Below, piece by piece: positions 1 through 64,000 of a stretch of DNA of 64,000 bases. A program made the position numbers and the translations under genes. Origin of the DNA: Synechococcus sp. J7-Johnson (GTDB lineage: Bacteria > Cyanobacteriota > Cyanobacteriia > PCC-6307 > Cyanobiaceae); assembly GCF_024345795.1 (NCBI RefSeq), contig NZ_JAGQBU010000009.1, forward strand, positions 1 to 64,000. Direction: 5' to 3'. Under the pieces are notes generated by a model. The model was not told where the DNA came from. It did no database searches and saw nothing but the letters and a program-made list of their open reading frames with translations. Numbering within the stretch: the stretch's first letter is position 1; each line of letters opens with the position of its first letter.

Positions 1-143
1 AATGCCAGCAGGAGGGGCTCCCATCTCAAGCAGTCTCTGCCTGAGATGCAAACGGGAATCATCTCGCCGTCAAGGGTTCAGCAGAGACGAAGTTCGCCGC
101 GTGCTGTCCCGACCCCTGAACGCTTACTCTCAGCCAGCTCCAG

Positions 144-329
144 AATGCGGCGAAGGCTACGGGCCTGAAAGACCAGCGGATCAACATCCGCCTCTCCAGC
201 GTTGACCTCCAGGCCATCCGCACCCGCGCCCTGCAGGAAGGCATCCCTTATCAAACCCTGATCAGCAGCGTGCTGCACAAGTACGTGAGCGGCACGTTGC
301 AGGATCGAACAGGCGTGCCGCGAGATTGA
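144..329 (+). pseudogene. Remnant of a CopG/BrnA-type antitoxin
   Basis: The reading frame from 144 to the stop at 327-329 gives about 61 residues that look like the C-terminal two thirds of a CopG-family antitoxin: a KDQRINIRLS strand for DNA binding, then a helix-turn-helix with RALQEGIPYQTLISSVLHKY. There is a stop (TGA) at 117-119 in this frame and no ATG, GTG or TTG before the conserved part, so the N-terminus is missing or frameshifted. No toxin frame is visible beside it. It resembles antitoxins of BrnT/BrnA-like pairs; that assignment comes from motif memory. Most likely a decayed gene. Confidence 0.5.
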
Positions 330-423
330 GCTGGAGGGTCCGTCGGACGATGCCGCGACCATCAAACGATGCCATCGCTACACTGGGTTAGCACAGCTAA
401 CCTCGAACCAGCACGGTTGGGTT

Positions 424-594
424 ATGTCCGCGCATAAACGCCAGCTTCAAGACCTCGAAAGCCGGTTCCCGCTGCCCTCCCGAGAGGCTTTTGCTGCCGC
501 CCTTTCTGAGGTTCACGCCAGACCCAATGGCAACCATTGCAAAAATTGCACAGATTCGTTCGTGGGGGGGGCGGCTGTACTTGCAGAGCAGTGA
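424..594 (+). CDS. Possible small ORF, unknown
   Basis: An ATG at 424 opens a 56-residue frame ending at the TGA at 592-594, beginning MSAHKRQLQDLESRFPLPSR. It contains two cysteines in the sequence CKNCTD near residue 40 but no family I recognise. There is no clear ribosome binding site and its 3' part crosses a run of seven G. It sits between the antitoxin remnant and the HicA gene, in a stretch that otherwise holds nothing. It may be chance. Confidence 0.12.
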   Translation: MSAHKRQLQDLESRFPLPSREAFAAALSEVHARPNGNHCKNCTDSFVGGAAVLAEQ

Positions 595-606
595 CCGTGC
601 TGATAC

Positions 607-831
607 TTACCGCTTGCCGATGAAGTCCTCTGCCGTCATGCCGATGTCTTTGGCGATCTGACGCAGCAGTGGTGGCGAGATGTCACGGCTCTGATGGAAA
701 GGAACGGTGGTGCACCGGCCAAGGGCATCCCTGAACTGCTTGTGGGATCCTCTCTGTCTCACTTCCACGAAACCCATGGCCAGCAGGATCCTCACCACTT
801 CCGCTGGCTTCAGAACAGGTAGCTGACCCAA
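607..831 (-). CDS. hicA: HicA-type mRNA interferase toxin
   Basis: A 74-residue protein of the HicA (YcfA) family, a small double-stranded-RNA-binding-like fold that cleaves mRNA during stress and is held inactive by HicB. The diagnostic core is VRQRGSHKQFRD with the catalytic histidine in GSHKQF, followed by TTVPFH and a C-terminal helix RQIAKDIGMTAEDF. The length is normal. The start is a TTG at 831, chosen because the subfamily commonly begins QLPVLKP just after the initiator. It lies 4 bases downstream of hicB and is surely co-transcribed with it. Confidence 0.88.
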   Translation of the reverse strand: MGQLPVLKPAEVVRILLAMGFVEVRQRGSHKQFRDALGRCTTVPFHQSRDISPPLLRQIAKDIGMTAEDFIGKR

Positions 832-835
832 GTCC

Positions 836-1048
836 CTAACTCGCTACACAAATCTGCTGCAAGCTGACGAAATCAGCTTCGAGTTGGGGCTCGCCATCCT
901 CAAGCAGCATCTCAATCACCTCATGGAGATTGGCCTGCAATTCCTCAACGGTTTCTCCCTGGCTATGGGCCCCGGGGAATCCAGGTACATAGCCAACCAG
1001 CAGTCCCGTGCTGGGACAGCGCTCAATCACAGCCGAGAACGTACGCAC
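836..1048 (-). CDS. hicB: HicB-type antitoxin
   Basis: A 70-residue HicB-family antitoxin that neutralises the adjacent HicA. The partial RNase H-like fold shows as FSAVIERCPSTGLLVGYVPGFPGAHSQGETVEELQANLHEVIEMLLED, which is the typical HicB pattern. There is no C-terminal DNA-binding domain, so this short form may not repress its own promoter. It starts at a GTG (1048) and precedes hicA, the antitoxin-first order. The divergent hsdR gene starts 77 bases away. Confidence 0.85.
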   Translation of the reverse strand: MRTFSAVIERCPSTGLLVGYVPGFPGAHSQGETVEELQANLHEVIEMLLEDGEPQLEADFVSLQQICVAS

Positions 1049-1125
1049 GGGCTTGTTTCTGGGCGGTTTGGCCCCATTCTGGTGCAGATCTGGGCCCCAC
1101 GTTCGTTTCGGCGCCGACCGCCCCC

Positions 1126-4100
1126 ATGACCCTCAACGAAGCCCTCATCGAAGAGGCGGCCCTCGGCTGGTTCCAGGAGCTGGGCTATGCGGTGCGCCAT
1201 GGCCCTGATCTCGCCCCCGGTGAACCGGCGGCGGAACGGCAGTCGTTCGGCGATGTGGTGCTGGTGGGCCGGCTGCGCGAGGCCATCCGCCAGCTCAACC
1301 CGGCCATCCCCGAAGAGGCCCGTGAGGAGGCCCTGCGCAAGCTGCTGCGCCTGGCCACGCCTTCGTTGGTGCAGACGAACCGCGCCTTCCACCGCCTGTT
1401 GCGGGAGGGGATTCCAGTGGAATACCCCCGGGCCGATGGCAGCATCGCCGGCGACCATGTGCGGCTGGTGGATTTCGCTGATGCCAGCGCCAACGACTGG
1501 CTGGTGGTGAATCAGTTCAGCGTCAGCGACGGCCAGCACAACCGCCGTCCCGACCTGGTGGTGTTCCTCAACGGCCTGGCCCTGGGCCTGATCGAGCTCA
1601 AGAACGCCGCTGCTGAAGGCGCCACCATCTGGAGCGCCTACGCCCAGCTGCAAACCTACAAAGCCGAGATTCCCTCGCTCCTTCAATACAACGCCGCCCT
1701 GGTGGTGAGCCGATGGGCTGCAGGCGCGCATCGGCTCACTCACGGCCAACCAGGAGTGGTTCAAGGTATGGCGCAGCATCGAGGGCGAAGCCGATGCCCC
1801 CGCCACGGCCCTGGAGCTGGAAAAGCTCATCCGTGGTGTGTTCGAGCCCCAGCGCTTCCTCGATCTGCTGCAGCACTTCATCGTCTTCGAGGAAGACCCG
1901 GATTCGGGTGCCCTGCACAAGATCATCGCTGGCTATCACCAGTTCCATGCCGTGAATGCGGTGGTGCAGGAAACCGTGCGCGCCAGCGGCCTGGGCCAGG
2001 CAGCCCGCAGCCAGGGCGGCCAGCCCGGCGACCGCCGCGCCGGCGTGGTGTGGCACACCCAGGGCAGCGGCAAGAGTTTCACCATGCTCTTCTTTGCCGC
2101 CCGCATCATCCGCACGGCCGCGATGGCCAACCCCACCCTGGTGGTGCTCACCGATCGCAACGATCTCGACGACCAACTCTTCGGCCAGTTTCAGCGCTGC
2201 GCTGACCTCCTCGGCCAGACGCCCATTCAGGCCGCCAGTCGCGACCAGCTGCGCGAACTTCTCAACCGCGCCAGTGGCGGCGTGGTGTTCACCACCATCC
2301 AGAAGTTCATGCCCGAAAAGGGTGAGCCGATGCCTGAGCTGAGCGCCCGGCAGAACATCGTGGTGATCGCCGATGAAGCCCACCGCAGCCAGTACGGCTT
2401 CGGCGCCAAGGTGAACCAGCAAACCGGTGAGATGTCGTACGGCTTCGCCAGCAACCTGCGCGACGCCCTCCCCAACGCCTCCTTCATCGGCTTCACCGGC
2501 ACGCCGATCGAGCAGACCGACGCCAACACCCGCGCCGTGTTCGGCGATTACATCTCCATCTACGACATCCAGCGCGCCGTGGCCGACAAGGCCACCGTGC
2601 CGATCTACTACGAGAGTCGCATCTCCAAGCTCTCCCTCAATGCCTCAGCGCTGCCCAGGATCGATGCGGAGTTCGAGGAGATCACCGAGGGCGAGGAGCT
2701 GACCCAGAAGGAAAAGCTGAAAACAAAGTGGGCCGCCCTCGAAGCGTTGGTGGGTGATCCCAAGCGCCTCGCCCTGGTGGCCGCCGACCTGGTGGCGCAC
2801 ATCGAAAAACGCCTGGAGGCGATGGACGGTAAGGCGATGGTGGTGTGCATGAGCCGCCGCATCTGTGTGGATCTCTACAACGCCCTGATCCGGCTGAGGC
2901 CCGCGTGGGCCACTGACACCCTCAAGGTGGTGATGACGGGAAGTGCCGATGACGGCCCCGACTGGCAGCCCCACATCCGCAGCAAGGAAGCGCGCCGCCA
3001 GCTGGCCAACCGCTTCAAGGACGCCGCCGACCCCTTCAAGATCGTGATCGTGCGCGACATGTGGCTCACCGGCTTCGATGCGCCTTGCCTGCACACCATG
3101 TATGCCGACAAGCCGATGCAGGGGCACGGCCTGATGCAGGCAATCGCCCGCGTCAACCGGGTGTTCCGCGACAAGCCGGGCGGCCTGGTGGTGGACTATC
3201 TCGGCCTCGCCGACCAGCTCAAGCGGGCTCTTGCCACCTACACCCAAAGCGGCGGCCGGGGCGACCCCACCTTCGACACCGCCCAGGCCATCGCCGTGAT
3301 GCTCGAAAAGCACGGCATCGCCTCGGATCTCCTGCATGGTTTCGACTGGTCGGCCTGGAGCAGCGGCACCCCCAGCCAGCGCCTGCAGCTGCTTCCCGCC
3401 GGTCAGGACTTCATCCTCCAGCAGGAGAACGGCAAGCAACGCTGGCTGCAGCTGGTGGCCGAGCTCTCCCGTGCCTTCGCCCTCTGCGCCGCCAGCGAAG
3501 AGGCCACCGCGATCCTCGACGACGTGAGTTTCTTCCAGGCCCTGCAGGCCGCCCTCTCCAAACAGAGCAGCTCCACCAGCCGGTCGCCCGAGCAGATCGA
3601 CGCCGCCATCCGCCAGCTGGTGAGCAAGGCGATCACCACCGAAGGTCAGGTGATCGATGTGTTCACCGCCGCCGGCCTGCCGAGGCCCGACATCTCGATC
3701 CTCAGTGATCAGTTCCTCGCCGAGGTGCGGGGCCTCAAGCACAGGAACGTGGCCGCCGAGCTGCTGGAGAAGCTGCTCAAAGACGAACTGAAAGTGCGCT
3801 CCAAGCACAACCTGGTGCAGAGCCAGGTGTTCTCCGAGAAGCTCAAGAAAGCCCTCAACGCCTACCACAACCGCGCCATCACCACGGCCGAGGTGATCGA
3901 GGAGCTGATCACCCTCGCCAAGGAACTCGATGCCGCCACCAAGCGCGGCGAATCCCTCGGCCTCACCGACGACGAAGTCGCCTTCTACGATGCCCTCGCC
4001 GCCAACGACAGCGCGGTACGGGCTATGGGTGACGCCAAGCTCAAAGTGATCGCCGCCGAACTGATCACCCAGGTCAAGAAGAGCGTGACGATCGACTGGA

Positions 4101-4243
4101 CCCTGCGCGAAGGCGCCCGCGCCAAGATCCGCGTGATGGTGAAACGCATCCTCAACAAATACGGCTACCCCCCCGATCTGCAGGAGGAGGCGGTGAAGAC
4201 CGTGCTGGCCCAGGCGGAGTTGCTCTGTGTCGCCTGGGTGTGA
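1126..4243 (+). pseudogene. hsdR: Type I restriction enzyme R subunit (HsdR), split by a frameshift
   Basis: Type I restriction motor and nuclease subunit; translated across the break it would be about 1038 residues, a normal HsdR length. Residues 1-195 (from the ATG at 1126) contain the nuclease core RPDLVVF...GLIELKN, a PD-ExK site. One extra base at about 1711 then shifts the frame; the second part runs from 1712 to the TGA at 4241-4243. It holds Walker A (TQGSGKS, about residue 310), the DEAH box ([11 protein letters not shown], about 415), helicase motifs such as GFTGTPIE and a long C-terminal helical region. HsdR acts with HsdM and HsdS, and neither gene is in the window. The protein is therefore probably non-functional here, unless the extra base is a sequencing error. 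Confidence 0.88.
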
Positions 4244-4298
4244 CGACCTCGCAACGCGATCCAGGGCGAGGATCGCTCCGCCCGATTAAAATGGGCGC

Positions 4299-5120
4299 AT
4301 GAGCAAGAAGCAAAGCCCATCGCCCATAGAGACGATCGAGGAGATGCAGAACGATCTTCCCTACGACGAACCGATCGATAAGAAGGACTACAAGCAAGAC
4401 CTCAGATCGCTCCAGATCGAACTGCTCAAGGCGCAGCGCCACATCAAGGCTATCGGAAAGCGAGTGGTCATCCTGTTCGAAGGTCGCGATGCGGCGGGCA
4501 AGGGTGGATCGATCAAGCGCTTCCGCCAACACCTGAACCCTCGCGGTAGTGAACATGTCGCGCTGGCGAAACCCAACGATGCCGAAGTGACCCAGTGGTT
4601 CTTCCAGCGCTACGTCCCGCACCTGCCATCGGCCGGAGAAATCACGATGTTCGACAGGTCGTGGTACAACCGGGCCGGTGTCGAGAAGGTGATGGGCTTC
4701 TGCACACCGCAGGAGCATGCCCTGTTCCTCCGCCAGGTTCCCGCCTTCGAACAGTCACTCGTCAGCAGTGGAATCATGGTCTTCAAGATGTGGTTCACCG
4801 TGTCGCAGGGCCGACAGAAGCTGCGCTTCGACGACCGGCGCGAGGATCCGCTCAAGCAGTGGAAGTTGTCTCCGATCGATGAGGTGAGCGTGGCGAAGTA
4901 CGACGAGTACACCGATGCTCGCAACGAAATGCTGCTAGCCACCGACACCCTCGTGGCGCCATGGACGATCATCAACTCGAACGAGAAGAGGCGGGCCCGT
5001 CTCGGCGCCATCCGCAGCGTCCTCCACGCCCTGGACTACGAGCACAAGGACCACGACATCGTCGGTGAGCCCGATCCACGGGTGGTGCGTACGGCACATT
5101 CGGTGTTCATCGACAACTGA
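4299..5120 (+). CDS. ppk2: Polyphosphate kinase 2 (PPK2)
   Basis: A 273-residue single-domain PPK2, which transfers phosphate between polyphosphate and nucleoside di- or monophosphates in the cytoplasm. Seen are the Walker A loop EGRDAAGKGG (about residue 62-71), the lid motif and Walker B FDRSWYNRAGVE, and the conserved C-terminal KWKLSPID-like segment (QWKLSPIDEVSVAKYDEYT). The ATG at 4299 is 55 bases after the broken hsdR. The gene is convergent with the minus-strand cassette downstream. Its codon choice (many TCG and AGG codons) looks slightly different from the flanking housekeeping genes, which could mean acquisition, but I have not counted it. Substrate class cannot be decided from sequence reading. 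Confidence 0.93.
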   Translation: MSKKQSPSPIETIEEMQNDLPYDEPIDKKDYKQDLRSLQIELLKAQRHIKAIGKRVVILFEGRDAAGKGGSIKRFRQHLNPRGSEHVALAKPNDAEVTQWFFQRYVPHLPSAGEITMFDRSWYNRAGVEKVMGFCTPQEHALFLRQVPAFEQSLVSSGIMVFKMWFTVSQGRQKLRFDDRREDPLKQWKLSPIDEVSVAKYDEYTDARNEMLLATDTLVAPWTIINSNEKRRARLGAIRSVLHALDYEHKDHDIVGEPDPRVVRTAHSVFIDN

Positions 5121-5164
5121 GCTGGTCGCCTTCAGATCGTTGGTGGTTCAACCCCAGCCAGCGT

Positions 5165-5704
5165 TCATCCAGCGCTTCCTGCCCGGCGAGCTGGCGTGAT
5201 CAGGCCAAGCGTGCGCTCACAGCGCCGCAGACCCTCGGCGCAGTCGCCCCGCATCAGCAATCCCGAGCCGCCCCAGAGCAGCCGCTGCGGCAGATCAAGG
5301 ACTCCCGCGCCCAGCTCCCGCATCGGCTCGAAGCCCAATCGGCGGAAATAACGCACCAGGCGGCGGTGCTGGTGCTCGTCGTCGCGGATGGCCAGCAGCG
5401 TGGCGCGGCGGCAGGGGGTGTGCTCGAGCGCCCAGGCGAAGGTGGCTGCCCAGATCAAGGGACCAACCAGGGCAGCGGCCGGCTCGCCGCGCGGAACCTG
5501 GATGCGCAGGGTGTCGAGATGAAGGCCGCCGGCGGTGGGAATCGCCCACCCCTTGAGGTCCCCCAGCAGCTGGGGGCCGCCCTCGGGGCCAGGGCGGGCC
5601 ACCCCCACCCGCAGCCCCCGCAGCGCAGCGGGCCCGCTCACCTGCAGGCGCAGCAGCAATCCCCGCGACGCTCCCCACCCCTCCAACTCCGCCAGATGGC
5701 TCAT
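5165..5704 (-). CDS. GNAT-like acetyltransferase, putative
   Basis: A 179-residue protein whose C-terminal half resembles an N-acetyltransferase fold: a helix followed by RATLLAIRDDEHQHRRLVRYFRRLGFEPMREL, reminiscent of the acetyl-CoA-binding region and the terminal strand of GNAT enzymes. The usual RxxGxG/A loop is not obvious, so catalytic activity is uncertain. Its ATG overlaps the stop of the upstream GST-DUF952 gene (ATGA at 5701-5704), so the two are translationally coupled. It is the last gene of the minus-strand cassette and runs convergently toward ppk2. It could instead be a cyanobacterium-specific protein that only borrows the fold. Confidence 0.5.
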   Translation of the reverse strand: MSHLAELEGWGASRGLLLRLQVSGPAALRGLRVGVARPGPEGGPQLLGDLKGWAIPTAGGLHLDTLRIQVPRGEPAAALVGPLIWAATFAWALEHTPCRRATLLAIRDDEHQHRRLVRYFRRLGFEPMRELGAGVLDLPQRLLWGGSGLLMRGDCAEGLRRCERTLGLITPARRAGSAG

Positions 5705-6693
5705 GCGGGGAACGGCTCCCAGGCCAGCACCGCCGCCAGCGGCAGGGGGCCCTGGATGTGGGGGAAGAGCTCGCCGCTGCCGGGGGCCGGCTCCTCCACC
5801 ACAGCGATGTCAGCCGCCGCCAGGCGCCTGGGATCGATCGTGAGCAGCAGCACATCGGCCGCATCGGCGTAGAAGCGCTGGTGGGTGGCCTCGAGCTGAT
5901 GGCAGTGGCTGGCGTGGATGAAACCCACCTCCTCCAGGCTCAGGCCGCGGCTGGAGCGGCGGTAGACCCCCTCGCTCCTGGCGGCGCGCCATTCCGGGGC
6001 CAGGGCCAGGTGATAGAGCCAGCGCGGGGAGCGCCAGGCTGCTCGCGATGCCCAGGGCGCGGCCATCACCTCCGCCAGCTCCGGGCTGGTCAGGAACCGC
6101 CCCAGCCACGCCTGCACCGCCATGAAGCCCTCGGCGCTGTCGAACCCTGGCGGATCCGCCAGCCGGAACTGGCGCACAAACGGCAACAGGGCCAGATCCG
6201 CCAGGGAGGGCCGGTCACCCAGCTGGGGCCACCGGGCATTCCATTCGCGCAGGATCGTTAGGGCCGCTGCCCGATGCTCCTCTGGGTCGGCGCCAGGGTT
6301 GCGGCCGGCGTACTTGAAGCGGTCGAGGTGGTGCTTGAAGGGGCCGTCGTTACTGGCGATCAACGCCTCGATCAACGCCCGTTGGGCGGCGTGGCCAGGC
6401 GTGTCGGCCTGCCGCAGCAGATCGCCGGGGTCGTGGCGCTCCAGGGCCCAGCGCATCACCGCCAGGCTCTGATCAATCACGCGGCTCTCCTGCATCCCCT
6501 CACACGGCAGCATGAGCACCGGCACTGTGCCCTTCGCGGAGGCCTCCAGCAGTTCGGGTGGCTTTGCCTTGAGGTTCACCTCCCGCAGCTCCAGATCACG
6601 GCCGGGCTCCAGACCCGCTGCCGCCAGGGCTAGCCGGGCCCGGATCGCGTAGGGGCAGCGGCGGAAGCTGTAGAGGATCGGCCGATCCGCCAT
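5701..6693 (-). CDS. Glutathione S-transferase fused to a DUF952 domain
   Basis: A 330-residue two-domain protein. Residues 1-about 210 are a GST: a thioredoxin-like N-domain beginning PILYSFRRCPYAIRARLAL, with the cysteine of RRCPYA at the position used by omega/beta-type GSTs, then KGTVPVL and an all-helical C-domain. Residues about 220-330 match DUF952 (WLYHLALAPEWRAA...GFIHASHCHQLEATHQRFY...LLLTIDPRRL...FPHIQGPLPLAAVL), a small fold of unknown function. The ATG at 6693 is preferred over the upstream GTG (6699). It overlaps the GNAT-like gene by 4 bases and follows the monooxygenase-like gene by 6. Redox or thiol-transfer chemistry on an unknown substrate is likely. Confidence 0.85.
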   Translation of the reverse strand: MADRPILYSFRRCPYAIRARLALAAAGLEPGRDLELREVNLKAKPPELLEASAKGTVPVLMLPCEGMQESRVIDQSLAVMRWALERHDPGDLLRQADTPGHAAQRALIEALIASNDGPFKHHLDRFKYAGRNPGADPEEHRAAALTILREWNARWPQLGDRPSLADLALLPFVRQFRLADPPGFDSAEGFMAVQAWLGRFLTSPELAEVMAAPWASRAAWRSPRWLYHLALAPEWRAARSEGVYRRSSRGLSLEEVGFIHASHCHQLEATHQRFYADAADVLLLTIDPRRLAAADIAVVEEPAPGSGELFPHIQGPLPLAAVLAWEPFPA

Positions 6694-6699
6694 GGGCAC

Positions 6700-6942
6700 C
6701 TACAGCACCCCCCGCTCGCGGATCGCCACCAGCTCCTCGGACTCGAAGAAGTCGCGGGCCCGCTCCAGCGAACTCCAGGCCGAGAAATGCACCACCGTGT
6801 TTGCGGAGCCATCGAACCGCAGCAGCTGGTAGCTGATCTTCTCGGCAGCCTTGCGCATCCCCGCCGCCTGATCGAACACCTCTTTCCAGGCTCCGTAGTC
6901 GGCCACGGCATGGATGATCAGCACATGGGGCACAGACCACAT
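6700..6942 (-). CDS. Antibiotic-biosynthesis-monooxygenase-like small protein
   Basis: An 80-residue protein that looks like a dimeric alpha+beta barrel (ABM superfamily): VPHVLIIHAVADYGAWKEVFDQAAGMRKAAE, then strands SYQLLRF, TVVHFSAWSSLERARDFFES. Such proteins may be cofactor-free oxygenases or simple ligand binders, and no catalytic residue can be assigned. The ATG at 6942 shares its first base with the stop of the cupin-fusion gene (TGATG), so it is translated by re-initiation. A longer frame exists upstream, but it lies inside the cupin gene and is rejected. Confidence 0.6.
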   Translation of the reverse strand: MWSVPHVLIIHAVADYGAWKEVFDQAAGMRKAAEKISYQLLRFDGSANTVVHFSAWSSLERARDFFESEELVAIRERGVL

Positions 6943-7829
6943 CACCAGGGCGTTCCATCCTTGCGGCTGAAGCGCCAGCCGCCGTCGTGCCACCGGGCCT
7001 GCAGGTCGTCGTCTGGATACTCCACCTGATCGCCGGGGGTGCGATCGCCGATCTCCAGCAGCACCACATCCACCGCCGTGCGGTTGATCAGGTGGTGAGC
7101 GTTCCCATTCCCGGCAGCAAAGCCTGCCGCCAGGCCCGGCGCCAGTTCTCGCTCGCCGTCATCGGTGATCAAGGTCGGATGACCCTCGAGCACGTAGACG
7201 AATTCGTCCTGTTGGCTGTGGGCATGGCGCAGGGCGGTGCGGGCCCCGGGCTTCAAGCGGGTTTGGTTGACGCCGAAGTGGCGCAGACCGAAGGCCTCCC
7301 CCAGCCCACGCTTCTCCCGACCCTTCATCAGGGCAGCGAACGGGGCGGGGTAGGTGCTGGCCCGGGAGCGAGGCGGCCACCCGGCGGCCCAGAGGGCCTT
7401 GGCGCCCTGGTCGGGCTCCAGCCAGTTGCGGCGCGCCTCAATCGACTCCAGTCGTGCGCGGCTGTAGGCGGCCAGGGGCCAGTCGCGCTCCCCCAGGGGC
7501 GAGGCCAGCAGAGCGGCCAGCGAGTCTGTCAGGGGCCAGCCCGGGTGGCTGGCGATGTGGCCACTCACCCCCCGCAGGAAGTGGACGGTGAGGGTTTCGT
7601 GGTAGCCGGAGTGATCGGTGTTGGTGGTGCCTGTGGCGTCGTTGTAGGCGCGGATGCGGGAGCGCAGGTGTTCGAGAGCGGCATTGAACGGCCGCTGGTC
7701 CAAGGTTGAGAGGGCCACGGCCAGATGGGCTTCGTGGGTCCAACGGGCTCGGGGCAGGGTGGCGGCTTCGAATGCCGTCACCAGCGCCTCGATCCCCTCT
7801 GCTGTGGTGGGTAACGCCTGCTCGCTCAT
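6942..7829 (-). CDS. Fusion of an uncharacterised domain with a C-terminal cupin
   Basis: A 295-residue protein of two parts. Residues 1-about 150 form a helical domain of unknown function with conserved-looking RWTHEAHLAVAL and NTDHSGYHETLTVHFL, rich in histidines. Residues about 160-295 are a cupin: RLKPGARTALRHAHSQQDEFVYVLEG has the histidines and glutamate of the metal site, then AGNGNAHHLINRT supplies the second cupin motif, and the tail ends in a YPDDDL element. Homologues of each half usually occur separately, as I recall. The gene starts at an ATG (7829), 11 bases after the methyltransferase gene, and is coupled to the next gene by TGATG. Confidence 0.7.
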   Translation of the reverse strand: MSEQALPTTAEGIEALVTAFEAATLPRARWTHEAHLAVALSTLDQRPFNAALEHLRSRIRAYNDATGTTNTDHSGYHETLTVHFLRGVSGHIASHPGWPLTDSLAALLASPLGERDWPLAAYSRARLESIEARRNWLEPDQGAKALWAAGWPPRSRASTYPAPFAALMKGREKRGLGEAFGLRHFGVNQTRLKPGARTALRHAHSQQDEFVYVLEGHPTLITDDGERELAPGLAAGFAAGNGNAHHLINRTAVDVVLLEIGDRTPGDQVEYPDDDLQARWHDGGWRFSRKDGTPW

Positions 7830-7840
7830 GGTTTGGCCTC

Positions 7841-8611
7841 CTACCGGCGGATGGCGCGAAAGCGCAGGCGCACATAATCCGCGCGCCAGCAGCCATCGGC
7901 TCCGAGCAACTGAGGCCGCAAGGCTTCCACCACCTCAGCCACCAAGGCCGGACGCTCCTCAGGGGGCAATGGCGCCAGGAATCCTTGGGCAAAGGTGGTG
8001 ATCCAGTCGCCTACATCGCCGGGCAGGGGCGTTGGGCGGGGAATCAGGCTGATCGATTCCACTCCAAAGCCCCCCGCCTCCAGCATTGCGCCGTAGTGCT
8101 CAGGGGTGGGGAAGAAGGTGTCGTGGGGTGCCCTCAGCCCCCTCGCATCCAAGGCCCGCTCAAGGGCGCCGTGGATCTCGGCCACGTTGCCGTGGCCTCC
8201 CATCTCGGCCACGAATCGCCCCCCCGGCACCAGGGCCCGGTGCACCCCGGCAATCACGCGTTCGGGCTGCAGCATCCAGTGCAGGGCGGCGTTGGAGAAG
8301 ACCGCCTCGAAGCCGGCCTCAAACTTCAACTCCTGGCCATTCAGCATCTGGGCTTCCAGCCCCCGGGCGCGCGCGCCCGCCACCATCGCGGCGCTGGCGT
8401 CGACGCCGATCACCCTCGCCCCCAGTGCCACCAGCTGCTCGGTTAGCGCCCCATCGCCGCAGCCGAGATCAAGTACGCGCTCGCCGGGCTGGGGATCAAG
8501 CAGTGCCAGCACTGGGGCTCCCAGATCCGAGACGAAGCGGGCTTTGGCCTCGTAGTTCTCAGGGTGCCACTGCTGCAGGGAGGGCTCGGCCATGGCGTCC
8601 AGTTGGCTCAT
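7841..8611 (-). CDS. SAM-dependent methyltransferase, trans-aconitate-methyltransferase-like
   Basis: A 256-residue class I methyltransferase. The SAM-binding motif is RVLDLGCGDGALTEQL (about residue 45), followed by the acidic post-strand VIGVDAS and the motif IV region FEAVFSNAALHWM, which is typical of the Tam/UbiE-like group. The C-terminal part (PRPTPLPGDVGDWITTF...) also matches that group. Substrate is unknown. The ATG at 8611 overlaps the trhO stop as TGATG; a GTG just upstream is less likely. It sits between trhO and the cupin fusion in the same transcription unit. Confidence 0.85.
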   Translation of the reverse strand: MSQLDAMAEPSLQQWHPENYEAKARFVSDLGAPVLALLDPQPGERVLDLGCGDGALTEQLVALGARVIGVDASAAMVAGARARGLEAQMLNGQELKFEAGFEAVFSNAALHWMLQPERVIAGVHRALVPGGRFVAEMGGHGNVAEIHGALERALDARGLRAPHDTFFPTPEHYGAMLEAGGFGVESISLIPRPTPLPGDVGDWITTFAQGFLAPLPPEERPALVAEVVEALRPQLLGADGCWRADYVRLRFRAIRR

Positions 8612-9516
8612 CACTCAAACTGGACGCTGCGCCGCTCCCTCATCAGCATCTGGCGCTGACGCTCGGCAAAACGCTGGCGGTCGCTGTCGCTGAAGCGGCT
8701 GAGGCAGTGGCGGCAGCTCACTCCCTCCACGTAGCTCTCCAGGGCGCGATCCTCTGGACCCAGGGGCAGACCGCAGGCGTGGCACTGGCTGTGGCTGCCG
8801 GGTTCGAGCCGGTGGTTGAGGGCCACGCGCCGATCGAACACGTAGCACTCGCCCTGCCAGCGGCTGCGGGCTTCGGGGATGTCTTCGAGATAGCGCAGGA
8901 TGCCGCCCTGCAGCTGGTGCACGCCGCTGAAGCCCTGCTGGCGCAGGTAGGCGGTGGCCTTCTCGCAGCGGATGCCGCCAGTGCAGAAGAGGGCCAGGCG
9001 CTCGGGCCGTCGCTCCTTCACCATGGGGCGCAGCTCCTTCTTCACCCAGGCCGGAAAGTCGCGGAAGCTTGCGGTGCCGGGATCGACTGCCCGATCGAAA
9101 CTGCCGATCGCGACCTCGTAGGCGTTGCGCGTGTCGATCACCAAGGTGGTGGGATCGTCAATCAACGCATTCCAGGCCTCGGGCGGCACGTTGGTGCCCG
9201 CCCCCTGGGTCGGATCGAGCCCCTCGATTCCAAGGGTGACGATCTCCCGCTTCAGGCGCACCTTGAGCCGATCAAAGCTGACGACGGTGCTCCAGCTGGT
9301 CTTCAGCTCCAATGCATCGAGGCCGGCGCCTGCCTGAAGCGCCGCCAGCAGGCTCTCGACCGCCGGTGGCGTGCCACTGATCGTGCCGTTCACCCCCTCC
9401 TGGGCCAGCAGCACCGTGCCATGAACTCCGGCGGCGCGGCCTAGCTGCTGCAGCCGTTCGCGCAGGGCGTGGAGGATGTCGGCGTTCAAAGACGCAAAAC
9501 GGTAGAAGGCCGTCAC
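8611..9516 (-). CDS. trhO: TrhO, rhodanese-type tRNA uridine hydroxylase
   Basis: A 301-residue member of the YceA/TrhO family, which forms 5-hydroxyuridine at position 34 of certain tRNAs using oxygen. The N-terminal acylphosphatase-like domain (LAQEGVNGTISGT) is followed by the rhodanese domain with VIDTRNAYEVAIGSFDRA and the active-site loop CTGGIRCEKATAYL (catalytic Cys about residue 180). A C-terminal zinc-finger-like segment has CHAC and CRHC pairs. The start is a GTG at 9516. It heads the minus-strand cassette, 40 bases downstream of bioB. Confidence 0.93.
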   Translation of the reverse strand: MTAFYRFASLNADILHALRERLQQLGRAAGVHGTVLLAQEGVNGTISGTPPAVESLLAALQAGAGLDALELKTSWSTVVSFDRLKVRLKREIVTLGIEGLDPTQGAGTNVPPEAWNALIDDPTTLVIDTRNAYEVAIGSFDRAVDPGTASFRDFPAWVKKELRPMVKERRPERLALFCTGGIRCEKATAYLRQQGFSGVHQLQGGILRYLEDIPEARSRWQGECYVFDRRVALNHRLEPGSHSQCHACGLPLGPEDRALESYVEGVSCRHCLSRFSDSDRQRFAERQRQMLMRERRSVQFE

Positions 9517-9556
9517 CTGCTGGACCGCTGCTGCTTCGCTCCGACCAGAGGCAGCC

Positions 9557-10558
9557 TCAACCAGGGGGCACCTCCAGGGCGTTCACCCCCGCTGCCGCCA
9601 GCAGCGCCCGGTCGGAGTCCACATCAGGGTTGCCGGTTGTGAGCAGGGTGTCGCCGTAGAAGATTGAATCAGCCCCCGCCTGCAGGCAGAGGATCTGGGC
9701 CTCCCGGCTGAGTTGTTCACGGCCGGCGCTCAGGCGCACCCGGCTGAAGGGCATCAGGATGCGTGCGGTGGCCACCATCCGCACCAGCTCAAGGGGGTCC
9801 ACCGGCTGCTGCTGCTCCAGCGGTGTGCCCTCCACCGCCACCAGGGCGTTGATCGGCACGCTCTCGGGATGGGGGTCGAGGCTGGCGAGCACCTGCAGCA
9901 GGCCGGCGCGATCGCTGGTGGTCTCCCCAAGGCCGATGATGCCGCCGCAGCAGAGTTTGATACCCGCCTGGCGGACCCGGGCCAACGTTTCCAGCCGCTC
10001 CTGATAGGTGCGTGTGGTGATGATCCGGTCGTAATGCTCCGGACTGGTGTCGAGATTGTGGTTGTAGGCAGTCAGACCAGCCGCCGCCAGGCGCTCGGCC
10101 TGAGCGTCGCTGAGCATGCCGGCGGTCACGCAGGCCTCCAGACCCAGCTCACGCACCCCGCGCACCATTGCCAGCATCGCCTCGAAGGGGGCGCCATCGC
10201 GGATGTCGCGCCAGGCCCAGCCCATGCAGAACCGATGGGCCCCCGCCGCCTTGGCGGCCCGGGCCCGCGCCAGCACAGGCTCCACCTCCAGCTCCGGCCG
10301 CCCGCTCACATCGCTGCTGTTATGCATCGACTGGGGGCAGTAGGCGCAGTCCTCCTCGCAACCGCCGGTCTTGACACTGAGCAGAGAAGCGAGCTGTACC
10401 CGGTAGCCCGGATTTGCGGCCCGGTGCACGGTCTGGGCTCGCCAGAGCAGGTCGATCAGCGGCATCTCCAGCAGCTCCTGGATCTCACCGCGGCTCCAGT
10501 CGTGGCGGAGGTCTGGGGCCGAAGCGGCGGCGGCCGAGGGGCGTGTCGTCGTGGTCAA
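9557..10558 (-). CDS. bioB: Biotin synthase
   Basis: A radical-SAM enzyme that inserts sulfur into dethiobiotin. The SAM cluster motif is [12 protein letters not shown], with further conserved blocks [34 protein letters not shown] and SAGREQL. The conserved protein starts only after the uppS stop, and the only start codon there is a TTG at 10558 (333 residues, normal length). An ATG further in would remove conserved sequence. The 28-base gap to uppS suggests a shared transcript. No other biotin gene is in the window. Confidence 0.95.
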
Positions 10559-10586
10559 AGGGGCAGGGAGTGGGAGAAGAGTGTGG

Positions 10587-11390
10587 TCAGGCGCTGGGGG
10601 GAAGCAGGGGCTCGACCCCCCCGAAGCGCCGTTGACGGCCCTGGTAATCCAGCACGGCCCGCAGCAGGGACTGCTCATTGAAATCGGGCCAGAGCACATC
10701 GGTGATGTGGATCTCGGCGTAGGCCAGTTGCCACAGCAGGAAATTGCTGATGCGGTACTCGCCGCTACTGCGGATCAGCAGATCGGGGTCCACCTCGCCT
10801 GCGGTGAGCAGCTCGGCCTCGAAGTGGGCCTCATCGATCGCCGCGGGGTCGAGTTCACCGCGGGCTGCACGTTCAGCCAGGCGCCTGGCCGCATGCACCA
10901 GCTCCCGCCGTCCGCCGTAGTTCGTGCAGACGTTGAAGTGGATGCCGGTGTTGGCTGCGGTGCGGGCCTCGGCGGCGGCAATGCGCTCCTGCAGCCCCTC
11001 CGGTAACTGCTCCAGGTCGCCCAGGAAGCGGATGCGCACCCGCTCGCGCTCCAGGGCCTGGAGTTCACGGGCGAGCACCCGCTCGAACAGGTGCATCAGG
11101 AAGGTCACTTCCTCGCCGGGCCGGTTCCAGTTCTCGGTGGAGAAGGCGTAGACGGTGAGGGCACCAATGCCCCAGTCGCTGCAGAGACGCAGGGTGCGCT
11201 TGAGGGCTTCCACTCCCTCGCGGTGCCCCATCATCCGCGGCAGGCAGCGCTGACGGGCCCATCGGCCGTTGCCATCCATGATCACGGCCACATGGGCCGG
11301 CAACCGGGCGGGATCCAGGCAGGCCGGCAGCAGCTCGGAGGGCTGGGCTGAAACCTGGATCGGGTCGGTGGTCGCCGGAGAGCGACTCAT
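10587..11390 (-). CDS. uppS: Isoprenyl (undecaprenyl) diphosphate synthase
   Basis: A 267-residue cis-prenyltransferase that makes the C55 lipid carrier for peptidoglycan and other glycans. Conserved elements are [13 protein letters not shown] (catalytic Asp), [33 protein letters not shown] and [22 protein letters not shown]. The ATG at 11390 overlaps the cdaA stop by 4 bases, so the two are co-translated. This places envelope-lipid synthesis in the same unit as cyclic di-AMP synthesis. Confidence 0.96.
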
Positions 11391-12250
11391 GCGCGGGATT
11401 CGGGCGTGTCCTCGGCCACGGTACGTCCAGTGGGAAGCGTCACCACCGAACCTCCGGGACTCTTGGCCGGGGTTTTGGCGGAGGAGGGCGCCAGGGCGGC
11501 CGTCAGAAGCTCACGCAGACGACTGCTGGTGATCGGCCGTTCCAGCTTGCCCTGGCGGGCCAGAGAAAGGGTGCCGGTCTCCTCGGAGACCACTATGCAG
11601 AGGCAGCGATCGAAGCGTTCGGTGATGCCCAGGGCCGCCAGGTGGCGGGTGCCGTAGCGGGTGATGCCCTGGCGGGATAGGGGCAGGATCACCCCAGCCG
11701 AGAGGATCCGGCTGCCGCGAACGAGCAGGGCCCCATCGTGTAGGGGTGTATCGGCGGCGAACAGGTTCAGCACCAGATCCACCGAGAGCATGGCGTCGAG
11801 CTCGATGCCGGGGTTGAGAAAGTCTTCAGGGCGTAGATCGCTGCCCAGATCCACCAGGATCAAGGCGCCGCGGCGGCCCTGGGAGAGGAGTCCGGCCGCC
11901 TCAGTGAGCATCGCCACCGCGCCCGACATCTCCTGGTCGGCACCCTGGTTTCCCAGCAGCACGTCGAGGCGACCGGTGCCCAGCAGCTCCATCAGGCGCC
12001 TGAGCTCTCCCTGCCACAGGATCGCCAGGGCCAGGCTGCAGCCCAGCACCACTGCCTCCAGCAGGCGGGTGGTGAGGGGCAGGTTGGCGAAGCGCTGCAC
12101 GACCCAGACCAGGGCCACCAGAAACAGCCAGCCCCTCAGCAGCCAGAGAGTGCGCGATTCACGCACCCGGGCCAGCAAAAGCATCCCGAGAGCCGAGGCG
12201 AAGAGCAGATCCAGCAGCAGGCGCAGATCGAGGAGCCTCAGCCAGATCAC
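11387..12250 (-). CDS. cdaA: Diadenylate cyclase (CdaA type)
   Basis: A 287-residue membrane-bound enzyme that makes cyclic di-AMP from two ATP. About three hydrophobic helices occupy residues 1-80. The DAC domain follows, with the active-site DGA ([12 protein letters not shown], about residue 170) and [12 protein letters not shown], the counterpart of the usual RHR motif, here reading RHL. The C-terminus is a Pro/Ser/Thr-rich tail. The start is a GTG at 12250. It follows lysA by 20 bases and overlaps uppS. The matching degrading enzyme is encoded at 54162-56255. Confidence 0.94.
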
Positions 12251-12270
12251 AGATCCCTACAGCACTTGAT

Positions 12271-13695
12271 TCATGGTATCTGCCGAAAACGTTCTGGCAG
12301 GACGTCGTGGAGCAGCAGTTCGTCTGGTCGCTCCCGCCGCTGCACCAGCTCCGCCTCACCCCCATGCACCAGCACTGCCGCGGGTCTGGGGATGCGGTTG
12401 TAGTTCGACGCCATCGAGGCGTTGTAGGCGCCTGTGGCGAAGACCACTAGCAGGTCGCCGCTGCTGCTGGGGGGCAGGGCCAGGTCCTTGAGCAGGACGT
12501 CGCCGGATTCGCAGTGCTTGCCTGCCACGGTGACCGTTTCCGTGGCAACGGCCATGGGCCGCTCCGCCAGTACCGCCGTATAGCTCGACTGATACGTGAT
12601 CGGCCGGGGGTTGTCGCTCATCCCCCCATCAACCGAGAGGTAGGTGCGCAGGCCGGGGATCTGCTTGCGGCTGCCGATCGTGTACAGCGTGAGGCCGGCC
12701 GTAGCCACCAGGGAGCGGCCGGGTTCGCAGAGCAGGCGGGGCAGCTCGAGATCCCTCTCGCGGCAGGCGTGCACCACGGCCTCCGCCACCCCCTTCACCC
12801 ACTCCTCGATGGTCGGTGGATCATCGGAGGCCACGTAGCGGATGCCAAGGCCGCCGCCCACGTTCAGATCACGCACGGGATGGCCGAGGGAGCGGGCCAG
12901 GGCCAGGGCATCGGCCATCACCCCGGCCAGATCCCGGTGGGGTTGGAGTTCGAAGATCTGGGAGCCTATGTGGGCATGCAGGCCCGTGAGGCGGGCCCAG
13001 GGGCACCCGGCCAGACGGCGCAGCACCGGCTCCAGCTGGTCGGGGTCGAAGCCGAACTTGCTGTCGAGGTGGCCGGTGCGGATGTACTCGTGGGTGTGGC
13101 ACTCGATGCCGGGAGTGAAGCGCAACATCAGGGGCACCACGCGGCCGGCGGCCGGGGCGAGCTCGGCGAGGCGCTCCAGGTCATGGTCGTTGTCCACCAC
13201 CACGGTCACGCCGTGGGCCACCGCCAGGGAGAGCTCCTCATCCGACTTGTTGTTGCCGTGGAGAACGATCCGCTCCGGCGGCATGCCCCCCTGCAGGGCA
13301 GTCAGCAGCTCACCCTCTGAGACCGCATCGAGGCCGAGACCTTCAGAGGCCACCAGGGCACTCAGCACCAGGCTGCTGTTGGCCTTGGATGCGTAGAGCG
13401 CCAGAGATGGCCCTGGGTAGTGGGCGGCGAGAGCCTCTCGGTAGGCCCGACAGCTGGCTCGCAGGGTGGCCTCATCGAGCACATAAAGGGGTGTGTCGTA
13501 GCGGCGAGCCAGTTCGCCGAGATCACAACCACCCACCTGGAGCCTTTCGCGGGCGTCGAGGCTCGTGGTGAGTGGGGTGAGGTTGCGGTTGGGACTGAGC
13601 GGATCGGCGTTCGACTCGAAGGGGCGTGTCGCCGGCCTGGGCGAGGGCACGCTGCCAACGGCCTGATCTGCCGGGGTGACGGGAGAGACTGTCAT
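12271..13695 (-). CDS. lysA: Diaminopimelate decarboxylase
   Basis: A 474-residue PLP enzyme of alanine-racemase fold that converts meso-diaminopimelate to lysine. The PLP lysine is in LYASKANSS (about residue 100). Other conserved blocks are VSEGELLTAL, HGNNKS, SKFGFD, GLHAHIGSQI, NVGGGLGIRY, CEPGRSLVA and ATGAYNASMASNYN. Three in-frame ATG codons occur at 13704, 13701 and 13695; the last is chosen because AAGGA lies at ideal spacing before it. An N-terminal extension of about 45 residues is low complexity. It is divergent from rimI across 44 bases. Confidence 0.95.
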   Translation of the reverse strand: MTVSPVTPADQAVGSVPSPRPATRPFESNADPLSPNRNLTPLTTSLDARERLQVGGCDLGELARRYDTPLYVLDEATLRASCRAYREALAAHYPGPSLALYASKANSSLVLSALVASEGLGLDAVSEGELLTALQGGMPPERIVLHGNNKSDEELSLAVAHGVTVVVDNDHDLERLAELAPAAGRVVPLMLRFTPGIECHTHEYIRTGHLDSKFGFDPDQLEPVLRRLAGCPWARLTGLHAHIGSQIFELQPHRDLAGVMADALALARSLGHPVRDLNVGGGLGIRYVASDDPPTIEEWVKGVAEAVVHACRERDLELPRLLCEPGRSLVATAGLTLYTIGSRKQIPGLRTYLSVDGGMSDNPRPITYQSSYTAVLAERPMAVATETVTVAGKHCESGDVLLKDLALPPSSSGDLLVVFATGAYNASMASNYNRIPRPAAVLVHGGEAELVQRRERPDELLLHDVLPERFRQIP

Positions 13696-13739
13696 CGGCA
13701 TCATCCTTGGGCTGTGTCCTGTAGACCCCAATCGTAAGG

Positions 13740-14216
13740 ATGAGCATCGAAGGGGCTGGGCCGATCGAGCTGAGCACCCAGCGTCTGGCTCCAGGCCATG
13801 CGGGCGCATGCCACGAGCTCGATCAGCTCTGCCGGCCTCAGGGTTGGGACCTGCAGCAGTGGAGCCAGGAGCTGGAGGGAAGCGGGCGCAACGTGCTCGG
13901 GGTGTTTCACGGCTGCGCACTGGTGGCGGTGGGCAGCAGCTGGCTGATCCTCGATGAGCTGCAGATCCTGCTGCTGCTGGTGCACCCCGGGCATCGCCGC
14001 ATCGGCCTGGCCAGCATGGTTCTGAATGAACTGATGCAGGACGGGCGTGAGCGCGGCGCCAGCGGGGCCAGCCTGGAGGTGGCGGTTGGCAACACGGCCG
14101 CGCTTGGGCTCTACGGCTCGCTCGGATTTCGCTGCACCGGCCGCCGTCGCGGTTACTACCGCGATGGGCAGGACGCTCTGATCCAATGGCGCCAACTCGA
14201 TGACACAACTGGATAG
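13740..14216 (+). CDS. rimI: Ribosomal protein S18 alanine N-acetyltransferase (RimI-like)
   Basis: A 158-residue GNAT protein. The acetyl-CoA loop is HPGHRRIGLASMVLNELM (RRxGxA form), and the C-terminal pattern LEVAVGNTAALGLYGSLGFRCTGRRRGYYRDG is characteristic of RimI. RimI acetylates the N-terminus of S18; in cyanobacteria the substrate may be broader. The ATG at 13740 directly follows TAAGG. Its stop codon lies inside an 11-bp inverted repeat (14199-14226). Confidence 0.85.
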   Translation: MSIEGAGPIELSTQRLAPGHAGACHELDQLCRPQGWDLQQWSQELEGSGRNVLGVFHGCALVAVGSSWLILDELQILLLLVHPGHRRIGLASMVLNELMQDGRERGASGASLEVAVGNTAALGLYGSLGFRCTGRRRGYYRDGQDALIQWRQLDDTTG

Positions 14217-14226
14217 TTGTGTCATC
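14199..14226 (+). terminator. Hairpin overlapping the rimI stop codon
   Basis: GATGACACAAC (14199-14209) and GTTGTGTCATC (14216-14226) are perfect 11-bp complements around a 6-base loop, TGGATA. The rimI TAG (14214-14216) lies at the loop/right arm junction. There is no T-tract after the stem, so a classical intrinsic terminator is not fully supported. It may act as a transcript end or 3' stabiliser. Confidence 0.55.
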
Positions 14227-14352
14227 GCTGACTGCAACACCAATCACTGGCGATCACGGAGGTACGGATTGCCGCCATTTGTTGATGCGTAAGGCCGTAC
14301 GAATCCAGCCTCCTATGTGTGGTGATCGAGGCGCTCGATCCCTGCTGTTGCA

Positions 14353-14383
14353 GTGATTCTGCCCGAATTGAAGGCAGAATCAC
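14353..14383. promoter_or_regulatory. Inverted repeat in the clpC leader
   Basis: GTGATTCTGCC (14353-14363) and GGCAGAATCAC (14373-14383) are a perfect 11-bp inverted repeat with a 9-base spacer, 52 bases before the clpC ATG. It could be a repressor operator or an RNA hairpin in the 5' untranslated region. A second short hairpin (GATCGAG at 14324-14330 with CTCGATC at 14334-14340) stands just before it. Confidence 0.55.
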
Positions 14384-14434
14384 GCACACCCTCTCAGCCC
14401 TGATAGGTTGGTGTGACTTGCACAGGCACCGCAG

Positions 14435-17005
14435 ATGTTCGAGCGGTTTACCGAGAAGGCCATCAAGGTGATCATGCTGGCCCAGGAAGAGGCCCGAAGG
14501 CTGGGCCACAACTTCGTGGGCACTGAGCAGATCCTGCTGGGTCTGATCGGTGAGGGAACTGGTGTGGCCGCCAAGGTGCTCAAGTCGATGGGTGTCAACC
14601 TCAAGGACGCACGTGTCGAGGTGGAGAAGATCATCGGCCGCGGTTCCGGATTCGTGGCCGTTGAAATTCCGTTCACGCCTCGAGCCAAACGCGTACTGGA
14701 GCTCTCTCTGGAAGAGGCCCGTCAGCTCGGGCACAACTACATCGGAACTGAGCACCTGCTGCTGGGCCTGATCCGGGAAGGTGAGGGCGTTGCCGCTCGC
14801 GTTCTGGAGAATCTCGGGGTCGATCTGGCCAAGGTGCGCACCCAGGTGATCCGGATGCTTGGTGAAACCGCAGAGGTCACCGCTGGTGGCGGCGGCAGCA
14901 AGGGCTCCACCAAAACCCCCACACTCGACGAATTCGGCAGCAACCTCACCCAGCTGGCAGCCGAGGGCAAGCTTGATCCCGTGGTGGGTCGCCAGAACGA
15001 GATTGATCGGGTTGTGCAGATCCTCGGTCGGCGCACCAAGAACAACCCTGTGCTGATCGGTGAACCCGGCGTCGGCAAGACCGCCCTCGCTGAAGGGCTT
15101 GCCCAGCGCATCGTGGTCGGCGAAGTTCCCGACATCCTGGAAGACAAGCGGGTCCTCACCCTCGATATCGGCCTGCTGGTGGCCGGCACCAAGTACAGGG
15201 GTGAATTTGAGGAGCGCCTCAAGAAAATCATGGAAGAGATCCGGGGCGCGGGCAACGTGATCCTGGTGATCGATGAGGTGCACACCCTGATCGGTGCCGG
15301 TGCTGCTGAAGGGGCGATCGACGCAGCCAACATCCTCAAGCCGGCTTTGGCCCGAGGTGAACTGCAGTGCATCGGTGCCACCACTCTGGATGAATACCGA
15401 AAGCACATTGAGCGCGATGCAGCTCTCGAGCGCCGTTTCCAGCCTGTGATGGTCGGCGAGCCCTCCGTGCTCGACACCATTGAGATCCTCAAAGGGTTGC
15501 GCGAGCGCTATGAGCAGCACCATCGCCTGAAAATCAGCGATGAAGCCTTGGTGGCAGCAGCCACCCTCGGTGATCGCTACATCTCCGATCGCTTCCTGCC
15601 CGACAAGGCCATCGATCTTGTCGATGAAGCCGGCAGCCGCGTGCGCCTGTTGAACTCCAAGCTGCCTCCTGCGGCAAAGGAGCTCGACAAGCAACTGCGG
15701 GCCATTCAGAAGCAGAAAGAAGATTCCGTTCGCCAGCAGGATTTCGGCAAGGCTGGCGAACTGCGCGACAAGGAAGTGGAATTGCGCGATCAGATCCGCT
15801 CAATCCTTCAGGCCCGTCGGGATGAGGAGCCGGCGGTCTCAACCGCTGTCGCAGGATCCGCCGAGGCGTTGGCCGAGGCCGAGGTCAATACCGCAGCCGA
15901 CAATGCCCTGGCTTCCTCCAGCAGCGAACGCCATCCGGTTGTCACCGAAGAGGATATCGCCCAGATCGTGGCCTCCTGGACAGGTGTTCCCGTTCAGAAG
16001 CTCACCGAGAGCGAATCGGTGAAGCTGCTGAACATGGAAGAGACCCTGCACCAGCGCCTGATCGGCCAGGATGAGGCTGTCAGGGCGGTGTCCAAGGCGA
16101 TCCGCCGCGCCCGGGTGGGCCTGAAGAACCCCAACCGCCCGATCGCCAGCTTCATCTTCTCCGGCCCTACTGGCGTGGGCAAAACAGAGCTCACCAAGTC
16201 CCTGGCCGCCTATTTCTTCGGCAGCGAGGAGGCGATGATCCGCCTCGACATGTCCGAGTTCATGGAGCGCCACACCGTCAGCAAACTGATCGGTTCGCCC
16301 CCTGGTTATGTGGGATTCAATGAAGGCGGACAGCTCACTGAGGCCGTGCGCCGTCGTCCCTATACCGTGGTGCTCTTCGATGAGATCGAGAAAGCTCACC
16401 CCGATGTCTTCAATCTGCTGCTGCAGCTCCTCGAAGACGGTCGACTGACTGATTCGAAAGGCCGCACAGTGGATTTCAAGAACACTCTCATCATCATGAC
16501 GTCGAACATCGGTTCGAAGGTGATTGAAAAAGGTGGCGGTGGCCTCGGTTTTGAATTCTCCGGCGCCGCCGTGGAGGAAACTCAGTACAACCGCATCCGT
16601 TCCTTGGTCAACGAGGAGCTCAAGCAGTACTTCCGTCCTGAGTTTCTCAACCGTCTTGATGAAATCATCGTCTTCCGGCAACTGAGCCGCGACGAGGTCA
16701 AAGAGATCGCCGAGATCATGCTTCGCGAAGTGTTCGGGCGCATGCAGGAGAAAGGCATCGGCCTCTCAGTCACCGAGGCCTTCAAGGAGCGCCTTGTTGA
16801 AGAGGGCTACAACCCCAGCTACGGCGCCCGTCCCCTGCGCCGGGCCGTGATGCGTCTGCTTGAAGACTCCCTGGCTGAGGAATTCCTCTCCGGGCGTCTG
16901 AAGGAGGGTGATTCGGCCCTGGTCGATGTCAACGACGAGAAGCAGGTGGTGATTCGCCACCAGACCGTGGTTGCGGAGCCGGAACTGGCCGGTGCCAGCG
17001 TCTGA
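14435..17005 (+). CDS. clpC: ATP-dependent Clp protease ATP-binding subunit ClpC
   Basis: An 856-residue HSP100 unfoldase that feeds proteins to ClpP. Two Clp_N repeats lie within residues 1-145 ([15 protein letters not shown] and [15 protein letters not shown]). The first AAA domain has Walker A GEPGVGKT (about 208) and Walker [16 protein letters not shown]-type coiled segment (residues about 425-460, [15 protein letters not shown]) is the ClpC hallmark. The second AAA domain has GPTGVGKT (about 579) and [11 protein letters not shown]. The length is normal for cyanobacterial ClpC. The gene has a 208-base hairpin-rich upstream region. Confidence 0.98.
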
Positions 17006-17012
17006 CGCCTCG

Positions 17013-18170
17013 ATGGTGACAGCTATCAGTCAGCACGCGATTGCCCCCGCCCGCCTGGTGCGGGGGCCTTCCGCATGGTCGTCTTCCTTCGACTCGCTTC
17101 CCTCCCTCTGCCGCCGGCCGATGCTGCTGGGCCGCAGCCCCGCTACAGCTCACCTGCGCAAACAAGCTTGCGCGGATCTGCTGTATCTGGGTCTTGAGCC
17201 TCTTGCGGCCAACCTTCTGTTCGACTGCTGTGAGCACGATCTCCAGCGCCTTGCGGCAGAAGCCCAGGCCGGCCGCTGTGATGGAGTGATTGCGATGGGG
17301 GGGGGCAAGGTGCTCGATGCGGGCAAATTGCTGGCCCATCGCCTCGGCCTGTCGTGCATCACCGTGCCTACCAGTGCCGCCACCTGCGCCGGCTGGACAG
17401 CCCTGGCCAACCTCTATTCGGCGGAAGGAGCCTTTCGCTCCGATGTGGCCCTCGATCGTTGCCCCGACCTGTTGATCTTCGATCACGATCTGGTGCTGCA
17501 AGCTCCTGGGCACACCCTTGCCAGCGGCATCGCAGATGCCATCGCCAAGTGGTATGAGGCTTCAGTGAGCAGTGGCGCCAGTGGTGACGGGCTGGTGCAG
17601 CAGGCGGTGCAGCAGGCCCGCGTCCTGCGTGATCAACTGCTGCTGGAAGCTGAAGCCGCCCTGGCAGAGCCCGGTGGCGAAGCCTGGGTGCGGGTGGCTG
17701 AGGCCGCAGCTCTCACTGCCGGCCTGATCGGGGGCCTTGGTGGTGCCCGCTGTCGCACCGTGGCCGCTCACGCTGTCCACAACGGACTCACCCAGCTGCC
17801 CGCCTGCCACCACCTTCTCCATGGTGAAAAGGTGGGCTTCGGCGTTCTCGCCCAGTTACGTCTGGAGGAGCTTCTCGGTGGCCACCGCCTGGCCAGCCAG
17901 GCCCGTCGTCAGCTGATCCCCTTCTTCAGGGCCCTGGGTCTGCCTGTGAGTCTCGAGGATCTCGGCCTCGCCGAGGCCAGCCTCAACGACCTCAACACTG
18001 TCTGCTCCTTCGCCGTTCAGCCAGGCTCAGATCTTCACCACTTGCCCTTCGCCGTAAGCGCCAACGACCTGTTGACCGCCATGGTGAGCACCATGGCGGA
18101 GTCACGTCAGGTTGAATTCATTTCAGCTCCCTGCGCCGAGACCAGCCGTTGTCCTGAGAGCAGTCCTTGA
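17013..18170 (+). CDS. Glycerol-dehydrogenase-like iron-containing alcohol dehydrogenase
   Basis: A 385-residue protein of the GldA-like/DHQS-like fold. The dinucleotide motif is GVIAMGGGKVLDAGKLLA (about residue 90), followed by TVPTSAATCAGWTALAN, SGIADAIAKWYE and the metal-binding histidines in AAHAVHNGLTQLP and HGEKVGFGVL. The substrate is not known; picocyanobacterial homologues are annotated only by family. The ATG at 17013 is 7 bases after the clpC stop and keeps the conserved N-terminal AIAPARLVRG segment. An 8-bp GC hairpin (17043-17067) lies inside the first codons and could end clpC transcripts. The stop overlaps the TTG of the next gene. Confidence 0.82.
   Translation: MVTAISQHAIAPARLVRGPSAWSSSFDSLPSLCRRPMLLGRSPATAHLRKQACADLLYLGLEPLAANLLFDCCEHDLQRLAAEAQAGRCDGVIAMGGGKVLDAGKLLAHRLGLSCITVPTSAATCAGWTALANLYSAEGAFRSDVALDRCPDLLIFDHDLVLQAPGHTLASGIADAIAKWYEASVSSGASGDGLVQQAVQQARVLRDQLLLEAEAALAEPGGEAWVRVAEAAALTAGLIGGLGGARCRTVAAHAVHNGLTQLPACHHLLHGEKVGFGVLAQLRLEELLGGHRLASQARRQLIPFFRALGLPVSLEDLGLAEASLNDLNTVCSFAVQPGSDLHHLPFAVSANDLLTAMVSTMAESRQVEFISAPCAETSRCPESSP
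17043..17067 (+). terminator. GC-rich hairpin after clpC, inside the next gene
   Basis: GCCCCCGC (17043-17050) and GCGGGGGC (17060-17067) form an 8-bp all-GC stem with a 9-base loop, 38 bases after the clpC stop. It is followed by CTTCCGC, without a T-tract. It could attenuate read-through from clpC, but it lies within codons 11-19 of the dehydrogenase, so it may be coincidental coding sequence. Confidence 0.3.
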
Positions 18171-19057
18171 GCCGCTTCCCCCAGCTGGAGTGGTGTCAGG
18201 GTCCGGAGTTGATCGCCAGAGCTGCCAAAAACCTGATCGATCCCCAGGGGCGTGACCTGGCTGGACGGGTGCAGTGGTGGCAGCTGCCTGGATTCACGGG
18301 GGAATGGCCCGTTGCCGTGCTCGGAGAGGGTGAACCCCTGCTGCTCCTGCATGGCTTTGACAGCTCCCTGCTGGAGTTTCGGCGGTTGGCGCCGCTGCTG
18401 GCTTCCCGCTTTCGTCTCTACATTCCCGACCTCTACGGTTTTGGCTTCAGCCCTCGCCCCAGTTCTGGTCGATACAATCCAGGTGGTGTGATCGACCATC
18501 TCATGGCGGTGGTGGAGCGCATCGAGTCGGCCTCAGCTCCGAACGCATCACCACCTCTGGGTGTCATCGGCGCCTCCATGGGCGGAGCGGTGGCGGTGGA
18601 GCTGGCCCGGCGCCTGCCTTCCCGCGTGGACAGGCTGCTGCTGTTGGCACCCGCCGGACTCACCGGACGCCCCATGCCCCTGCCCCCCCTGCTGGATCGG
18701 CTTGGGGTGCGCTTTCTCGCCCTGCCTGGGGTGAGGCGCGGACTTTGCCGGCAGGCTTTTGCCAACCCCGACATCAGCGTGGGACCTGCCGAGGAGGAGA
18801 TCGCTTCGCTCCACCTTCAGGTGATTGGCTGGGGGGAGGCCCTGGGCAGCTTCGCCCGCAGCGGAGGGTTCGCCGGCTGCGGAGACCCCCTGCCAGGCCA
18901 GCCCCTCAAGGTGCTGTGGGGAGCCGATGACCGGATCCTGCGCCTGCCACAGAAGCAAGCCGCCCTGGCCCTGCTGGGCGATCGGGTCGTGGAATTGGCG
19001 GCCTGCGGCCACCTCCCCCACCTGGACCGGCCCGAGGCCGTGGCCGCCGTCTGCTGA
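18167..19057 (+). CDS. Alpha/beta hydrolase
   Basis: A 296-residue alpha/beta hydrolase. The oxyanion segment is LLLLHGFDSSLLEFRRL (about residue 58), the nucleophile elbow is GVIGASMGGAVAVELA (Ser about 138), and the C-terminal region has VLWGADDRILRLP (acid) and CGHLPHLDRPEAVAAV (histidine). The catalytic triad is thus complete. The substrate is unknown. The start is a TTG at 18167 overlapping the stop of the dehydrogenase gene (TTGA), so the genes are coupled. It is convergent with the outer-membrane protein gene. Confidence 0.88.
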   Translation: MSRFPQLEWCQGPELIARAAKNLIDPQGRDLAGRVQWWQLPGFTGEWPVAVLGEGEPLLLLHGFDSSLLEFRRLAPLLASRFRLYIPDLYGFGFSPRPSSGRYNPGGVIDHLMAVVERIESASAPNASPPLGVIGASMGGAVAVELARRLPSRVDRLLLLAPAGLTGRPMPLPPLLDRLGVRFLALPGVRRGLCRQAFANPDISVGPAEEEIASLHLQVIGWGEALGSFARSGGFAGCGDPLPGQPLKVLWGADDRILRLPQKQAALALLGDRVVELAACGHLPHLDRPEAVAAVC

Positions 19058-19097
19058 GGCCAGAAATCGGCGGCCGAAGGGCCTGCGGGACATCAGC

Positions 19098-20051
19098 TCA
19101 CCAGAGGCCGCGGATCGGAGCGGACTCAGGAATTGGCTGGACGAACGGTTCAGGGGCGGGTTGCGGCGCCGGTTCGGGGGCCGGGGTCACCACCACCGTC
19201 TCGGGAGCCGGTTGGCCAAAGCGGTAGCGGAAGCCCAGCTTGGCGCCGAAGTCGTTGTAGGAGTCGTAGCGGATGTTCTCGCCGTCGAATCCGGAGGCGC
19301 CGGAGTAGGTGCCCTCAAGGTAGACGTCACTGGCGTTGCTCACGCCGTAGCTCACACCCAACTTGGCCTGCCAGCCGAACAGCCCCACGTTCGCTCCTCC
19401 GGTGGAGGCGCTTTCACCGTTATTTGAGACCCTGATGCGGGGTGTGCTCAGGTTGGTGTAACCGACACCGCCGCCGATGTAGGGAGTCCAGCGGCTGCCG
19501 GTGCTGATGTCCCAGTAGCCACTGGCGAAGATGTCGTTCTTGTTGATGGAACCGGAGGAATTGAGGTCGTAGTCGTTCCCATCAATCGAGAAGGACACGT
19601 CGTTGACGCTGGAACTGGTGTAGACGTAACTCAGCTCGGTGCGAAACGCCCCGAAGTCGTAGCCAACCGCGAGATCGCCGGAGAAGCCACCACCGAAACT
19701 TAGATCGCCGTTGATGTTCTCAAAGCCGCGGTCATCCAGGTTGCGGCTGCGGATGCCGGTGTCAGTGGGCCAGGCAGCGCCGAGACCCAGGCCGACGTAC
19801 CAACCTGTGGCCTGCTCATAGAGGGGCGCTTCATTGCTGCCGAAGCTCTGGGCCACGCTGGCATTGGCGCTGGTGTTGGGCTCAGGGCTAGGGCTGAGGG
19901 CGATGGCTGAGCCATCAGGTGAGAGCAGTGCGGCTGAACCGGGAGCCATTGCGGCGGCGGGTTCAGCCGCACGGGCCGGGATGGCGAGGAGGGTGCCAGC
20001 GGCACTGGCGGCAAAGCCGCATCCCATGGCTAGTAATTTTTTATTGTTCAT
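19098..20051 (-). CDS. Outer-membrane beta-barrel protein
   Basis: A 317-residue exported protein. The signal peptide is KKLLAMGCGFAASAAG...IPARAAE. A linker rich in Ser, Pro and Ala follows, then about residues 80-280 form an OmpA/OprF-like eight-stranded barrel with alternating residues (GWYVGLGLGAAWP, GDLAVGYDFGAFRTELSYVY, WTPYIGGGVGYT, LGVSYG, AKLGFRYRFGQ). The tail is a repeated PAPEPAPQPAPEP element, perhaps a periplasmic spacer. The ATG at 20051 follows GAGG at good spacing; a longer upstream frame is rejected. A surface or porin-like role is inferred. Confidence 0.82.
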   Translation of the reverse strand: MNNKKLLAMGCGFAASAAGTLLAIPARAAEPAAAMAPGSAALLSPDGSAIALSPSPEPNTSANASVAQSFGSNEAPLYEQATGWYVGLGLGAAWPTDTGIRSRNLDDRGFENINGDLSFGGGFSGDLAVGYDFGAFRTELSYVYTSSSVNDVSFSIDGNDYDLNSSGSINKNDIFASGYWDISTGSRWTPYIGGGVGYTNLSTPRIRVSNNGESASTGGANVGLFGWQAKLGVSYGVSNASDVYLEGTYSGASGFDGENIRYDSYNDFGAKLGFRYRFGQPAPETVVVTPAPEPAPQPAPEPFVQPIPESAPIRGLW

Positions 20052-20073
20052 TTTGAACCTCTTGTACGTTTTT

Positions 20074-20079
20074 ATTATA
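20074..20079 (-). promoter_or_regulatory. Likely -10 element of the outer-membrane protein gene
   Basis: On the minus strand the AT-rich stretch CTTTTATAATAAAAACG contains a perfect TATAAT, 22 bases before the ATG. No convincing -35 lies 16-18 bases further up. It is the most AT-rich spot in the 154-base divergent region. Confidence 0.5.
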
Positions 20080-20205
20080 AAAGCATAGGTGAGCCGTCCA
20101 GGTCGCAAGCGAGCCAGACCTCCACCTGGTCGTCAGAGCGATCTGATCACCAGGTGAAAACAGGGAACGATCTCTGTTAGGAGGAGCCTTCCTGACCTCG
20201 CCTGC

Positions 20206-20862
20206 ATGGCTGGAGCTGAACCCGCCGAGCCGTCGCGTTCCCCCAGCAGCGGTCCAGTGCTGCAACTGCTCGCTTCCGGCCTCCAGCTCTGGATTCGCAG
20301 TCAATGCGAGGCCGTCGAGAGCCTGGAGATCCAGCTGCATGGTTCCGCCCTCAACCTGCTGCGCGGCCGCCTCGATGGGGTGAGCCTGATGGCCCGCCAG
20401 GTGGTGTACCAGGGGCTGGAGATCGAGTTGGTGGAACTCCAGAGCGATCCCCTGCGGATCCAGGTCGCTGGGGTTCTGCGCGGCCAACCGGTGCAGCTCA
20501 AGCATGCCTTCCTGATCCGCGGCAAGGTGGCTTTCACGGCCGATGGATTGAGCAGCTCCCTGAACCGTCCCCGCTGGCGGAATCTCAGTGACCACCTCGG
20601 GGAGCAGCTGCTCGGCCTTGGCCCTCTCAGGCAGCTTCGCATTGCCCGGGACATCCTGATCGTTGCCGCCGAGGCCCATGGTCAGGCCCAGCTGATCGAG
20701 CTGGAAACCCGCCCCGAAGCCGACCAGGGCAGTGTCGTGATCCGTGACCTCAACGGGCACCTGCGCGGGCGCCTGCCGATGGACCCGAACATCCGCATCG
20801 AGCGGGCCAGCCTCGAAGCCGACATGCTCCAGCTCCAGGGTGAAGCCCGGGTCTCCCCCTGA
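20206..20862 (+). CDS. DUF2993 family protein
   Basis: A 218-residue DUF2993 (LmeA-like) protein. These are related to lipid-binding tubular proteins. Visible features are LQLWIRSQCEAVESLEIQLHGS, GRLDGVSLMARQVVYQGLEIELVELQSDPLRI and HLRGRLPMD, the typical pattern of short strands and intermembrane-lipid-type repeats. There is no signal peptide. Cyanobacterial members are common and uncharacterised. It starts at an ATG (20206) and is convergent with cdsA, 7 bases apart. Confidence 0.75.
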   Translation: MAGAEPAEPSRSPSSGPVLQLLASGLQLWIRSQCEAVESLEIQLHGSALNLLRGRLDGVSLMARQVVYQGLEIELVELQSDPLRIQVAGVLRGQPVQLKHAFLIRGKVAFTADGLSSSLNRPRWRNLSDHLGEQLLGLGPLRQLRIARDILIVAAEAHGQAQLIELETRPEADQGSVVIRDLNGHLRGRLPMDPNIRIERASLEADMLQLQGEARVSP

Positions 20863-20869
20863 ACGAACC

Positions 20870-21754
20870 TCAGGCCAGCAGCGGCACCAGCAAGGTCACG
20901 AAGTAGTAGACCACCGCCGGGGTGAACAGAAAACTGTCGATTCGGTCAAGGATGCCCCCGTGACCCGGGATCGCATCACCGGAGTCCTTCACCCCCGCAT
21001 CCCGTTTCATCATCGATTCGGTGAGGTCCCCCACCAGGGCAAACAGCGACACCACCCCCCCCAGCAATCCGCCCACCACCCAGCCCCAGCGCCAGCCCAG
21101 CAACAGGCCGCCCACCACGCCCACCAGCACCGCGCTGGCCACACCGCCGAAGGCGCCCTCCACGGTTTTGCCCGGGGAGATCGGCGAGAGAGGATGCAAT
21201 CCGAAGCGGCGGCCGATCACGTACGAGCCGATGTCGGTTGCCACCACCATCAGGCAGGCCATCAGGGTGAGCGCCATGCCCGGGGTGAAGGGCCAGCTGG
21301 CTCCCTGCAGTTGGGGTGCCAGGGCTGGATCGAGCAGATCACGCAGGCGCAGCCAGTGGCTGGGCAGGAAGCCCAGATAGAACAGGCCGAAGATCGAAGC
21401 GGCAATATCAGCGATGGTGCCTGTCACCGGCTGAAGCAGCAGCCAGCCGCAGATCACCGCCCCTGACACCGGCACCACCGCCGCCGCCAGGTCGACCGCC
21501 ATGCCGCCGCCGCTGGCCCACTGGGTGGCAAACAGCAGCAGTTGGCAGGCCACCAGCGTGGTCTTGGTGGCGGGTCGGATTCCCTTGAACTGGGCCAGGC
21601 GGAAGAACTCCAGCAGCCCCAGATGCACGATCACCCCTACCGCCACAGTGAACCACCAGCTACCGAGGCTCACCACCACAAGGCCAAAGCCTCCAGCGGC
21701 GAAGCCGCTGAACAGCCGTGAAAGCGAGGTGCGCGGCCGTGAACCCTGACTCAC
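20870..21754 (-). CDS. cdsA: Phosphatidate cytidylyltransferase
   Basis: A 294-residue polytopic membrane enzyme that makes CDP-diacylglycerol. It has about eight hydrophobic segments. The signature near the C-terminus runs LSPISPGKTVEGAFGGV and LVGDLTESMMKRDAGVKDSGDAIPGHGGILDRIDS, which includes the metal-binding aspartates. The start is a GTG at 21754, overlapping the cbiT stop by 4 bases (GTGA). It supplies precursors for phosphatidylglycerol, which photosystems need. Confidence 0.96.
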   Translation of the reverse strand: MSQGSRPRTSLSRLFSGFAAGGFGLVVVSLGSWWFTVAVGVIVHLGLLEFFRLAQFKGIRPATKTTLVACQLLLFATQWASGGGMAVDLAAAVVPVSGAVICGWLLLQPVTGTIADIAASIFGLFYLGFLPSHWLRLRDLLDPALAPQLQGASWPFTPGMALTLMACLMVVATDIGSYVIGRRFGLHPLSPISPGKTVEGAFGGVASAVLVGVVGGLLLGWRWGWVVGGLLGGVVSLFALVGDLTESMMKRDAGVKDSGDAIPGHGGILDRIDSFLFTPAVVYYFVTLLVPLLA

Positions 21755-22401
21755 CCGTGGCGCTCGGCAGCGATCAAAAAGAGAGGCTCAGCCGCCGCCA
21801 GGCGGGCCTGGCTGCCGCGACGCTGCATGCGATGGACCGTCGCCTGCACCACTTGAACGTCCCTGGCTTCCAACTGGGCCAAAGTATTGGTTGCATCCAC
21901 AAGCCCCTCCAGGCTGGCGGTGCTGATCACAAGCCGTCCGCGGGGCTGCAGGGCCGCCCAGATCGCACGCAAGACGCTGGCCAGTGGGCGGCCCACCTCC
22001 AGGATCACCCGATCGGGGTGCTGCGGCAGCAGGGAGAGTCCATCGGGCGCCTCGCCTGCGTGGATGTGCAGGTTGTCGATGGCCAGGTGCCGCCGGTTGC
22101 GCTCCAGCAGCTCGATCGCCTCCGGATCCCGCTCCAGGGTGTGCACCTGGCCCAGGGGCATCAGGCGGGCAATCTCCAGGGCCAGGGCACCGGTGCCGCC
22201 GCCCACATCCCAGACCGTGGAATCGGCCCTGGGGCGCAGATGGGCCAGCAGCATCACCCTCAACTCCATTGGTGTGGGAGTGAAACCCGGGGCATCTTCA
22301 AAGGCCTGGTCGGGCAGTCCCGGGGTGACGAAATCCCACTGGAAGGCAGGTACTGGCTCGGATCGCCGTGTTGAATCACCAGCTCCCTGCCTTGCGCCCA
22401 T
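21751..22401 (-). CDS. cbiT: Cobalt-precorrin-6B C15-methyltransferase (CbiT)
   Basis: A 216-residue class I methyltransferase of the corrin pathway. It has the CbiT-type FTPTPMELRVMLLAHLRP entry, the SAM loop VWDVGGGTGALALEIARL and LERDPEAIELLERNRR. It methylates C15 and decarboxylates the ring during cobalamin synthesis. Other corrin genes (cobB, cbiX) are elsewhere in this window, not adjacent. It lies 12 bases from the upstream PLP enzyme gene and overlaps cdsA. Confidence 0.87.
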   Translation of the reverse strand: MGARQGAGDSTRRSEPVPAFQWDFVTPGLPDQAFEDAPGFTPTPMELRVMLLAHLRPRADSTVWDVGGGTGALALEIARLMPLGQVHTLERDPEAIELLERNRRHLAIDNLHIHAGEAPDGLSLLPQHPDRVILEVGRPLASVLRAIWAALQPRGRLVISTASLEGLVDATNTLAQLEARDVQVVQATVHRMQRRGSQARLAAAEPLFLIAAERHG

Positions 22402-22413
22402 CCGCAGCGCCCA

Positions 22414-23790
22414 TCAGGCCACAACCTTCACCGTATCAGCGATCTGGCCGGGCCAGAGCCGGCGTTGCTCCCTCAGCCACTCCAGTCGCGCCGCATCGAT
22501 CCGCTCACCTGGAATCAACAGGGGAATTCCCGGTGGATAGGGGCAGATCGGCTCCGCCGCCAGCCTCTCAAGCGCCTGCTCCAGGAGCAGGGTCTGGTGG
22601 GGCAGCCTCCACGCCTCGCCAGGGGTCAGCTCCGGCTCCATCAGGGCGGGAATCGGCGGTGGTGTGAAGGGGAGGAGGGCTGGCCCGCCAAGGGCCTGGC
22701 GCAGCTGGTTGAGCTGGGTGGGCAGAAGCCTGCGAACCCGCCGCGGTGGGCGTTCCCCCAGACAGAAGGTGAGGCAGCCGGGCTCGGGCAGCTCGGCGAT
22801 CACGCCCCGCTGGAGCAGCCAGGCGTCGGCCGCAAGGCCATTGATGCCCAGGGCGGCACTGTGGAACACCAGGCGCAGGGGATCCTGGTTGGCTGCCAGA
22901 GGCAGGGAGGCTCTCTCCAGCGCCTGCCGCAGCTCGTTCGCCCGGGCGATGGCCCGGCTCAGGCCCCGGGCGCCGGCGGTGCTGTGGCGGTGCGCGAAGG
23001 CCGCCGCCGCCGAGGCCAGCAACAGTGCACTGGGACTGGAGGTCTGGAACCAGAGCAGAGACCGCTCGATCGCCTCCTCGCTCACCCGCCCGCGCCGCAG
23101 CAGCAGGGCGGCGCTCTGGGCCAGTCCACCTGCGCTCTTGTGCAGAGACTGAACCACCAGATCGGCCCCGGCCGCCAGAGCCCCCATCGGCAGACCCGGT
23201 TGGCCGAAGTGGGCCCCATGGGCTTCATCCACCAGCACCGGCAGGCCGTGGTGGTGGGCCACCGCGATCAGACCCTGCAGATCTCCCGCCAGGCCCTGGT
23301 AGGTGGGATGCACCAGCACCAGCGCCGCCAGGGTTGGGGCCTGCTCCAGGCGCCGCAGCAGCCAGTCGGGGCTTGGTGGCAGCCACAGTCCGGTGGCCGG
23401 ATCGAAGGGGAGATCGAACAACACCGGCCGCAGTCCGCCCAGCACGCAGGCGTGCAGCAGGCTGCGGTGCAGGTTGCGCGGTAGCAGCACCCGCTCGCCG
23501 GGTTTGGCCAGAGCCAGCAGGGCCACCTGCAGCATCCCGCTGGCTCCGTTCACCCCGAACCAGCAGCGATCGGCTGCGCAGAGGCGGGCAGATTCGGCCT
23601 GGTCGGCGGCCACGGCACCACCTGGCTCCAGCGGCCCTCCGATCTCGGGCAGTTCCGGCAGATCCCAGCGGCCGGGGCGCTGCCGCAGCAGCTGGCGCAG
23701 GCCCGGCGCCAGACCCCTTCCTCGCCCATGGGCGGGCAGGTGCAGATCGAGGCGCGGGAGGCCCTGACGCAGGGTCGACAGCAGGAGCAT
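22414..23790 (-). CDS. Orn/Lys/Arg decarboxylase-type PLP enzyme
   Basis: A 458-residue fold-type I PLP enzyme of the major-domain Orn/Lys/Arg decarboxylase family. Conserved parts are LHLPAHGRGRG, WFGVNGASGMLQVA, LPRNLHRSLLHACVLGG, VLVHPTYQGLAGDLQ, LPVLVDEAHGAHFG and the PLP lysine in VVQSLHKSAGGLAQ. The small C-terminal domain shows ICPYPPGIPLL. Picocyanobacterial copies are usually annotated as lysine or arginine decarboxylase; the true substrate is not readable. ATG at 23790 (a GTG lies one codon earlier). Divergent from the UbiB gene. Confidence 0.85.
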   Translation of the reverse strand: MLLLSTLRQGLPRLDLHLPAHGRGRGLAPGLRQLLRQRPGRWDLPELPEIGGPLEPGGAVAADQAESARLCAADRCWFGVNGASGMLQVALLALAKPGERVLLPRNLHRSLLHACVLGGLRPVLFDLPFDPATGLWLPPSPDWLLRRLEQAPTLAALVLVHPTYQGLAGDLQGLIAVAHHHGLPVLVDEAHGAHFGQPGLPMGALAAGADLVVQSLHKSAGGLAQSAALLLRRGRVSEEAIERSLLWFQTSSPSALLLASAAAAFAHRHSTAGARGLSRAIARANELRQALERASLPLAANQDPLRLVFHSAALGINGLAADAWLLQRGVIAELPEPGCLTFCLGERPPRRVRRLLPTQLNQLRQALGGPALLPFTPPPIPALMEPELTPGEAWRLPHQTLLLEQALERLAAEPICPYPPGIPLLIPGERIDAARLEWLREQRRLWPGQIADTVKVVA

Positions 23791-23869
23791 CACCAGCCCT
23801 GGACTTTCTAGAGTCTGGGGTCACCACCTCAGGCGTCGCAGGAGTTTCCCCATCACCGCCAGCTCTCCT

Positions 23870-25564
23870 GTGCGCCCGGCCTCACCAGCGCGTTCCGCCC
23901 GGGTCGAAGGGCCACCGCCCCGCTACGAGCCAGCCGCCGATCTGCGCTGGATGCTGCTGCGCCCCTGGATCCTGGTGTCGCGCCTGGTGGCGGTGCTGTG
24001 GCAGCTGGGCTGGCTGGCCCTGGTGCTCGTGGTGCAGGGAAGCAGCAGCGATCGCTCCGTGCAACAGCGACTGGGCCGCCGCATCCTCCAGACACTCACC
24101 CAGCTGGGTCCCTGCTTCATCAAGGTGGGGCAGGCCCTTTCCACCCGCCCCGATCTGGTGCGTCGCGACTGGCTCGACCAGCTCACCGAGCTGCAGGACA
24201 ACCTGCCCCCCTTCCCCCACGAGCTGGCCCTGGCGGAGATCGAAGCGGAGCTGGGGGCACCGGCGGTGGAACTCTTCGAGCATTTCCCGCCCTACCCCGT
24301 GGCAGCGGCCAGCCTGGGACAGGTGTACAAGGCGGAGCTGACAACAGGCCAGTGGGTGGCGGTGAAGGTGCAAAGGCCCAACCTGGCCTATATCCTGCGC
24401 CGCGATCTGGTGATCATCCGCTTGCTCGGGGTGCTCACCGCTCCATTCCTTCCCCTGAACCTGGGCTTCGGCCTCGGCGACATCATCGATGAGTTCGGCC
24501 AGACCCTTTTCGATGAAATCGATTACAGACGCGAAGCCGATAACGCTGAGCGTTTTGCCGCCCTCTTCGCTGACAACCCTGCCGTCACGGTGCCACGGGT
24601 GGAGCGGCAGCTCTCCAGCCGCAGGGTGCTGACCACCAGCTGGATCAACGGGATCAAGCTGCAGGACCGGCTGGAACTGGAGTCGCACAGGCTCGAGCCC
24701 GATGCCCTGATCCGCACCGGGGTGATGGCTGGTCTGCAGCAATTGCTGGAGTTCGGCTATTTCCACGCCGATCCCCATCCAGGCAACCTCTTCGCTCTGC
24801 CGGGGCGCACAGGTGCCATGGGCCACGTGGCCTATGTCGATTTCGGGATGATGGATTCGATCAGCGATGCCGATCGGCTCACTCTCACCGGTGCGGTGGT
24901 GCATCTGATCAACCGGGATTTCGAAGCCCTTGCCGTCGATTTCCGGACCCTCGGATTCCTGCGTCCTGACGCCGATCTCGCCCCGATTGTCCCGGCTCTG
25001 GAGACGGTGCTGGGCGGCCAGCTGGGGGAGAGCGTGGGCTCGTTCAACTTCAAGGCGATCACCGATCGCTTCTCGGAGCTGATGTTCGACTACCCCTTCA
25101 GGGTGCCGGCCCGCTTCGCCCTGATCATCCGGGCGGTGGTGAGTCAGGAAGGGCTGGCCCTGCGGCTCGATCCCGGCTTCAAGATCATCCGCGTGGCCTA
25201 TCCCTATGTGGCTCGGCGGCTGCTGGCCGGCGATACCGCCGAGCTGCGGGAGAAGCTGCTGGAGGTGCTTTTCGATCGCCAGGGCCACCTGCAGCTGGAA
25301 CGGCTCGAAAGCCTGCTGGGGGTTGTGGAACAGGACGATGCCAACCCTGATCTGCTGCCGGTGGCCGGAGCAGGTCTGCGCCTGCTGCTCGGTCCCCGTG
25401 GCGGCAGCCTGCGCCAGCGGTTGCTGCTGATGCTGGTGCGCGACAACCACCTGAACACCGAGGACCTGCAGGCGTTGATGGGTCTGCTGCGCCGCACCTT
25501 CTCCCCGTCCAAGGTGGTGGGCGGGCTGCTGCAGCGGCTCAACCCCCTGGCACCGGCCGCCTGA
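23870..25564 (+). CDS. ABC1/UbiB family atypical kinase
   Basis: A 564-residue protein of the ABC1/ADCK/UbiB family. Its motifs are the KxGQ signature GPCFIKVGQALSTRPDL (about residue 82), the alanine-rich loop AAASLGQVYKAEL, VAVKVQRPN, the ExD-type DIIDEFGQTLFDEIDYRREADNAERF, the catalytic FHADPHPGNLF and AYVDFGMMD. C-terminal helices may touch the membrane. These proteins support quinone/prenylquinone metabolism, including plastoquinone in cyanobacteria. The start is a GTG at 23870. Confidence 0.93.
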   Translation: MRPASPARSARVEGPPPRYEPAADLRWMLLRPWILVSRLVAVLWQLGWLALVLVVQGSSSDRSVQQRLGRRILQTLTQLGPCFIKVGQALSTRPDLVRRDWLDQLTELQDNLPPFPHELALAEIEAELGAPAVELFEHFPPYPVAAASLGQVYKAELTTGQWVAVKVQRPNLAYILRRDLVIIRLLGVLTAPFLPLNLGFGLGDIIDEFGQTLFDEIDYRREADNAERFAALFADNPAVTVPRVERQLSSRRVLTTSWINGIKLQDRLELESHRLEPDALIRTGVMAGLQQLLEFGYFHADPHPGNLFALPGRTGAMGHVAYVDFGMMDSISDADRLTLTGAVVHLINRDFEALAVDFRTLGFLRPDADLAPIVPALETVLGGQLGESVGSFNFKAITDRFSELMFDYPFRVPARFALIIRAVVSQEGLALRLDPGFKIIRVAYPYVARRLLAGDTAELREKLLEVLFDRQGHLQLERLESLLGVVEQDDANPDLLPVAGAGLRLLLGPRGGSLRQRLLLMLVRDNHLNTEDLQALMGLLRRTFSPSKVVGGLLQRLNPLAPAA

Positions 25565-25624
25565 GTGGCCGGGCACCCGTCTCCTGATCGCTAGGGTCAG
25601 CGTCAAACCCTTGAAAGCCTGCCC

Positions 25625-26092
25625 GTGATCAGCGATCCCACCGGTTCAGAGGCCCTCACTCAGGGGTACGCGGCGGGCTCCTTCGCCGATTTCGAGGGCG
25701 CCGACATCCTGCTGGAGTACGTGCCGGTGGGGCAGCCACCCTTCTTCCTGGCAGGAGTGGGCTTTGCGATCGCGATTCTCTGCGGTCTGACCTTCTCTCG
25801 CCTGGTGCAGAACCGGCTTGACGGCTGGAAGCAGGACCGGCTCAACCTGCTGCCCCTGGCGGTGGCAGAAACCGTCGCGTCCTATGCGGGGCTGATTCTG
25901 GGAGTGACCCTGTTCATCGGCGGCAGCCTGCAGGTGTTCGGCTTCGGTGGTGGCACGGCTCTGCTGGTGGCCCTGCTGCTCTCCCTGCTCACCGGTGGCG
26001 CACTCTGGGCGCAACTGGAGGGGCTGATGCGGCAGGTGCAGGACGGCAGCTTCAAGGCCGTGGATTTCGACAACTTCGATCAGTTCTTCTGA
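25625..26092 (+). CDS. Conserved three-helix membrane protein
   Basis: A 155-residue protein with three predicted membrane helices: PPFFLAGVGFAIAILCGLTF (residues about 38-57), a second at about 77-110 and GTALLVALLLSLLTGGALW at about 116-135. The C-terminal tail is acidic and aromatic, ending DFDNFDQFF. I recognise it as a cyanobacterial conserved protein without a known role. The start is a GTG at 25625. It lies 60 bases after the UbiB gene and 20 before the AlkB-like gene. Confidence 0.7.
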   Translation: MISDPTGSEALTQGYAAGSFADFEGADILLEYVPVGQPPFFLAGVGFAIAILCGLTFSRLVQNRLDGWKQDRLNLLPLAVAETVASYAGLILGVTLFIGGSLQVFGFGGGTALLVALLLSLLTGGALWAQLEGLMRQVQDGSFKAVDFDNFDQFF

Positions 26093-26112
26093 AGCCTGAA
26101 GCGTTTGCCTGG

Positions 26113-26826
26113 ATGGAGCCCACAGGCCAGATCCATCAGTGGCAGGCCCCTGGCCTGGCCCTGCGCCTCTGGCCCGCATGGGCCAAGGATCCCGAAGGGC
26201 AACTGAGTCGGTTGCAGCAGGAAATCCCCTGGCGACAGGAGTCGATCACCCTGTTCGGCCGCACCCACCCCATGCCGCGGCTCACCTGCTGGGTGGCAGA
26301 TCCCGGCTGCTCGTACCGCTACAGCGGCCTGGCCAATGAGCCCCAGCCCTGGTCGGATGCCCTGATCGAGATCAGGGATTCTCTGGAGATCACGCTGGGC
26401 TGGCGCTTCAACTCAGTGCTGCTCAACCGCTACCGCGACGGCACCGATTCCATGGGCTGGCATGCCGACGATGAACCGGAGCTGGAACCACTTGCGCCGA
26501 TCGCCTCCCTGAGCCTCGGAGCCAGCCGCAGCTTCCGGCTCAGGCCCCGCGACCGCCGGCCCGGGGCAGCCGAGCCGCTCCTTCTCGAGCTGAGCCACGG
26601 AGATCTGCTGGTCATGGACCCTCCCACCCAGCAGCACTGGCTGCATGCGCTGCCACGGCGGTTGCGGGTGCGGCAGGAGCGGCTGAACCTCACGTTCAGG
26701 GTGATCAGAACCGCGCCAATACCAAGGGATCAGGCTTCGCTGCCAGCGGTCTCGAGCATGGCCACCGTGACCGGGATCGTCTCAAGAGCTTCCTCGTTGT
26801 CTAGAAAGGCCTCGAAGGAGCGGTAG
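26113..26826 (+). CDS. alkB: AlkB-like 2-oxoglutarate/Fe(II) dioxygenase
   Basis: A 237-residue dioxygenase of the AlkB superfamily (repair of alkylated bases). The core is NSVLLNRYRDGTDSMGWHADDEPELEPLAPIASLSLGASRSF with the HxD iron ligands, then LELSHGDLLVMDPPTQQHWLHALPRR (second histidine) and ERLNLTFRVI (2-oxoglutarate arginine). The N-terminal region also matches the ALKBH2/3-like pattern (PRLTCWVAD). The last 32 residues, from about 26730, overlap a convergent gene and look unlike a conserved domain. Confidence 0.87.
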   Translation: MEPTGQIHQWQAPGLALRLWPAWAKDPEGQLSRLQQEIPWRQESITLFGRTHPMPRLTCWVADPGCSYRYSGLANEPQPWSDALIEIRDSLEITLGWRFNSVLLNRYRDGTDSMGWHADDEPELEPLAPIASLSLGASRSFRLRPRDRRPGAAEPLLLELSHGDLLVMDPPTQQHWLHALPRRLRVRQERLNLTFRVIRTAPIPRDQASLPAVSSMATVTGIVSRASSLSRKASKER

Positions 26827-26990
26827 CGGCAGACAACGGGGGGCGGATCACTCTCGGCTTCGGCCTGATCCCAGGCTTCCTGCCAGCCAAGATCCTTGGG
26901 GCGGACCTGGGTGTAGCAAGTCAGAGCTTCCTCCAGATCGCCGGCATCAGCGATGCACTCCCCCCGCCAGTAGACCTCGAAAAAGGGCAC
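26730..26990 (-). CDS. Conserved small protein downstream of the sigma factor
   Basis: An 86-residue acidic protein (PFFEVYWRGECIADAGDLEEALTCY at the start), with no family I can name. The start is taken as the GTG at 26990, 4 bases after the sigma factor stop; a longer frame would lie inside the sigma gene. Its 3' end overlaps the alkB 3' end for 97 bases. The tight spacing suggests it is co-transcribed with the sigma factor. Confidence 0.55.
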   Translation of the reverse strand: MPFFEVYWRGECIADAGDLEEALTCYTQVRPKDLGWQEAWDQAEAESDPPPVVCRYRSFEAFLDNEEALETIPVTVAMLETAGSEA

Positions 26991-26994
26991 GTTC

Positions 26995-27987
26995 TCAGGC
27001 CACCAGGTAGCCCTCGAGGCGGCAGGAGCGTGAGCGGATGCCCTCAAGGGCACGGCGCTCCAGGTTGCGGGTCTTGTCGCGGCTCATGCCCAGAGTGCGG
27101 GCGATCGACGTGAGGCTCATCGGTTCATCCCCGTTGATGCCGAACCGCATGGTCAGCACGCTGCGCTGCAGCTCCGGCAGTTGCTCCAGCAGCGCCCGCA
27201 TGTCGCCCCGCAGGCACTCGCTATCCACGCTCTCCTCCGGCAGCGTTCCATCTCCCTGCAGCAGATCCAGCAGCTCCGTGTCGTCCCCGTCGCCCACCTT
27301 CGTTTCCAGGCTCACCGGCTGACGCGCCCGGCAGAGCAGATCCTTCACCTCCTCCTCCGGCAGCTCCACCGCCACCGCCAGTTCACTCAGCGTGGGCGTG
27401 CGGCCCAGCTCCTGGCTCAGTTCCCGCTGGCCTTTCTTCAGCTTGTTCAGCGTTTCGGTGATGTGGATCGGCAGCCGGATCGTGCGGCTCTTCTCCGCGA
27501 TCGCCCGCGTGATCCCCTGGCGGATCCACCAATACGCATAGGTGGAGAACTTGTAGCCGCGGGTGGGGTCGAACTTCTCCACACCCCGAACCAGACCGAT
27601 CGTTCCCTCCTGGATCAGGTCCAGCAGCTCCATGTTCCGCTTGGTGTATTTCTTCGCCACGCTCACCACCAGCCGCAGGTTCGCAGCCACCATCCGCTCC
27701 TTTGCACGGCGGCCGCTGGCCAGCTTGCGCTTCAGCAGAGCCGGGCTCAGACCCGTCGCATTCGCCCATTCCTCGGCGCTCGGCTTCTGACCGCCCGCTC
27801 GCATCTCCAGTTCCTGCTCCGCTTCCTCCAGACGCATCAGCTCCTGCACCTGACGGCCCAGGGTGATCTCCTGTTCATGGGTCAGCAGTGGCACGCGGCC
27901 GATGTCGCGCAGGTAGGAGCGCACCAGGTCGCCGGTGGGGACCAGGGACGAGGCGGAGGCTGCGGCGGCCACGGGGAGGGAGGGCAT
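26995..27987 (-). CDS. Group 2 sigma-70 factor
   Basis: A 330-residue RpoD-like sigma factor without the long N-terminal region 1.1, so a group 2 (SigB-E type) factor. Region 1.2 is [16 protein letters not shown]; region 2 is [55 protein letters not shown] in continuity; region 3 contains [15 protein letters not shown]; region 4 is [11 protein letters not shown]...[20 protein letters not shown]. Such factors handle light, nitrogen, heat or clock responses in cyanobacteria. ATG at 27987. Divergent from the pseudouridine synthase across 148 bases. Confidence 0.94.
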
Positions 27988-28135
27988 GGGGCCGAATCGG
28001 TGAGTTAGGAAACCTTTGTGTTTCGTAAATTACCATCAACCTGCCGGTTCAGGCCATCTCTTCCGCCTGCTGAGTGGTGATCCGGCCTCGCCCGTCCCCC
28101 CATCCCCGCATCGAGACCAGACGCAGAACCCAGGC

Positions 28136-28861
28136 ATGACGGCGCAACGACTCCAGAAATTGCTGGCCAGTGCTGGACTCTGCTCCCGCCGCCGGGCCGA
28201 GGAGCTGATCCTGGCGGGGCGGGTGACTTTGAACGGGGCCGTGGCGCGGTTGGGGGACCATGCGGATCTTTCCAGTGATCAGCTGGAGCTCGATGGGACG
28301 CCGGTGGGTGCGGCGGCCCGCACCATCACCGTCCTGCTCAACAAGCCCCGCGGCGTGATCTGCAGTTGCCAGGATCCCGAGGGGCGAACCACGGTGCTCG
28401 ATCTGTTGCCGCCGGAGCTGGGCATGGGGACCGGCCTCCATCCCGTGGGGCGTCTTGATGCCGCCAGCCGGGGTGTGCTGCTGCTGAGCAATGACGGTGC
28501 GCTCACCCTGCGCCTCACCCATCCCCGCTTCGGCCACCGCAAGCACTACCGGGTGTGGGTGAGCGGTGAGCCCGGTCCTGAGGTGCTGGAGCAGTGGCGC
28601 CGGGGTGTGCCCCTCGATGGCCAGCCCAGTCAGCCGGTGGTGGTTCGGGAGCTGGCGCGGGGGCGAAGGGGCACCCTGCTGGAGCTCGAGATGGGTGAGG
28701 GCAGGAACCGACAGATACGGCGCACAGCCGAGCTGCTGGGTCACCCCGTGCGCGATCTGCAGCGGGTGGCGATCGGCCCGCTGCGCCTTGGCGATCTGCC
28801 TGAGGGACGCTGGCGCCACCTTGCCCCCCAAGAATGGAAGGATCTGGACCCGCGGGATTGA
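28136..28861 (+). CDS. RsuA/RluB-family pseudouridine synthase
   Basis: A 241-residue rRNA pseudouridine synthase. The N-terminal S4 RNA-binding domain is RLQKLLASAGLCSRRRAEELILAGRVTLNG. The catalytic aspartate lies in HPVGRLDAASRGVLLLSNDG, and the C-terminal motif is LEMGEGRNRQIRRTAELLGHPV. ATG at 28136 is chosen because the S4 domain begins right after it; a longer frame from 28016 adds unrelated residues. It precedes the RodZ-like gene by 32 bases. Confidence 0.93.
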   Translation: MTAQRLQKLLASAGLCSRRRAEELILAGRVTLNGAVARLGDHADLSSDQLELDGTPVGAAARTITVLLNKPRGVICSCQDPEGRTTVLDLLPPELGMGTGLHPVGRLDAASRGVLLLSNDGALTLRLTHPRFGHRKHYRVWVSGEPGPEVLEQWRRGVPLDGQPSQPVVVRELARGRRGTLLELEMGEGRNRQIRRTAELLGHPVRDLQRVAIGPLRLGDLPEGRWRHLAPQEWKDLDPRD

Positions 28862-28893
28862 GCCGCGGACCGATCGAACCACTGCCCTGATCG

Positions 28894-29826
28894 ATGCCGC
28901 CATCCAGAAATTCCACGGCTGCACCACGCCTCAGGCGTCGGTGGCCCTGGCAGAAAGCCTTGCCCAGCCTGCCGGTCGAGCCGCGGGAGGATCCCCTGCT
29001 CAATGCCGGCAGGCAGCTGCGGCAGCAGCGGGAAGCCCGGGGCCTGAGCCTGCGGGAGCTGGCGATCGAGACGCGGGTGAGCACTCCTGTCCTCGAAGCC
29101 CTGGAGCGGGGATGGCGCGAGCGGCTGCCTGAGCCGGCCTATCTCCGAACGATGCTGCCGCTGCTGGAGCAGCACCTGGATCTTCCCGCCGGTGCCCTCG
29201 AAGGGGCCCTGCCGGACCGGGGCGAGGCGACCAAGCATGGCGTTTCCGGGCGTCAGGCCCTGCTCTCACGCTTCACTCCAGGCTCGATCGATGTCTTCAC
29301 CACCTGGCAGGGGACCGTGCTCTATGGGGTGCTGACCCTGGCGCTGATCTACGGCGTGAATCTGCAGCAGCGGCGGTTGGCGGCCGAGAACCTGCTGGCC
29401 CTGAAGCCGATCCCAGCCCTGCCGGCAGCGGAGCAACGGGCCCCTGACCCCAACGCCGAGCTGCTGCAGGCCTATCCGGACCTCAGGCCCCTGCAGCAGG
29501 CGGCCCAGGGTGTGGCCAGGCAACGCTTGCTGGAGGGGGGCGTTGAGCGCCGTCCCGCCGCCGGGGTGTTGCGGTTGCAGCTGGGCCAACCCACCCGCAT
29601 CAGCCTCGGCAGTGATGCGGGGGTGAAGACCGAGCTCAACGGAGCCACAGGCGAGCTGGTGCTGCAGTTGAGGCCTCCCCTGCGCCTGAGCCTGGAACCG
29701 GTGCCGTCAGAGGGCTCGGTGCTCTGGGACGGCCAGCCATTGGCGCCCGAGCCTGGCGGAGGTGGCCGTTACCGGCTGCCTCCGGCCACAGCCTCAGCGA
29801 CGGCAGGGGCCCCCGTGCGCCCGTAG
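28894..29826 (+). CDS. RodZ-like helix-turn-helix membrane protein
   Basis: A 310-residue protein with an N-terminal HTH_25 domain (about residues 38-85; LRQQREARGLSLRELAIETRVSTPVLEALERG), a single membrane helix (TVLYGVLTLALIYGVNLQQ, about 143-161), and a C-terminal periplasmic domain of DUF4115 type (LRLQLGQPTRISLGSDAG...GATGELVLQLRPPLRL). This is RodZ architecture, a cell-shape factor that binds MreB; MreB is not in the window. Its last 58 bases overlap malQ convergently. Confidence 0.72.
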   Translation: MPPSRNSTAAPRLRRRWPWQKALPSLPVEPREDPLLNAGRQLRQQREARGLSLRELAIETRVSTPVLEALERGWRERLPEPAYLRTMLPLLEQHLDLPAGALEGALPDRGEATKHGVSGRQALLSRFTPGSIDVFTTWQGTVLYGVLTLALIYGVNLQQRRLAAENLLALKPIPALPAAEQRAPDPNAELLQAYPDLRPLQQAAQGVARQRLLEGGVERRPAAGVLRLQLGQPTRISLGSDAGVKTELNGATGELVLQLRPPLRLSLEPVPSEGSVLWDGQPLAPEPGGGGRYRLPPATASATAGAPVRP

Positions 29827-31379
29827 CGCTGTGCCAGCCCCTGGAGCCCATGAAGAGGGTCATTGAGGCTGGCGATCGGTTGACTCAGACGCCAGGTCCA
29901 GTTGCCCGAGGCGGTGCCGGGGGTGTTGAAGCGGGCCTGATCATCGAGGTGGAGCAGATCCTGCAGGGGCACCACCGCCAACTGGGCAGAGGAGCCCAGA
30001 GCCAGCTCCAGCAGCTGCCAGCCGGGTGCGTCGATGGTGTGTCCCACCAGCTCCCCCACCTGGCGCCGCTGGTCCTCCTCCAGGTTCCGCCACCAGCCCA
30101 GGCAGGTGGCGTTGTCATGGGTGCCGGTGTAGACAACCCAGTGATCACCCTGGTAGTTCGCCGGCAGGTAAGGGTTGTCGTCGTTGCCATCGAAGGCGAA
30201 CTGCAGGATCTTCATGCCCGGCAGGGCGAAGCGATCTCGCAGGGCCTCCACCTCCGGGGTGATCACACCAAGGTCTTCAGCGATCAGGGGCAGGGCTGAG
30301 GCAGAGCCTGAAGCTGAGTTGCCGCCGCCGCCGGCCTGCTGCTGCTGCCAACGGGCCTTGAGAGTTGTGAGCAAGGCCACCCCAGGGGACGGGCGCCAGC
30401 AGCCCTCCTGGGCCGTCTCGGCCTGGCCGGCCACGCTCCAGTACGACTCCAGGGCGCGGAAGTGGTCGAGCCGCAGCAGGTCGAGCAGCTGCAACTGCCG
30501 CTCCAGCCGGCGCATCCACCAACGGAACCCGGTGAGCCGGTGCAGGCTCCAGCGGTAGACCGGCGTGCCCCACAGCTGGCCGGTGTCGGAGAAGTAATCA
30601 GGGGGAACGCCGCTTTGCTCAGTGAGGGAGCCATCGGCGCGCACGGAGAACAGGCGGCGGTTTGCCCAGACATCGGCGCTGTCGTGGGCGACATAGAAGG
30701 GCAGATCACCGATCAAGCGCACGCCACGTGCTCTGGCGTGTTGGCGCAGCTGGTGCCACTGCCGCTGCAGCTGCCACTGAACCAGGGCCTCCTGCAGCAG
30801 CAGGCCGCAGGCTTCCCGATCCAGCTGGCGCAGGGCCAGGCGCCCGCGCCGCGCCAGGGGCCTCGGCCAGGTCCACCAGGGCTGCTGGCCCTGGCTCTCT
30901 CGCAAGACCATGAAGCGGCAATGGTCGCGCAGCCAGCCATCCTCCTGGCGCCGCCAGCTGGTGAATGCCTGCTGGCGCTCCAGGCTCTGAGCAGACCAGC
31001 GTTTAAGCAAGCGCTCTCCAAGAGCCGCCGCCCGCAGCGGTGCAGCCTCCAGGTCAAGACGCTCGAAGCTGCCGCCAGGCAGAGTCTCGAGGTCGACGGG
31101 CTCAAGGAATCCCTCGTCCACCAGCTCGTCGGCATCGAGGAACCAGGGGTTGAGAGCGAAACCGCTGGGAGAGCTGTAAGGGGAGCCGGTGCCGTCAGTG
31201 GGGGCCAGAGGCAACAACTGCCAGGCGGCGATGCCGGCCGCGGCCAGCTGGTCAATCCACTGGCGAGCCGCCATGCCGAAGGTTCCACAGCAAGGTGTGC
31301 CTGGAAGGGCGGTGGGATGGAGCAGCACGCCGCAGTGCCGGCTGGAGGGCCCGTGGTCGGGGCCAGAGGGCACGGGCAT
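29769..31379 (-). CDS. malQ: 4-alpha-glucanotransferase (amylomaltase)
   Basis: A 536-residue GH77 enzyme that rearranges alpha-1,4-glucans in glycogen turnover. Seen are GVLLHPTALPGTPCCGTFG, WQLLPLAPTDGTGSPYSSPSGFALNPWF, LIGDLPFYVAHDSADVWANRRLF, GVPPDYFSDTGQLWGTPVY, the nucleophile Asp in LLDLLRLDHFRALESYW, the acid/base Glu in LIAEDLGVITPEV and VYTGTHDNATCLGWW. All catalytic residues are present. The ATG at 31379 shares a base with the bciB stop (TGATG). Confidence 0.97.
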   Translation of the reverse strand: MPVPSGPDHGPSSRHCGVLLHPTALPGTPCCGTFGMAARQWIDQLAAAGIAAWQLLPLAPTDGTGSPYSSPSGFALNPWFLDADELVDEGFLEPVDLETLPGGSFERLDLEAAPLRAAALGERLLKRWSAQSLERQQAFTSWRRQEDGWLRDHCRFMVLRESQGQQPWWTWPRPLARRGRLALRQLDREACGLLLQEALVQWQLQRQWHQLRQHARARGVRLIGDLPFYVAHDSADVWANRRLFSVRADGSLTEQSGVPPDYFSDTGQLWGTPVYRWSLHRLTGFRWWMRRLERQLQLLDLLRLDHFRALESYWSVAGQAETAQEGCWRPSPGVALLTTLKARWQQQQAGGGGNSASGSASALPLIAEDLGVITPEVEALRDRFALPGMKILQFAFDGNDDNPYLPANYQGDHWVVYTGTHDNATCLGWWRNLEEDQRRQVGELVGHTIDAPGWQLLELALGSSAQLAVVPLQDLLHLDDQARFNTPGTASGNWTWRLSQPIASLNDPLHGLQGLAQRYGRTGAPAVAEAVAGGSR

Positions 31380-32623
31380 CAATCGGGCAGGCGATATCGG
31401 CTGATGATGGCCTTGGCGAAGGCAGGGATGTGGCGATCCGCCTGATCCGGGTGGTTACGTCTCACCCAGATGGCATTGCGCGTGAAGTGGGAATCGATCG
31501 AGAAGCGACCGTATTCCAATCCCTTCGGGCCGAAGCGCTTCACGAAGAAGCCCACCAGCTCCGCCAGCCAGAGGGGAAGCTTCACGGCCTTGTCATAGGC
31601 CTCGATCCCCTGCTGAACCGCGGTGCGGCGGTCGCCCTGGCTGGTGACCGGGGCGGTGTCGAGCTCGGCCTCGACCAGATCGAGCAGCAGCTGACCCTTC
31701 GGATTGCGCACCACCAGCCACTGGCGGCCAAAGGTGGCTCCCATGTAACCCACCACCAGATCGGCGCCGGCGTTGGTGTAATCGAAGCAGCTCAGGCAGC
31801 TGGGGGCAAAGACGCTCTTGAGATTGGGGGTGTCGAGCCCGAAGAACGGAACGGTTTCCTCGCTGCCGTCGCTGTGGCGGAAATGGATGCGGAAGTCCTG
31901 CATGAATTCGTAGTGCACCACCGTGTCCGGTGAGCGGCTGGCGCTCTCCAGAAAGGTCTGCAGCCCGCTGCGGCTGACGTTGTCTACGCAGGGCATGCCC
32001 AGCACATACAGCTGCTCCAGGGGCAGGGTGTCCTGCACGGCCCGCAGAGCCTGGATCTGGCAGCCCACCCCGATCGCCAGCAGGCGGCGGATGCCGCTGC
32101 CCGGCAGTTGCTGCAGCACCTCCAGATTTGGCGAGAGGGTGGGCTTGTTCACCCGAGCCGCCAACACCTCCTCGGGGGTTCGCGCCAGCACCGGCACCGG
32201 CGTGAAGCGATCGTCGGGACTTTGCTGCACGCACAGCACCGCATCCACCAGGCCGCTCTCCAGGGCGCGTACACCGATCCGGCTGACGATGCCGGTCCAC
32301 TGGGCGCCATCGATCGGAGCTTGCAGGCGAGCGCTGAGCATGCGCTGATGCACACCGAAATAGAGCTCGTCTTCGTTGGCCAGATCGCGACTGCGGCCGT
32401 GGGCCCGCTCCTCCATCCGGTCGAATCCCTGGGTGAGGAAGGGGCAGGCGCTGCGCACGTAAGCCACCCAGCCCGTGTCGCACAGCCCGCACTCACTGCA
32501 GAGATCCCGGGCCGGTTTGATACTGCCCTTGGCCAGGGGGCGGGCCCGCTCGTGGGGAGCCAGCTCTTGGCCACGGCCTGGACCGGCAGACTGGGCGGGA
32601 CCTGAACGGGAAGCGGCGCTCAA
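31379..32623 (-). CDS. bciB: F420-type 8-vinyl reductase (BciB), chlorophyll synthesis
   Basis: A 414-residue FrhB-family flavin/iron-sulfur protein, matching the BciB (Slr1923-like) divinyl (proto)chlorophyllide 8-vinyl reductase. Cys motif DLCSECGLCDTGWV near the N-terminus and APSCLSCFDYTNAGADLVVGYMGA in the middle carry the cluster ligands; ARVNKPTLSPNLEVL and AIGVGCQIQALRAV are also family blocks. It would reduce the 8-vinyl group to ethyl with ferredoxin. The first possible start is a TTG (32623), only 18 bases from the divergent LCP gene, so the true start may be slightly downstream. Confidence 0.88.
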   Translation of the reverse strand: MSAASRSGPAQSAGPGRGQELAPHERARPLAKGSIKPARDLCSECGLCDTGWVAYVRSACPFLTQGFDRMEERAHGRSRDLANEDELYFGVHQRMLSARLQAPIDGAQWTGIVSRIGVRALESGLVDAVLCVQQSPDDRFTPVPVLARTPEEVLAARVNKPTLSPNLEVLQQLPGSGIRRLLAIGVGCQIQALRAVQDTLPLEQLYVLGMPCVDNVSRSGLQTFLESASRSPDTVVHYEFMQDFRIHFRHSDGSEETVPFFGLDTPNLKSVFAPSCLSCFDYTNAGADLVVGYMGATFGRQWLVVRNPKGQLLLDLVEAELDTAPVTSQGDRRTAVQQGIEAYDKAVKLPLWLAELVGFFVKRFGPKGLEYGRFSIDSHFTRNAIWVRRNHPDQADRHIPAFAKAIISRYRLPD

Positions 32624-32641
32624 TGCTGAATCCCGACGGGA

Positions 32642-33700
32642 ATGGTGGAGGTCCTCAACTTATCGGCCACCGCACCGACCCTGAACAAGCTGCGTCAAAG
32701 TGAGGCGATTCCTCAGGTCAATTCAGTCGTGGCAGGCAAGTCAGCATCTCCAGCGGGGCCACGGCGTGGCGGGCCATGGAAGCTGCTGGCGGGGCTGGGC
32801 CTGGGCGCCCTCGGGCTGGTGGCCTCGGTTGGCCTGATCGACCGGCTCTGGCCACAGCAGGATCAGGGACTGAGTAGTGAGGAGCAGAACGGCGAGGCCG
32901 CCCCCCTGGCCAGTCCCCCCTCCAGGCCGATCACGGTGCTGCTGATCGGCAGCGACGCCGATCGCCTGGCGGCCGCCAGCAACGGCGCAGCCCCGGCCGG
33001 TGCCGCCAACAGCGACACCCTGATGCTGCTGCGGGTGGACCCCTCCGGCCCCCTGCAGGTGCTCGCCATTCCCACCGAACTGGCCGTGAAGCTGCCCGGG
33101 CAGACGAACGTGCAGCCGCTGGGATCGCTCTACAAGCAGGGGGGCGCTGCCCTGAGTGCGGGAGCGGTGGCAGAGCTGGTGGGACTTGATTCCGGCCAGC
33201 CCGAGCGCTACGTGGTGCTGCCGCGCTCGGCTCTGCGGGAGCTGGTGGACGGACTGGGGGGACTGGAGGCGAACCTGGATCAGCCCCTCAGTTACAAAGA
33301 CAAAAGCCAGGCGTTCAGCATCGATCTCCAGGGCGGGTTGCAGCGGCTCAAGGGTGCTCAGGTGGAGCAACTGGTGCGCTACCGCAACAAGGACCAGGGG
33401 GAAGCCGGCCGCCGGGAACGGCAGGAGAAGGTGGTCGGTCTGCTGGTGAGCGAGCTGACCCGCCCGGACCAATGGGCCCAGTTACCGGAGCGCTGGCAGC
33501 GGCTCACCTCCCAGCTCGACACCAACCTCACTCAGGAGGAAGCCTTGAGCCTGGTCACGGCCGGCCTGCGCCAGAACAAGCCGGTGCGCTACAGCCGGGT
33601 GCCGCTCGAAGCTCCGTCCAAGCCGGATCAGACCCTGCGCCAGATCAGCGCCAAGGCCCCCACACCTCTCTGGCCGCTGAAGCCCTCAGCAGCCGACTAG
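32642..33700 (+). CDS. LytR-CpsA-Psr (LCP) family protein
   Basis: A 352-residue protein. An N-terminal membrane helix (KLLAGLGLGALGLVASVGLI, about residues 47-66) anchors an extracytoplasmic LCP domain, with ITVLLIGSD, NSDTLMLLRVDPSGPLQVLAIPTEL, YVVLPRSALRELVDGLGGLE, GGLQRLKGAQVEQLVRYRNKDQGEAGRRERQEKVV. LCP enzymes ligate polyprenyl-linked glycans to the cell wall. ATG at 32642. Ends convergently with a 4-base overlap on the next gene. Confidence 0.88.
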   Translation: MVEVLNLSATAPTLNKLRQSEAIPQVNSVVAGKSASPAGPRRGGPWKLLAGLGLGALGLVASVGLIDRLWPQQDQGLSSEEQNGEAAPLASPPSRPITVLLIGSDADRLAAASNGAAPAGAANSDTLMLLRVDPSGPLQVLAIPTELAVKLPGQTNVQPLGSLYKQGGAALSAGAVAELVGLDSGQPERYVVLPRSALRELVDGLGGLEANLDQPLSYKDKSQAFSIDLQGGLQRLKGAQVEQLVRYRNKDQGEAGRRERQEKVVGLLVSELTRPDQWAQLPERWQRLTSQLDTNLTQEEALSLVTAGLRQNKPVRYSRVPLEAPSKPDQTLRQISAKAPTPLWPLKPSAAD

Positions 33701-34293
33701 ATCGCCTCGGCGGCGATCTGGCTCCAGCGCCGACTCAGGTTCAACACCAGATCCGCACAATCGTCAGCGGCTTCGTCCTGAGCCAGCACCCCCAGCCAGG
33801 GGAGTCCATCGCGACGGCGGGCCTCATGATCGAAGCGGCCACCCCACTGGATCAGGCCCAGGAGCGGCACCCCACAGCGCTGCATCAGGGCAGTGCAGCC
33901 CGCGGGCAGGCCTCCATCCGCCTGGTGGGCCTCGATCAGCAGCACGGTCGGCTGGCGCCAGGCTCCCAGCAGCTCCGACCAGCGCCCACCCCAGGGCTGA
34001 AAGCGACCTGGGTCCTGGAGTAACGGCACGATCCAGGAGCCGCTGCGGCCGCTCAGCTCTGTCATCAACACGTTCACATCCGTGTCCGGACAGTCTGAGG
34101 TCGTTCCTCCTCTGCCCTCATCGCTGGCCGCCACAAGCGGCGGCAGGGAGCACACTCCGACCAAGGCCGCCAACCTGCCGGCGGCCTCCTCGATGCCAGC
34201 GGCGGCATCTGCAGCCGCAGCACCCGCCAGCACCACGCGCAGGGGGGGGATCGAGCCCGCGGCGGTGGGGGGCGAACCCGCTGGCTTCATCAT
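33697..34293 (-). CDS. Conserved protein of unknown function
   Basis: A 198-residue cytoplasmic protein from ATG 34293, a start chosen because the longer frame upstream runs into the prs gene. It alternates hydrophobic strands with helices, for example LRVVLAGAAAADAAAGIEEAAGRLAAL, VNVLMTELSGRSGSWIVPLLQDP, PTVLLIEAHQADGG and VPLLGLIQWGGRFD, which looks like a Rossmann or P-loop-like fold without a Walker A loop. I do not recognise the family. It overlaps the LCP gene by 4 bases and is divergent from prs. Confidence 0.55.
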   Translation of the reverse strand: MMKPAGSPPTAAGSIPPLRVVLAGAAAADAAAGIEEAAGRLAALVGVCSLPPLVAASDEGRGGTTSDCPDTDVNVLMTELSGRSGSWIVPLLQDPGRFQPWGGRWSELLGAWRQPTVLLIEAHQADGGLPAGCTALMQRCGVPLLGLIQWGGRFDHEARRRDGLPWLGVLAQDEAADDCADLVLNLSRRWSQIAAEAI

Positions 34294-34359
34294 TGTTTGC
34301 CTACGCCGGGCCGGGAGGCTTCTACCATCAGGCTCCAGCCCTGCTTGATCACGCCCCCC

Positions 34360-35355
34360 GTGACCAGTTTCTTGACTGCTGAACGGGTGGAGCAGGACAG
34401 CAAGCCCCACGACACCCGCCGTCTGCGCTTGTTCAGCGGCACCTCCAACCCCGCCCTGGCCCACGAGATCGCCAGCTACCTGGGTGTGCCGGATGGTCCG
34501 CGTGTGATCAAGCGCTTTGCCGACGGTGAGCTCTACATCCAGATCCAGGAATCAATCCGGGGTTGCGACGTCTTCCTGATCCAGCCCACCTGCGCCCCGG
34601 TGAACGATCACCTGATGGAGCTGCTGATCATGGTGGACGCCTGCCGCAGGGCCTCCGCCCGCCAGATCACTGCCGTCATCCCTTACTACGGCTACGCCCG
34701 TGCCGACCGCAAGACCGCCGGTAGGGAATCGATCACGGCCAAGCTGGTGGCCAACCTGCTGGCTCAGTCCGGCGTTGACCGGGTGCTGGCCATGGACCTG
34801 CATTCCTCCCAGATCCAGGGATATTTCGACATTCCCTGCGACCACATCTACGGCTCACCGGTTCTTGTCGACTACCTCTCAGCCCGCGACCTGGGCGAGA
34901 TGGTGGTCGTGTCCCCCGATGTCGGCGGTGTGGCGCGGGCGCGGGCATTCGCCAAACGGATGCACGATGCGCCCCTGGCGATCATCGACAAGCGTCGCTC
35001 AGACCACAACGTGGCCGAAAGCCTCACGGTGATCGGCGACGTGGCCGGCAAGACGGCGGTTCTCATCGACGACATGATCGACACCGGCGGCACGATCTGC
35101 CAGGGGGCCCGTCTGCTGCGGCGCCAGGGGGCCCGTCGCGTGCTGGCCTGCGCCACCCATGCGGTCTTCTCACCCCCTGCCATCGAGCGGCTCTCGGAGC
35201 CGGGACTGCTTGAGGAAGTCCTGGTCACCAACAGCATCCCGATCAGCGACGAACGTAACTTCCCCCAGCTGAAGGTGCTGTCTGTGGCCAAAATGCTCGG
35301 CGAGGCCATCTGGCGCATCCACGAAGAAAGCTCCGTGAGCTCGATGTTCCGTTAA
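34360..35355 (+). CDS. prs: Ribose-phosphate pyrophosphokinase
   Basis: A 331-residue PRPP synthase. Motifs: RLRLFSGTSNPALAHEIASYLG, FADGELYIQIQESIRGCDVFLIQPT, VIPYYGYARADRKTAGRE (ATP/metal), AMDLHSSQIQGYFD, VVSPDVGGVARARAFAKRM and the PRPP loop VLIDDMIDTGGTICQGA. The start is a GTG at 34360; homologues that I recall begin MTSFLTAxR, which fits. A short leader would extend the frame to 34297 but is not conserved. Confidence 0.96.
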   Translation: MTSFLTAERVEQDSKPHDTRRLRLFSGTSNPALAHEIASYLGVPDGPRVIKRFADGELYIQIQESIRGCDVFLIQPTCAPVNDHLMELLIMVDACRRASARQITAVIPYYGYARADRKTAGRESITAKLVANLLAQSGVDRVLAMDLHSSQIQGYFDIPCDHIYGSPVLVDYLSARDLGEMVVVSPDVGGVARARAFAKRMHDAPLAIIDKRRSDHNVAESLTVIGDVAGKTAVLIDDMIDTGGTICQGARLLRRQGARRVLACATHAVFSPPAIERLSEPGLLEEVLVTNSIPISDERNFPQLKVLSVAKMLGEAIWRIHEESSVSSMFR

Positions 35356-35474
35356 GCCGTTCCGTGAGGCCTTTCCGCTCAGCCCCACCGCCAGGCCCCG
35401 TCCCTTCGCCCACGTCCCCCATCCTGTTCCGACACCTGTTGCCGCGCCCCACTCCCCCTGGCCTGAACGGGCAA

Positions 35475-36686
35475 ATGCCTCGCAGGGTCCGCCTGAAGAG
35501 GGCCCTGCCGGCCCTGGCCACCGTGCTGCTCACCTCCTCCCTGCAGGCCCTGGGAGCTCTGCCGGCACTGGCTGCCAGCCAGCGGGTCGGTGTCTGGCTC
35601 ACCAACAGCCCCAGCCCCCTCTATTACGACGCCAATCTGATCGAGAAAACGGTGGCCGAACTCGATGCCGCCGGCTTCAACACCCTTTACCCAAACGTCT
35701 GGAGTCGGGGGTTCACGTTCCACCGCAGCCGCTACGCGCCGATGGAACCGAAGCTTAAGCAGGTGAACGCCTCCCTCGATCCGATCTGCCGATTAACCAA
35801 GGCCGGTCAGAGGCGGGGCATGAAAGTGATCCCCTGGTTCGAGTACGGCCTGATGGAGCCGGCCGATGCCGAAGTGGTGCGCCGCCATCCCGAGTGGGTG
35901 CTGCAACGCAGCGACGGCTCCACCCTCTACGCCATGCATGGGGCCAACCTCAAGACTTCGCCGCTCAAGGATCTGCGGGTCTGGCTGAATCCGTCCCATC
36001 CCGGCGTGCGCGAGCGGGTGATCGGGCTGATCGGTGAGATCGTGGAGCGTTGCGGCGTCGACGGAATCCAGCTCGATGACCACTTCGCCTGGCCTGTGGA
36101 GCTCGGCTACGACGCCCATACCCGCGCCCTTTTCCGTCAGGAGAAGGGCCGCGAGCCCCCCAGCGACTACAACAACCGCGAGTGGATGACCTGGCGGCGC
36201 CAGCAGCTCACAGGATTGCTGCGGGAATTGCGCGCCAGGATGAAGAAGGAAAGCAGCGGGGCTGTGATCAGCCACTCCCCCGGGCCCTTCCGTTTCGCTT
36301 ACAACCACTGGCTGCAGGACTGGGAGATCTGGGCCCTGGGGGAGCTGGTGGATGAACTGGTGGTCCAGAACTATGCCCATTCCGTAGCCGGGTTCACCAA
36401 GGACCTCGGCCAGGCCGCGCTGGTGAAGGCCCGGCGTTGGGGCATGCCTGTGCAGATCGGCGTGCTGGCTGGCTTTGGGGGCCGAACCACCTCCTCAGCG
36501 GTGCTGGAGAAGAAGGTGCAGCAGGTGGCCAGGCGTGGCATGGGAGTGATCTACTTCTACTGGGAAGGGCTCTGGGGAACCTATGGGGGGCCGGAGGGGG
36601 CGAGTGCGCGCCGCTCCAGCTTCCAGCGACTGCACGGGGCCCTCTACCCGGATCCTTACCCACGCAGCTCCCGCCCCAGGCTCTGA
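35475..36686 (+). CDS. Secreted GHL10 (DUF187) family glycoside-hydrolase-like protein
   Basis: A 403-residue exported protein. The signal peptide is RLKRALPALATVLLTSSLQALG...ALAA. The GHL10 fold (glycosyl hydrolase-like 10, (beta/alpha)8) starts RVGVWLTNSPSPLYYDANLIEKTVAELDAAGFNTLYP and contains GMKVIPWFEYGLM, WLNPSHPGVRERVIGLIGEIVERCGVDGIQLDDHFAWP. The Asp pair in QLDDHF is the likely active site. The ATG at 35475 best places the signal peptide; a GTG at 35364 is possible. The last 31 bases overlap pepN convergently. Confidence 0.8.
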   Translation: MPRRVRLKRALPALATVLLTSSLQALGALPALAASQRVGVWLTNSPSPLYYDANLIEKTVAELDAAGFNTLYPNVWSRGFTFHRSRYAPMEPKLKQVNASLDPICRLTKAGQRRGMKVIPWFEYGLMEPADAEVVRRHPEWVLQRSDGSTLYAMHGANLKTSPLKDLRVWLNPSHPGVRERVIGLIGEIVERCGVDGIQLDDHFAWPVELGYDAHTRALFRQEKGREPPSDYNNREWMTWRRQQLTGLLRELRARMKKESSGAVISHSPGPFRFAYNHWLQDWEIWALGELVDELVVQNYAHSVAGFTKDLGQAALVKARRWGMPVQIGVLAGFGGRTTSSAVLEKKVQQVARRGMGVIYFYWEGLWGTYGGPEGASARRSSFQRLHGALYPDPYPRSSRPRL

Positions 36687-39376
36687 TCCAGCACCTCCCG
36701 GGTGTTGGCCGAGAGCTCAGCGGTCGCGAGCTGCTCCATCGCCTCTCGCATCCGCTCCCCCCGCTCGGGCGCATAGCTCTGCCAGCGGCTGAACACCTTG
36801 GCCATCCTCGAAGCGGTGATCGGATTGCGCTGGTCGAGCCGGGCGATCTGATCGGCCAAGTAGCGGTAGCCGCTGCCATCAGCGGCATGGAACACCGGTG
36901 TGTTGGCCACCAGGCCGCCGAGCACGGCCCGCACGGAGTTCGGAGCTGCCGGGTCGTAGCGCGGATGAGCCAGCAGGGCCTCCACTCGCTCGAGCCCATC
37001 AGGGAAGGGGGCGGAGGCCTCCAGGCTGAACCAGGCATCGAGGATCACCGGTCTTGCCTGCCAGCGCTCGTAGAAGGCCGCCATCGCCCGCTTCCGTTCG
37101 GGTCCCTCCAGGGGTTGCAACGCCCGCAGCCCGGCCCTCGCCAGGGTCATCGAAGGACCCTCCACTGCGGCGGCGGCCTCGGCCATCACCGCCCCATCGC
37201 CGGCGGCAGCACGCCAGGACCAGACCAGTCCAGTGATCTGGCGATCGCCGACACCCTCGGGCCAGGGGAGCCCCCACTGGGGACGGCAGCGCTCAAGGCA
37301 ATCGCTGAGGGGATCGGCGAGGGCCTCACCAAAGCGGGTCTGCAGTGCCCTGATCGCCAGGAAGAGCGCCGGCGGGTCCGGCTGAGCAGTGGCTGCCTCC
37401 AGTTCCGCCAGACCCGGCATTGTCAGCAGTGCACAGCGGTTGCCATCGCTGAGAGTGCCCTCCAGCAGAATTCGGCTGAACGCCGCCACCAGCCCATCTT
37501 CGAGTGCCTCATCCGAGGCTCCTGCCGCTCGGCGCAGCAGCACCTCAGACAGCAGTATCTGGCCAGCATCCCAACGGGCCAGCGGCTCGCCATCACTGCT
37601 GAGCAGATGCAGGAGTTCCTCGTGCGGGCGATCGAATTCCAGCTGCACCGGAGCGGAGAAGCCGCGCAACAGGGAGAGGGCCGGCGGGTGGCTGCGGGGC
37701 TCGAAGCCCTCGAACACCACTGTCTGCTCGGCTTTATCGATCACGAGCAGCCGTGTCAGCGGCCCCCAGGCATGGTCGAGGCTGTCGGCCTCAGCGCTGG
37801 CGGTGGTTTCACCTGGGTGTTGCAGCAGCAAGGGCTCTCCTGCCTGGTCCACCGCTCCAAGCGCAAGGGGGATCACCAGTGGCAGCTTGTCGGGCTGGCC
37901 CGGGGAAGGCGGGGTGTACTGGCGGATGGTCAGAGACAGGCGGCCCTGATCCCCGTCCCAGAGGCGCTGCACCTCCAGTCGCGGAGTTCCCGCCTGGTGG
38001 TACCAGCGGCGGAACTGTTCGAAGCAGAACTTGCTGGCGGCGGTCTTGCTGTCATCGCTTGTCGTCTCGGCAGTATCCTGCATGGCCTGAACGAAGTCGT
38101 CGCAGGTGGCGGCGGTGCCGTCATGGCGCTGCACATAGGAGGCCATGCCACGCATGAAGGTGTCCGGGCCGAGCAGGGTATGCAGCATCCGGATCACCTC
38201 CGCACCCTTTTCGTAGATCGTGGTGGTGTAGAAGTTGTCGATCGCCTGATAATGATCCGGTTGCACCGGGTGGGCAGTGGGACCTGCATCTTCGCGGAAC
38301 TGGGTATTGCGCAGCATCGCCACATCTTCGATCCGTTTCAGCGACGGCGCATGCAGATCCGCCGTGAAGCACTGATCTCTGAAGACGGTGAGTCCCTCCT
38401 TGAGTGAAAGTTGGAACCAGTCGCGGCAAGTTATGCGATTGCCAGTCCAGTTGTGAAAATATTCATGGGCAATCACGCTCTCGATCCTCTCCAGTTCGGC
38501 ATCGGTGGCCGTGGCTGCATCGGCGAGCACCAGCTTTGAATTGAAGATGTTGAGGCTCTTGTTCTCCATCGCGCCCATGTTGAAGTGGCGGACGGCCACG
38601 ATGTTGTATTCGTCGAGGTCGTATTCCAGCCCATAGACGCGCTCATCCCAGGCCATCGAGCGCTGCAGGGAGGTCATGGCGTGGCCCGTGTAGGGTGCAT
38701 CACCAGGCTCCACGTGCAGGCGTAGCTGCACCTTGCGGCCACTGGCGGTGGTGAAGCTGTCGCGGACCTCCTCCAGCACCCCAGCCACCAGGGCGAACAG
38801 GTAGGAGGGCTTGGGGAACGGGTCGTCCCAGACCACGTAGTGACGCTCCTCTTCTCCGGCCAGGGCCGGCAGGGTGCCCTGCTCGATGCAGTTGCCGTTC
38901 GAGAGCAGAACAGGAAAGGTGCCGCGCTCGGCCTCGATGCGCACCCGGAACAGGCTGAGCACATCGGGGCGATCGGGGTGGAGGGTGATGCGACGGAACC
39001 CCTCCGCTTCGCACTGGGTGGTGACCATGCTTCCGCTGGCGTAGAGCCCCTCGAGGCTGCTGTTGGCACGTGGGTGCAGGCGCACCTCGCTGCTCAGGCG
39101 AAACGGCCCCGCAGGAGTGCTCGTGATGATGTAGGCGTCGCCGTCGCGCCCGATCTCGTCGAGCAGCAGGGGCCGGCCATCGAGGCTGATGGAGAGCAGC
39201 TCCAACCCTTCACCGCGCAGCACCAGCGGATCTCTGGCGTCATCAGATGCGGCAAGGGACTCAAGCAGCAGGGTGGATTCCACCAGGGCCTCGTCACCGA
39301 GAAAGCGCACTGTCAGGTCGGTGCGCTCAAGCCGGTAGGGGAAGGGTCGATAGTCGGCCAGCCGCACGACGCTCAT
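36656..39376 (-). CDS. pepN: Aminopeptidase N
   Basis: A 906-residue M1 metallopeptidase of the bacterial PepN type. Seen are the exopeptidase motif NMGAMENKSLN (about residue 265), the zinc motif VIAHEYFHNWTGNRITCRDWFQLSLKEGLTVFRD (HEXXH about residue 300 with the downstream Glu), and an all-helical C-terminal domain ending LDQSLGREL. ATG at 39376 (SVVRLADYRPFPYRLERTDL follows the initiator). Overlaps the GHL10 gene end by 31 bases. It acts in peptide turnover in the cytoplasm. Confidence 0.96.
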   Translation of the reverse strand: MSVVRLADYRPFPYRLERTDLTVRFLGDEALVESTLLLESLAASDDARDPLVLRGEGLELLSISLDGRPLLLDEIGRDGDAYIITSTPAGPFRLSSEVRLHPRANSSLEGLYASGSMVTTQCEAEGFRRITLHPDRPDVLSLFRVRIEAERGTFPVLLSNGNCIEQGTLPALAGEEERHYVVWDDPFPKPSYLFALVAGVLEEVRDSFTTASGRKVQLRLHVEPGDAPYTGHAMTSLQRSMAWDERVYGLEYDLDEYNIVAVRHFNMGAMENKSLNIFNSKLVLADAATATDAELERIESVIAHEYFHNWTGNRITCRDWFQLSLKEGLTVFRDQCFTADLHAPSLKRIEDVAMLRNTQFREDAGPTAHPVQPDHYQAIDNFYTTTIYEKGAEVIRMLHTLLGPDTFMRGMASYVQRHDGTAATCDDFVQAMQDTAETTSDDSKTAASKFCFEQFRRWYHQAGTPRLEVQRLWDGDQGRLSLTIRQYTPPSPGQPDKLPLVIPLALGAVDQAGEPLLLQHPGETTASAEADSLDHAWGPLTRLLVIDKAEQTVVFEGFEPRSHPPALSLLRGFSAPVQLEFDRPHEELLHLLSSDGEPLARWDAGQILLSEVLLRRAAGASDEALEDGLVAAFSRILLEGTLSDGNRCALLTMPGLAELEAATAQPDPPALFLAIRALQTRFGEALADPLSDCLERCRPQWGLPWPEGVGDRQITGLVWSWRAAAGDGAVMAEAAAAVEGPSMTLARAGLRALQPLEGPERKRAMAAFYERWQARPVILDAWFSLEASAPFPDGLERVEALLAHPRYDPAAPNSVRAVLGGLVANTPVFHAADGSGYRYLADQIARLDQRNPITASRMAKVFSRWQSYAPERGERMREAMEQLATAELSANTREVLDQSLGRELRG

Positions 39377-39416
39377 CAGGCCAGGGGGAGAAGACCCCCT
39401 GATCCTGGCGCCCCGC

Positions 39417-39899
39417 TCACCAGGGCAGAGGCCCACGGCCCTGGCCGGCGTTGCATCCCACCTGGGATCCGAGCAGGGCTCCCAGGGGGACCGCCCAGGT
39501 GCGGCCGTCTTCGCGGGAGGCGGCATAGCCGAGGCCACCGCCGATGACCCCGCCCACCAGCCTGCCGATCGAGCAGCGCTGCTGCAGAGCCTGGGCTTCC
39601 TCCCAGGTGGTGGGCACCGGCTGTCTGTAAGGGGTGCTGCCGTTGGGGAGCTGGCTGGTGAAGTCCCGGCTGTCGTAGGCCTGGTTGTCGTAGTCCTGGT
39701 AGGGAGCCGGCGGCCAGTTGCGGACTGGAGTCACGCCATAAGCGGCGTTGCGGGAGATCGGGTACCGATCCGTAGGCAGCCGGTAGCCCTGATAGCCCCA
39801 TCCGTACTCCTGGGCTGAGACTGAGGCGGGCAGCGAAGCGCCGAGGCCACAGAGCCCGGCAGCGAGCAGCAAGGGAAGATGGCGAATGAAGACGGTCAT
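39417..39899 (-). CDS. Exported glycine-zipper protein
   Basis: A 160-residue protein. A signal peptide (IRHLPLLLAAGLCGLGASLPASVSAQ) is followed by a Tyr/Gln/Pro-rich linker and a C-terminal glycine-zipper stretch, SIGRLVGGVIGGGLGYAASRED...WAVPLGALLGSQVG, of the kind that inserts into or lies against the outer membrane. ATG at 39899. Function unknown; probably envelope-associated. It lies 40 bases upstream of pepN and could be co-transcribed with it. Confidence 0.65.
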   Translation of the reverse strand: MTVFIRHLPLLLAAGLCGLGASLPASVSAQEYGWGYQGYRLPTDRYPISRNAAYGVTPVRNWPPAPYQDYDNQAYDSRDFTSQLPNGSTPYRQPVPTTWEEAQALQQRCSIGRLVGGVIGGGLGYAASREDGRTWAVPLGALLGSQVGCNAGQGRGPLPW

Positions 39900-40034
39900 G
39901 GTGTTCAAGCTGGAGGACAGCCCCGAGGGGATGCCATCAGCAAAGCCAACAGGACCGTCTGAATTGCAACTCTGGCTGTGGCCGGATGTGTCCGGATGCG
40001 TCCGCCGGTGGGCCAACGCAGGTGGCCCTTGGGA

Positions 40035-40451
40035 CTACTTGCCGCCCTGCTGCTTGAGGGCATCGTTCACCTTCTTGACCACATCCGGCGGCACCTCCTT
40101 GGGGCAGAGCTCAACGGCACCGATCACCGCAGAGTTCACCGAGCCGCGCCGCAGCTCCTCAATCGTGAGGGCTTTGGTGCCTACCTGCTTGATCTGACCG
40201 TTGTGCTGGCCCATGATCAACTGCGCGATGGTTTCACCGGCGATGCTGGCTGCCTTGTCGAACTCGACTTTGGCGCCACGGGCAATGCAGACGTTGACCG
40301 CCGCAATTCTGGTGTAAAGCGACATCTCGCTTTCGCTGGCGGGTGCCGCCTGGGCGGGGGCGGCTCCTGCAGCGGCTGGAATGATCAGGGCGGCAGCCAG
40401 CAACAGGAACCGGCGGAGGCGGCGTGTGAGGCGCAAGGAGAGCGTGTTCAT
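40035..40451 (-). CDS. Conserved exported protein, unknown
   Basis: A 138-residue protein with a signal peptide (RFLLLAAALIIPAAAGAAPAQAA) and a mature part that starts SEMSLYTRIAAVNVCIARGAKVEFDKAASIAGETIAQLI and continues with LTIEELRRGSVNSAVIGAVELCPKEVPPDVVKKVNDAL. Two cysteines could form a disulfide. I recall similar picocyanobacterial sequences but no proven function. ATG at 40451. Confidence 0.6.
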   Translation of the reverse strand: MNTLSLRLTRRLRRFLLLAAALIIPAAAGAAPAQAAPASESEMSLYTRIAAVNVCIARGAKVEFDKAASIAGETIAQLIMGQHNGQIKQVGTKALTIEELRRGSVNSAVIGAVELCPKEVPPDVVKKVNDALKQQGGK

Positions 40452-40484
40452 CAACCTCCATGCTGATGCACAGGGGCGCGAACT

Positions 40485-41108
40485 TCAATCGGCGGGAAGG
40501 GGATCTCCGGGACCCTCCAGCCGGATCTCGTGGTGCGTCTCGGTGATGTCGAGCTCACCGTCCCGCCAGGAGAAGATCGAGCAGGTCCGAAAGCGATCCT
40601 GATCGATCAGTCGGATGTGCTGCTGGATGTCCCAGTGCTGGTGCTGCGACTCGAAGATCAGTTGATGCTCATCCACCTGGCGAATCTGTGAGCGCATCGG
40701 CTGCTCCACGAGATACCCCCTGCTGCGCCGCAGCTGGTGTCCGCAGAGATAGGCGTCAAGGCTCCCCTCTGGCTGGTACTGGGGCTTGCGGGCATAGAAG
40801 CCGAAATCCTGCTCCGGCTTCCAGCTGAAGCGGTAAGCCGCCTCCCCCTCCACCGGCTGCTCGAACGTTTCAATTCGCAGCAGGAGGTCGAGGCGCAGGG
40901 GCTCCTCCTCGTCACGGAAGAAATAGAGGCGCCGGGAGCGCCACAGGCCGAGGTTGCGCGAAAACCACCGCCGCAGGCTGCTGTCCAACTGGATGCGGCT
41001 GTCCTGGGGGGTTCGCCTTGCAGGCCCGGACGGGTCCAGCGGCACCCGTTCCGTGGATGGGGTCATGAAGAGCGTGAACGTCAGAGGGACGGTTGACAGG
41101 TTCGTCAT
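40485..41108 (-). CDS. Possible CpcS/CpeS-like chromophore lyase family protein
   Basis: A 207-residue protein with lipocalin-like features: [33 protein letters not shown], a run of beta strands ([34 protein letters not shown]) and a final [10 protein letters not shown]. This pattern suggests the CpcS/CpeS lyase superfamily, which attaches bilins to phycobiliproteins, but I cannot confirm it. ATG at 41108; divergent from sasA. It could instead be a cyanobacterium-specific calycin of other function. Confidence 0.42.
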
Positions 41109-41172
41109 AGCCAGCTCTCGGCCCAGCGTTCGAAGCCATAAGGTGATCTCCACGATCTCGCCTGCCCCCAAG

Positions 41173-42360
41173 GTGCCTGAAGCGGGAAATGCTGACTCCG
41201 GCACGACTGCCCCAGGGCCACTCTCCGGCAACGCCAAGGGCAGCCTCCCGGCAAAGCGCCGGCCTCTCAAGCTGTTGTTGGTGGCGGCCCCGCACCATCT
41301 CGCTTCCGCCGATCTGACTGGGGTCCTGCATTACCTCGAAACCTGCGACTGTGGTTTTGATGTGGCCCTTGAGCTGGCCGACCCGGCCCTGCGTCCTGAG
41401 CTGCTGGAGCTGCATCGGTTGGTGGCCACCCCGGCTCTGGTGAAACTGGAGCCGCCTCCTCGCCAGGTGCTGGCCGGGAATGCGGTGCTGGATCAGCTGA
41501 AGGGCTGGCTGCCCCGCTGGCAGCAGCTGGAGGTGGTCAGCGATCTGGGCATGAGTCTGCGGCCCGCCGAAATGGATGGCAGCCGCTCCCAGCGGGAGCT
41601 GCAGCTGGAGGATCAGGTGCTGGTGCTGCGTCAGGAGAACGAAACCCTGATCGAACGCCTGCGGGTGCAGGAGCGGCTGCTGCGAATGGTGGCCCATGAG
41701 CTGCGCACCCCCCTGACCGTTGCCAAGTTGGCTCTGCAAAGCCTGCAACTCGGGCACATCAACAACACCCGTTGCAGGGATGTCCTCGACCGCCGCCTAG
41801 ATGACATTGAGCATCTGTCCAAGGATCTGCTGGAGGTAGGCACCACCCGCTGGGAAGCTCTGTTCAACCCCCAGCGGCTTGACCTGGCGCCAGTGGCCGC
41901 GGAGGCGATCCTGGAGCTGGAGAAAATGTGGGTTGGCAGGACGCTGCGCCTGACCACCGACATCCCCGCCGACCTGCCGGATGTGTTCGCGGATCAGCGG
42001 CGCATGCGCCAAGTGCTGCTGAACTTGCTGGAGAACGCGCTGAAATTCACCCCCGACGATGGCGAGGTGACTCTTTCGCTGCTGCACCGCACCAGCCAAT
42101 GGGTGCAGGTGAGTGTCTGCGATACCGGTCCGGGAATTCCCCGCGGCGAGCAGGAGCGGATCTTCCTTGAGCGGGTGCGGCTTCCGCAGACCTCGGGAAC
42201 GACCTCTGGCTTCGGGGTGGGCCTCTCGGTCTGTCGCCGCATCGTCGAAGTGCATGGCGGGCGAATCTGGGTGGTTTCCGAGCCCGGTGAAGGGGCCTGC
42301 TTCCATTTCACCGTTCCGGTGTGGTCAGGGCAGAACTCCCCCAGCCAGGTCTTGCCTTGA
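41173..42360 (+). CDS. sasA: Circadian-clock output histidine kinase SasA
   Basis: A sensor kinase that reads KaiC phosphorylation and phosphorylates RpaA. The N-terminal KaiB-like (thioredoxin-fold) domain is [40 protein letters not shown]. It is followed by a coiled linker ([32 protein letters not shown]), the H-box [12 protein letters not shown] (His about residue 176), and the ATPase domain with [15 protein letters not shown] (N box), VCDTGPGIP (G1) and [14 protein letters not shown] (G2). No ATG is well placed; a GTG at 41173 (395 residues) or at 41143 is the best start. Confidence 0.92.
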
Positions 42361-42433
42361 CGAAGGGACACTCCGACCCGTAGCGTCCAGATAACGGAAA
42401 CGGCGCCTGAAAACGCTCTTGCTCCGTGGCCTC

Positions 42434-42506
42434 GCCCCCATCGTCTAGAGGCCTAGGACACCTCCCTTTCACGGAGGCGACAGGGGTTCGAATCCCCTTG
42501 GGGGTA
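42434..42506 (+). tRNA. trnE: tRNA-Glu (TTC anticodon)
   Basis: A 73-base cloverleaf: acceptor GCCCCCA (42434-42440) pairs with TGGGGGT (42499-42505), discriminator A at 42506. The anticodon stem CCTCC/GGAGG encloses CTTTCAC with anticodon TTC. The T loop is GTTCGAA. The CCA end is not encoded. Glu-tRNA also feeds tetrapyrrole synthesis in cyanobacteria. Confidence 0.97.
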
Positions 42507-42861
42507 TCACGATTATTCTTCTTGCACTCGTCTTTGTATTTAGACCTGGGCAGATTCAGTCGATCACGCAAATGTTTTCAACTCTGGATCATGTCTGCTC
42601 TGTCAGGCATTTCAGAGGTCTTGATGATTGCTGAGATTCGCAGAATGCTTCCGATTGATGCTGATCGGCAGTATACATTTTGATCTCATTTTGACAATGT
42701 TCGTCTGAAGAGATTTTCTGAATCAGAATGTCAATGGCTGTAACCGAAACTCTGATTTAGTGCGAGCAGACGTGAGCAAGTAATGGCTCGGTTCTGCATT
42801 CTTTAGAATGATCTCATCTGAAATCAGGCCCTTCGTAAGATCCCGGCTTGATGTGATTCGC
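42507..42861. other. Low-GC intergenic region after tRNA-Glu
   Basis: About 355 bases without a convincing gene. By count, 104 of 240 bases in 42541-42780 are G or C (43%), far below the surrounding genes. A 30-codon frame exists from 42592 but has no recognisable content. The stretch may be an island scar beside the tRNA, a regulatory region or a small RNA; I see no repeats of the tRNA 3' end in the window. Confidence 0.5.
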
Positions 42862-43332
42862 TCAGGATTTGCGGGCGCGGCTCAGGGCTTCCCTTTGCAC
42901 GGCGCGCAGGTTGGCAGCGAGGTCTTCGCGCAGGCGCTGCTCGATCAGGCCTATCGGCATGCCCTGGCGACCCTGCACGGTGAGTTCGTAGAGCAACCGC
43001 GATCCACCGGGTTCGCCGCTGACCTGCCAAGCACCCTCGAAGCGGCGGAAGTCGCCCTCTCGCATGCTGAAACTGAGCAGGCCGTCGTCGTGATGCTCCT
43101 GCAGTTCCAGCTCGACGCGGGCGCTGAACCGCAGGCCGCAGAACTGCTGACAGCCCACCTGCTCCAGTCCAACGGTGTTCCCCCGGCGCCAGAGCAGCCG
43201 CGAGGTCGAGAGGTTGGGGATGAAGCGGCTGAGGTTCTCGTAATCGGTGAGAACGGCCCAGATCTGCGGAGGTGGGAGCTCGAGGCGCAACTGAACCGCC
43301 AGACGCCGGGCCCCCTGCGGCAGTCTCTCCAT
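42862..43332 (-). CDS. SRPBCC (START-like cyclase/dehydrase) family protein
   Basis: A protein of at least 156 residues with a polyketide-cyclase/START fold: LRLELPPPQIWAVLTDYENLSRFIPNLSTSRLL, QVGCQQFCGLRFSARVELEL, FSMREGDFRRFEGAWQV and RLLYELTVQGRQGMPIGLIEQRLREDL. Such folds bind hydrophobic ligands. The ATG at 43332 is the only ATG; the frame continues upstream to TTG codons at 43422 and 43515, so the N-terminus may be longer. Divergent from petH. Confidence 0.75.
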   Translation of the reverse strand: MERLPQGARRLAVQLRLELPPPQIWAVLTDYENLSRFIPNLSTSRLLWRRGNTVGLEQVGCQQFCGLRFSARVELELQEHHDDGLLSFSMREGDFRRFEGAWQVSGEPGGSRLLYELTVQGRQGMPIGLIEQRLREDLAANLRAVQREALSRARKS

Positions 43333-43526
43333 GTCCTGCTGGATCGTGTCCAGTGAACAGGCTTCCTGGCTGCTGAGCAGGCCCTGGATCGATGGAGTTG
43401 TCAGAACCGAAAGTTGCGCCAAGTGAGGGGGAACGCCGGATTCGTGGCAAGCCGGATCAATCCAGCCGCCACCAAACCTAACCGCAACACTCGGTTGCTG
43501 GTGCGGAAAGGCCAACGGTCTGGGAG

Positions 43527-43559
43527 GGATCGATCATTGGCGTTGCCTATGATCGATCC
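43527..43559. promoter_or_regulatory. Inverted-repeat operator overlapping the likely petH -10
   Basis: GGATCGATCAT (43527-43537) and ATGATCGATCC (43549-43559) are perfect 11-bp complements, with an 11-base spacer, so the half-sites are spaced 22 bases apart, two helical turns. TATGAT (43548-43553), a good -10, sits within the right arm, 29 bases before the petH ATG. No strong -35 is seen, which fits an activator-dependent or repressed promoter. Confidence 0.6.
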
Positions 43560-43576
43560 GATTTTCAGGAGTTTGA

Positions 43577-44740
<1,164 letters not shown>

Positions 44741-44777
44741 TCAGGCACCCTCCGGACAGCCCTTTCCGTACCGCTTC

Positions 44778-44805
44778 AGCCCGCCATGACGGCGGGCTTT
44801 TTTTT
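44778..44805 (+). terminator. Rho-independent terminator of petH
   Basis: AGCCCGCC (44778-44785) and GGCGGGCT (44791-44798) make a perfect 8-bp GC-rich stem with a 5-base loop, followed by an eight-T tract (44798-44805). This is a textbook intrinsic terminator, 38 bases after the petH stop. Confidence 0.93.
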
Positions 44806-44895
44806 GCCGAAATCAGCACAGAGGGGGCCTGCCCATGCCCTTTGCTGGGTGTTCCCCGCTTTCGTGGGTAAACCAGTGTCATCAGCTGCAACTCC

Positions 44896-46419
44896 ATGAC
44901 CGTCACGCTCACCAATCCACTGAGGGTCGGGCTACGCCAGGAGCGTGTGGTCTCGCCCCAGTGCCTGGTGATTTTCGGGGCGAGCGGAGACCTCACCTCT
45001 CGCAAGCTGGTGCCGGCCCTGTTCGAGCTGTTCCGCCAGCGGCGGCTCCCCACCGAGTTCGCCGTGCTGGGCTGCGCCCGGCGCCCCTGGAGCGACGAAG
45101 AGTTCCGCGGCCACATGGCCGAAGCCCTCGGCGACCTGATCCATGAGCACCGCGGAGCCTGGGACCAGTTCGCCGCCGGTCTGTTCTATGAGCCGGTGGA
45201 TCTGCAGCAACCCGAGCACCTGGTGCGCCTGGCCCAGCGGCTCGAGGTGATCGACCGCCACCGGGCCACGCGCAATAACCGCACCTTCTACCTCTCGGTG
45301 TCGCCGAAGTTCTACGGCAGTGGTTGCAGCGCCCTGGCCGCCGCTGGCCTGCTCAGTGACCCCGAGCGCAGCAGGGTGGTGATCGAGAAGCCCTTCGGTC
45401 GTGACTACGGCAGTGCGCAGGAGCTCAACCGGATCGTGCAGACCAGCGCCAAGGAGAGCCAGGTCTTCCGCATCGACCACTATCTCGGCAAGGAGACGGT
45501 CCAGAACATCCTCGTGCTCCGCTTCGCCAACACGATCTTCGAGCCGATCTGGAACCGGAACTACATCGCCAGTGTCGAGATCACCGCGGCTGAAACCGTG
45601 GGTGTGGAGGAGCGGGCTGGCTACTACGAAAGCTCCGGTGCCCTGAGGGACATGGTGCAGAACCACCTCACCCAGATGCTTGCGCTCACAACGATGGAAG
45701 CCCCGGGACGCTTCGATGCGGAGGCGATCCGCAATGAGAAGGCCAAGGTGCTGCAGTCGGCGCGGCTGGCCGATGAGCTTGAACCCTGGAACTGCTGCGT
45801 GCGCGGCCAGTACGGCCCCGGTGGCACCGCCAGGCGCCCCCTGACCGGTTACCGCCAGGAACCCGGGGTGAATCCCAACAGCACCACGGAAACCTATGTG
45901 GCGATGAAGCTGTTCATCGACAACTGGCGCTGGCAGGGGGTGCCCTTCTACCTGCGCACCGGCAAACGCCTGCCCAAGCGCATGAGCGAGGTCGTGCTCA
46001 CCTTCCGGGAGGCACCTGTGCATCTGTTCGATGCAGCCGGAGGCAGTCCCACCGCCAACCAGCTGATCCTGCGCATCCAGCCCGATGAAGGGGCCGGTTT
46101 CCGCTTTGAAGTGAAATCCCCGGGATCGGGGATGCGCAGCCGTCCGGTCGACATGCACTTCTCCTACGACGAATCCTTCGGTGAACCCTCCGACGAGGGC
46201 TACGTTCGCCTGCTCGCCGACGCCATGCTGGGAGACCCCACTCTCTTTACCCGCGGCGATGAGGTGGAGGCCGCCTGGCGGCTGTACACCCCGTTGCTGG
46301 AGCTGATCGAGGACAGCCCCTGGCAGCTGCCCGTCCACCCCTATGAAGCCCGCACCTGGGGCCCCGCCGCTGCCGACAACCTCCTGGGCCGCGATGGACT
46401 GATGTGGCGCCGCCCCTGA
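44896..46419 (+). CDS. zwf: Glucose-6-phosphate 1-dehydrogenase
   Basis: A 507-residue enzyme of the oxidative pentose phosphate pathway, making NADPH in the dark. N-terminal coenzyme motif CLVIFGASGDLTSRKLVPAL (about residue 24), active-site RIDHYLGKETVQNILVLRFAN (His and Lys about residue 192-200), EKPFGRDYGSA and YLRTGKRLPKR. ATG at 44896. It is followed after 71 bases by opcA, its assembly/activation factor. Confidence 0.97.
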   Translation: MTVTLTNPLRVGLRQERVVSPQCLVIFGASGDLTSRKLVPALFELFRQRRLPTEFAVLGCARRPWSDEEFRGHMAEALGDLIHEHRGAWDQFAAGLFYEPVDLQQPEHLVRLAQRLEVIDRHRATRNNRTFYLSVSPKFYGSGCSALAAAGLLSDPERSRVVIEKPFGRDYGSAQELNRIVQTSAKESQVFRIDHYLGKETVQNILVLRFANTIFEPIWNRNYIASVEITAAETVGVEERAGYYESSGALRDMVQNHLTQMLALTTMEAPGRFDAEAIRNEKAKVLQSARLADELEPWNCCVRGQYGPGGTARRPLTGYRQEPGVNPNSTTETYVAMKLFIDNWRWQGVPFYLRTGKRLPKRMSEVVLTFREAPVHLFDAAGGSPTANQLILRIQPDEGAGFRFEVKSPGSGMRSRPVDMHFSYDESFGEPSDEGYVRLLADAMLGDPTLFTRGDEVEAAWRLYTPLLELIEDSPWQLPVHPYEARTWGPAAADNLLGRDGLMWRRP

Positions 46420-46490
46420 GGTGAGCCCCGCTCCGAGCCCAATTCCGATGGCTGCCCCCGGCATTGCCCCTCCCCTAACGAGCCAACCCC

Positions 46491-47777
46491 ATGTCCCCCC
46501 AGCTCACCCTTCAGGCCCCCGTGGCCCTGCCACCGCCCGAGCTCACCGACTACCTCGAGAAGCTCTGGAGCCAGGACCTCGAATCCGCCAGCGGGGCCTC
46601 CACCTTCACCCTGCTGGTCTGGCAACCGGCCTGGGTTGAGCAGCATCTGGTGCGTACCGGCCGCCTCGACGGCCCCGTCACCGGTGTGGTCCGCACTGAA
46701 CTGCTGGAGGCCGCACGGGAGGCCGTGCTCACCTGTGATCTGCCCCTGAGCATCTCCCCCCTCTCGCCCAAGCTCGCCTGGGCCCTGGGTCAGCAGAGCG
46801 GTGACCATGCCATCGAAGATCTGCGCGGCCAGCACATTGACGCGGCGATCAGCGCCTTCCAGCCCCGTCGGCTGATCACTCTGGCGCCCACCCTCAACCA
46901 CGGCCAGCCCCTGGAAACCCTGGTGGCGGCCTACTGCCCCCTGCCGGGCGAAGGCACCACCGCAGCCTGCGGCGATGTGGTGGTGCTGCGGGGCGATTTC
47001 GGTGCACTGCAGCAGGGTCTGCAGTTGCTGCAGCCTCTCGTGCCCGCTGATCTGCCCTGCTGGGTCTGGTGGAACGGTTCCCTGGATGAGGCGCCTGAAT
47101 TGCTGGAGGCTCTCGCTGAACCTGGTCGCCGCCTGGTGATTGACACGGCCCTCGGCACCCCGCGCCGTTGCCTGGACCTGCTGGAGAGCTGCGTGGGCAG
47201 CGGTCAGCCCGTTAACGACCTCAACTGGCTGCGGCAGCGCGCCTGGCGGGAATCGCTGGCCATGGTCTTTGACCCCCCCAGCCGCCGTGACGCCCTCAAT
47301 CACGTGGTGCAGCTAGACATCGACGTCGAAGGCACCCATCCCGTGCAGGGCCTGTTACTGGCCGCCTGGCTGGCCGATCGCCTCGGCTGGCACTGGGTGG
47401 AGAGCAACGCCGCCGCTGAGGAGGGGATCAGTGCCGAATTCGAGCGTAATGACGGAATCCCCGTCCAATTCCATCTCACACCCGTGCCTGTGGGTGTGCC
47501 CAGCAGCCATCCGGGCAGCGTGGTGGGTCTGCGCCTGATCTGCCAACCGCCAGGCAGCCAGCCCCTCTGCGTGATCCTCTGTTCAGAATCGGGCGGTTGT
47601 ATGCGCCTTGAGGCCGGGGGCATGGCCCGGATGGAGCTGGCCGAGGAGGTGGTGCCGATGGCCCATGCCACTGATGAGTGGGAGATGGCCCGGCTGCTCG
47701 GGGGTGGACACGACTCCACCAATCCCCTGCTGGCCGCCGCGGCGCCGCTGGCTGCCAAACTCCTGCCCAACGCCTGA
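46491..47777 (+). CDS. opcA: Glucose-6-phosphate dehydrogenase assembly protein OpcA
   Basis: A 428-residue cyanobacterial OpcA, which helps Zwf form active oligomers under redox control. Family blocks include SGASTFTLLVWQPAW, VRTELLEAAREAVLTCDLPLSISPLSPKLAWALGQQ, WWNGSLDEAPEL, VNDLNWLRQRAWRESLAMVFDPPSRRDAL and LLLAAWLADRLGW. ATG at 46491. Position directly after zwf is the usual cyanobacterial arrangement and supports the call. Confidence 0.94.
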   Translation: MSPQLTLQAPVALPPPELTDYLEKLWSQDLESASGASTFTLLVWQPAWVEQHLVRTGRLDGPVTGVVRTELLEAAREAVLTCDLPLSISPLSPKLAWALGQQSGDHAIEDLRGQHIDAAISAFQPRRLITLAPTLNHGQPLETLVAAYCPLPGEGTTAACGDVVVLRGDFGALQQGLQLLQPLVPADLPCWVWWNGSLDEAPELLEALAEPGRRLVIDTALGTPRRCLDLLESCVGSGQPVNDLNWLRQRAWRESLAMVFDPPSRRDALNHVVQLDIDVEGTHPVQGLLLAAWLADRLGWHWVESNAAAEEGISAEFERNDGIPVQFHLTPVPVGVPSSHPGSVVGLRLICQPPGSQPLCVILCSESGGCMRLEAGGMARMELAEEVVPMAHATDEWEMARLLGGGHDSTNPLLAAAAPLAAKLLPNA

Positions 47778-47797
47778 CGGCCTGCGGGTTCGAAGCC

Positions 47798-49276
47798 ATG
47801 GCCTGCCTGATCGCCGCCCCCTGCAGCGGCAGCGGCAAGACCCTTCTCAGCCTTGCCCTCAGCGCCCTGTTGCGCCGCAGCCGGGGCAGCGTTCAGGTCT
47901 TCAAGGTGGGGCCGGATTACCTCGACCCCCAGCTGCTGGGGCGGGTGAGCGGGCGGCCCTGCCGCAACCTTGACCGCCTGCTCTGCGGCCAGGAGTGGCT
48001 GCAACGGGCCTTCCATTGGTGGGGCAGCCAGGCCGACCACTGCCTGGTGGAGGGGGTGATGGGCCTCTTCGATGGCCGGGGGGCCAGCGCCGAAGGCAGC
48101 TCCGCCGAGGTGGCCAGCCTGCTGGGTCTGCCGGTGGTGCTGGTGGTGGAGGCCAGCCGGCAGGCGGGCTCACTGGCGGCCTTGGTGCGGGGCTTTCGTG
48201 ATCACCAGCCGGGGCTTGAGCTGGCCGGGGTGGTGCTCAACGGAGTGAGTACTGAACGCCACCGGGCCCTGTTGAGCGAGGCCCTCGCCTCAATCGCCAT
48301 GCCCTTGCTGGGGGCCTTGCCCCGCCACCCTGACCTGAGCCTGCCCTCCCGGCATCTGGGACTGCTGCCTCCCGATGAGCTGCAGGATTTCCAGGCCAGA
48401 AGCGAGGAGTGGGCCGCCCTGGCAGAGCGCCACCTGGATCTGGAGCGCCTGCTGCCTCTTCTGGCGCCGCCGCCGCCCCTGAAGGTCGCTGAGGGCAGCG
48501 CCCGCGATCCGATCCGCTGGTGCCTGGAGCGCTCAGCCCAGACACCAGCGGATCTGGAGTGCAACGAGCGCGGAGGGGAGCTGCCGATCGCCATCGCCAG
48601 CGACGCCGCCTTCCACTTCCGCTATCCCGAAGCCACGGAACTGCTCACGGCTCTGGGTGTGACCGCTCTGCCCTGGCAACCCCTGGCCGATCAGCCCCTG
48701 CCCCAGGGGTGCCGGGGGGTGATCCTGCCGGGGGGTTACCCGGAGCTGCATGCCGCTGAGCTGGCCGCCAGCCATCGCAGCCAGTGCGACCTGAGGCGGG
48801 CCGCCGCCGCCGGCCTGCCGATCTACGCCGAGTGCGGCGGCCTGCTGCTGCTTGGCCAGATGCTGGAGGATCCCCTGGGTGAGGCCCACGCCATGGCCGG
48901 CCTGCTGCCGTTCAGCGCCAGGCGCGGTTCGTTGCAACTGGGCTATCGCCAGGCCACTCCCCTAGGCGACGGTCTGGTGACCCGCCGCGGTGAGGTGCTC
49001 GCTGGCCATGAGTTTCACCGCTGGGAACTGAGCGACACAGCCATGGACGGCAGCGAACGGCTGTGGCAGCTTGAAGGCTGGGGTTGGGCACCGCGGCTGG
49101 AAGGATGGACGACACCAACAATTCACGCAAGCTGGCTGCACCTCCACTGGGCTGGATGTCCGGAGATCTGCCGGCGCCTGCGCAACGCGGTCGCCCAGGC
49201 GACTCCTTTCCCCGAGGCAGCGTTGACAGCCGGGGACGCAGCGCTGGCAGTGCCTCCATTGAGCGCTGGCGCCTAA
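47798..49276 (+). CDS. cobB: Cobyrinic acid a,c-diamide synthase
   Basis: A 492-residue CbiA/CobB glutamine amidotransferase of the cobalamin pathway. The N-terminal P-loop is LIAAPCSGSGKTLLSLAL, followed by FKVGPDYLDP, LVEGVMGLFDG and VVLNGVSTERHR. The C-terminal amidotransferase domain has GVILPGGYPELHAAEL and the catalytic Cys in IYAECGGLLLLGQ, with the histidine region GHEFHRWEL. The ATG at 47798 is 20 bases after the opcA stop. Its 3' end overlaps acyP. Confidence 0.95.
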   Translation: MACLIAAPCSGSGKTLLSLALSALLRRSRGSVQVFKVGPDYLDPQLLGRVSGRPCRNLDRLLCGQEWLQRAFHWWGSQADHCLVEGVMGLFDGRGASAEGSSAEVASLLGLPVVLVVEASRQAGSLAALVRGFRDHQPGLELAGVVLNGVSTERHRALLSEALASIAMPLLGALPRHPDLSLPSRHLGLLPPDELQDFQARSEEWAALAERHLDLERLLPLLAPPPPLKVAEGSARDPIRWCLERSAQTPADLECNERGGELPIAIASDAAFHFRYPEATELLTALGVTALPWQPLADQPLPQGCRGVILPGGYPELHAAELAASHRSQCDLRRAAAAGLPIYAECGGLLLLGQMLEDPLGEAHAMAGLLPFSARRGSLQLGYRQATPLGDGLVTRRGEVLAGHEFHRWELSDTAMDGSERLWQLEGWGWAPRLEGWTTPTIHASWLHLHWAGCPEICRRLRNAVAQATPFPEAALTAGDAALAVPPLSAGA

Positions 49277-49527
49277 TCGTGAGTGGCCGGGTTCAGGGGG
49301 TCGGCTACCGGCAGGCCTTGTGCCAACGTGCGCAAGCCCTTGGCCTGGGGGGTTGGGTGAGGAACCGCTCCGACGGTCGGGTGGAACTGGAGGCGGAAGG
49401 ATGCAGCCACGACCTCGAGCAGCTCAGGATCTGGTGTGAGTCGGGCCCTGCCGGTGCCCAGGTGAGCAGCGTCAGCGAGTGCATGATTCCGCTCGATGGG
49501 CACGATTGGTTTGAGGTGCGTCGTTGA
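49156..49527 (+). CDS. acyP: Acylphosphatase
   Basis: The conserved acylphosphatase domain is about residues 35-123: RWRLIVSGRVQGVGYRQALCQRAQALGLGGWVRNRSDGRVELEAEG, with the catalytic arginine of GYRQAL and the asparagine of VRNRSDG. The domain begins at about 49261, yet no ATG, GTG or TTG directly precedes it; the nearest in-frame ATG is at 49156, inside cobB, which overlaps by 121 bases. An ATT initiator near 49258 or the GTG at 49279 are other possibilities. Confidence 0.8.
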   Translation: MSGDLPAPAQRGRPGDSFPRGSVDSRGRSAGSASIERWRLIVSGRVQGVGYRQALCQRAQALGLGGWVRNRSDGRVELEAEGCSHDLEQLRIWCESGPAGAQVSSVSECMIPLDGHDWFEVRR

Positions 49528-49549
49528 GCCTCGATCTCTCGCCAGCCCC

Positions 49550-50236
49550 ATGACCGATGCCAAACTCTGGGCCGAGCTGCTGACCTACGGCAGCGTCATC
49601 AGCCTCAGTCCGATCCACATCGGCCTGCTGTTGTTGCTGCTGCTCGGGCCCGATCCCCTGCGCCGGGGCGGTCTGTTTCTGCTGAGCTGGATTCTCACCA
49701 TCGCCACGATGATGGCCTTGCTGCTGTCGGTTGGTCATGGCCTGCTGCTGACCATGGAGCAGGGCAGCGACCACCGCACCGGCCTGGATCTGATCGGTGC
49801 CGGGGCTCTGCTGGCCCTGGGGATCAGGGATCTGCTGCCCACCAAGGCCGGCGCAGAAGAACCCGCTGGTTGGATTCGCCAGCTGGATCGCTTCTGCGCC
49901 CTGCCGCTGCCGCTGTTGATCGGCGTGAGTGTGGCGATCGAGGTGGTCAGCCCCGACGACCTGGTCCTGCTTGCCAAGGGGGCCTCCGCCCTCCTGGCCG
50001 CCGGCCTGGGTCGCGGCCAGGAGGTGCTTTTGGCCGGCCTTTTCAGCCTGGCGGCCAGTCTGCTGCTGCTGCTGCCGTTGCTAGGGGTGGCCCTGGGCCG
50101 TGAGCGGGTGCTGCCACTGCTGCAGCGGGGCAAGCAGAGCCTCTACGCCAATGGTGAGCTGGTGATGGGCACGATCAGCCTGGCCCTGGCGGCCTATCTG
50201 GCCTGGCAGGGCATCGAGGGGCTTCAGCTGGCCTAG
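49550..50236 (+). CDS. GAP family membrane protein (Sap-like)
   Basis: A 228-residue integral membrane protein with about six hydrophobic segments. SLSPIHIGLLLLLLLGPDPLRRGGLFLLSWILTIATMMALLL matches the SfLAP/GAP family first described for mycobacterial sulfolipid export; LysE-type exporters are distant relatives. VSPDDLVLLAKG is the second half's counterpart motif. ATG at 49550. It ends overlapping the RecD-like gene by 4 bases. The cargo in cyanobacteria is unknown. Confidence 0.68.
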   Translation: MTDAKLWAELLTYGSVISLSPIHIGLLLLLLLGPDPLRRGGLFLLSWILTIATMMALLLSVGHGLLLTMEQGSDHRTGLDLIGAGALLALGIRDLLPTKAGAEEPAGWIRQLDRFCALPLPLLIGVSVAIEVVSPDDLVLLAKGASALLAAGLGRGQEVLLAGLFSLAASLLLLLPLLGVALGRERVLPLLQRGKQSLYANGELVMGTISLALAAYLAWQGIEGLQLA

Positions 50237-51711
50237 GTAGCACTGGGATCTTCAGCAAGAGCCTCCTGCCAGCGGCGGCGATCCGCCGCATCGCCCGGAC
50301 CTCCTGCCAGCCATACGCCGCGCCGTGCCCTGGTCACGGCCACATAAACCAGCTGGCGACGCAGGCGCAGGTCGGACGGCCAGAAAACATCCGCATCGAT
50401 GAACACCTCTCCGAACCCACTCCCCTGGGAGCGATGCACGGTGAGCACAGCGGCAGGGCCAAGCGAGGCGAAGGCATCACGCACCAGGAAGTAGCGGCGC
50501 CAGAGGGAGCGGCCCCTGTCCTGGCCCGCCTCCCGGGCCTGCCGCCGCAAGGACGCCAGCACGGTTTCCAGCTGCTCCCTGGCGGCGGTTCCAACCGGCG
50601 GCAGCAGGCGCAGACTCAGGGGGTTCTCCCCGAAGACCACTTCCACCAGCTGGGTGTCGATCACCGGGGCATCCGCCACGCCGAACTCGGCCAGGTCGCA
50701 GCGCTCCGGGGTCACATCCCGCACCAGCAGCTCCCGGTTCGAGGCCAGCACCATGTCTGGCTCCTCTCCCTCTGCGGCCCCCTGGCGGCAGGCTGGCGCC
50801 ATCACCGCCATGCGGCTGAGCAGCACTTCGCCGGGCAGCACCGGCAGCTGGTCGGCCATGGCGCCATGGATGGCGCGGCGGGCCAGGGGCACCAACCGCT
50901 CCAGCGATCGATTGGTGTAGCAGAGGATACGCGCCTCATCGGGATCGTCGCTGGCGGCGGCCCTGCGCAGAGCAGCCTGGGCGGACTCCAGCCAGGCGCT
51001 GCGTTCCAGCACCACCACATCCCCCTGGGCCGTCTGTCGTCGGGGCCCCACCGGCGGTAATCGGCAAGGAAGCTGCTCCTGGCGCAGAGCGGTGGCCAGG
51101 CGCAACACGGGCCCCTGGTGGCGCACCACTTCGCTGAGATCGGCGCGGCAGGCCCGCTGCAGCGCGAACACCGGGCTGCTCGCTTCCCCCACCGGCGGCA
51201 ACTGGGCCGGATCCCCCACGAACACCAGGCGGGTGCCGTAGGGATGGGCCCCCTGCAGGCTGAAGCGCAGCAGGCTGCCGTCCACCATCGAGGCCTCATC
51301 GATCAGCACCAGCCCCAGGTGCTCCAGGGCCAGGGCGGTCTGATCGGTCTCCTCGCAGACCTCGTGCCCCCCCTGGCGGCGCAGCTTCAACCGCAGCAGC
51401 CGGTGCAGGGTGGAGGGGTGCCAGGTGGGCCGCAGTCCCGCCCGCTCCACATATCCCCGCAACACCCCGACAGCCTTGTGGGTCGGGGCCACCGCGGTCC
51501 AGCAGAGACCCCTGGCTTCTGCCGCGGCCAGGAAGACCATTGAGAGGAAGGTCTTGCCGGTGCCGGCATAGCCGCTGAGAACGAATGGCTCATCCCGGGC
51601 CGGTCGCGCCAGCCAGGCCGTGAAGGTGTCCACGGCGAGGCTCTGGGAGAGGGTGAGCTCCAGGGGGGCAGCGGCTGCGCCGTCGTTCAGGCCAGGGGCA
51701 GCCAACCCCAC
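50233..51711 (-). CDS. RecD-like superfamily 1 DNA helicase
   Basis: A 492-residue SF1B helicase. Walker A SGYAGTGKTFLSMV (about residue 46), Walker B LVLIDEASMVDG, motif III VFVGDPAQLPPVGE, motif IV CYTNRSLERLV, and the UvrD_C2 part AVLTVHRSQGSGFGEVFIDAD and VYVAVTRARRGVWL. It resembles short RecD2-like or Dda-like helicases rather than a RecBCD RecD. A GTG at 51711 starts the gene. It overlaps the DUF212 gene by 25 bases. Confidence 0.85.
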   Translation of the reverse strand: MGLAAPGLNDGAAAAPLELTLSQSLAVDTFTAWLARPARDEPFVLSGYAGTGKTFLSMVFLAAAEARGLCWTAVAPTHKAVGVLRGYVERAGLRPTWHPSTLHRLLRLKLRRQGGHEVCEETDQTALALEHLGLVLIDEASMVDGSLLRFSLQGAHPYGTRLVFVGDPAQLPPVGEASSPVFALQRACRADLSEVVRHQGPVLRLATALRQEQLPCRLPPVGPRRQTAQGDVVVLERSAWLESAQAALRRAAASDDPDEARILCYTNRSLERLVPLARRAIHGAMADQLPVLPGEVLLSRMAVMAPACRQGAAEGEEPDMVLASNRELLVRDVTPERCDLAEFGVADAPVIDTQLVEVVFGENPLSLRLLPPVGTAAREQLETVLASLRRQAREAGQDRGRSLWRRYFLVRDAFASLGPAAVLTVHRSQGSGFGEVFIDADVFWPSDLRLRRQLVYVAVTRARRGVWLAGGPGDAADRRRWQEALAEDPSAT

Positions 51712-52232
51712 CCCTGGGCGATCTGCAGCGGGGATCCGGCCAGGGCCAGCCCTGTCAGGGCGATCGCCGGGCCGATCAGGCTGCCGGCCAGCACCTCCAA
51801 GCGGGTGTGGCCGAGGCTTTCTTTGAGGCGGTTGAGCGGTGCCGTGGCGGCCGCTGGCTGTGGCCGTGGCTCGGGGGTCCAGAGGGAGGCTGGCAGTGAG
51901 TTGAGGCGGGCGGCCTGCAGACCCGCGGCCCGGCGTACACCGCTGGCGTCGTACATCACGATGAAGGCGATGGTGCAGGCGAAGGCGAAGAGGGGATCAG
52001 CGAAGCCCAGCTCCCAGCCGATGCCGGCGCAGGCTCCGGTGACCAGGGCCGAGTGGCTGGAGGGCATGCCACCGGTTTCGAACAGCACAGCCGGCCGCCA
52101 ACGGCCGTGCTCCACCAGTTCCACCAGCAACTTGCCGAGCTGGGCCAGACCACAGGCAATCAGAGCCCAGGCCAGCACTCCGTTGTCGAGCAACTGAATC
52201 AGGGGACCAGCCGAGAAGGGAGAACCGATCAT
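51687..52232 (-). CDS. DUF212, divergent PAP2 family protein
   Basis: A 181-residue membrane protein of the DUF212 family, related to acid phosphatases/vanadium haloperoxidases. The phosphatase-like motif is [26 protein letters not shown], with SHS, followed by [17 protein letters not shown] and [18 protein letters not shown] lipid phosphate phosphatase role is plausible. ATG at 52232 overlaps crtE by 4 bases, and it lies in the same transcription unit. Confidence 0.8.
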
Positions 52233-53131
52233 CGGTCGCGGCTCGTGATGTAGTCGGCCAGAGCGAGCAGAGGCTGGGCATTGGCCTGCCAGGGCTGGAG
52301 GGCAGCCTTTGCCTCCGCCACCAGGGCGTCAGCCCGCTGCCTCGATTCCTCCAGCCCCAGCAGTTTGGGGTAGGTGGTCTTGTCGGCGGTGAGGTCCTTG
52401 CCTGCTGTCTTGCCCAGCACTTCGCTGCTGGCGGTCAGATCAAGGATGTCGTCGATGATCTGGAAGGCCAGACCAATGCCGCGGGAATAGGTGCGCAGCC
52501 CCTGCAGCAGGGGTTCTGAGGCCCCGGCGATCATGGCCCCGGTGAGCACACAGGCCTGCAGCAGGGCGCCGGTCTTGTGCAAGTGTATGTACTCCAGGGT
52601 GTCAAGGTCCACGTCCTTGCCCTCCGATTCCAGGTCGACCACCTGACCGCCCACCAGCCCCGGAGCTCCGGCGGAGAGGGACAGTTCACCGACCACCTGC
52701 AGCAGACGCTCCGCCGGCACGCCCGGGCTGCGCAGGGCAACCATCTCGAAGGCTCGGGTCAGCAGGGCATCACCGGCGAGGATCGCCTGGGCCTCGCCAT
52801 AGACCTTGTGGTTGGTGGGACGGCCCCGGCGCAGGTCGTCGTTGTCCATGGCGGGGAGATCGTCGTGGATCAACGACATCGTGTGGATCATCTCCAGCGC
52901 CACCGCTGTGGGCAGGGCCAGGTTCACCTCGCCGCCTGCCAGCTCACAGGCCGCCAGACAGAGGATCGGACGCAGGCGCTTGCCACCGGCCAGCAGCGAA
53001 TAGCGCATCGCTTCCCGGAGCGACTCCGGCCGCTCAGGCCCCAGAGCCGCCTCAAGGGCCAGTTCCACCTGCCCCCGGGCCGACTCGAGGTAGGCGGCGA
53101 AATCAAATTCCGTGCTCACCGCCACGGCCAT
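52229..53131 (-). CDS. crtE: Geranylgeranyl diphosphate synthase
   Basis: A 300-residue trans-prenyltransferase. The aspartate-rich motifs are [24 protein letters not shown] and [15 protein letters not shown], with GGKRLRP before the first. It makes geranylgeranyl diphosphate for carotenoids, chlorophyll phytol and plastoquinone. ATG at 53131, chosen over a longer frame that runs toward folD. It follows folD by 52 bases. Confidence 0.95.
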
Positions 53132-53183
53132 GGATACCAGCGCGCTGGCGGGGATTCTCTCAGGCCACCGGTCCGGCAGTGGC

Positions 53184-54086
53184 TCAAGGCAGCAGATCCG
53201 CCAAAGGATTGTCAGCAGAACCTGGGCCCGGATCACCCGCCTCCGTCCGCCTCCACCAGCTCACCACGGTGTTAACCAGCAGCATCGTCACCGTCATGGG
53301 CCCCACACCACCCGGCACGGGTGTGATGGCGCTGGCCAGCGGCTCCACCTCCTCGAAACGGACATCACCGCAGAGGCCCCCATCCAGGCGGTGAATGCCC
53401 ACATCCACCACCACGGCCCCGGGGCTCACATGCTCGGCGCCCACCAGGCGCGGCCTACCGGCGGCTACCACCAGAATTTCCGCCTGGCGGGTGAGACCGG
53501 CCAGGTCGGTGGTGCGGGAATGGGCCACGCTCACGGTGGCATCAGCGGCCTGCAGCATCAGGGCCATCGGCTGACCCACCAAAATGCTGCGGCCCACCAC
53601 CACGGCCCGGCGGCCGGCGGGATCGATCCCATGGCGGGCCAGCAGGGCCATCACACCCGCCGGTGTGCAGCTGCGCGGGCCCGGCTCTCCCTTGAGCAGC
53701 CGGCCGAGGTTGAGGGTGTGCAGTCCATCTGCGTCCTTGGCCGGATCGATCGCCGCCAGCAGGGGTGCTTCCTCCATACCTGCCGGCAGGGGCAGTTGCA
53801 GCAGGATTCCATCCACCGCCGGATCATTGTTGAGTGCCGTGATCGCGGCCAGCAGTTCTGCCGGAGCGATGTCAGAGCCCAGGTGCTTCACCAGGCTGTG
53901 GATGCCCACGCGGGCACAGGCCTTCGCTTTATTGGCCACGTATACGCCACTGGCGGGATCATCTCCCACCCGCAGCACCGCCAGACCGGGTGCGCGGCAT
54001 GCCCGCTCAAGCCTGTCGCTGATGACTGCGCGCAGGCGATTCTCCAGCTCGGACGCCAATTGGCGGCCATCGAGGCGAAGGGCCAT
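53184..54086 (-). CDS. folD: Methylenetetrahydrofolate dehydrogenase/cyclohydrolase
   Basis: A 300-residue bifunctional folate enzyme. Seen are [26 protein letters not shown] with the catalytic Lys, [68 protein letters not shown] and [24 protein letters not shown] at 54086. Divergent from pgpH across 75 bases. Confidence 0.97.
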
Positions 54087-54161
54087 CGGTTCATGCTTGC
54101 TGTCAGCCCAGCATGCAGTGGAGCGTGCGCAGGCGCCCTGGCTAGCGTTTGACCTCAGGCA

Positions 54162-56255
54162 ATGGTGAAGGTGCTGCGACGGGGTCGCCTCAAGAACATC
54201 TGGCGGCAGCTGTTGCGGCAGGAAAGCCCATGCCAGGCCCTCTGCTCCTGGCGCCGGCTGGACTGGGCTGCGATCCTGCTGGCCAGTGCGCTGGTGGCCC
54301 TGATCTCCAGCTGGCCCTGGCTGGTGGAGCCGAGCCTGCGGCCGGGCATTCCTGCACCGATCAGCGTCAGTGCGCCCAAGGACGCCACCGTCATCAACAG
54401 CGAGGCCCTGGAGCAGCGTCGCTCCCAGCTGGGGACCCGGACCCATGTGCAGGTGGTGGATCTGGAGGCCAACAGGGTGCTGCAGGAGCGGCTGGAGCGC
54501 CAGTTGCTGGAGCTTGATCAGGTGTCGCGCAGTAGCCAGACCCGTGTTGGACCCCTAAACCTCAGCTCCCTGGAGCAGACCTGGCTCGTGGGCCGCGACC
54601 CGAAGGATCTCAACAGCTGGAAGCTGGCTCTGCGCAAGTCCCAGCAACGCATGCTCAGCCAGGGGATCGTGGGCAACCTCGCCAAGCGCCAGCTGGAGCA
54701 GGCTGCCCGCCTTCAGCTTTTGCCGATGGAGGAACCCGGACTGAGCCTGGGTGGGCGCCTGTTGGCCACGAACCTGCAGGGGCGCACCAATCTGCGCACC
54801 GACACGCTGATGAGCCAGCAGCTGATCGAGGAGCTGCTCAGCCAGCAAGGCATTCCCCGGATCGTGGTCAAGAAGGGGGATCTGATTGCCCGCCGCGGGG
54901 AACCGATCAGTCCCCAGGCCTACGACGTGCTCGATTATTTCGGGATGGTGAACCGCAGGCCGCTGCTCTGGGCCTGGATGGGCTATTCCATCGAAGCCCT
55001 GGCCGGCTGCATCGTGATGGTGCTGATCATGCGGAGATGGCGGTGCAGCCTGGAGCCGCGCCACGCACTGCTGGCCCTGGCGATGCTGGCTGTGGTGCAG
55101 GGTTTCAAGCTCTGGCTGGGAAACGCCGCCAGCCCCCTGGCTCTGCTGGTGCCCCCCACCCTGCTGTTGGCCCAGGCCCTGGGAACACCGGCTGGCCTGG
55201 CCTGGCTGGCGGTGGCCAGCCTGATCTGGCCCCAGCCGCTGGATGATTTCAGCGAAATCCGCCTGCTCGTGGCGGCCCTAGTGGCGCTGGCTGGGGCGCT
55301 GCTGGCCGGACGCCAGCGCAGCCGGGCTCAGCTTGTGCAGCTGGCGACCCTGCTGCCGGTCGGTGCCCTGGTGCTGCAGTGGCTCGTGCTGCAGAGCGTG
55401 GCCCTCTGGCATGGGCGCACCCAGGTGCTTCCCAGCGGCACCGAACTGGCCGCCGAGGCCCTGCTGATGGGGGGGCTGCTGATGGGGGTCCTGCTGCTTG
55501 GGCCTCTAGTGGAGAGCTTCTTCGGGCTGCTGACGCGGGCACGCCTGCTGGAGATGGCCGATCTGGAACGTCCGCTGTTGCGCCGCCTCTCCACCGAGGC
55601 CCCGGGTACCTTCGAGCACACCCTGATGATCTGCGGTCTGGCCGAGGAGGGTGCCCGGGCTATCGGTGCCGACGTGGACCTGATCCGCACAGGCTCGCTC
55701 TATCACGATGTGGGCAAATTGCATGCGCCCCAGTGGTTCATCGAGAACCAGTCCGAGGGGCCCAACCCCCACGATCAGCTCGATGATCCCTTCGGCAGTG
55801 CCAAGGTTCTGCAGGCCCACGTGGATGAGGGCCTCAAGCTGGCGCGGAAGTACCGCCTGCCCCGCCCCCTCGAAGACTTCATTCCCGAGCACCAGGGCAC
55901 CCTGCGGATGGGCTATTTCTTCCACCAGGCGCGTGAGCGCGATCCCTCCACTCCGGAATCCGCCTTTCGCTACCGCGGCCCCACTCCCCAGAGCCGGGAA
56001 ACGGCGATCCTGATGCTCGCCGATGGCTGCGAGGCCGCCCTGCGCTCGCTGCCTCCGGGAACGTCGGAGCAGGATGCTGCGGCGATGGTCCGGCGCCTGA
56101 TCGATGCCCGGCGCCTCGATGGACAGCTCCGAGACAGCGGCATCAGCCGCGGCGAACTTGAGCTGGTGATCCGCGCTTTCGTGAAGGTGTGGCGGCGTAT
56201 GCGCCATCGCCGCATTCCCTACCCGATTCCGGCGCACAAGGCCTACAGCGCCTGA
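54162..56255 (+). CDS. pgpH: 7TM-HD family c-di-AMP phosphodiesterase (PgpH type)
   Basis: A 697-residue membrane enzyme. Residues about 35-52 are a first helix, then an extracytoplasmic 7TMR-HDED domain (about 60-265), a 7TM bundle (about 270-470) and a C-terminal HD domain with [21 protein letters not shown], the HD pair in [19 protein letters not shown], and [16 protein letters not shown]. PgpH cleaves cyclic di-AMP. ATG at 54162. Together with cdaA at 11387-12250 it completes c-di-AMP turnover. Confidence 0.93.
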
Positions 56256-56358
56256 GCTGGCGAACAAGAGTCAATATCGCCAAGCATTTCTGCCCTCTGC
56301 CTGCGGTCCCTGAACTGCCCCGGGGGGAGCGATAGGGTCCCTCCAGGCAGGACGGCCC

Positions 56359-57486
56359 ATGGTTTTTTCTCCAGCGCAATCCCTGGCGGCCCTTGGCCCC
56401 CACGGCAAACTCGGTGTGATGGTCTGCGGCCATGGCAGCCGCAATCGACTTGCCGTGGGCGAGTTCGCTCAGCTGGCCGAGGGGTTGCGCACCCTTCTGC
56501 CGGGCGTTCCAGTCGACTACGGCTACCTGGAATTCGCCCGCCCGATCCTGCGGGATGGCCTTGACAATCTGCGCAGCCAAGGCGTGGAGCACGTGCTGGC
56601 GGTGCCGGGAATGCTGTTCGCAGCCGGTCATGCCAAGAACGACATCCCCTCGGTGCTCAACACCTATGCAGCCGAAACCGGCCTGCGCATCGATTACGGA
56701 CGGGAGCTGGGGATCGACCGCAAGATGATCCAGGCTGCGGCCGCCCGGATCTCCGCCTGCCTGGAGCAGGCGGGCCCCTCCGTAGCCCTGCACGACACAC
56801 TGCTGGTGGTGGTTGGACGCGGTTCATCCGATCCCGATGCCAACTCCAACGTCAGCAAGGTGACGCGGATGCTGGTGGAGGGCATGGGCTTCGGCTGGGG
56901 GGAGACCCTGTACTCCGGAGTCACCTTCCCGCTGGTCGAGCCGGGCCTGCGCCATGCGGTCAAGCTGGGCTTCCGACGCATCGTCGTCTTTCCGTACTTC
57001 CTCTTCTCGGGGGTGCTGGTGAGCCGGATCCAGCAGCACAGCCAACGGGTGGCGGCCGATCACCCCGAGATCGAGTTCCTCTCAGCCAGCTACCTGGGGG
57101 ATCACCCGCTGGTGCTTGACACTTTCCGTGAGCGGGTGGAAGAGGTGATCCGGGGGGACACGCAGATGAACTGTTCCCTGTGCAAGTACCGGGCCCAGGT
57201 GCTGGGCTTCGAGAGTGAGGTGGGGGCTCCCCAGCGCAGCCACCACCACCACGTGGAGGGTCTGGTGGAGAGCTGCACTCTCTGCGAGCGGGAGTGCACC
57301 GGCGCCTGCCAGCCCGACGGAGTGCCGATTCCCCTGAGTCACAGCCACGGGCACGAAGACCACGCCCACAGCCATGCCCACACCCACGCGCCCTATCCGC
57401 AGGCGGACCATCCGCTTGGGCCCCGCAGCCTGGGAGTGGCTGGCTCATCTGTCTCGGTCCCAGCCGAGTCGCAGGAGACACATTAG
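56359..57486 (+). CDS. cbiX: Sirohydrochlorin chelatase CbiX, long form with metal-binding tail
   Basis: A 375-residue chelatase inserting cobalt or iron into sirohydrochlorin. Two CbiX repeats: VMVCGHGSRNRLAVGEF with VDYGYLEFARP, then LVVVGRGSSDPDANSN with FGWGETLYSGVTFPLVE and VVFPYFLFSGVL. After residue about 270 comes a tail with CSLCKYR, a HHHH run, CTLCERECTGAC and a His-rich SHSHGHEDHAHSHAHTHA segment, likely for metal storage or a cluster. ATG at 56359. A short hairpin follows the stop. Confidence 0.93.
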   Translation: MVFSPAQSLAALGPHGKLGVMVCGHGSRNRLAVGEFAQLAEGLRTLLPGVPVDYGYLEFARPILRDGLDNLRSQGVEHVLAVPGMLFAAGHAKNDIPSVLNTYAAETGLRIDYGRELGIDRKMIQAAAARISACLEQAGPSVALHDTLLVVVGRGSSDPDANSNVSKVTRMLVEGMGFGWGETLYSGVTFPLVEPGLRHAVKLGFRRIVVFPYFLFSGVLVSRIQQHSQRVAADHPEIEFLSASYLGDHPLVLDTFRERVEEVIRGDTQMNCSLCKYRAQVLGFESEVGAPQRSHHHHVEGLVESCTLCERECTGACQPDGVPIPLSHSHGHEDHAHSHAHTHAPYPQADHPLGPRSLGVAGSSVSVPAESQETH

Positions 57487-57505
57487 GCATCAGCCCTGCT
57501 GATGC
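57487..57505 (+). terminator. Hairpin right after cbiX
   Basis: GCATCAGC (57487-57494) and GCTGATGC (57498-57505) form an 8-bp stem with a 3-base loop, starting at the base after the cbiX stop. There is no T-tract. It may stabilise or end the cbiX transcript. Confidence 0.4.
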
Positions 57506-57512
57506 ATCAACG

Positions 57513-57565
57513 ATTTCCCCAGGCCAAGGGGGTTTTCCCCAGGTCGAGAGGGGCTTTTCCACAGG
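57513..57565. repeat. Tandem TTTTCCCCAGG repeats with a DnaA-box-like copy
   Basis: Three copies run in the same direction: ATTTCCCCAGG (57513-57523), TTTTCCCCAGG (57533-57543) and TTTTCCACAGG (57555-57565), 20 and 22 bases apart, each followed by an AGGGG-type element. The third contains TTTTCCACA, the form reported for cyanobacterial DnaA boxes. A further TTCCCCAGG is at 57615-57623. Confidence 0.7.
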
Positions 57566-57801
57566 TTTAGGGGTCGAACAGGCCGCCACGGCGTTGGGCC
57601 TGGGGATTCCGCTCTTCCCCAGGCCCAGAACTTGACAGTCCGCTCCCAGCCCTTTGCGCCCCCTGCCGGGATCTCGCCAAGGCATGCCAGGCCGCTCATG
57701 GGCTGGCTGTCTCAGGCTTGGGCCAGGTGGATTCGACGCCGCCAGGCCGCTTTGACGACACCCCCCTCTCCGTGGCTTTCTGGGGTCACTTCAGAGGATC
57801 C

Positions 57802-58041
57802 ATGCCCATGCATCACGATGGCCTAGAGCCCCGGTGCCGCGCAGACATCAGCCTGGAAGCGGAGATCCCCGAAGACCTCTTCAATGGCATGCACGAGTTC
57901 ATGCGCAGCCACCCCCATTGGGATCAGTACCGCCTGATCACCTCCGCCCTGGCCGGCTTCCTGTTCCAGAACGGCTGCAGTGATCGCTGCGTCACCCAGC
58001 ACTACCTGGATGGACTGTTCATGAAGGCCGGCTCAAGCTGA
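57802..58041 (+). CDS. DUF2811 family protein
   Basis: A 79-residue cyanobacterial protein. The pattern ADISLEAEIPEDLFNGMHEFMRSHPHWDQYRLITSALAGFLFQNGCSDRCVTQHYLDGLF is typical of DUF2811. It is small, helical, with two cysteines. No function is known. ATG at 57802, or the second ATG at 57808. It is convergent with the GMC gene. Confidence 0.8.
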   Translation: MPMHHDGLEPRCRADISLEAEIPEDLFNGMHEFMRSHPHWDQYRLITSALAGFLFQNGCSDRCVTQHYLDGLFMKAGSS

Positions 58042-58070
58042 AGTCAGGGCAGGCAGCGGTGAAAAAACTC

Positions 58071-58093
58071 AAAAAAAAGCGGAAGCTGCCGCT
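58071..58093 (-). terminator. Rho-independent terminator of the GMC gene
   Basis: On the minus strand AGCGG (58093-58089) pairs with CCGCT (58082-58078) around a 6-base loop and is followed by eight T (58078-58071). The stem is short but the T-tract is strong. Confidence 0.7.
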
Positions 58094-58207
58094 CCCGCCG
58101 TTTCTCCCTTGCCCGACCCGTTGAAAGGTCGCCTGCAGATTGTGCGGCCTGAGATCCAGCCGGGTTGTGGTCATCGACACCAGTTGCACCCGCTGGTGTG
58201 CAGCCGC

Positions 58208-59887
58208 TCACATCCCGGAGCGGCGCAGATCCGCCGCCGCTCGCTCGCAGGCTCGCCAGGTGATCGCCATTTCCGTCAGGGTCGGGCTCTGCCAGCCGGC
58301 GCTGGGCCAACAGGACCCGTCGGTCACCAGCAGGTTCGGCGCTTGCCAGTGGCGGTTCCAGGGATCAAGCACTCCGTCCTCCCGACTTGAAGTCATGCGC
58401 GCGCCGCCCAGCTCGTGGACGTAGTAACCGGGCGGTGCGGCCGTGGGGGCGAGGGCCACGCTGCGGCAAAGCAGGGGTTCAGCCAAGGGGAACAGGAACA
58501 GGTCCTGGAGGGGGTGGATCTCTCCGCCGCCGGCCGCCACCACCTGCTGCATCCGCTCCTGCATGTGCGCCACCATGCGCAACTCGTTCTCCCCCCAGTG
58601 GCAGTCGATGTGAGCGGCCGGCAGCCCCCAGGCGTCGCTGACTGAGGTGCTGAGCGTGAGCCGGTTTCCGGCCTGGGGCAGCACCTCGCCGTGACCGATC
58701 AGGAAACCCACCCCTTCGCGGGGGTGGCGCTTGAACGGCGCTGGTGGATCAAAGCGCTGCACCCCCACCCAGATGCCATAGCCGCGCAGGAAGGGCAGAT
58801 CACCGCGGCCATCGAGATTAAGTGTGTTGGGAATGAAGGCGCTGCCAGCCCCTGACAGTTCCGCCACCTCAGCTGGTGGGGGCTGATTGGACAGGGCAAA
58901 GAAGCGGCTGCTGGAGATGTGATCCATCAGGTACCGCCCCAGGCAGCCCGAGCCATCAGGCAGGCCCCGGCTCTGGTGCGGTTCGCCGGAGTGCAGCAGG
59001 ATCCGCACGCTCTCGAGAGTGGAGGCACAGAGCACCACCAGTCGGGCCCGGGCACGGTGGCGAGCGCCGCTGAGTCGATCGAGAAAAACGACCCCATCTG
59101 CGAGCCCGCCGCTGCCGATCTCCACATGGCTCACCACCGCATTGCTGCGCAGGCAGACCCGGCCGATTTCCAGGGCACGGGCCAGGGCACCACCCTGGGA
59201 GCAGGAACGGGGCCATGGACTGCTGGCCGTACGCGGCTGCAGCCGGAAGCCGCGCGAGTGGATCAGGGGCAGGCCCAGCTCGCGGGAGATCGCGCCACCC
59301 AGGTGCTCCTCGGCGGGAGTGAAGGGCAGGGGAGGCAGGTACTGGCCGTCTGGAAGCTGGGGCAGCCCGTCGCACTGACCGTGCACCCCGAGCATGCGCT
59401 CAAGCCGGTCGTAGTAGGGGCTGAGATCCTCCCCGGCAATCGGCCAGGACAGGCCATGGCCATCACGCTCGGCCGCCTTGAACTCGTGGTCGGAGAGGCG
59501 CAGCGTGATGCCCCCCCAGGTGAGGCTCCTGCCGCCCACCTGCCGTCCGCGGCTCCACAGGAAGGGACGCTGCTCGGGAGTTGTGTAAGGGTTCTCGATC
59601 TCATCGACATACAGATCGGGGTTGGCCTTCCAGTACCCCGGATGCTGACTCTGCAGGTTCTGGCGTCCGCTGCTGAGGTTGGCCAGCCGGCGCAGGCTGT
59701 TGCCTGGCTCACGACCGAAGGCCCTTGACGGGCTCAGCTCGGGGCCCGCCTCCAGCACCAGCACCCTCAGACCCGCCTCCGCCAGCACCATCGCTGCCAC
59801 ACCGCCCGTAGCTCCTGAGCCCACCACCACGGCGTCATAGGTGATGGATGGATCGAAGCTTGGGGAAGTGGCAAGGCCAGACGACAT
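58208..59887 (-). CDS. GMC-type FAD oxidoreductase
   Basis: A 559-residue flavoprotein of the glucose-methanol-choline family. The FAD-binding motif is YDAVVVGSGATGGVAAMVLAEAGLRVLVLEAG (about residue 17), then RGRQVGGRSLTWGGITLRLS, LVVLCASTLESVRILLHSG, and the C-terminal active-site region YYVHELGGARM and NLLVTDGSCWPSAGWQSPTLTEMAITWRACE. The substrate is unknown; some cyanobacterial members act on carotenoids or sugars. ATG at 59887. It follows the tRNA-fMet gene on the same strand. Confidence 0.9.
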   Translation of the reverse strand: MSSGLATSPSFDPSITYDAVVVGSGATGGVAAMVLAEAGLRVLVLEAGPELSPSRAFGREPGNSLRRLANLSSGRQNLQSQHPGYWKANPDLYVDEIENPYTTPEQRPFLWSRGRQVGGRSLTWGGITLRLSDHEFKAAERDGHGLSWPIAGEDLSPYYDRLERMLGVHGQCDGLPQLPDGQYLPPLPFTPAEEHLGGAISRELGLPLIHSRGFRLQPRTASSPWPRSCSQGGALARALEIGRVCLRSNAVVSHVEIGSGGLADGVVFLDRLSGARHRARARLVVLCASTLESVRILLHSGEPHQSRGLPDGSGCLGRYLMDHISSSRFFALSNQPPPAEVAELSGAGSAFIPNTLNLDGRGDLPFLRGYGIWVGVQRFDPPAPFKRHPREGVGFLIGHGEVLPQAGNRLTLSTSVSDAWGLPAAHIDCHWGENELRMVAHMQERMQQVVAAGGGEIHPLQDLFLFPLAEPLLCRSVALAPTAAPPGYYVHELGGARMTSSREDGVLDPWNRHWQAPNLLVTDGSCWPSAGWQSPTLTEMAITWRACERAAADLRRSGM

Positions 59888-59950
59888 CCGATGGCTTCTC
59901 AGCCGGCAGCAGGGGGGGACGTTAGGGCAGAGCTTTGTCGGGCCGCCATC

Positions 59951-59982
59951 AAAAAGCCCGGCCATCTTGAGATGACCGGGCT
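59951..59982 (-). terminator. Terminator after the initiator tRNA
   Basis: On the minus strand AGCCCGGTCATCT (59982-59970) and AGATGGCCGGGCT (59967-59955) form a 13-bp stem with one G-T pair, followed by TTTTT (59955-59951). It lies 8 bases beyond the CCA end of the tRNA. Confidence 0.88.
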
Positions 59983-59990
59983 TCGTGATT

Positions 59991-60067
<77 letters not shown>

Positions 60068-60118
60068 GTGCCGAAATGAGAGTACCAGCCCGAGGTGCCC
60101 GCCAGCAATCCGATGCCC

Positions 60119-61102
60119 TCAGGGGTTGGCGGCGTCGAAGCGCAACTCTCCGCTCACTGCCAGTTCGAGTCCCTCCCCGGGCACCAGGAACTGGCGCTTG
60201 AGGTCTTCGAGGGTGATCGGGGTGAGCCAGTCGAGCTGCTCAAGCAGGTGCAGAGCCACGGCGTGTTTGGCCCGGCTGGCGCCGTCCTCCACCTTGATCG
60301 CCAGACCAAGACCCTCGCCCACCCGGCTGAGGCATTGGATGCCCTCGGCCCCACCCTTGCTGATCACCATGCCGTGACCCCGGGCCATCAACTCGGTGTC
60401 GAAGCGGCCCTCACCGGCCACCAGTTCCGGGTAGGCGAGCATCGCCCGGCTGAGCCGTTCCAGATCCGCATGCTCGGAAGAGCCGAGATGGGCGAACAGC
60501 AGGGCCATCTGGGCCAGGGGCAGCTGCAGTGTCGGTGCACCGCAGTCGTCGCGAGCGGTGACCAGCTCGGCCCCTGGCAACCCCAGCAGCTCCCCGACCC
60601 GGCGCAGCATCTGTTGCTGCAGGGGATGGTCCACGTGCAGGTAGCTTTCCAGCGGCCAGTGCATACGCCGGCAGGTGGTGAGGAAAGCCGCGTGCTTGCC
60701 GGAGCAGTTGTGCTGGAGCGGGCTGTCGGCCCCCACCGGGGTCGGACACTGCAGCTGTTCGGCTTCGATGTCCGCGCTCCAGAGGATCTTGAAGGCCTCG
60801 CGGGCGTGGGCGGCGGTGCCGGCATGGGAGGCACAGGCAATGGCCAGTCCGCGGTCGCCACTGCCGGTCTGATCGGCGGCGCCGCTGCTCACGAAGACCA
60901 TGGCCTGGAACGGCTTCAGCGCCGAGCGCACGAAGCTGAGCTGCTGGGGGTCACCGGCGCGCATCAGGACCCGGCCGCGCTTGTCGCAGACCACCGCGTG
61001 GACGCGATGGAGCGACTCCGCGATGCCGTTGCGCAGCAGGCGCACCTCAAGGGGTGGAACCCCGGGGCGCTGAGGGCTGCCGAAGCTGGAAGACAGGGTC
61101 AT
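60119..61102 (-). CDS. Asparaginase (Rhizobium type, PF06089-like)
   Basis: A 327-residue asparaginase of the thermolabile/Rhizobium etli AnsA family. Family blocks are VEVRL-like LEVRLLRNGIAESLHRVHAVV, FVRSALKPFQAM (Ser-Lys pair), LAIACASHAGTAAH, HNCSGKHAAFLTTCR (with the catalytic Ser-Lys), RDDCGAPTLQLPLAQMA and GMVISKGGAEGI. It hydrolyses L-asparagine to aspartate and ammonia. ATG at 61102. It lies 31 bases from the CGLD27-like gene, same strand. Confidence 0.9.
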   Translation of the reverse strand: MTLSSSFGSPQRPGVPPLEVRLLRNGIAESLHRVHAVVCDKRGRVLMRAGDPQQLSFVRSALKPFQAMVFVSSGAADQTGSGDRGLAIACASHAGTAAHAREAFKILWSADIEAEQLQCPTPVGADSPLQHNCSGKHAAFLTTCRRMHWPLESYLHVDHPLQQQMLRRVGELLGLPGAELVTARDDCGAPTLQLPLAQMALLFAHLGSSEHADLERLSRAMLAYPELVAGEGRFDTELMARGHGMVISKGGAEGIQCLSRVGEGLGLAIKVEDGASRAKHAVALHLLEQLDWLTPITLEDLKRQFLVPGEGLELAVSGELRFDAANP

Positions 61103-61133
61103 CGGGGAGAGATAGGGACCGCGGTTGGAGCGC

Positions 61134-61637
61134 TCAGAGAGCCTGGCAGAGGCCTGAACCCCCCAGGAGCAACAGAATGGCGAGGCTGAGGGCCTGGCGC
61201 AGCCGCACCAGTACAGGGCGCACCTGGTGGCGGGCTACCAGCAGATCCTGCTGGCGCCAGGCCAGGGGCTTCTCCCACACCTGGCCGTCGTACCACCCTG
61301 ATTCCTCGTACTCCACCCGCTCGGAGAGCAAGCGACGGTTCACATAGGACCAGCCAAGCCACTGACGCGTCAGCAACAGCAGGGCCGGCAGCACTGCCGC
61401 TACGGCGGCCGTGGCCGCCAGCCGCAGGGGGGCATGGCGCAGGGGCCAGCTGCCTGAGCTGATCAAGGCGGTTAGCGGCAGAGCCAGAAGCCAGCTGATC
61501 AGCATGGGCCGCCTCAGACCTGCGTTGGTGAGAGACGGCCAGGCGAAAAACCAGGAGGCGCAAAGCTGGCGGTATTCCTCGAGGGGACGCTGCTCGGGCG
61601 GTACCGGGCAGGGACTCTCCGAGCAGGCCTGATCCAT
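61134..61637 (-). CDS. Ycf36/CGLD27-like membrane protein (DUF1230)
   Basis: A 167-residue protein of the DUF1230 family, conserved in cyanobacteria and plastids (Ycf36, CGLD27). The signature is RPLEEYRQLCASWFFAWP at the N-terminus, LLTRQWLGWSYVNRRLLSERVEYEESGWYDGQVWEKP in the middle, with membrane helices about 50-70, 75-95 and a C-terminal one. In plants CGLD27 is linked to iron deficiency and photosynthesis. ATG at 61637. Confidence 0.85.
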   Translation of the reverse strand: MDQACSESPCPVPPEQRPLEEYRQLCASWFFAWPSLTNAGLRRPMLISWLLALPLTALISSGSWPLRHAPLRLAATAAVAAVLPALLLLTRQWLGWSYVNRRLLSERVEYEESGWYDGQVWEKPLAWRQQDLLVARHQVRPVLVRLRQALSLAILLLLGGSGLCQAL

Positions 61638-61700
61638 TGCAGTCACAGGGAAGTCACCGGAAGGTCTATGGGCTGCTGTCGAACTGCCCAGTGGGACCAT

Positions 61701-62108
61701 TCATTGGGACAGGGGCTGAGTCGAGCTTAGGAATGGCTCGTGCTCTCCGTGCCCCCAGAAGGATTCCAGGTCGTAGTAGCGGCGCTCCGCTGGGGTGAGC
61801 ACATGCACGATCAGCTCGCCGTAGTCGAGCAGCACCCAGCGGCCTTCGCTCTGACCTTCCTTGCGCAGGGGCAGGCGACCTGCCTCAAGCTCAAGCCGGT
61901 CCTCCACCGAGCGGGCAATGGCCCTCACCTGCACTTCGGAAAGGCCGGAGCAGATCACGAACCAGTCGGCCAGGGAGGAGACCTCCTCCACCCGGATCAG
62001 ACAGATGTCAACGGCCTTGCGGTCGTCACAGGCCTCGGCTGCAAGCAGGGCAAGCGCCCGGCTGTCTCTGGACGCCAGCACAGTGGGGCTGGGAGCTGAT
62101 TCAGCCAT
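61701..62108 (-). CDS. rsfS: Ribosomal silencing factor RsfS
   Basis: A 135-residue Iojap/RsfS protein that binds ribosomal protein L14 and blocks subunit joining in starvation. Family sequence: AAEACDDRKAVDICLIRVEEVSSLADWFVICSGLSEVQVRAIARSVEDRL, then GRWVLLDYGELIVHVLTPAERRYYDLESFWG. ATG at 62108 (overlap of 8 bases with the DUF3318 gene); a GTG at 62120 is an alternative. Confidence 0.94.
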   Translation of the reverse strand: MAESAPSPTVLASRDSRALALLAAEACDDRKAVDICLIRVEEVSSLADWFVICSGLSEVQVRAIARSVEDRLELEAGRLPLRKEGQSEGRWVLLDYGELIVHVLTPAERRYYDLESFWGHGEHEPFLSSTQPLSQ

Positions 62109-62736
62109 AAACGTTCTCACTTGTCACGGACTGGCGGCTTCCCTGCTGTTGAGCCATTTCAGCGCGGGCTCGTCCAGCACTCTTGCGCAGGGCCTCGAGG
62201 CGGTCTTCGTAAAAGGAGCGACGACGTTTCTTGCGGGTCTGCTCAAGCAGTTCCTTTAGAGCTCCCCCCAGGCTCTTGTAGGCGTTGGGGAGGGTGTAGC
62301 CGAAACGGCAGGCCAGGGAAATGGCTCGCTCGTCGGCGGCGATGGCGTCCTGCAGACGCTTCTCGTTGTTGTTTTTTAGGTAGAGGCGGTAGCCGGCGAA
62401 GCCGGAGAGCCCCAGAGCCATCATCAGCAGCAGTCCGTCCTGCACCCAGAGTTCGCCGATGGCGCCGCCCAGGCCGATTGCCAGGGCCGCCATCTCCCAG
62501 CCGTCGCGAGGGACGGCGTCGTTCTGGATGCGCCCCACCTCATGCCAGAAGAGCAGGTTGCGGTGATCGAGGGCGAAAGGCTCCCACTTGAGCAGATCCA
62601 CCTGAACCTCCACCTCGTCGCGACCGATCTCCTCAATCGTGATCAGAGGGGGATCGGCGGAAGCGGCCGCTTCCACGAACACCCAGCTCTGCATCTCCGG
62701 AGGGAGGAGCCCCTTCAGGCGCTGGAGTTCGCTCAT
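62101..62736 (-). CDS. DUF3318 family protein
   Basis: A 211-residue cyanobacterial protein. Family-like text: [93 protein letters not shown], then a hydrophobic helix and a Lys/Arg-rich, Gln-rich tail. HEVGR resembles a metalloprotease-like HExxx but lacks the second His. No function is known. ATG at 62736. Confidence 0.78.
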
Positions 62737-62853
62737 GGAGCCACGTTCGCTGATCACAAGATGCTCACGTTAGCGAGGACACAGCGCCACACCGCCAGGC
62801 TTGGTGGTGGGGCCGTGAGAGGCTGGCGTCGTTTGGCAGTTCAAGCGCCGCCC

Positions 62854-64000
<1,147 letters not shown>

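Follow-up and report, generated by a model that had tools for sequence, protein, structure and literature searches.

Core promoters of Synechococcus elongatus are described as carrying a -10 element but lacking a strong -35, and the same is said of Prochlorococcus MED4, in the sections of the source that were consulted (PMC3219970). For petH of Anabaena PCC 7120, the consulted part of another report gives two transcription starts, -188 and -63, of which one is constitutive and the other activated by NtcA (PMC4183373). In cyanobacteria of the Synechocystis type, two FNR isoforms arise by alternative translation start, according to the excerpted text of a third (PMC9319322). A literature search that had most subscription papers outside its reach returned no report of an inverted repeat at the petH promoter of the group considered here.

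We examined such a repeat in Synechococcus sp. J7-Johnson, within a stretch of 64,000 nucleotides (hereafter, the window). The element at 43527-43559 is an inverted repeat with 11 of 11 arm pairs and an 11-nt spacer, in which GGATCGATCAT (43527-43537) is the exact reverse complement of ATGATCGATCC (43549-43559). This confirms an earlier note on this DNA, which had described a perfect 11-bp inverted repeat with half-sites 22 bases apart; the arms measure 22 nt from start to start. The repeat is nevertheless longer than that note had stated, since arms extended to 15 nt (Table 1) are complementary at 14 of 15 positions around a 3-nt loop, GTT. The note had also placed a TATGAT in the right arm, which is true of ATGAT, whereas the first T (43548) belongs to the spacer. 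The repeat contains four GATC, the densest GATC cluster found in the window. The ATG of petH lies 23 nt past the end of the repeat, and its product has matches to CpcD and to the FNR NAD-binding domain. A divergent gene of the polyketide-cyclase/lipid-transport type is located on the 5' side of petH and zwf and opcA on the 3' side, with a KaiB-domain histidine kinase (SasA-like) farther upstream.

Table 1. Coordinates of the inverted repeat, the putative promoter elements, and petH in the window.
Feature	Position	Strand	Remark
Left arm of inverted repeat	43527..43541 (perfect 11 bp = 43527-43537)	.	Varies in genus, not conserved outside
Right arm of inverted repeat	43545..43559 (perfect 11 bp = 43549-43559)	.	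Inner part GCCTATGATC almost invariant in genus
TATGAT, putative petH -10 element	43548..43553	+	TATGATC exact in 73/81 petH loci
Conserved block GTTGCCTATGATC (family consensus GTTCYCTATGATC), putative core promoter	43542..43554	+	Profile, 78/81 loci; without conserved -35
Approximate transcription start (predicted)	43559..43561	+	Placed ~7 nt after -10 position
petH, ferredoxin-NADP+ reductase with CpcD linker domain, 385 aa	43583..44740	+	

Upstream regions of petH were compared in 81 loci, comprising the window's own locus, 79 of the 80 relatives retained from a contig scan as the best 80 of 389 petH relatives (L074 was dropped because its upstream sequence was too short), and one additional genus member (L089); the genus search covered 9 genomes. 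In two of the loci (L059 and L070), the petH start was shifted 42 nt upstream to an ATG. In 73 of these 81 loci (from the best 80 of 389), the 120 nt preceding petH contain exact TATGATC, 31-37 nt before the ATG, and this shared distance supports the earlier placement of the site at the petH promoter. Among the eight loci lacking TATGATC, L008 and L009 have TAAGATC, L013 and L016 have TATGATT, L049 and L073 have TATAGTC, and L071 and L081 have no recognizable element upstream of petH. A profile constructed from the 78 of 81 loci whose motif score was 8 of 10 or higher, and inflated by that choice of loci, has ~2 bits at each TATGATC position and reads GTTCYCTATGATC, with a T-rich stretch further on; the same 78 loci yield <0.4 bits at the -35 region and almost no signal from the left arm. 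Thus, petH orthologues share a -10-like hexamer (TAnnnT) whose distance to the gene is fixed. A -10 consensus alone would not call for the conservation seen at the G in position 4 and at the C that follows the hexamer, and a simple promoter scan for the sigma-70 two-hexamer consensus identified no site in 43300-43700.

As a control, the region upstream of zwf was examined in the same loci, where 51 of 81 share the 7-mer GTTAAAC. Hence, petH is not alone in having such an element, although its own is the stronger of the two. The GTTAAAC(C) upstream of zwf (~44860-44880 in the window, which has GGTAAACC) is perhaps the zwf core promoter, and a commoner zwf-upstream motif, CTCACCA, appears to be coding.

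The earlier note had stated that the sequence does not match the NtcA pattern, and scans for GTA-N8-TAC agree: the window has exact matches at two positions, 10755 and 50917, neither of them near the repeat, and none with one mismatch was detected in 43380-43590. HLR1-like sites were likewise absent from 43380-43590 at up to 4 mismatches, and no LysR gene was found beside petH among the neighbors examined. A transcription terminator was also considered and rejected, the only match being a weak one on the - strand at 43498-43484, apart from the repeat. Two further conserved stretches were observed upstream of petH. At 43505-43520, ~41-56 nt upstream of the predicted start, GGAAAGGCC(A/C)ACGGTC is almost invariant, with 5 minority letters over 16 columns in nine members of the genus, and may be an activator site. 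At 43471-43480, CAAACCTAAC is common among relatives (AAACCTA in 26 of 81), and TAGGTT in its complement may be a -10 for the divergent gene of the lipid-transport type.

Taken together, the conservation pattern makes it probable, in our judgment, that the repeat comprises an ordinary conserved petH core promoter and a degenerate dyad of the genus that is near-perfect in this strain. The functional element would be the right half, where TATGATC and the upstream GTT(C/G)(C/T)C would serve as the -10 region of a proximal promoter of petH. An RNA polymerase carrying a housekeeping sigma factor would read this region and start at the position given in Table 1, leaving a petH leader of ~22 nt. The left arm would be a stretch that is degenerate at the genus level and mirrors the -10 region by happenstance; in this strain, few substitutions, aided by the GATC excess of the genome, would have sufficed for a near-perfect mirror. 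The main mRNA would then begin after nearly all of the repeat, which would require no hairpin in RNA and no dimeric protein dedicated to it, and presumably no such regulator acts here. A start far upstream of petH is not indicated. Counting against a core promoter as the whole explanation are the dyad of the genus, which exceeds slid controls, covariation above that of most shuffles, the conserved G and C beyond the -10 consensus, and the outcome of the sigma-70 scan.

The GATC excess was quantified in 464 kb of the strain's own genome, comprising the window and 20 stretches of 20 kb. GATC occurs 4,685 times, vs. 1,453 expected from base composition (3.2x), and GATCGATC 51 times vs. 4.5 (~11x). 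This excess favors GATC-based palindromes. Perfect 11-bp arms with a spacer of 0-20 occur in the window in 13 listings (9 distinct centers), vs. a mean of 1.8 listings over 10 order-1 resamples of the window; in the 464 kb, 30 distinct centers of this class were detected vs. 5-18 in six order-5 simulations. Similarly, arms of 15 bp with one mismatch and a loop of 3-10 were identified 11 times in the 464 kb vs. 0-1 in order-5 simulations. The petH repeat beats random sequence, yet its hairpin class is common in this genome.

Copies of the repeat were sought across the 2.99-Mb genome. The 33-mer occurs in a single place even when up to 3 mismatches are allowed, which rules out a repeat family or mobile element. 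The 11-mer GGATCGATCAT is found in four places, two of them the arms and the other two inside open frames of 462 and 156 codons (from a mechanical list of frames). The earlier note had proposed a genome-wide search for the same palindrome, which returned no second exact copy of GATCAT-N11-ATGATC. With one mismatch, ten places match, and 7 of the 8 that could be placed are in open frames of >200 codons. With up to 2 mismatches, there are 130 places vs. 2 for a reversed control, a difference that probably reflects the excess of GATC over CTAG. When the spacer was varied (CGATCAT-N3..19-ATGATCG), one other place was identified, with a spacer of 7 and inside a 301-codon open frame. A regulon of similar dyads was set aside on the exact, one-mismatch, and variable-spacer matches.

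The petH upstream regions of nine species of the genus were aligned. In all nine, the dyad is recognizable at the same place: Watson-Crick pairs number 9-14 of 15, on average 10.8, compared to 2.0-4.8 of 15 with the right arm shifted by as much as 6; standard pairs comprise 77.8% of the dyad vs. 24-40% in slid controls. A genus-wide dyad counts against an accident of one strain. Over 10 columns each, 18 minority letters fall in the inner left arm vs. 1 in the inner right arm, which places the constraint on the side of the -10. A departure from the window in at least one arm is seen in 48 of 120 relative-by-pair cells, and most of these changes are uncompensated: 13 cells are Watson-Crick (27%) and 8 are G-U (17%), near the simple-chance expectation of 25% and 12.5%, respectively. 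The 72 unchanged cells include 70 Watson-Crick pairs. Together with a free fold of the alignment that leaves the hairpin out, the imbalance between the arms and this near-chance pairing weigh against selection of the symmetry. In the 72 petH loci from beyond the genus, the left arm has been lost (mean 4.8 of 15 Watson-Crick pairs), and this lack of conservation at petH of relatives is one of the two outcomes that the earlier note had named as refuting its proposal. At the window's geometry, which gives 11 of 11 pairs in the window itself, Cruz-7E5 has 9 and 1G10, WH 5701, and the G004 genome have 8 each; WH 5701 is of this genus and carries the conserved block. The 75 loci beyond the nearest three have a mean of 3.75 of 11 pairs vs. 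2.86 in shuffled upstream sequence, and 5.85 vs. 5.92 for the best over spacers of 0-23, with p < 0.05 for arm pairing in 2 of the 75. In L055, outside the genus, CGATCA occurs 20 nt upstream of TATGAT, at the window's spacing and with 7 of 11 pairs; this spacing is probably coincidence. In L013 (SynAce01), a different perfect palindrome, GCCTGATCAGGC, adjoins the petH -10 on its upstream side, and a close form is present in L016.

These patterns bear on the proposal of the earlier note that the palindrome is the operator of a dimeric regulator. In a form restricted to the genus, a dimeric repressor would bind both arms over the -10 and the start and block polymerase at petH. The shared position of the dyad in all nine members agrees with this, as do T43537 and A43549 at the arm junctions, kept in 8 of 9 members in the T-N11-A spacing that would suit a LysR-type protein, and weak covariation in the outer arm, where one pair is seen as T-A, A-T, and C-G. 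The covariation score of the outer five pairs (0.239 vs. 0.121 shuffled) is reached by 5 of 500 shuffles and that of the whole stem (0.119 vs. 0.080) by 3 of 500, levels that kinship alone can produce, and three outer pairs have changed on both sides, a number reached by 102 of 500 shuffles. Against such an operator are the unequal evolution of the arms, the near-chance pairing at changed positions, the loss of the dyad outside the genus, the lack of another exact copy in the genome, the confinement of nearly all placed one-mismatch sites to open frames, and the lack of an identified regulator gene. Only one of the two half-sites is thus conserved in orthologues, the left arm being variable or lost; a dedicated dimeric-regulator operator is not supported by these alignments, and we regard its genus-restricted form as unlikely. 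In another reading, GTT(C/G)(C/T)CTATGATC would be a petH-specific composite of this picocyanobacterial family, in which the core promoter is overlapped by a site for a TGATC-reading regulator; in the genus, this regulator would also use a second half-site upstream, which would complete the dyad. Two counts favor a composite: of 13 matches to the 12-base form TTNYCTATGATC in 9 genus genomes, 7 are at petH and the other 6 at different places, and the only copy of CCTATGATCG in the strain's own genome is the one at petH. CTATGATC occurs in eight places in that genome. We consider this arrangement unlikely. If true, it would provide electron flow to NADPH with its own transcriptional switch, independent of NtcA.

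Symmetry could also act in RNA, if a longer petH transcript had a leader hairpin that hid the start region and altered translation, a mechanism proposed for the two FNR isoforms of Synechocystis. The strand does fold into a 14-pair hairpin (as DNA, -14.3 kcal/mol, z -4.7), but the 141-nt region as RNA has a z of only -1.18, with 29 of 200 shuffles equally stable, and the hairpin is not chosen by the consensus fold of nine genus sequences. Orthologous leaders do not share a conserved hairpin, no Rfam family was matched at gathering score, and no distal promoter was found; moreover, the CpcD-FAD linker has no in-frame ATG, although a GTG is present (residue 85, 43835). These results render a leader hairpin the most improbable of the readings weighed here. 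Alternatively, the symmetry might be functionless in every species, a coincidence perfected by template switching between imperfect arms. Perfect and near-perfect hairpins are in several-fold excess across the genome, and arm pairing in the two closest relatives is 9 and 8 of 11. This account differs from a core promoter with a drifting mirror solely in the origin of the left arm, and the window and Cruz-7E5 differ at two positions, for neither of which the direction of change can be fixed; we consider it very improbable. A core promoter mirrored by drifting sequence is thus the reading that we prefer for this striking palindrome at a photosynthesis gene, half of it promoter and half of it drift, and it spares a hunt for a regulator. 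The petH block, conserved in 73 of 81 loci, marks a precise spot for measuring transcription of an NADPH-making enzyme.

Compared to known systems, the repeat resembles the T-N11-A dyad of LysR-type regulators in the 11 nt that separate the T and A at the ends of its arms. It differs in that this A is part of the conserved -10, the neighbors examined include no LysR gene, and the symmetry is not maintained. The gene and its CpcD-FNR protein are those of Synechocystis; unlike in Synechocystis, there is no linker ATG here, and a hairpin would precede the predicted start. As in Anabaena PCC 7120, a promoter is located near petH, but the predicted start is only ~22 nt from the ATG and no NtcA site was found nearby. 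The absence of a conserved -35 at petH fits cyanobacterial reports, in the sections consulted (PMC3219970). Like the core promoters of S. elongatus PCC 7942 and Prochlorococcus MED4, petH has a -10-like hexamer without a conserved -35; unlike those promoters, it has a start that is predicted, and its conservation extends to GTT(C/G)(C/T)C upstream and to a C downstream of the hexamer.
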